Below, piece after piece: positions 1-22,164 of a stretch of DNA of 22,164 bases (the stretch's first letter is position 1; each line of letters begins with the position of its first letter). The position numbers were made by a program, and so were the translations under genes. The stretch covers positions 38,394-60,557 of the IMG/VR virus record IMGVR_UViG_3300030106_007858; one strand, written 5' to 3'. This DNA is from a virus. The notes beneath the pieces are model-generated. The model made no database searches, was not told where the DNA came from, and saw only the letters and a program-made list of their open reading frames with translations.

Positions 1-1
1 A

Positions 2-454
2 CCGTTGGCTACCGACTTGGATTTATCTCATGAGGAAAAAATTACAAGAATATCACAATGTAAAATTTCAGTATGTTATAATAATTTCCCAATCAGGAAC
101 TCAGTAGATCTACACTACATAAAAAGCCAACCGAAATGGCAAGACAATAATGCCTTCAGTCATGTTGATTCATTGGGGATATTACCACAATTAAAATCGC
201 GCTTCATCGAGGCTTCGGTGTCAAAAACCATAAATTTAGTCGAAAGAGATCCGTGGAATGTTATAGAGGATTGGTATGAGCCAGATAAACATTTTGTTTA
301 CTTTGATAATAATAATGATTTATCCAATAAGATAAAAAACATCCTTGGGGATTGGCCATCTTACCAGCAAATGTTGGAAGATTCCTACAATCACTCAATT
401 GAAAATTATACTTGTGATCATTTAATTAAAGAGATAGAAAACAATGAACTGTAA
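2..454 (+). CDS. Glycosyltransferase C-terminal part (5' truncated by window edge)
   Basis: The frame is open from base 2 with no convincing start, so only the last ~150 residues are present. What can be seen fits the C-terminal nucleotide-sugar-binding half of a GT-B (group 1 / CgeB-like) glycosyltransferase. A segment beginning FIEASVSKT matches the usual spot where these enzymes read F-x-E-A-x-A-x-G-x-P. It is followed by an aspartate-rich stretch (YFDNNNDLSNKI) and a helix like the 'deLlekI..LL' segment that ends such proteins. Its partner is likely a glycan made with the downstream cluster. The canonical acidic E-x7-E motif is only loosely present, and the N-terminal acceptor domain is outside the window, so the family call is an inference from the tail alone. 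It overlaps the next gene by 11 bases, suggesting translational coupling. Confidence 0.55.
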   Translation, partial: PLATDLDLSHEEKITRISQCKISVCYNNFPIRNSVDLHYIKSQPKWQDNNAFSHVDSLGILPQLKSRFIEASVSKTINLVERDPWNVIEDWYEPDKHFVYFDNNNDLSNKIKNILGDWPSYQQMLEDSYNHSIENYTCDHLIKEIENNEL

Positions 455-1649
455 ATCTTGTAATAGCAAAAATAATACAAGCATTTTGGACTTGGGAGAC
501 CATCCATGGTGCAACGATTTTTTAACTAAGGACAGGGTTGGCCAAGAAAGCAGATACCCGCTGCACCTCGTTCATTGTGATGATTGCGAACTTCTACAGC
601 TAAATTACGTTGTCCCCAAAGAGGTTATGTTCAAAAACCATACTTATGTTTCCTCTACCACAAAATCCCTATCAAAACATTTCCTTGATTTAGCAACCGA
701 AAACAAATCTCAGTTCGATTTAAAAGAAGATGACCTGATTCTAGATATTGGAGGAAATGATGGAACACAGCTACTGCAATACAAAAAAGCGGGAATAAAA
801 AACGTTTTAAATGTGGAGTCTGCTGACAATATTGCTCAACTTTCAGTTGACGCTGGCGTTAAGACCATTAACGATTTCTTTAATGAAGATTTAATACTTA
901 GAGAAAACCTAGAGGGTAAGGTTAAGCTGATCAATGCATCGGGTGTGTTTTTTCACCTAGAGGAACTACATAGTGTTATAAGGGGTATCAAAAAAGCGCT
1001 ATCGGACGACGGCATACTCGTAGTTCAGTTCATGTATGCTGGCACAATGGTTGAAAAGCTTAACTTTGACGGCATTTACCACGAACACTTATGTTTTTAT
1101 ACGCTAAAAAGCCTCAAAAACTTACTAGAGCCGTATGGCTTGAATATTTTTGACGCATACTATAGCGAGATACATAGTGGTAGCATTATCGCAAAAGCTT
1201 CTAAATCTACCATTTTTAAACAAACAGATTCATGCAAAGAATGGCTAGAAAAAGATAAAAAATACAACAAGGCTGCATTTCTTAGCTTTGCCGAAAAGGT
1301 TGAACAAAAAAGAAATGATCTGAAAAACTTGTTGCAAAAAATAAAATCAGACAATCCAGAAGCTAAAATTTACGCCTACGGCGCCCCAGCAAAGGGCAAT
1401 ACATTGTTAAATTATTTTGGCATTGATAACACCTTGATAGATAAATGCGTTGAGGTGAATCAGTTAAAAGTGGGCCGCTATCTTCCGCAGAGCCACATTC
1501 CAATAGTCCAAGAGTCCGCTAACGATTTGCCAGATTACTACCTATTGCTTGCACATAATTTTGCAGAGGAAATTATTCATAGAAACAAAAACTTGATTAA
1601 TCAGGGGGTTAAGTTTATTATTCCTTTTCCAGAAATCCGAGTAATATGA
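444..1649 (+). CDS. SAM-dependent sugar C-methyltransferase (zinc-binding/Methyltransf_13-23-14 architecture)
   Basis: This 401-residue protein has the three-part layout of NDP-sugar C-methyltransferases (TylC3/NovU/TcaB9 type). Residues 1-60 form a zinc-binding head with cysteines at 3, 6, 45 and 48. The central Rossmann methyltransferase domain carries SAM motif I, LDIGGNDGT, at 100-108. The C-terminal third contains the conserved YAYGAPAKGNTLLNY segment from about residue 310, typical of the Methyltransf_14 domain. Family members transfer a methyl group from SAM to carbon 3 of a keto-deoxy-sugar nucleotide, which fits a neighbourhood containing a GDP-mannose dehydratase. Length is normal for the family (~400-415). 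The ATG at 444 sits inside the end of the preceding gene, and the stop overlaps the next ATG by 4 bases. The exact substrate cannot be read from sequence. Confidence 0.88.
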   Translation: MNCKSCNSKNNTSILDLGDHPWCNDFLTKDRVGQESRYPLHLVHCDDCELLQLNYVVPKEVMFKNHTYVSSTTKSLSKHFLDLATENKSQFDLKEDDLILDIGGNDGTQLLQYKKAGIKNVLNVESADNIAQLSVDAGVKTINDFFNEDLILRENLEGKVKLINASGVFFHLEELHSVIRGIKKALSDDGILVVQFMYAGTMVEKLNFDGIYHEHLCFYTLKSLKNLLEPYGLNIFDAYYSEIHSGSIIAKASKSTIFKQTDSCKEWLEKDKKYNKAAFLSFAEKVEQKRNDLKNLLQKIKSDNPEAKIYAYGAPAKGNTLLNYFGIDNTLIDKCVEVNQLKVGRYLPQSHIPIVQESANDLPDYYLLLAHNFAEEIIHRNKNLINQGVKFIIPFPEIRVI

Positions 1650-2398
1650 TCATATCAATACCAGAAGAATTAAAGCAAATTCGCATAGATGTTGGATTAG
1701 CGGGGGAGGCACCTAATGCTGCTCTATGGTTAAGCGAGACCACTGATAGGTTCGTTATCGGCATTGAGCCTCTACCATATCATTGGAAAATGATAAATAA
1801 TTTTGAAACCTCAAATTCTAAAAGGCCGTATCCCGATAATTTTAAAATTCTTCAGCTAGAAGAGAATGTTGTTAAACTAAACAGGCAGGTGATATGCGAT
1901 GTCGGTAATAGATTTTTTCCTATTGAGGCCGCGATAGACGATGTTTCAAAAGTGGAAAAGAAAAAGTTTTACATGATGGATAGGACTGGTGGCGCATCGG
2001 GATCTTCCAGTTTACTGGAGCCATCGCCTCATCACCCTCACTTTATAGAAGAGGAAATAGAGGTTGCGGTGCATTCATTGGAGCATGTATTAGATTCTAT
2101 CGATTGGGACAGATTTGAATACATAGAACACATTAAAACTGATTGTGAGGGAAAGGATTGGGATGTAGTGAAAAGCATCGGCAAATATTTGGACAGGGTG
2201 GTGTTTATTACCAGTGAAATGACAAATAATTTACATCACTGGCACGGTTCAGGCGACCCCCGACAGTTTGTGGAGTTTATGCAAAAATCTGGCTTTGGGG
2301 TCCTTGGGGTTGGGAATGGCGAAATAGTGTTTTTTAATTTATCGCTTAAACATAAAGTGGAAGAGGATAATCTAGATTTCAATACTCTGGGCCTTTAA
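1646..2398 (+). CDS. FkbM-like SAM-dependent methyltransferase
   Basis: This 250-residue protein has the hallmarks of FkbM-type class I methyltransferases. A glycine motif near the start (IDVGLAGEAPNA, residues 14-25) is followed by an acidic end to strand beta2 (GIEPLPYHW). A later IKTDCEGKDWDVV segment (163-175) corresponds to the family's K-x-D-x-E-G motif. FkbM proteins usually O-methylate sugars or small molecules, so a methyl-capping role on the cluster's glycan is plausible. The first glycine loop is atypical (V-G-L-A-G rather than V-G-A-N-x-G), so it is a divergent member. ATG overlaps the previous stop by 4 bases (ATGA). No Shine-Dalgarno is obvious, again suggesting coupling. A 13-base gap leads to the next gene. 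Confidence 0.7.
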   Translation: MIISIPEELKQIRIDVGLAGEAPNAALWLSETTDRFVIGIEPLPYHWKMINNFETSNSKRPYPDNFKILQLEENVVKLNRQVICDVGNRFFPIEAAIDDVSKVEKKKFYMMDRTGGASGSSSLLEPSPHHPHFIEEEIEVAVHSLEHVLDSIDWDRFEYIEHIKTDCEGKDWDVVKSIGKYLDRVVFITSEMTNNLHHWHGSGDPRQFVEFMQKSGFGVLGVGNGEIVFFNLSLKHKVEEDNLDFNTLGL

Positions 2399-2411
2399 TA
2401 AACAGAAGCTT

Positions 2412-3098
2412 GTGAAAAAAGTAGGCATAATCCAGTCGAGCTATATCCCATGGAAGGGTTATTTTGATCTAATTAGGTCGGTCGATCTGTTTATTTTTCA
2501 CGATGATCTCCAGTATACTAAACAGGATTGGAGGAATAGAAACAGAATAAAAACTGAGAATGGGGTTAGCTGGCTTACTATTCCGTGTGGAAAAAACGAA
2601 AAACGTTTGATATGTGATGTCGAGTTAAAAGATCCCTCTTGGCAAAGAAAACATTGGAATATTATTAAAGCAAATTACCGCAAGGCGCCATTTTTCAAAG
2701 TATATCAGGAATTTTTTGAAGATTTGTATTTAGGTCGGCAGTGGAAGAACTTATCCAAATTAAATCAGTATACAATAAAGTCATTATGCAGAGAATTTTT
2801 GGCAATAAAAACCACGTTCGATGATTCAAGAAAATATAATTTGCAGCACAAAAAAAATAGTAGACTGTTGGAATTGTTGGCGAATTTCGACACCAAGGAG
2901 TATATTTCAGGCCCAGGAGCAAGGGATTATATTATCGAGGAAACTTTTGATGAGGCCAATATTAAGCTGACTTGGATGGATTATAGCGGCTACCCCGAAT
3001 ATAAGCAATTACACGGCGATTTCGAGAGCAGGGTGAGTATTGTGGATTTATTGTTTAATTGTGGCCCAGATTCGCTACAATACATGAAAAGACTTTAA
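2412..3098 (+). CDS. WbqC-family protein
   Basis: The N-terminus (IIQSSYIPWKGYFDLI, then FHDDLQYTKQDWRNRNRI) is the signature of the WbqC family, found in O-antigen and capsule loci. The 228-residue length is typical. The biochemical function of WbqC is not firmly settled. It has been linked to making or transferring modified sugars or amino-acid-like groups in surface polysaccharide loci. The start is a GTG at 2412, the first plausible start after the previous stop, and an ATG alternative would delete the conserved N-terminus. No strong ribosome site precedes it. One base separates its stop from the next ATG. It sits beside the radical SAM protein, which could mean joint work on one unusual residue; this is inference. 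Confidence 0.88.
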   Translation: MKKVGIIQSSYIPWKGYFDLIRSVDLFIFHDDLQYTKQDWRNRNRIKTENGVSWLTIPCGKNEKRLICDVELKDPSWQRKHWNIIKANYRKAPFFKVYQEFFEDLYLGRQWKNLSKLNQYTIKSLCREFLAIKTTFDDSRKYNLQHKKNSRLLELLANFDTKEYISGPGARDYIIEETFDEANIKLTWMDYSGYPEYKQLHGDFESRVSIVDLLFNCGPDSLQYMKRL

Positions 3099-3099
3099 A

Positions 3100-4095
3100 A
3101 TGGACGCATCACGCACATATGGCTTTCAGAAGCAATTGCCCTCGGAGTTCCCCTCTCAGTTGATTTTGGATATTACAGAGGTTTGCAATTTGGGTTGTGT
3201 TCATTGCCCACACCCCATATTTAAAAATTCGAATCTCTATGGAAAAAGGTTTTTAGATCCAGAGCTTAACGCGAAAATGGTCAATGAGGTGAGTACAGAC
3301 GGCAGAGGACATTGCCAATACATTAGGTATACCAGTAATGGCGAGCCGCTCATCCACCCACTTGGATATAAAATGATTCAAGATGCAGTTGACCATTCAA
3401 AAACTTTTGTTTGCCTAACAACGAATGGCACCATCATGAAGGAAAAAAAGACCCGACAGCTTCTAGATTCTGGCATTCACATGATAGACATCAGTATTGA
3501 TGCATATAGGCCCGAAACTTATGCCAAGATAAGAGTGGGCGGTAATTTAGAAATAACAAGAGAAAATGTTTTAAGATTATTGAAATGGGTTCGGCAAGGC
3601 GAACTGGACACAAAGGTGGTGGTAAGCTTTGTTGAGCAGCCAAACAATACAAATGAGGTTGAGGATTTTAGGAGGTTTTGGAAAAACGAAGGGGCAACCA
3701 ATGTAGTAATAAGGCGCTTGCATTCGGCTTCGGGGGCGGTAGGCAACATAGCGGAAACAATGAGGGAGAAACAAAAAGACAACGAAACAAAGCGTTATCC
3801 ATGTCTTTACCCATGGGAGCGCTTGGTTTTAGACCCAAAGGGGTATTTGGCGTTCTGTCCAACTGACTGGCAATACAAGTCAACCTTTTCCGATTTTAGA
3901 AAATATAGCATCGGAGAAGCGTGGCGTGGAGATTTCATGAAAAAACTACGCGAGGCGCACTTAAGGAATAATTTTTCTTGTCACGGATTTTGTGGCCAAT
4001 GCCCAGATTGGGCCAGCACCCGCTGGCCAAAGCAAGACGGTAGGCGTTATGCTGATCTAGTTGCAGAATTAACAGACGCTTCGGATATTTACTAA
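3100..4095 (+). CDS. Radical SAM/SPASM-domain protein
   Basis: This 331-residue protein carries the radical SAM iron-sulfur motif C-x3-C-x2-C (C29, C33, C36, in VCNLGCVHCPH). A C-terminal SPASM-like set of cysteines lies at 235, 253, 294, 298 and 301 (CLYPW, FCPTDW, CHGFCGQCPDW), which would bind one or more auxiliary 4Fe-4S clusters. Between them is the expected TIM-barrel material, including a glycine-rich TSNGEP strand that contacts SAM. Radical SAM/SPASM enzymes perform radical chemistry on peptides or sugars. Homologues embedded in LPS or capsule loci are thought to modify a sugar or a linked amino acid. Its neighbours are a WbqC protein one base upstream and a glycosyltransferase one base downstream, so the target is probably a glycan component. 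The precise reaction is unknown. Confidence 0.9.
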   Translation: MDASRTYGFQKQLPSEFPSQLILDITEVCNLGCVHCPHPIFKNSNLYGKRFLDPELNAKMVNEVSTDGRGHCQYIRYTSNGEPLIHPLGYKMIQDAVDHSKTFVCLTTNGTIMKEKKTRQLLDSGIHMIDISIDAYRPETYAKIRVGGNLEITRENVLRLLKWVRQGELDTKVVVSFVEQPNNTNEVEDFRRFWKNEGATNVVIRRLHSASGAVGNIAETMREKQKDNETKRYPCLYPWERLVLDPKGYLAFCPTDWQYKSTFSDFRKYSIGEAWRGDFMKKLREAHLRNNFSCHGFCGQCPDWASTRWPKQDGRRYADLVAELTDASDIY

Positions 4096-4096
4096 T

Positions 4097-4732
4097 ATGA
4101 AAGTTTATGCATCCCACACACCACGCGCAAAAGCAATTTTTGATCTTTTGTATCAAAGTGCCGAAGGAATACAGGATGTCGAAGTTATTTCATGCCCCTT
4201 CGAGGGTAATTCTGATGGAATGTGGGGAGAGACTGGCACGGATGAGTATCAATATTTAATGATACAAAGATGGAATTTGCTTCCCACGATAATCAGGGAG
4301 AATATCGGGTCTAACATTGTCTGGCTGGATGTTGACTGCGTATTCAATAGTAATAATAAAACCTTTGCGCCCACAATAAATTCACTATTAGAGCAACACG
4401 ACTTTGCTTTTCATTACGATTCCAATTCCGCTCTTTCTCGTCATATAAATACAGGAATCATGGCAATTAAGTGTTCCAAAAAAACATTGGCTGTTACGGA
4501 AAAATGGATTGATATAATTTTAAATATGACACCTGAGGCAAGGCGCGGCATTGGCTGCCTTGCTCAGTGGAATGATATTTTTTCCAATTATCCCGAGCAT
4601 GAGGCGACTTATTGTATTTTGCCGCAAGATTTCGGATATAGAACGAGCAATTGTGTTATCTATCACGCTATAGGAGTGCAAGATAAAATAACACACCTTA
4701 ACGATGCGTTGAATTCTTTCCAACAAGGTTAA
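4097..4732 (+). CDS. Putative GT-A type glycosyltransferase with DxD motif
   Basis: This 211-residue protein has a hydrophobic strand ending in WLDVDCVF (D78-V79-D80), the metal- and nucleotide-sugar-binding DxD motif of GT-A glycosyltransferases. About 37 residues later comes HINTGIMAIK (around 116-125), matching the N-T-G-x-hydrophobic segment of nucleotide-diphospho-sugar transferases (Nucleotid_trans-like). A C-terminal histidine (CVIYHAIG) may complete the metal site. It lacks a signal peptide or membrane helix and so would act on the cytoplasmic side. It follows the radical SAM gene by a single base and is followed by the sugar reductase after two. Donor and acceptor are unknown. It could also be a small glycosyltransferase-fold protein without the expected activity. 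Confidence 0.6.
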   Translation: MKVYASHTPRAKAIFDLLYQSAEGIQDVEVISCPFEGNSDGMWGETGTDEYQYLMIQRWNLLPTIIRENIGSNIVWLDVDCVFNSNNKTFAPTINSLLEQHDFAFHYDSNSALSRHINTGIMAIKCSKKTLAVTEKWIDIILNMTPEARRGIGCLAQWNDIFSNYPEHEATYCILPQDFGYRTSNCVIYHAIGVQDKITHLNDALNSFQQG

Positions 4733-4734
4733 GG

Positions 4735-5625
4735 ATGAAGGTTTTAATTACAGGCTCAACTGGATTCCTTGGTCGGCATTTAACCAAACACCTTAAAAAA
4801 TTAGGATGGGATTTATTTGAGTGCAACACCAAAACCGCTAACTTGATGTGTGATAAAAATTTGCACATTTTTAATAAAATTAAATTTGATTATATCTTTC
4901 ATTTGGCGGCTCACACCAAGGCGGGCGATTACTGCCTATATCACAAGGGCGAACAGTTTGAGATTAATCAAAGAATTAATTCTAATATTTTAAAATATTG
5001 GAGCGATCATCAACCACAGGCGAAAATGATAGCCATGGGAACCAGTTGCTCCTACTCGCCTGACTTGCCGATGACGGAGGAGAATTATTTAAAAGGCGAG
5101 CCTGAAGAGGGCCTATATACCTACGCCATGACCAAGAGAATGCTCTTGGTTGGCCTGAAGTCATACGCGGAGCAGTATGGCTTAAAGTGGCTTTACTTCG
5201 TGCCTTCTACCCTGTATGGAAGCGACTTTGAAGAGTGGGATAATCATTTCATATTTGATTTTATAAAAAATTGCTATCAAGCCAAACACAATGATAAAAA
5301 ATTTGTCATATGGGGTGACGGCACCGCTAGACGAGAGTTAATTTATGTAAGCGATGCTTGTAAATTGATGTTAAAATTACTAGACCGCAACAATCAGATT
5401 GTCAATTTAGGGGCAGGCCAAGATCACAGCATAAACCAATTTGCCGAATATGTTTGCAAAGCTTTTGATTATAATCCCGAATTGATAGAGCGAGATTTAA
5501 CTAAATATGTGGGCGTGAAATGTAAATTGCTAGATGTCAGTAAAACTTACAACCCCAAGGAATTGACGCCCCTTAGAGAGGGCTTACAAAAAACAATTAA
5601 ATGGTACATTGAAAAATCAAAATGA
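4735..5625 (+). CDS. NAD(P)-dependent sugar epimerase/reductase, GDP-L-fucose synthase-like (extended SDR)
   Basis: This 296-residue extended short-chain dehydrogenase has the Rossmann motif GSTGFLG (7-13), the strand YIFHLAAHTKAGD, a GTSCSYSP segment with the catalytic Ser/Thr, and the Y130-x3-K134 pair. The GTSCSYSPDLPMTEENYLKGEPEEGLY region, followed by YAMTK, closely resembles GDP-L-fucose synthase (Fcl/WcaG), where an S-S/C-C-I-Y-P segment precedes the active-site tyrosine. It would use the 4-keto-6-deoxymannose made by the downstream Gmd and turn it into GDP-fucose or a related sugar. The two genes are 3.6 kb apart rather than adjacent, and other SDR epimerases share much of this pattern. 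ATG follows an AAGGTTAAGG ribosome-site-like stretch, and the stop overlaps the next gene by 4 bases. Confidence 0.82.
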   Translation: MKVLITGSTGFLGRHLTKHLKKLGWDLFECNTKTANLMCDKNLHIFNKIKFDYIFHLAAHTKAGDYCLYHKGEQFEINQRINSNILKYWSDHQPQAKMIAMGTSCSYSPDLPMTEENYLKGEPEEGLYTYAMTKRMLLVGLKSYAEQYGLKWLYFVPSTLYGSDFEEWDNHFIFDFIKNCYQAKHNDKKFVIWGDGTARRELIYVSDACKLMLKLLDRNNQIVNLGAGQDHSINQFAEYVCKAFDYNPELIERDLTKYVGVKCKLLDVSKTYNPKELTPLREGLQKTIKWYIEKSK

Positions 5626-6032
5626 AAGAAAGAAAATATTTACCAACTTTATCAGAATTAATAGATCGGCTTTCAATAGCACAACTGAAGGAGGTTTTTA
5701 TCTCAGAGCATAAAAAGGAATACTCCCAAGAAATCGCTGATATACTCCATGATATTGACATAGCCCTAGAAAAAGATCAAACATGGCTAGACGCTAAGGC
5801 GGTGCGAGCAATAGTCGTTTTAGCCCAAATGAATTTGCACATTTGGCATAATGAATCTAATTATCGTAAAGGCATTAAGGAAGGTAATAGCTTAGAGTTG
5901 ACGCATGGCTTAAATGGGATTAGAAATACCGCAAAAAATAAAATCCAAGAAGTGGTAGGAGGAAGAAAGGACTACAAGATTGATTGCTTAGCCGCCGAGT
6001 TCGAGGATTGGGAAATAAGCTGGGATGAGTAA
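5622..6032 (+). CDS. Conserved-looking protein of polysaccharide loci, possibly DUF4254-like
   Basis: The function of this 136-residue protein is not recognised. It is predicted largely helical and soluble. Two features stand out: TLSELIDRLSIAQLK near the start and NLHIWHNESNYR in the middle, followed by an asparagine-rich helix and a C-terminal IDCLAAEFEDWEI. The 'ELIDRLSI' and 'IWH-E' combination recalls DUF4254 proteins seen next to LPS-biosynthesis genes, but I cannot confirm this without a profile search. It overlaps the SDR gene by 4 bases and the PfkB gene by 8, so it is translated as part of the sugar operon. That position suggests a role in making or assembling the glycan. Confidence 0.6.
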   Translation: MKERKYLPTLSELIDRLSIAQLKEVFISEHKKEYSQEIADILHDIDIALEKDQTWLDAKAVRAIVVLAQMNLHIWHNESNYRKGIKEGNSLELTHGLNGIRNTAKNKIQEVVGGRKDYKIDCLAAEFEDWEISWDE

Positions 6033-6771
6033 AATATTAATCATAGGCGACTCCTGTAAGGATGTTTACATTTACGGGGAATGCAAAAGACTTGCCCCAG
6101 ATTCGCCAGTTCCTGTTTTCGTTGCTGTAAGCGAGAAACATAATGATGGGATGGCGGGTAATGTTTATAAAAATATAATTTCATTGGGCGCTAATGCTCG
6201 CATTAAAACCAATAAGGTTGGGATTGAGAAAAAAAGGTATGTAGAAAAAAATACAAACCACATGTTCATTAGGGTTGATTCGGGCGAGGAACGGATAAAG
6301 CGCGTTTCAAATCTTTCCAAAAACCTTTTAGAGCAATATGATTTAGTTGCCATATCAGATTACAATAAAGGTTTTTTGCATCATGATGATATTGAATTCA
6401 TCTGCCAGAATCACCCTTTAGTTTTCATAGATACAAAGAAAAAAATAGGCGATTTTTGCAAGGATTGCGCTTTCTTAAAAATAAATAACGATGAGTACGA
6501 AGCTTCGCAAGATTTTTTGGATAGTTCCGCTTGGGCTTGGGAAAAATTAATTGTTACGCTTAGCAGTAGGGGCTGCTCATTTAAAGATAAACTTTATCCA
6601 GTCGATAAGGTGGAGATAAAAGATCTTTGTGGCGCGGGCGATAGTTTTTTAGCGGCCTTGTGCGTAAAATATCTTGAAAGTCGCAACATAAAACAGAGTA
6701 TAGATTTTGCAAATCGCTGCGCCACACAAGTGGTTCAGCAAAAAGGCGTAAACATCGTAAAAAAACCATGA
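6025..6771 (+). CDS. PfkB-family sugar kinase resembling the HldE/RfaE kinase domain
   Basis: This 248-residue ribokinase-fold protein opens with ILIIGDSCKDVYIYGECKRLAPDSPVPVF, very close to the start of the heptose-7-phosphate kinase domain of HldE. It continues with a GMAGNVYKNI substrate loop and VAISDYNKGF (HldE usually has V-L-S-D-Y-x-K-G). The ATP-binding, catalytic-base motif GAGD lies at 203-206 in CGAGDSFLAAL. It would phosphorylate a sugar phosphate at the anomeric position, a step toward an ADP- or GDP-activated sugar. It is shorter than HldE domain I (~310-330) and has no nucleotidyltransferase domain. Several internal loops are trimmed. It overlaps both neighbours (8 and 4 bases). 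The heptose substrate is inferred from resemblance only. Confidence 0.82.
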   Translation: MSKILIIGDSCKDVYIYGECKRLAPDSPVPVFVAVSEKHNDGMAGNVYKNIISLGANARIKTNKVGIEKKRYVEKNTNHMFIRVDSGEERIKRVSNLSKNLLEQYDLVAISDYNKGFLHHDDIEFICQNHPLVFIDTKKKIGDFCKDCAFLKINNDEYEASQDFLDSSAWAWEKLIVTLSSRGCSFKDKLYPVDKVEIKDLCGAGDSFLAALCVKYLESRNIKQSIDFANRCATQVVQQKGVNIVKKP

Positions 6772-7697
6772 AAATACTAATTACAGGAGGTGCTGGCTAC
6801 ATTGGAAGCGAGATGGTGGGATTTTTGCTTAATAAAGGACATGAAGTCACCGTGGTAGACACTTTAGACTATGGTTGCACATCTCTGCTGAGATACATCG
6901 GTCACCCAAGGTTTTATTTTGAAAAAATGGACGTTCGCAGAAGGGATTTGCTTAAACCAAAACTGCGGGAGGCTGATATTATTATCCCTCTTGCGTGTTT
7001 GGTGGGATTTCCACTATGCGAAGACAAGCCCACGGAAGCCATTGAGATTAATCATACCGCTAACGAATGGATAGCGGAAAATAAATCTAAAGACCAAAGG
7101 GTGATCTACCCCTGTACCAATTCTGGTTACGGCGTGGCAGACGGCGATGGTATATGCACCGAAGAATCTCCACTGAATCCGATATCTCTGTATGGATCTA
7201 CTAAAGTTAGTGCGGAGAAGGCATATCAACAGGCAGAAGAGTGTTGCACCCTGAGACTTGCCACCGTTTTTGGGCCTTCCAGCCGCCCCAGAACGGACTT
7301 ATTAGTAAATAATTTTGTTTTAAAAGCTCTAAAGGATAGAGTTTTAGTTTTGTATGAATGTGAATTTATGCGGAACTATGTGCATATTTGGGATATTTGT
7401 CGAGTTTACAATTTTATTATTGATAATTGGGATAAATGCAAAAACGAAACATTTAATATCGGAAATGATGATATTAATATGAACAAGCTTCAGTTAGCTG
7501 AAAAAATAAACCAGTATTGCCCAGTTGAGATTATTAAAGCGGAATTTACGCAAGACCTTGATAAGAGAAATTACATAGTCAGCAGTCAAAAAATTTATGA
7601 TTTGGGTTTTAGTTGTGAGTACGATTTAGATACAGGTATACAGCAGTTAATAAATATGTATGAGCTAATCGATGAGCCTTGGTATGGAAACTACTAA
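6768..7697 (+). CDS. NAD(P)-dependent nucleotide-sugar epimerase/dehydratase (extended SDR)
   Basis: This 309-residue extended SDR has the cofactor motif GGAGYIG (7-13), an acidic VVDTLDYG strand end favouring NAD, and the strand ADIIIPLACLVG in the place of the usual H-L-A-A. The catalytic pair is Y142-x3-K146 (LYGSTK), followed by LRLATVFGPSSRPR. It acts on an NDP-sugar (epimerisation or 4,6-dehydration); the substrate is not readable. The substitution PLACLVGFPLCEDKP, with a cysteine close to the usual substrate-binding region, is a recognisable variant of a subfamily frequent in LPS loci and phage sugar clusters. It sits directly after the HldE-like kinase with a 4-base overlap, so it may work on the same sugar. 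Confidence 0.85.
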   Translation: MKILITGGAGYIGSEMVGFLLNKGHEVTVVDTLDYGCTSLLRYIGHPRFYFEKMDVRRRDLLKPKLREADIIIPLACLVGFPLCEDKPTEAIEINHTANEWIAENKSKDQRVIYPCTNSGYGVADGDGICTEESPLNPISLYGSTKVSAEKAYQQAEECCTLRLATVFGPSSRPRTDLLVNNFVLKALKDRVLVLYECEFMRNYVHIWDICRVYNFIIDNWDKCKNETFNIGNDDINMNKLQLAEKINQYCPVEIIKAEFTQDLDKRNYIVSSQKIYDLGFSCEYDLDTGIQQLINMYELIDEPWYGNY

Positions 7698-7713
7698 AAC
7701 AAACACTTAAGCC

Positions 7714-8040
7714 ATGACGTATGTATTTGATATAGATGGAACTATTTGTGACAAGCCTAGCAAGGTTTATGATGATGGAGACTATTCTGAGTCTGTGCCT
7801 AATTATAATAGAATCAATAAGATTAATCAGTTATATGCAGAAGGCCACACCATACATTTTTTAACAGCCCGAGGTATGGGAAGATCAAAAAATAAGAGTC
7901 CAAATCTATTTAGGGACATAACAGAGAAACAACTTAAAGATTGGGGGGTAAATTACGATAAGCTTTTTATGGGTAAACCCGCTGGAGATTTTTATATAGA
8001 CGATAAAGGAGTAAAAGATGAAGAATTTTTCAAATATTAA
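7714..8040 (+). CDS. Small HAD-superfamily phosphatase
   Basis: This 108-residue protein contains the HAD motif I FDIDGTICD (D6 nucleophile, D8 acid/base), motif II in FLTARG, and motif IV in YIDDKG (D96, D97). A lysine just upstream (MGKPAGD) supplies motif III. It belongs to the tiny capless type annotated as capsule-biosynthesis phosphatase. Such proteins sit in LPS and capsule loci and probably dephosphorylate a sugar phosphate. In an HldE-like context it could do a GmhB-like step, but its short length and lack of the GmhB zinc cysteines argue against GmhB proper. A 16-base gap precedes it. It overlaps the cupin gene by 23 bases, with a Shine-Dalgarno (AAAGGAG, 8005-8011) for that gene lying inside its end. 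Confidence 0.85.
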   Translation: MTYVFDIDGTICDKPSKVYDDGDYSESVPNYNRINKINQLYAEGHTIHFLTARGMGRSKNKSPNLFRDITEKQLKDWGVNYDKLFMGKPAGDFYIDDKGVKDEEFFKY

Positions 8041-8377
8041 GTTTGTCCCCAAGGGCTGGGGCTATGAAAAGTGGATCGTTAACAAACCAGAGTATTGTGG
8101 TAAAATTTTGTTTTTTAGCAAAGGGAAGAAGTGTTCTTGGCACTACCACAAGCTGAAGGACGAGGTATTTTATATTAACAGTGGCAAGCTACTTGTCGCT
8201 TATGGTTATGAAGATGATCTTTCTCAGGCTACCGAGGTAATTTTGGAGGAGGGTGATAATTTTCACGTTGAGGTTGGTATGCGACATCAAATGACAGCGC
8301 TTCAGGACACGCAAATGTTTGAATTTTCTACGCAGCATTTTGATAGCGATAGCTATAGCGTCATCAAGGGAGACTAA
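8018..8377 (+). CDS. Cupin-fold protein, sugar-isomerase/epimerase-like
   Basis: This 119-residue single-domain cupin carries motif 1 WHYHKLKDEVFYINSGKL, with probable metal ligands H42, H44 and E49. The fourth ligand is probably H90 in GMRHQMTA. The opening KGWGYEKWIVNKPEYCGK resembles the N-terminus of type II mannose-6-phosphate isomerase cupins ('..WG.yE.l...'). It plausibly isomerises or epimerises a sugar phosphate or nucleotide sugar in the cluster. It sits directly before gmd, with one base between its stop and the gmd start, so supply of GDP-mannose is an attractive but unproven role. The start at 8018 is supported by AAAGGAG six bases upstream, one of the few good ribosome sites in the window. 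A second, more distinctly PMI-like cupin lies at 16475. Confidence 0.8.
   Translation: MKNFSNIKFVPKGWGYEKWIVNKPEYCGKILFFSKGKKCSWHYHKLKDEVFYINSGKLLVAYGYEDDLSQATEVILEEGDNFHVEVGMRHQMTALQDTQMFEFSTQHFDSDSYSVIKGD
8366..8372 (+). promoter_or_regulatory. Ribosome-binding site that sets the gmd start
   Basis: AAGGGAG lies six bases before the ATG at 8379. The reading frame extends 60 bases further upstream into the cupin gene, but the ATG here aligns with the usual Gmd N-terminus (MKKIIVTGVTGQDG), so the upstream extension is not used. Confidence 0.75.
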
Positions 8378-8378
8378 T

Positions 8379-9416
8379 ATGAAAAAAATAATTGTAACGG
8401 GAGTAACGGGTCAAGATGGTAGCCACATGGTTGACTACCTATTGAAAAACACAGAACATACAATCATAGGCGGTGTTAGGCGCTTGAGTGTTAAAAACCA
8501 CAAAAATATTGCACACCTAAAAGACAATCCTCGTTTTTTCCTTATAGACTTGGATGTAACTGACGCTCAAAATACTGATAAAGTTATCGCTGAGCATAAG
8601 CCCGACTATTTTATTAATTTTGCGGCAAATTCATTTGTGGGAAGCAGTTGGGATATGCCAGTAAATCACATGCAAAGTAACGCTCTTGCAGTTTTACATC
8701 AACTTGAGGCTATACATAAACATGCTCCGCATTGTCATTATTACAACGCGGGTAGCTCTGAAGAGTTTGGTGATGTTAAGTGGACTCCGCAGTCAGAAAT
8801 ACACCCACTACGCCCCAGAAGTCCATATGGAGCCTCTAAATGTGCCGCAAGACACTTGGTTAAAGTTTACAGGGACTCATATAAGCTTTATGCAGTTCAA
8901 GGTTGGCTATTTAATCATGAGGGCGTTCGCCGTGGAGAAGAATTTGTTACGCGCAAGATTACCTTGAATGTCGCTAGGATTAGCGAAGAATGCAGAAACG
9001 GCACAACAGTTAAACCCCTTGAGCTTGGCAATGTGGACGCAAAGAGGGACTGGAGTGATGCGGAGGATTTTGTAGATGGAGTCTGGAAGATGCTTAATCA
9101 AAAAGAGCCAAGAGATTATGTTCTTTCTTCCAATGAGACGCATACGATTAGAGAGTTCGTGGAGGAGGCTTTTAATTATGCTGGGTTTCATCGCAGCCTT
9201 TGCCGCTGGGATGGTAGCGGTGAGGATGAGAAATATTTCCATGGAGACGATTGCCTTGTTCAGATTAACCCTGTTTTTTATAGGCCAGCCGAAGTTGATA
9301 TACTTTTAGGGGACTCCACCAAAGCTAGGAATGATTTGGGTTGGGAGCCAAAAACAAGTTTTCTTAATCTGGTAAAGAAGATGGTTGACAACGACCTTAA
9401 TGAAGTTAATCATTAA
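8379..9416 (+). CDS. gmd: GDP-mannose 4,6-dehydratase
   Basis: This 345-residue enzyme should convert GDP-D-mannose to GDP-4-keto-6-deoxy-D-mannose, the entry to GDP-fucose, GDP-rhamnose, GDP-perosamine and similar sugars. Recognition is direct. The NADP motif TGVTGQDG lies at 7-14, followed by AANSFVGSSW, GSSEEFG and the Y150-x3-K154 pair (YGASK). Further motifs are FNHEGVRRGEEFVTRKI, LGNVDAKRDW and RPAEVDILLGD with the C-terminal LGWEPK, all diagnostic Gmd signatures. The length is that of the family. The RRGEEFVTRKI loop and the dimer/NADP arginines (GGVRRLSVKNH) are intact, so it looks active. It is the last gene of the sugar cluster. A likely promoter for the following replication genes lies inside its 3' end. 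Confidence 0.97.
   Translation: MKKIIVTGVTGQDGSHMVDYLLKNTEHTIIGGVRRLSVKNHKNIAHLKDNPRFFLIDLDVTDAQNTDKVIAEHKPDYFINFAANSFVGSSWDMPVNHMQSNALAVLHQLEAIHKHAPHCHYYNAGSSEEFGDVKWTPQSEIHPLRPRSPYGASKCAARHLVKVYRDSYKLYAVQGWLFNHEGVRRGEEFVTRKITLNVARISEECRNGTTVKPLELGNVDAKRDWSDAEDFVDGVWKMLNQKEPRDYVLSSNETHTIREFVEEAFNYAGFHRSLCRWDGSGEDEKYFHGDDCLVQINPVFYRPAEVDILLGDSTKARNDLGWEPKTSFLNLVKKMVDNDLNEVNH
9385..9413 (+). promoter_or_regulatory. Candidate leaderless promoter for the replication module
   Basis: A perfect TTGACA (9385-9390) is followed after 17 bases by AATCAT (9408-9413), which matches four of six positions of TATAAT. Five bases later comes the GTG start at 9419. The -10 is weak. The call leans on the shared geometry with the better examples at 15082, 21780 and 22114, and on its place at the switch from sugar to replication genes. 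Confidence 0.45.
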
Positions 9417-9418
9417 GG

Positions 9419-9766
9419 GTGCCAAAGACAAAAGGTCCAAATAAAAGAGAAATTCTTTTTCGATTGCTGGAGGTTCCCGATAAGGGGAGGCGACCCTTTT
9501 TTGCAAGGGAGATGAAGATGCTTAACGATCTTTGTGAGCGCTACTCATTAGAGTTTATGAATATCGTGGACTTTGGTAAAAAGTTTGACTCTCTTGCTTA
9601 TCTGGTTAGCGAAAAGTTAAGAGATGCGCTGGATCAAAAGTTCAGGGCTTTTAATTTTAGAGTTGATTTATCAAAGTATCACAGTTATGATATTGGTGCA
9701 AAGGCTGGAGAAGACCGCATTATAAATAAAAAAAATCAAACTATTAGAGACTTTTTGAATGAGTAG
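9419..9766 (+). CDS. Unknown protein at head of replication module
   Basis: This 115-residue basic protein is not recognised. It has a lysine/arginine-rich N-terminus (PKTKGPNKREILFRLLEV, then DKGRRPFFAREMKML) and a helical middle. The mixed C-terminus contains LSKYHSYDIGAKAGEDRI. No metal-binding motif, membrane segment or known fold is evident. Its position directly before the recombinase, overlapping it by 8 bases, would suit a recombination mediator, a single-strand-binding accessory or a helicase loader, but nothing in the sequence proves this. GTG at 9419 is the first start after an in-frame stop at 9407. The next ATG (9512) would remove 31 residues, including the basic head. A candidate promoter ends five bases before the GTG. 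Confidence 0.7.
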   Translation: MPKTKGPNKREILFRLLEVPDKGRRPFFAREMKMLNDLCERYSLEFMNIVDFGKKFDSLAYLVSEKLRDALDQKFRAFNFRVDLSKYHSYDIGAKAGEDRIINKKNQTIRDFLNE

Positions 9767-10871
9767 CGACATAAACCCAACAAACATTCTTAGTAATTAC
9801 TTGAAGGCAAACAAGGATGACCATTATAATTTCGAAGATACCGTGGAATACAAAGTATCCAGCGGCTCTCTGCAATTAGACCTTTATTTGGCAGGTGGAT
9901 TTGGACCTGGACTACATCGTTTTACAGGCGTTAACGAAGGCGGTAAGACATCCGAGTCCCTACAGGTCATGAGAAATTTCCTTGGTGCTTTAGAAAACTC
10001 TAGGGGCTTGTACATCAAAGCGGAAGGTAGGCTTGGCCCCGAAGTCCAAAAGAGGTCGGGTGTAAAGTTTGTATTTTCCCCCGAGGAGTGGGTTGATGGA
10101 ACATGTTTTGTCTTCGAAAGCAATATCTATGAAACAGCGATGGGCTTGATTAGGCAGTTGATTACAAACAATGACGATAAGATCAAATACTGCTTTATTG
10201 TGGATTCGGTAGACGGCTTAATTCGTAAAGATGATTTGGGCAAGAATTTTGAGGAGAGCAGTAAGGTTGCTGGGGGTGCGGTTATCGCCTCTGACTTCTG
10301 TAAGAAAACCAGCACCGCATTGGGCAAGCGTGGCCATATGGCGATATTCATCAGTCAGGTTCGTGCTGATATTAAGCTTGACCCATACGCAAAGTCTCCC
10401 GTTAGGCAAACTACCGCAACAGGAGGTAATGCCCTGCTGCACTTTGCTAATAACATAATGGAATTTGAGCCTCGGTTTAAGGGGGATTTGATTTTACAAA
10501 ACCCCTCAGTTAAAACCATGGACGCAAAGAAAAACCCTATAATCGGACATCATGCCAAGGTTACAATTAAAAAATCCGCGCATGAAAATACTAACACTAC
10601 CGTTTCCTATCCCATCCGCTATGGACGAACGGATGGCACCTCTATCTGGGTAGAAAAGGAGGTTATTGATTTGCTTTATGCGTGGGAGTTTGTCGAAAAG
10701 AAGGGCGCGTGGATCAAACCAACTGATGATTTTAAAGAGCTTCTTGCAACAAACAATTTAGAGTTTCCAGAAAAGATACAGGGCGACAATAAGCTGTTCA
10801 AAACGGTTGAGGAAGACAAAGATTTGTGTAAATTTTTGCTAGATTATTTTAAGGAGCAGATACAGGTATGA
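9759..10871 (+). CDS. RecA/UvsX-family strand-exchange recombinase
   Basis: This 370-residue RecA-fold ATPase has Walker A GVNEGGKT (57-64, lysine 63) and a Glu that matches the catalytic glutamate of RecA in YIKAEGRLGPEVQ. Walker B is CFIVDSVDGL (D149). FISQVRADIK is followed by the L2 region with TATGGNALLHFANNIMEF. RecA proteins pair and exchange DNA strands; phage versions drive recombination-dependent replication and repair. The N-terminal domain is shorter and the C-terminal part differs from bacterial RecA, which fits a phage UvsX-like protein rather than a captured host gene. The Walker A (N-E-G-G-K-T) departs from the bacterial P-E-S-S-G-K-T. ATG overlaps the gene before by 8 bases and the nuclease after by 4. 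Confidence 0.93.
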   Translation: MSSDINPTNILSNYLKANKDDHYNFEDTVEYKVSSGSLQLDLYLAGGFGPGLHRFTGVNEGGKTSESLQVMRNFLGALENSRGLYIKAEGRLGPEVQKRSGVKFVFSPEEWVDGTCFVFESNIYETAMGLIRQLITNNDDKIKYCFIVDSVDGLIRKDDLGKNFEESSKVAGGAVIASDFCKKTSTALGKRGHMAIFISQVRADIKLDPYAKSPVRQTTATGGNALLHFANNIMEFEPRFKGDLILQNPSVKTMDAKKNPIIGHHAKVTIKKSAHENTNTTVSYPIRYGRTDGTSIWVEKEVIDLLYAWEFVEKKGAWIKPTDDFKELLATNNLEFPEKIQGDNKLFKTVEEDKDLCKFLLDYFKEQIQV

Positions 10872-11275
10872 AGTTTACAGACGCTTATGGAAAAACAAGA
10901 AACCTTAAAAATGCCAAAAAATATTTAATAGACTGGAACAAGCCGAGCAGAAGTAAATTCCAAACACAAGTAAAAAAATTTCTATATAAATATTGGAAAA
11001 ATGATATTGTTTTTGAAGAGTTCAGGGTTGTTGGTAGCAGGCTAAGTTTAGATTTTTACAACGCTAATAAAAAAATCGCCGTCGAGGTTCAGGGGGCGCA
11101 GCACACTAAATATGTTAAGTTTTTTCACAAGAACAGGCTTAAATATTGCGATCAATTGAAAAGGGATGAAAAGAAGCTTGACTTCTGTAAAGCTAATGAT
11201 ATAAAGTTGGCAGAGATTTATCCCAAGGACGTTGTTACAGCGTCTCTTTTTGAAGATCAAGAGATTTACTTATGA
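10868..11275 (+). CDS. Small PD-(D/E)XK endonuclease-like protein
   Basis: This 135-residue protein shows a nuclease-like core. LSLDFYNANKKIAVEVQGAQHTKY supplies an aspartate followed by E-x-Q-G-x-Q-H, and a later LKRDEKKLDFCKANDIKLAEI matches the helix and strand that follow the active site in Vsr- and DUF559-like nucleases. The E-V-Q-G-x-Q-H pattern replaces the usual E-x-D-G-x-x-H, a change seen in related phage nucleases. It lacks a DNA-recognition domain and so is probably structure-specific or nicking rather than a site-specific restriction enzyme. Placed between the recombinase and helicase, with 4-base overlaps on both sides, it may resolve branched recombination intermediates or process ends. 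The specific role is inference. Confidence 0.75.
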   Translation: MKFTDAYGKTRNLKNAKKYLIDWNKPSRSKFQTQVKKFLYKYWKNDIVFEEFRVVGSRLSLDFYNANKKIAVEVQGAQHTKYVKFFHKNRLKYCDQLKRDEKKLDFCKANDIKLAEIYPKDVVTASLFEDQEIYL

Positions 11276-11523
11276 ATTTAGACGACTACGACAACGAAGA
11301 GAGTGATTTCAGGCTACCAACAGAATGGGTGGAGAAAATTTATGAATTATCTGGTGGGGCTGAAAAGTATAAAGGTATCCTCATGGCTCTTTCTTCAGAG
11401 CAGGGGGAACCACTTATATATTTTAAATACGACTCAGGAATGACTGAGGCCGCATTAACAAAAACCATGTCTGATTACTTGCGTAATATGGACAACAATA
11501 AGGAGAATAGCCCCGAAGAATGA
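11272..11523 (+). CDS. Small acidic protein of unknown function
   Basis: This 83-residue, strongly acidic protein is not recognised. It starts with LDDYDNEESDFRLP and ends in NMDNNKENSPEE, with a compact middle (TEWVEKIYELSGGAEKYKGILMAL, then EPLIYFKYDSG and a short helix). It has no motif, signal or membrane segment. It overlaps the nuclease before it and the helicase after it by 4 bases each, so it is co-translated with both. That is the position of small helicase-loader or regulatory subunits in some phages. An acidic single-strand-binding or DNA-mimic protein is another possibility. Nothing distinguishes these. Confidence 0.7.
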   Translation: MNLDDYDNEESDFRLPTEWVEKIYELSGGAEKYKGILMALSSEQGEPLIYFKYDSGMTEAALTKTMSDYLRNMDNNKENSPEE

Positions 11524-13037
11524 TTTACAATTTTGAACTTGAGAAGCAATTGTTGGCGGGGCTAATTAAAGAGCCTGATGCTTTGGCTGAGATATCTAAT
11601 TTTATTGGAACTGGTGATTTTTATTCTGAGAATAGCTCGCTGCATTCCACAATTTTTAGAATCATACAGCAGGCTATTGAGTCAGGGGATGAAGTTGATG
11701 AAGTTATAATTGCTCAGCGCGTAAACGATGTAGGTATATCCTTTCAGGACAACTTAAATCCCGCTGATTACATCAAGTCCCTCGCTTTACGCAAGGTTCC
11801 CAAGGGCAACACAATTAAGACGGCCAAAGAGCTAAAAAAATATTCTATTCGCCGTGAAATTTTAGATTCATCTGTGGATATTGGAAAGAAGATGAAGAAC
11901 ATGCCCTCCGAGGCATCTTATCGCAACATTATTGAAGCGGCTGATAATATCTATAATTCCAGAATAAATCTTTATGAATTAGGAAACGATATTCCCGAAA
12001 ATATTTATGAAGAGATGGAGTGCCTGATAGAGGAGAGGGGAAACAATCCTGTGACTGAATTTGGCATGATGGGTCCGCATACCAAAGTCAATGAAATTTA
12101 TGGATCATTACTGCGCCCAGGAAATATCACAGTAATAGTAGCAAGGTCAGGAGTTGGAAAGACAAACTTCTGTATGGACTACACAACAAAGGTGAGCCTC
12201 CAGTATGATGTTCCCGTTTTGCATTTTGATAATGGCGAAATGAGCAAAGAGGAGCTTATAATGCGCCAGTGCGCTGCCCTATCAGGCGTCCCAATGCATC
12301 TGCTAGAAAGTGGCAAGTGGAGACAGGCTGGCAATGAAGTTGTTAACAAGGTTCGTGCTGTCTGGCCAAAAATTAAGAGTTTGAAGTTTTATTACTATAA
12401 CGTTGGCGGTATGGATGTTGACTCAATGGTGAACACACTGAAGCGCTTTTATTATTCCAAGGTGGGTCGAGGCAATCATATGGTCTTCTCATTTGATTAC
12501 ATTAAAACCACCTCTGAGAACATAGCCAACAAATCCGAATGGCAGGTTGTGGGAGAAATGGTAGACAAGTTTAAGAAGTGCGTTCAAAAGGAGATTCTGC
12601 ATGAGGGCAATCCCGTTATCCCAATGATTACTTCCGTCCAATCAAACAGATATGGAATTACCAACAATAGGAATTCTCAAAACATTGTAGATGATGAGTC
12701 CATTGTGTCACTTTCAGATCGAATAACACAGTTCTGTTCCCACATGTTTATTTTGCGTAACAAAACAGCGGATGAAATGGAAACAGAGGGCAACAGATTT
12801 GGAACCCATAAACTTATCAACGTCAAGGCTCGACATCTAGGTAGCGACATAGCTGGCGCGATTGAGCCTGTTCGTGTTGGTGATGCTCTCCGTAAAAATG
12901 CCATTAATTTGAATTTTATGAATTTTAATATCACTGAGAGGGGCGATTTGAGAGATATCGCAAGAATGCTTGAGGGAGAGGAGGATTTAGATACGGATGG
13001 ACTCCAAGAGACAATCCCAGACTTCGATCAGTTCTGA
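11520..13037 (+). CDS. Replicative DNA helicase, DnaB-like
   Basis: This 505-residue hexameric helicase of the RecA-fold SF4 group has an N-terminal helical DnaB domain (LEKQLLAGLIKEPDALAEI, residues 6-24) and a linker. Its C-terminal ATPase has Walker A ARSGVGKTN (lysine 214) and the H1a-like FDNGEMSKEELIMR that carries the catalytic glutamate. Walker B is MVFSFDYIKTT, and the glutamine/arginine-finger region lies around SVQSNRYG. It unwinds the fork 5'-3' on the lagging strand and should work with the primase just downstream. The ATPase motifs all look intact. It is somewhat longer than bacterial DnaB (~450-470) because of insertions after the Walker B region. The stop lies 41 bases inside the primase gene, the longest overlap in the window. 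Confidence 0.95.
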   Translation: MIYNFELEKQLLAGLIKEPDALAEISNFIGTGDFYSENSSLHSTIFRIIQQAIESGDEVDEVIIAQRVNDVGISFQDNLNPADYIKSLALRKVPKGNTIKTAKELKKYSIRREILDSSVDIGKKMKNMPSEASYRNIIEAADNIYNSRINLYELGNDIPENIYEEMECLIEERGNNPVTEFGMMGPHTKVNEIYGSLLRPGNITVIVARSGVGKTNFCMDYTTKVSLQYDVPVLHFDNGEMSKEELIMRQCAALSGVPMHLLESGKWRQAGNEVVNKVRAVWPKIKSLKFYYYNVGGMDVDSMVNTLKRFYYSKVGRGNHMVFSFDYIKTTSENIANKSEWQVVGEMVDKFKKCVQKEILHEGNPVIPMITSVQSNRYGITNNRNSQNIVDDESIVSLSDRITQFCSHMFILRNKTADEMETEGNRFGTHKLINVKARHLGSDIAGAIEPVRVGDALRKNAINLNFMNFNITERGDLRDIARMLEGEEDLDTDGLQETIPDFDQF

Positions 13038-14067
13038 TGATTTTCAGGGTATCTTAGAATCGATTGGCTACAAGCTTATCGATTGCGGAGATCATTGGAG
13101 AACTCGCGCTGTGTATAGAGAGGGAGACAATGAAACCGCCCTTAAAATTTACAAGAATACTGGTGTATGGATGGACTTTGTACAAAACAAAGGTTCTAAG
13201 CCATTTGAAGCCTTAGTCAAAGAGACGCTACGAGATAATCCAAAGGAATTATCTGCTATTCTAGGTGGTGTCAAAAGGCAGATTGCCCCCACTTACGAAC
13301 AAAAAGAAACGATACAGATGGAAAAAATTTACCCTAACTCCTCATTAGATAAGCTATTTCCCAATTACAATTTTTATTGTCAAAGAGGCATCTCCGAAGC
13401 TACCCAAAAAGCCTTTAGGGTTGGCTTGGCGGGTGTTGGCAAGATGTATAGGAGAATGGTTTTTCCTATCTATAACGAACATAAGCAAATCATAGGCTTT
13501 TCTGGAAGGAAAGTAGACGACAACAATAATTACCCGAAATGGAAGCATATTGGCCGTCGCAACAATTGGGTTTACCCCGCGTTCAATCAGGATTCGGGCG
13601 TAAATGAAGAGATAGAGTTAAAAAAAGAAGTAATTTTAGTTGAAAGCATCGGTGATGCAATGGCACTTTATGAGCAAGGTATTAAAAACGTTTTGGTTAT
13701 GTTTGGTTTATCCGTTAACAGTCATATTATTAACTATCTTAATAGCAAGTCTATTGATCGGATTTTTATCTCTACTAATAATGATGACCACGGTGGGGAA
13801 AATAGAGGATTTACGGCAGCAATAAAGACCTTCATCAAACTGTCTGCTTATTTTGATTTAGATACATTAATTGTAAAATTCCCACCGAACCCATATAATG
13901 ATTTTGGTGATGCTCATCGGGATGGCCATGATTTGAACAAGCTTTGGATTAAAAAAGAGTATAATCAAGCCAAACAGCTAAGTTATATTTCAGAGTTTAT
14001 TAAAGGCAATACCTCCTGCTTCACTAAAAAAGAAATTAAGACCGCCTTAATGTTTAGTGATGCCTGA
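12997..14067 (+). CDS. DnaG-type primase with Toprim domain and degenerate zinc head
   Basis: This 356-residue protein has a Toprim domain in its second half. VILVESIGDAMAL supplies the catalytic E216 and D220, and FISTNNDDHGGENRG gives the second acidic cluster (D-D). The region around FCQRGISEATQKAFRVG resembles the DnaG core helix before Toprim. It should make RNA primers for the lagging strand with the DnaB-like helicase. The first 80 residues align in layout with a CHC2 zinc domain (GDHWRTRAVYREGDNETALKIY, then TGVWMDFV and PFEALV), but only one cysteine (C33) remains, so zinc binding is probably lost. ATG lies 41 bases inside the helicase gene, after a purine-rich GGGAGAGGAGG at 12974. 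It overlaps the next gene by 8 bases. It is shorter than bacterial DnaG (~600). Confidence 0.9.
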   Translation: MDSKRQSQTSISSDDFQGILESIGYKLIDCGDHWRTRAVYREGDNETALKIYKNTGVWMDFVQNKGSKPFEALVKETLRDNPKELSAILGGVKRQIAPTYEQKETIQMEKIYPNSSLDKLFPNYNFYCQRGISEATQKAFRVGLAGVGKMYRRMVFPIYNEHKQIIGFSGRKVDDNNNYPKWKHIGRRNNWVYPAFNQDSGVNEEIELKKEVILVESIGDAMALYEQGIKNVLVMFGLSVNSHIINYLNSKSIDRIFISTNNDDHGGENRGFTAAIKTFIKLSAYFDLDTLIVKFPPNPYNDFGDAHRDGHDLNKLWIKKEYNQAKQLSYISEFIKGNTSCFTKKEIKTALMFSDA

Positions 14068-15085
14068 ACCAATAACGCCACTTTCAGCTAGTAGAATTAA
14101 GACGGCTCAGTCCTGCTCTTGGTTGTATTGGTGTAAATATAAGCTAAAATTACCCGAGAAAGGCAATGATGGAGCAAGAAGAGGCTCTATTTGTCACCTA
14201 GTGTTCGAGGTTTTAGGCGTAAAGGGTAGGAAGAAATATTTTAATAAAATATTAAAAACTCAAGACGTATTTTGCATCCCCTCAATCAAAAGATTGATTC
14301 TTAAACATGCCACCAAAGAGGGGGTAGATGATCAGGAAAACATTGATCTAATGAAGGAGATGATTTACAATGGCTTGACCTATGACTTTTTTGGTCAAGA
14401 TTTAGGCAGGCCAACAAAAGAGTATTCCGAAAAAGATTTTGATATCATCAAAAATGACGGGAGTATACAATACAAAATAAGAGGCTTTATTGATAAGCTT
14501 TTTTTATATAAAAAACAAAAATTTGCTCTTATTAGAGACTTTAAGACCAGTAAGGATGTCTTTAAGGGGAAGGACCAGACAGATAACTTGCAGGACTTAA
14601 TGTATAGCTTGGCAGTTAAAAATTTATTCCCCGAATATTCGGATAGAGTTAGCGAATTTCTTTTCTTAAAATTTGATCTTGACCTTAATGCGAAAAAGTC
14701 TGGCATAGTTCGCATGAAAGCTTTAGATGAGGACGAGCTAAAGGGCTTTGAGATGCAGCTTTGCGAAATACAAAAATATTTAGATGGTTTTTCTGAAAAA
14801 GATGCTAGAAAAAATTACGCCGCCCACCAAGGCTTCCCAACCGACAACTCATTTACTGGCAAATTGCTTTGTGGATTTGCAACGCAAAAAGGGGAATTGA
14901 AAAAAGACGGTTCGCCAAAGTGGCACTGCCCTATGAAGTTTGACTTTTTCTTCTATGAGGTTTGGGATGCACATAAAAACAGGATTGGTTCATATTTTGA
15001 AGAGGAGTTTGCGGAAACGCTAGTGCCTGAGGGGGGTGGCTACGAAATGAAGTATTATCAAGGTTGCCCTGCACATTCTTGTTGA
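14060..15085 (+). CDS. RecB/Cas4-type PD-(D/E)XK nuclease
   Basis: This 341-residue protein starts with PLSASRIKTAQSCSWLYWCKYKLKLP, a typical opening of RecB/AddB/Cas4-like nucleases ('lSaSri.....Cp..f.y.y'). Nuclease motifs follow: H46 in SICHLVFE, D145 in GFIDKLFLY, D160 with K162 in LIRDFKTSKD, and Q-x-x-x-Y helices (DNLQDLMYSLAVK). Cysteines 19 and 25 near the start and several near the end (LLCGF, HCPMK, GCPAHSC) could hold an iron-sulfur cluster as in Cas4 and AddB, though the spacing is not canonical. It likely acts as a 5'-3' or end-processing exonuclease in recombination. ATG at 14060 is preferred over the GTG three bases earlier. It is the last gene before the polymerase block, and a promoter overlaps its stop. 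Confidence 0.87.
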   Translation: MPEPITPLSASRIKTAQSCSWLYWCKYKLKLPEKGNDGARRGSICHLVFEVLGVKGRKKYFNKILKTQDVFCIPSIKRLILKHATKEGVDDQENIDLMKEMIYNGLTYDFFGQDLGRPTKEYSEKDFDIIKNDGSIQYKIRGFIDKLFLYKKQKFALIRDFKTSKDVFKGKDQTDNLQDLMYSLAVKNLFPEYSDRVSEFLFLKFDLDLNAKKSGIVRMKALDEDELKGFEMQLCEIQKYLDGFSEKDARKNYAAHQGFPTDNSFTGKLLCGFATQKGELKKDGSPKWHCPMKFDFFFYEVWDAHKNRIGSYFEEEFAETLVPEGGGYEMKYYQGCPAHSC

Positions 15086-15109
15086 CGCCCCATCTGTTGG
15101 TGCTATCTT
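15082..15109 (+). promoter_or_regulatory. Promoter for the polymerase block, extended -10, leaderless geometry
   Basis: TTGACG (15082-15087) is followed by 16 bases and TATCTT (15104-15109). An upstream TG at 15101-15102 makes it an extended -10. Six bases later comes the ATG at 15116, the only possible start after the in-frame stop at 15083. Transcription would start at or within a base or two of that ATG. No Shine-Dalgarno is present. The element spans the 30-base gap and the last bases of the nuclease gene. Confidence 0.65.
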
Positions 15110-15115
15110 GTAGAA

Positions 15116-15853
15116 ATGACGCCAGTATTTAAGTCTACATTCTCCATAGGAAAAAGCATCTTAACGCTCGATCCCATCAGTTCAGAGGGCGGTGCGGATA
15201 GCATTATTGAAATCTGCAAAGAACACCAGATCGACCCACTTGTTTTGGTCGAGGATACCATGACGGGCTTTGTCAAGGCCCATAATATCTGCAAAGAAGA
15301 AAAGATTCGCCTTCTTTTTGGCTTACGCATAAGCTGCTGCAATGAGATTGGAGAAGAGGATGACTCAGAGCATAAGGTGATTATTTTTGCCAAAAACGAC
15401 AACGGCTGTCGGCTTTTGAATAAAATTTACTCTCACGCAAATACCGTGGGAGAGGGAAAAATTGATTTTAAATACTTAAACTCCATTTGGACGGAAGATG
15501 TTAATCTAATTATACCCTTTTACGACTCTTTCATTTTTAATAATCAAATGCATCTTAAGAAATGCATTCCTGATTTTAGTAATATTCTCCCGACATTTTG
15601 GTTGGAAGTCAACGGATTACCATTTGATGGTTTGGTGGCTGAAAAGGTGATGAAGTTCGCTGAGGGAATTGGTAGACCAGTGAAGCGGGTAAAAACCATC
15701 CTATATAAAAACAAGGCAGACGTTGAGGCGCTTCAGACCTATAAGGTTCTCTGTAATAGAAACTTTGGGAGAGCCGCCTCATTAAGCAGCCCAAACCTCA
15801 ATCACTTTGGCAGTAATGAATTCTGTCTTGAGTCTTATTTACAATATGCATGA
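15116..15853 (+). CDS. dnaE (N-terminal part): DNA polymerase III alpha, N-terminal PHP-domain fragment (split DnaE, inactive PHP)
   Basis: This 245-residue protein aligns along its length with the PHP domain of DnaE. FKSTFSIGKSILTLDP replaces the usual H-L-H-x-H-x-x-Y-S-x-x-D head. ADSIIEICKEHQIDPLVLVED fills the place of the alanine-rich helix and 'a-i-T-D' strand, then come RLLFGLRIS, KVIIFAKNDNGCRLLNKI, FWLEVNG and AEGIGRPVKRVKTILY, followed by DVEALQTYKVLC. It stops where the palm would begin. All conserved metal-binding histidines are gone, so a phosphoesterase role is very unlikely. In bacterial DnaE this domain is the docking site for the epsilon exonuclease, so it may serve as a scaffold. 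It overlaps the exonuclease gene by 8 bases. Low identity to bacterial DnaE makes the call rest on layout; the later half-gene is the strong support. Confidence 0.85.
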   Translation: MTPVFKSTFSIGKSILTLDPISSEGGADSIIEICKEHQIDPLVLVEDTMTGFVKAHNICKEEKIRLLFGLRISCCNEIGEEDDSEHKVIIFAKNDNGCRLLNKIYSHANTVGEGKIDFKYLNSIWTEDVNLIIPFYDSFIFNNQMHLKKCIPDFSNILPTFWLEVNGLPFDGLVAEKVMKFAEGIGRPVKRVKTILYKNKADVEALQTYKVLCNRNFGRAASLSSPNLNHFGSNEFCLESYLQYA

Positions 15854-16478
15854 GTCACTACTGAGATTTAATAAGAAACAACGATACGTTGTTTTCGATA
15901 CCGAGACTGAGGGCTTAAACTTGGTAACTTCTCGGCCTTGGCAGGTCGCTTGGTTACTTGTGGAGGGTGATAAGATAATCGATAAAAGAGATTTCTTTAT
16001 TCATTGGCCCAACTTAAATGTATCGGAAGGCGCAGCAAGAGTCACTGGTTTCTCTTATAATGATTATGCGAAGAAATCAATGCCCCCAAATGTTGTTTGG
16101 GAGAAGTTTGCTCACGATTTGTATAACGAAGACAACTTGGTTGTGGGGCAGAACCTGCTAGGCTTTGATGTTTATATGGTTAATGTGTGGCGTAGGTTGA
16201 TGGGCATGGATGCGGACCACTCTTACGTTAACAGGATCATAGATACAAAATCTTTAGCTACGGCCATCGCCAAGGACATCCCTGTCGAGAAAGAAAATTT
16301 CATCAATTGGCAATATAGACTGCTTAATCACAAAGAAAGAGGTTTGAGAACCTCACAAGCGACACTATTGAAAAAATATAACATTGACCATGACCCGCAG
16401 AGGTTACATGATGCGCTTTATGATATTGAGATGAATTTTAAAATTTTTAAGAAGCAGCTATTCGATTTGGAAATATGA
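15846..16478 (+). CDS. DEDDh 3'-5' exonuclease, proofreading type (DnaQ/epsilon-like)
   Basis: This 210-residue exonuclease has Exo I VVFDTETEG (D18, E20), Exo II GQNLLGFDVYMVN (D108) and Exo III LHDALYDIEMNF (H188, D193), the complete DEDDh set. In bacteria the epsilon subunit of this fold removes mismatched 3' ends and binds the DnaE PHP domain, and here the gene directly follows the PHP gene. No clamp-binding motif is obvious. It extends past the core by about 15 residues only. ATG at 15846 gives an 8-base overlap with the PHP gene, the coupling pattern seen elsewhere in this window. Earlier in-frame starts (TTG 15807, ATG 15816) lack a ribosome site and would add hydrophobic residues. A 4-base overlap leads to the cupin. 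A general exonuclease or T5-like role cannot be excluded. Confidence 0.92.
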   Translation: MHESLLRFNKKQRYVVFDTETEGLNLVTSRPWQVAWLLVEGDKIIDKRDFFIHWPNLNVSEGAARVTGFSYNDYAKKSMPPNVVWEKFAHDLYNEDNLVVGQNLLGFDVYMVNVWRRLMGMDADHSYVNRIIDTKSLATAIAKDIPVEKENFINWQYRLLNHKERGLRTSQATLLKKYNIDHDPQRLHDALYDIEMNFKIFKKQLFDLEI

Positions 16479-16825
16479 GTCACGAAACAAAAAAACATAC
16501 AGATTGGGGTCACACAGAATACCTGTTGCACACAGGTAAATATGCGGTAAAAAAAATAACAGTTAAACCACATTACCAAATCCCAGAGGAATATCACCAA
16601 CAGCGAGATGAACATTGGGTAGTCATTCAAGGTGAGTCGGTAATCACATTGCCACACGCCACAAGGATCACCAAAGCGGGTGACTCTATGTATATTCCAC
16701 GAAGAATGAAACACTCAATTTACAATATGGGTTTACAGCCCCTAGTGTTTATTGAGATACAAACTGGAGACTATTTGGGTGAAGACGACAGAATACCAAC
16801 GCCACAAAAAGACCATGCAGAGTAA
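16475..16825 (+). CDS. Stand-alone type II mannose-6-phosphate isomerase cupin (AlgA/ManC C-terminal domain-like)
   Basis: This 116-residue protein matches the C-terminal isomerase domain of AlgA/ManC/CpsB from end to end. It opens with DWGHTEYLLHTGKYAVKKITVKP, then YHQQRDEHWVVIQGESVITL, SMYIPRRMKHSIYN and PLVFIEIQTGDYLGEDD. That domain interconverts fructose-6-phosphate and mannose-6-phosphate, the first step to GDP-mannose. The guanylyltransferase half is absent. In the metal motif the usual H-x-H before R-x-E-H reads H41-Q42-Q43, so one expected histidine ligand is glutamine, which may change metal choice or activity. Its substrate chain ends at Gmd 8 kb away, yet it lies between the exonuclease and polymerase genes, overlapping them by 4 and 11 bases. 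A non-sugar role for the cupin remains possible. Confidence 0.88.
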   Translation: MSHETKKHTDWGHTEYLLHTGKYAVKKITVKPHYQIPEEYHQQRDEHWVVIQGESVITLPHATRITKAGDSMYIPRRMKHSIYNMGLQPLVFIEIQTGDYLGEDDRIPTPQKDHAE

Positions 16826-19367
16826 TTATCAGGGCTACGACACGCCATTTCCTGTTGGCGTAAAGCTTCCAGAAATTAAAATAGAAAAAAAATATTACGA
16901 TGAGGTTTCTTGCGGAGACCTGGAAGATAACTTCCAGTTTCTGAGGAAGCTCTGCTTCAAAAGATTAACCGAAAAAGGAATTGACCAGTTAGAAAATTCT
17001 CAGGTTTATTATGATCGCCTAAAGGAGGAGCTTGGCATTTTCGACGAATTGGGATTCGTTGATTACATTCTTCTGAATTGGGATATCATGAATTTTTGTA
17101 AAGAAAATGATATACCGACGGGAGCGGGGCGCGGTAGCGCAGCAGGTTCACTAGTTCTCTATGTCATTGGTGTGACGAACATTGATCCCATAGAATATGA
17201 TTTGTTTTTTGAGAGGTTCGTTTCAAAAAGTCGAGCCAGAAAGATTGAGCATGAGGGTGAGATTTATTTGGATGGAAGCTTACTAGCGGATGTTGATAAC
17301 GATATTTCTTATGACCGTCGCGTCGAGGTTATCCAATACATTGAAAACAAGTATAAAGGTAAAACGTCTAAAATTTTAACTTTAAACACACTCAGTGGCA
17401 AGTTATGCATGAAGGAGTGTGGGAAAATTGTAGAAGAGCTTTCGGAGGCCGACGTTAATCAGATAAGCGACACGATTCCTAAGCATTTCGGTAAGGTTGC
17501 TAAGTTAGATGTGGCATATGAAGAAAGTGAGAGCTTTAGAGCTTATGCAGATAAATACGCAAAAGTTTTTCGTATTGCCAAAAAGCTAGAGGGCTTAAAC
17601 AAGAATACAGGAGTTCACCCATCGGGCATTTCTATTTCATATTACCCCCTTGATGAAATCATGCCGCTTCAAACAACCAATGACGGCTCATTAATTTCGG
17701 GTTATGACATGAATGATGTCGCAAGCCTAAGTGTAAAGTTCGATATTTTAGGTTTAAGGACATTATCTGTTGTTTATGATGTTTGCAAGCAGATAGGCAT
17801 AGACTCGTCTGAGATTGACCCTCATGACCCGTCCATCTATGCGGCGTTAGCTTCCCTACGCTCACCCCAAGGACTCTTCCAGATCGAAGCTGAGACCAAT
17901 TTTAAGGTTTGTCAGTTGATTGCTCCTCAAAACCTTGAGCAGCTTTCGGCGGTAGTGGCAATTGCAAGACCTGGGGCATTAGAGTTTAAGGATAATTACC
18001 GCGACTATGTGAGAAGCGGGGAGTTCCAGTCAGTGCATGAATTCTTTGATGACATCTTAAGCTATACGGGCGGAATCCCACTGTATCAAGAGCAGTTAAT
18101 GAAAATGGCCGTCAAGGTTGGATTTAGCCTTGATGAATCAGAGCAGTTGCGGCGCATCGTTGGTAAGAAAAAGGTTGATCAAATGCCAGCTTGGAAAGCC
18201 AAAATCGAAGAGAAGGTTAAAGAAAATAATCTCGATGCCGCAGTCGCTGATGTTTTGTGGAAGGTGGCAGAGGATTCAGCTAACTACTCCTTTAACAAGT
18301 CACACTCAATTAGTTACGCTTATTTAGCGGCAATTACGGTATATCTAAAATTTAACTATCCCCAACAGTTCTTTTTAAGTCTTTTAAAATACGCTAAGTT
18401 TGAACCCAATTCCCATGAAGAGATTGCAAGAATTTCACAGGAATTAAGTCATTTTAACATTAAGTTATTGCCACCCGATTTAAATAAGTCCGACATAGAT
18501 TTTAAAATTGAAGGGAAAGATATCCGCTACGGACTCAATTCAATCAAAGGTGTATCCGATAAGGTCTTGCAAGCGCTCTTGGAGTTCAGGGAGGAGTCCT
18601 TCGACAACAAATATGAGGTTTTTTTGTCAGCAAAGCAAGCCGCACTAAATATAGGGACACTTTCAGCATTGATACAGGCGGGTTTACTAGACTCCTTTGT
18701 TTCAAGCAATAGATGCAGGTTGGTTTTAGAGGCTCAAACCTTTAATATTCTAACAGATCGCGAAAAGCGCAATTTTCTAGAGTTAGGCGAAAAATATAAT
18801 TACGACATCCTTGCTGCCGTCCATGACTGTTTTAAAACAGAGGCTGTGGGCGATGATAATCGTAAATTATTTACAGATAAAAGATTTACTACTTTCAAAA
18901 AGAAGTATGATCCTTATAAAAATATTTACGAGATGAATAAAAGTCATATTAAATATGCCAATTGGTTTTTTGAGGAAAAATTGTTGGGATATAGCTATTC
19001 ATACAATGTTAGGCAGGTTTTTAATCATGAGGAGGACTTTCAATCGTCAGAAGTTATAAAAGACAGGGAAAACAGAAGTAATGTAAAGTTCGTTGGTTCT
19101 GTTATAGACATTATGCGAAGAACAAGCCGCAATAATAACAAATACGCACGGATGCAACTTCAAGACGAGTGCGGTATAGTCAATGGTTTATTCCTTGATG
19201 GCGACAGAGAGGCTCGCTTAACAAATTATCTCGACTCAGGAAAAAAACTACCCAAAAAAGGAGAAGTTGTGATAATTTATGGTTCTAAGGGTGATGATGT
19301 AGTTTTCATTGATAAAATTTTTCCACTGAAAGACAAAATCTACATGAAGCTATCTGAGCTTAAATAG
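16815..19367 (+). CDS. dnaE (C-terminal part): DNA polymerase III alpha, palm-fingers-OB core (split DnaE, catalytic)
   Basis: This 850-residue family C polymerase core contains GAGRGSAAGSL (103-113), which binds the incoming nucleotide. D161 and D163 in ADVDNDI match E. coli D401 and D403, and D310 in VKFDILGLRTL matches D555. Further DnaE segments are RKLEGLNKNTGVHPSGISI-like, FQIEAETNF, GGIPLYQEQLM, LRRIVGKKK, YSFNKSHSISYAYLA and the C-terminal OB fold near residues 745-820. It is the chain-building subunit of replication. It begins with PFPVGVKLPEIKI, where the sequence after PHP resumes, so ~10-25 residues linking the two halves are missing relative to bacterial DnaE. It stops after the OB fold, lacking the tau-binding tail. 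No internal clamp-binding pentapeptide is obvious. ATG at 16815 (11-base overlap) is preferred over 16752. Confidence 0.95.
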   Translation: MQSNYQGYDTPFPVGVKLPEIKIEKKYYDEVSCGDLEDNFQFLRKLCFKRLTEKGIDQLENSQVYYDRLKEELGIFDELGFVDYILLNWDIMNFCKENDIPTGAGRGSAAGSLVLYVIGVTNIDPIEYDLFFERFVSKSRARKIEHEGEIYLDGSLLADVDNDISYDRRVEVIQYIENKYKGKTSKILTLNTLSGKLCMKECGKIVEELSEADVNQISDTIPKHFGKVAKLDVAYEESESFRAYADKYAKVFRIAKKLEGLNKNTGVHPSGISISYYPLDEIMPLQTTNDGSLISGYDMNDVASLSVKFDILGLRTLSVVYDVCKQIGIDSSEIDPHDPSIYAALASLRSPQGLFQIEAETNFKVCQLIAPQNLEQLSAVVAIARPGALEFKDNYRDYVRSGEFQSVHEFFDDILSYTGGIPLYQEQLMKMAVKVGFSLDESEQLRRIVGKKKVDQMPAWKAKIEEKVKENNLDAAVADVLWKVAEDSANYSFNKSHSISYAYLAAITVYLKFNYPQQFFLSLLKYAKFEPNSHEEIARISQELSHFNIKLLPPDLNKSDIDFKIEGKDIRYGLNSIKGVSDKVLQALLEFREESFDNKYEVFLSAKQAALNIGTLSALIQAGLLDSFVSSNRCRLVLEAQTFNILTDREKRNFLELGEKYNYDILAAVHDCFKTEAVGDDNRKLFTDKRFTTFKKKYDPYKNIYEMNKSHIKYANWFFEEKLLGYSYSYNVRQVFNHEEDFQSSEVIKDRENRSNVKFVGSVIDIMRRTSRNNNKYARMQLQDECGIVNGLFLDGDREARLTNYLDSGKKLPKKGEVVIIYGSKGDDVVFIDKIFPLKDKIYMKLSELK

Positions 19368-19378
19368 TGTAAACAAAT

Positions 19379-21805
19379 ATGATGGGTCTAACCGATTTTA
19401 ACCTTACCCCAAAAGCCAAAAAGGGATTTAAAGATGCCCAAAAGTTCGCAGAAGCAAATGGACATTCACTAATCACCAACGCGCACTTGATTTATGGCTG
19501 CTTGGCAAACATTTCAGATAGCTGTGCCATAAAGCTAAAAACTTATGGTGTGCCTTTGGATTTAAAGACGTATATAGGTCACTTTAAAAAGTATTCTGCC
19601 GATAACAAAGATCAATTTAAAGCGAAAAAGGGCGCAGGAGCATGGCATGACGAGGTGAATAAGGCCGTCTTTTTCGCAAAAGAGTTTTCTGATAATTTTG
19701 ACAGTTATTTTATCAGCGTAGAGCATCTCTTGTTTATTGTTTTTGACATGGGCGGTCCGTTTATAGAATATTTGCGCGAAAACGGTTCAGATGTTTATTA
19801 TGCTAAAGATATTATAGAGGGTCACATTTTAGAAAGTAGTATTCCACAGCATGAAACGATCAAGAAGCTTTTAAGCATAGAGGGCAAGCCTAAGGACCGC
19901 AGGCCAGAGCCAGAGCGGGCTGTGGATAATTTATCGCGTTACGCCATAAACATGAATCATGAATTCATCACAAAAAGGAATTCAAAAATTTCAGGAAGAG
20001 ATGTCGAAACTAGCGAATTGGTTGAGATTTTATCAAAAAGAAACAAAAGTAACGCAATTTTAGTTGGGGAAGCGGGCGTTGGGAAGACTGCAATCGTGGA
20101 GGGTTTAGCGCAGCGAATAGTGAACCAAGAAGTTCCAGCACATATGTCATTGATGCAGGTATTGTGCGTTGATATTAGCGCTATGATTGCTGGAACTAAG
20201 TATCGAGGGGAGTTCGAGGAAAGGTTTAAGAGCTTAATACTTGAGGCGGAAAAAGACCCCAATATCATCTTATTTTTTGATGAGGTTCATACAATTATAG
20301 GGGCAGGTAACTCTGAAGGCTCTATAGATGCGTCGAATATGCTTAAGCCAGCATTGGCTCGCGGTGCGATCAAGTGCATAGGTGCAACTACCCTGCAAGA
20401 ATATAAAAAATTCTTTGAAAAGGATTCAGCCATGAAGCGCCGCTTTGACAAGATAGAGGTTAGCGAACCCTCTCTTGAGCAAACAAAGGAGATAGTCATG
20501 AAAACGCTGCCGTTTTACGAGAGTTTTCATCACGTTAAATATACTGAGGCTGATGTGGATCATATCATTGATTTATGCGATAAATTTTTAACCAACAAAA
20601 GATTTCCAGATAAGGCTTTTGATGTGATAGATCAGTTGGGCGCTAAAACTAAAATTAAGTATAAAACTGTGCCAGCAAAAGTGGAGCAGGCGCGGGAAAA
20701 ATTTTGCAAGCTTTTAAAAAATACGGAAGAGGAAGATGGCTTAAATGAGTCGCAATTCACTGAAATGCTTAAAGAGTATATCGAAACAATGGCTCGTTTT
20801 ACACAGAAGAAGGGGCGCAGCCAAAAAGTCAGATATACGGATATTGTTAACGTGATTGTTGAAAAAACTGGGCTTTCAAAAAAGACGGTATCCAAAAATA
20901 ACTCATCATTCTCTAAGTTTTCGAAGGAAATGGGCAAAGAGGTGTTTGGGCAGCAGGACAATTTAAGAGTCATCCACGACACGCTGTCTTGTGTGAAAGC
21001 GGGATTGAATGATCCAGTTAAACCGCTATCTAATTTTTTATTTGTTGGCGGAACAAGCGTGGGAAAAACCTTTACAGCTAAAAAAATTGCTAAATATTTT
21101 TACGGTAATGAAAAGTCCTTTATTCAACTTAATATGAGTGAATATCAGGACAAAACGGGCATTTCAAAACTTATTGGAGCAAACGCTGGATATGTGGGCT
21201 ATGAGGAGGGTGGCTTATTAACAGAGTTTGTTCGCAATAACCCCAACTGCGTTGTGCTTTTTGATGAAGTTGAAAAATGTGACCCAAAGATCCTCGATTT
21301 ACTTTTGCATATTTTAGATGAGGGTTATGCCACGGATAATTTAAATAGGCGCATAGACTTTAGTAAAACAATCGTTGTGATGACAACGAATATAGGTCAT
21401 TCCGAAAAATCAAAGAGAAGCATGGGCTTTTTGCCCGATAAACCCAAAGATGAAGATGTTTATAAAAAATCTCTAAAAAAATACCTAAGACCCGAGTTAA
21501 TATCTCGCATAGATGAAATTTTATTTTTCAATGATCTTAATGATAAGCATCTACTAAAAATAATAGAGGCAGAATTAATAAAAATCCAAGATCGCTTGGG
21601 CGAGAAGAATATTACGTTTACACTTTCCGCAGCCTTGAAAAATCACGTTTTGCAGCAGATTAAGAATAAAAATCAAAACGCTAGAAATATTAAAAATGTT
21701 ATAAAAACTTTGGTGCAGGTGCCGCTTTCAGAATTCATCATAAAAAACCAGAAGATTGAAAAAATTTCCACAAAAATAATTGACAAACAGTTAGTTTTGA
21801 GCTAG
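19379..21805 (+). CDS. ClpA/ClpC-type AAA+ protein unfoldase
   Basis: This 808-residue HSP100 protein has two AAA+ rings. An N-terminal Clp_N-like domain (residues ~1-145, including SLITNAHLIYG and VEHLLFIVFDMGG) is followed by AAA1. AAA1 has Walker A GEAGVGKTA (K236), Walker B LFFDEVHTI (D301, E302) and an arginine pair in MKRRFD. A short middle segment leads to AAA2 with Walker A GGTSVGKTF (K563) and Walker B LFDEVEKC (D629, E630). SMGFLPDK (M682-G683-F684) occupies the place of the I-G-F/L or V-G-F loop that docks ClpP in ClpX, ClpA and ClpC, and SRIDEILFF provides sensor 2 nearby. No long ClpB-type coiled coil is present. It would unfold proteins, probably for host ClpP. No phage ClpP is in the window. 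It begins 11 bases after the polymerase stop. Confidence 0.95.
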   Translation: MMGLTDFNLTPKAKKGFKDAQKFAEANGHSLITNAHLIYGCLANISDSCAIKLKTYGVPLDLKTYIGHFKKYSADNKDQFKAKKGAGAWHDEVNKAVFFAKEFSDNFDSYFISVEHLLFIVFDMGGPFIEYLRENGSDVYYAKDIIEGHILESSIPQHETIKKLLSIEGKPKDRRPEPERAVDNLSRYAINMNHEFITKRNSKISGRDVETSELVEILSKRNKSNAILVGEAGVGKTAIVEGLAQRIVNQEVPAHMSLMQVLCVDISAMIAGTKYRGEFEERFKSLILEAEKDPNIILFFDEVHTIIGAGNSEGSIDASNMLKPALARGAIKCIGATTLQEYKKFFEKDSAMKRRFDKIEVSEPSLEQTKEIVMKTLPFYESFHHVKYTEADVDHIIDLCDKFLTNKRFPDKAFDVIDQLGAKTKIKYKTVPAKVEQAREKFCKLLKNTEEEDGLNESQFTEMLKEYIETMARFTQKKGRSQKVRYTDIVNVIVEKTGLSKKTVSKNNSSFSKFSKEMGKEVFGQQDNLRVIHDTLSCVKAGLNDPVKPLSNFLFVGGTSVGKTFTAKKIAKYFYGNEKSFIQLNMSEYQDKTGISKLIGANAGYVGYEEGGLLTEFVRNNPNCVVLFDEVEKCDPKILDLLLHILDEGYATDNLNRRIDFSKTIVVMTTNIGHSEKSKRSMGFLPDKPKDEDVYKKSLKKYLRPELISRIDEILFFNDLNDKHLLKIIEAELIKIQDRLGEKNITFTLSAALKNHVLQQIKNKNQNARNIKNVIKTLVQVPLSEFIIKNQKIEKISTKIIDKQLVLS

Positions 21806-21808
21806 TAT
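21780..21808 (+). promoter_or_regulatory. Strong sigma70-like promoter, leaderless geometry, inside the clpA-like 3' end
   Basis: A perfect TTGACA (21780-21785) and TAGTAT (21803-21808) are separated by 17 bases. The -10 contains the stop codon (TAG) of the Clp gene. Six bases later is the ATG at 21815, which is the first in-frame start and has no Shine-Dalgarno. Transcription from the usual distance would begin at the A of that ATG. This is the best of the four promoters of this type in the window. Confidence 0.72.
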
Positions 21809-21814
21809 TACCAC

Positions 21815-22042
21815 ATGAAGAGAAAAGTGAACAATAGAGTAATGAGAGCCATTCGAGCCAGCAAGGGTAGATTTTTTGGCCTCTATACCACACAGGGTCA
21901 CAGTATGAATGCACAGTTCGGCGGTGAAACGGAGAATTATATTCATATTCATGACCGCAATGCGGGAGTAAATCGTAAACTGGCGAAAACTAGCATTTGC
22001 GGTGTGCGTCTTGCTCAACAGAAATTTGGCAAGACTTTCTAG
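21815..22042 (+). CDS. Small basic protein of unknown function
   Basis: This 75-residue basic protein is not assigned to a named family. It starts with KRKVNNRVMRAIRASKGRFFGLYTTQGHSMNAQF and continues with short strands (TENYIHIHDRNAG) and a basic end (NRKLAKTSICGVRLAQQKFGK). The strand-turn pattern suggests a small beta-barrel fold, and the charge suggests nucleic-acid binding, but neither is shown. It is isolated from the operon by its own promoter and followed by a terminator, so it can be transcribed alone as a short mRNA of about 315 bases, a layout common for abundant small phage proteins. The start codon is the first one after the in-frame stop of the Clp gene. Confidence 0.8.
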   Translation: MKRKVNNRVMRAIRASKGRFFGLYTTQGHSMNAQFGGETENYIHIHDRNAGVNRKLAKTSICGVRLAQQKFGKTF

Positions 22043-22054
22043 GTCGGACTAGAG

Positions 22055-22098
22055 CGTTTTGTCAAAACGGGGAGGAGCATGGCGCAATCAACCTTCCC
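22055..22098 (+). other. Short structured segment before the terminator
   Basis: Two inverted repeats sit between the last gene and the terminator. CGTTTTG (22055-22061) and CAAAACG (22063-22069) are a perfect 7-base palindrome around a single T. GGGGAGG (22069-22075) can pair with CCTTCCC (22092-22098), one G-U included, around a 16-base loop, and this would hide the purine-rich stretch there. The first could be an operator-like site or hairpin. The role is unknown. Confidence 0.35.
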
Positions 22099-22108
22099 AC
22101 TTCGCTAA
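22079..22108 (+). CDS. Possible nine-codon mini-gene in the terminator leader
   Basis: An ATG at 22079 opens nine codons (MAQSTFPLR) and ends in TAA at 22106, inside the terminator stem. A purine run GGGGAGGAG (22069-22077) precedes it, but spacing to the ATG is short. It may be chance. If translated, the ribosome would reach the terminator stem and could act as an attenuator for the gene at 22147. Very low certainty. Confidence 0.18.
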   Translation: MAQSTFPLR

Positions 22109-22141
22109 CCCCCTTGAAAAAGGGGGTTAGTTTTTTATTAT
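22105..22141 (+). terminator. Strong intrinsic terminator
   Basis: An 11-base-pair perfect stem (22105-22115 with 22120-22130) closes on a GAAA tetraloop and is followed by six T's then ATTAT. The stem is G+C-rich in its centre (five C-G pairs). The T tract is only on the + strand side, so it stops rightward transcription, ending the long run of genes. Confidence 0.95.
22114..22141 (+). promoter_or_regulatory. Promoter embedded in the terminator, leaderless geometry
   Basis: TTGAAA (22114-22119) spans the top of the terminator stem and its loop. After 16 bases comes TATTAT (22136-22141), which begins in the T tract. Five bases later lies ATG (22147). Both boxes match five of six consensus bases. 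The same DNA would end one transcript and begin the next. Confidence 0.55.
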
Positions 22142-22146
22142 ATGTG

Positions 22147-22164
22147 ATGAAAATTTCTTCTTTA
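22147..22164 (+). CDS. Probable start of a following gene (truncated by window edge)
   Basis: An ATG at 22147 opens six codons (MKISSL) with no stop before the window ends. A GTG one codon earlier (22144) is an alternative start. The support is the promoter-like pair just upstream and the terminator that ends the previous unit. Too little is present to say what the protein is. Confidence 0.4.

What the first reader, a model, noticed from the sequence alone, without database searches (positions are those of the whole stretch)
15116..19367. DNA polymerase III alpha divided into a PHP gene and a palm/fingers/OB gene, with two other genes between
The two halves together follow DnaE order from the N-terminal PHP domain to the OB fold. 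They are separate genes 961 bases apart, with an exonuclease gene and a sugar-isomerase cupin gene between them. The polymerase half keeps all three catalytic aspartates (D161, D163, D310). Neither half shows intein splice motifs, unlike the known split dnaE intein of cyanobacteria. I infer that the two proteins reassemble without splicing into a polymerase whose PHP domain is a free scaffold. This would be a distinct architecture for a family C replicase.
Basis: partly seen in the sequence, partly recalled or inferred. Interest (0 to 1): 0.85.

Follow-up and report, generated by a model that had tools for sequence, protein, structure and literature searches.

The report
Phage replicase with detached PHP domain
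A large group of uncultured phages makes its DnaE-type DNA polymerase from separate genes: the N-terminal PHP domain, a proofreading exonuclease and the polymerase body, with no protein-splicing element. This arrangement is conserved across the group, so it is a natural test of what the PHP domain does for this polymerase family.

Summary
15116-15853 encodes a stand-alone DnaE PHP domain (AlphaFold pLDDT 88; the 18 best PDB hits are all DnaE alpha chains). 16815-19367 encodes a DnaE palm/fingers/HhH/OB protein with D161, D163 and D310.

The split is not an assembly error. All 239 IMG/VR loci with at least 4.5 kb upstream of POL carry separate PHP and DEDDh exonuclease genes. In 188 distinct loci the order is always PHP-EXO-POL on one strand. 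No fusion was found down to about 50% POL identity. PHP dN/dS is 0.07. Sixteen records of up to 203 kb have one C-family palm, one PHP and no recognisable family A or B polymerase.

No intein fits at the junction, though one relative has a split intein elsewhere in POL.

Corrections: the exonuclease is a constant partner; the cupin is a rare insert (3 genomes). A PHP/pol split is already published in one sentence for Microbacterium cluster EF phages; the tree shows that split is independent.

Non-covalent reassembly of PHP, POL and exonuclease is the best explanation but is inferred: covariation was inconclusive and no complex could be modelled. Verdict: a deeply conserved new variant of a known kind, moderately interesting.

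The parts
15116..15853 (+). Stand-alone DnaE-type PHP domain protein, 245 aa, metal ligands lost
   Evidence: phrog_405 E=9.5e-15; AF2 pLDDT 88; Foldseek top 18 all DnaE; hhalign 1-245 vs single-chain phage DnaE 1-297, prob 96%; dN/dS 0.07
15846..16478 (+). DEDDh 3'-5' exonuclease, 210 aa, proposed proofreading subunit; D18, E20, D108, H188, D193 intact
   Evidence: RNase_T E=5.5e-14; phrog_192 'DNA polymerase exonuclease subunit' E=8e-25; catalytic residues invariant in 38 relatives; present in 239/239 loci
16475..16825 (+). Cupin (mannose-6-phosphate isomerase C-terminal type): accessory insert at the EXO/POL junction, not part of the replicase
   Evidence: PF01050 E=1.8e-26; at this position only in window, L002 and L003; other ORFs occupy the same place in L011/L153, L129-L136, L144 and others
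16815..19367 (+). DnaE palm/thumb/fingers/HhH/OB protein without PHP, 850 aa, D161/D163/D310 intact
   Evidence: PF07733, PF17657, PF14579; Taq DnaE E=2e-94; AF2 pLDDT 82 and Foldseek top 14 all DnaE
9759..10871 (+). UvsX/RecA-like recombinase, neighbouring replication gene
   Evidence: phrog_97 E=4e-31; conserved upstream in relatives
11520..13037 (+). DnaB-like replicative helicase, neighbouring gene
   Evidence: phrog_19 E=1.7e-37
12997..14067 (+). DnaG-like primase (Toprim), neighbouring gene
   Evidence: phrog_47 E=2.8e-22
14057..15085 (+). PD-(D/E)XK (Cas4/RecB-like) nuclease, neighbouring gene
   Evidence: PF12705 E=9e-13
19379..21805 (+). ClpA/B-type AAA+ ATPase directly downstream of POL in the window's part of the clade
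   Evidence: phrog_4871 E=1e-201; conserved in most relatives

Best explanation
This is a family C (DnaE-type) phage replicase whose alpha subunit is permanently encoded as two proteins, a catalytically dead PHP protein and a palm/fingers/HhH/OB protein, alongside a DEDDh exonuclease gene. Most likely (inferred) the PHP protein docks non-covalently on the polymerase body where the PHP domain sits in ordinary DnaE, stabilises the fold, and bridges the exonuclease to the polymerase, giving a three-subunit proofreading core. No splicing takes place. Shown: the domain identities, the complete and non-overlapping tiling of a DnaE, the absence of an intein at this junction, purifying selection on PHP, fixed co-occurrence and order, and the lack of another recognisable A-, B- or C-family polymerase in the records. 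Inferred: complex formation, PHP bridging the exonuclease, and use of the host sliding clamp (no beta clamp was found).
For: Domain identity by profile, structure prediction and fold search. PHP aligns to residues 1-297 of a single-chain phage DnaE and POL matches the same chain from 342 at profile position 39, so the pieces abut. Separate PHP and EXO genes in 239/239 loci with enough upstream sequence; order PHP-EXO-POL in 188/188 distinct loci; no fusion among 319 loci. PHP dN/dS 0.07. One C-family palm, one PHP, no Pol A or Pol B in 16 records of 60-203 kb. PHP metal ligands degenerate while EXO keeps DEDDh, matching the published rule that loss of PHP metal ligands goes with a separate proofreading exonuclease and that PHP integrity stabilises Pol III (PMC3666897).
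Against: No direct interface evidence: MI and mean-field covariation between PHP and POL did not clearly exceed control protein pairs (effective sequences about 84-90, underpowered). The exonuclease lacks the long C-terminal tail that E. coli epsilon uses to bind PHP (210 aa, ends 22 residues after H188), so any bridge must work differently. Other ORFs sit between the genes in many relatives, so tight translational coupling is not required.
Confidence: 0.75

Rival explanations
1. The PHP protein has left the polymerase and does a separate job (for example regulatory or nucleic-acid binding), while POL works as a PHP-less DnaE.
For: PHP evolves faster than POL (dN/dS 0.07 against 0.03); in L262 PHP carries an extra C-terminal domain (phrog_18407); covariation with POL is inconclusive.
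Against: It never occurs without POL downstream in the loci examined, and never in a second copy in 16 large records; it keeps the whole DnaE PHP fold while losing metal ligands; a PHP domain is described as strictly conserved in replicative bacterial C-family polymerases (PMC3666897).
Confidence: 0.15
2. The pieces are rejoined by trans-splicing or by a programmed event (unrecognised split intein, frameshift or RNA splicing).
For: Inteins occur in this clade: L347 has a split intein inside POL at SFNK|SHSIS and an intein in NrdA.
Against: PHP ends where the DnaE PHP ends and POL begins at the next DnaE segment, leaving no room for intein halves; no intein family hit in PHP or POL of the window; EXO always lies between, so no frameshift can join them; no Rfam intron in the window.
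Confidence: 0.03
3. The split is a sequencing or assembly artefact, or a decayed gene.
Against: 188 distinct POL loci from many independent metagenomes share it, and dN/dS is low in all three genes.
Confidence: 0.01
4. It is a dismantled PolC, since PolC has an exonuclease inside its PHP domain before the palm.
For: The gene order PHP, exonuclease, palm recalls PolC; the EXO profile finds a PolC-type exonuclease first in PDB (2p1j, E=7e-8).
Against: POL is DnaE by sequence (3e0d E=2e-94 against PolC 1e-5) and by fold (DnaE ranks 1-14, PolC from rank 15); the OB fold is C-terminal as in DnaE; the PHP gene is a whole DnaE PHP, not a PHP interrupted by exonuclease.
Confidence: 0.03

Closest known systems
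Microbacterium phage cluster EF / Krampusvirus DnaE (Karate gp55+gp56, TinyMiny gp61+gp63)
   Same: PHP (344-345 aa) and polymerase body (753-767 aa) in two neighbouring genes, no intein apparent; more than 30 cultured phages; [quoted passage not shown]
   Different: Independent origin: nested among single-chain DnaEs (Gibson, 60% identical; Troll4) with full support. PHP keeps the HxH motif. No exonuclease gene between.
Cellulophaga phage phiST and Tenacibaculum phage Larrie DnaE (two genes, 515-525 + 673-676 aa)
   Same: DnaE encoded by two adjacent genes in cultured marine phages.
   Different: The split is inside the palm, so PHP stays with the N-terminal palm part, and there are about 50 extra residues at the junction that could be an atypical split intein (not resolved).
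E. coli DNA polymerase III core (alpha + epsilon)
   Same: DnaE polymerase with degenerate PHP and a separate DEDDh exonuclease (PMC3666897).
   Different: PHP is covalently part of alpha; epsilon has a C-terminal alpha-binding tail, absent here; alpha has a C-terminal domain after OB, absent here.
Cyanobacterial split dnaE intein
   Same: DnaE encoded by two genes.
   Different: There the halves are trans-spliced; here no intein sequence exists at the PHP|POL junction.
PolC
   Same: PHP, exonuclease and palm in this order along the DNA.
   Different: Single chain, exonuclease inserted in PHP, N-terminal OB; sequence and fold of POL are DnaE-like.

Membership tests
DnaE-type Pol III alpha (family C) | Family C palm with three catalytic aspartates | tested here: met
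   PF07733 E=8e-60; D161, D163, D310 invariant
DnaE-type Pol III alpha (family C) | Fingers domain and HhH module in DnaE order | tested here: met
   PF17657 E=1e-29, PF14579 E=2e-18
DnaE-type Pol III alpha (family C) | OB fold C-terminal to HhH | tested here: met
   Pfam hit sub-threshold (0.016); full-length fold alignment to 3e0d/7pu7 and OB proteins in Foldseek
DnaE-type Pol III alpha (family C) | PHP domain on the same polypeptide | tested here: not met
   PHP encoded by a separate gene in every relative
DnaE-type Pol III alpha (family C) | DnaE PHP domain present in the assembled enzyme (in cis or in trans) | not testable with these tools
   The PHP gene is always present, but binding to POL could not be tested
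DnaE-type Pol III alpha (family C) | C-terminal (tau-binding) domain after OB | tested here: not met
   POL ends directly after the OB region at residue 850
DnaE-type Pol III alpha (family C) | Clamp-binding motif | tested here: inconclusive
   No canonical motif seen by eye in POL; no beta clamp in 16 records, with controls positive
PolC | N-terminal OB and exonuclease inserted in PHP on one chain | tested here: not met
   Separate genes, C-terminal OB, DnaE closest
Split-intein DnaE | IntN after the N-part and IntC before the C-part | tested here: not met
   No surplus residues at the junction, no Pfam intein hit in PHP or POL; contrast L347, where Pfam does flag one (E=2e-4, below its cut-off)
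DnaQ/epsilon proofreading exonuclease | DEDDh catalytic residues | tested here: met
   D18, E20, D108, H188, D193
DnaQ/epsilon proofreading exonuclease | C-terminal tail that binds alpha PHP (bona fide epsilon in PMC3666897) | tested here: not met
   Protein ends 22 residues after H188
Active PHP phosphoesterase/nuclease | Nine metal ligands HHDHEH(C/H)DH | tested here: not met
   HxH, DH and E positions replaced in the alignment to an active-type phage PHP

The most novel reading that the evidence does not exclude
A major lineage of uncultivated phages has turned the PHP domain of a family C replicase into an obligatory, separately encoded subunit that bridges polymerase and exonuclease, so the proofreading core is a three-protein complex that could be exchanged or regulated at the fork.
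Probability: 0.4. Interest if true: 0.65.

Novelty: new variant of a known kind. Interest (0 to 1): 0.5.

Why it matters
Replicative C-family polymerases are described as always carrying a PHP domain, often catalytically dead, and its non-enzymatic role is argued from point mutants in E. coli (PMC3666897). A large natural clade in which PHP is a free protein lets that role be tested by simply adding or leaving out the subunit. It also shows that the PHP/palm linker has been cut at least twice in evolution without an intein at the junction.

Tried and rejected
T4-type clamp (PF02916) and T4 major capsid (PF07068): no hits, but the controls did not ring either, so uninformative. PolC origin because of the gene order: rejected by sequence and fold. 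Artefact: rejected. Direct single-sequence search of PDB with the PHP protein gave only a spurious hit, so the fold search was needed. The 2011 survey of viral replicases (doi 10.1093/nar/gkr564, not held) could not be checked, so an earlier mention of PHP-less viral DnaE cannot be excluded.

Full report
Observation. 15116-15853 encodes 245 aa; POL starts at ATG 16815 and ends at 19367 (850 aa), 961 bases after the PHP stop. Between them lie a 210-aa exonuclease (15846-16478) that overlaps the PHP stop by 8 bases and a 116-aa cupin (16475-16825) that overlaps POL by 11 bases. D161, D163 and D310 of POL are present and invariant among 38 relatives.

Identity of the halves. POL hits PF07733, PF17657 and PF14579 strongly, phrog_405 at E=8e-161, and Taq DnaE at E=2e-94 while PolC is only about 1e-5; its AF2 model (pLDDT 82) matches fourteen DnaE structures before any PolC. 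The PHP protein is divergent: Pfam PHP is just under threshold, but phrog_405 is E=9.5e-15, the AF2 model has pLDDT 88, and the eighteen best PDB matches are all DnaE alpha entries. Profile alignment places it on residues 1-297 of the single-chain Moorella phage DnaE, and POL aligns to the same protein from 342 at POL profile position 39, so POL starts near 304. The two proteins abut with no surplus sequence.

Conservation. Viral-contig scans stepping outward to about 50% POL identity gave 319 loci with a hit to PHP, EXO or POL, including duplicates from one contig. In none are PHP, EXO or POL fused. All 239 loci with at least 4.5 kb upstream of POL have both PHP and EXO; in the 188 distinct complete sets the order is always PHP-EXO-POL on one strand, with the gap at most 60 bases in 137 (PHP/EXO) and 97 (EXO/POL) of them. 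Median dN/dS is 0.07, 0.04 and 0.03 for PHP, EXO and POL. Sixteen records of 60-203 kb each have exactly one C-family palm and one PHP and no family A or B polymerase, with positive controls. The split is therefore an old, selected state, and this is the only recognisable replicative polymerase in the records.

Cupin. It is found between EXO and POL only in the window, L002 and L003. Other unrelated ORFs occupy that place in other relatives, so this junction accepts cargo; the cupin is not part of the replicase.

Inteins. No intein family hit exists in PHP or POL of the window, and there is no room for one. L347, a relative on a Verrucomicrobiales MAG contig, has the same intein-free PHP gene but its POL is broken in two by a split intein at YSFNK|SHSIS. 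Inteins in this clade can therefore be recognised, and the PHP/POL split is of another kind.

Mechanism. The PHP protein has lost HxH, DH and E metal ligands, whereas the exonuclease keeps DEDDh. In bacteria, loss of PHP ligands goes with a separate proofreading exonuclease, and PHP integrity supports the stability and activity of Pol III (PMC3666897). I infer that PHP rebinds POL in its usual place and helps hold the exonuclease. The exonuclease lacks the epsilon tail, so the contact must differ. No beta clamp was found, with positive controls; use of the host clamp is a guess. Covariation did not resolve the interface.

What is known. Microbacterium cluster EF phages have PHP and polymerase in two genes, recorded in one sentence of PMC7302621. 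Their polymerase nests with single-chain DnaEs (Gibson, Troll4), while the present clade forms one group with full support, so the two splits are independent. Cellulophaga phiST and Tenacibaculum Larrie have DnaE cut inside the palm, and Rossellomorea phiT1 is cut between palm and fingers. The literature held here gave no description of the present clade, but a key 2011 survey was not available.

Verdict. Real, conserved and useful, but a variant of a known kind; the central functional claim still needs an interaction test.

Noticed in passing
L347:4995-6776 and 6798-7979: A relative's POL is cut in two genes by a split intein (C1 'CMSLDTLVEG', C-terminal '...HNFYAEGLVTSN|SHSIS') at the conserved SFNK|SHS site, so this polymerase comes as three pieces, two presumably trans-spliced and one (PHP) not.
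   Followed up: partly
L347:203-2926: Ribonucleotide reductase large subunit on the same contig appears to carry a full intein.
   Followed up: no
L262:3970-5325: PHP gene of this relative has an extra C-terminal domain of about 200 aa matching phrog_18407 (unknown function).
   Followed up: no
L196:216-3263: POL of this relative has a 171-aa N-terminal extension with no PHROG match.
   Followed up: no
window:16475-16825; L129, L153, L144, L201 between EXO and POL or PHP and EXO: The PHP/EXO/POL junctions collect unrelated small genes (cupin, methyltransferase-like and unknown ORFs), suggesting a cargo hot spot.
   Followed up: partly
window:19379-21805: ClpA/B-type AAA+ ATPase (phrog_4871) lies directly after POL in the window's part of the clade but was not found there in the L201 group.
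   Followed up: no
window:1-9416: Long run of sugar-nucleotide, methyltransferase, radical-SAM and epimerase-like genes upstream of the replication genes, apparently a glycan-modification cluster.
   Followed up: no
L354:2752-6352 and L355:2761-6341: Cellulophaga phiST and Tenacibaculum Larrie DnaE are cut inside the palm with about 50 extra residues ending the first gene and about 17 starting the second; this may be an atypical split intein.
   Followed up: partly
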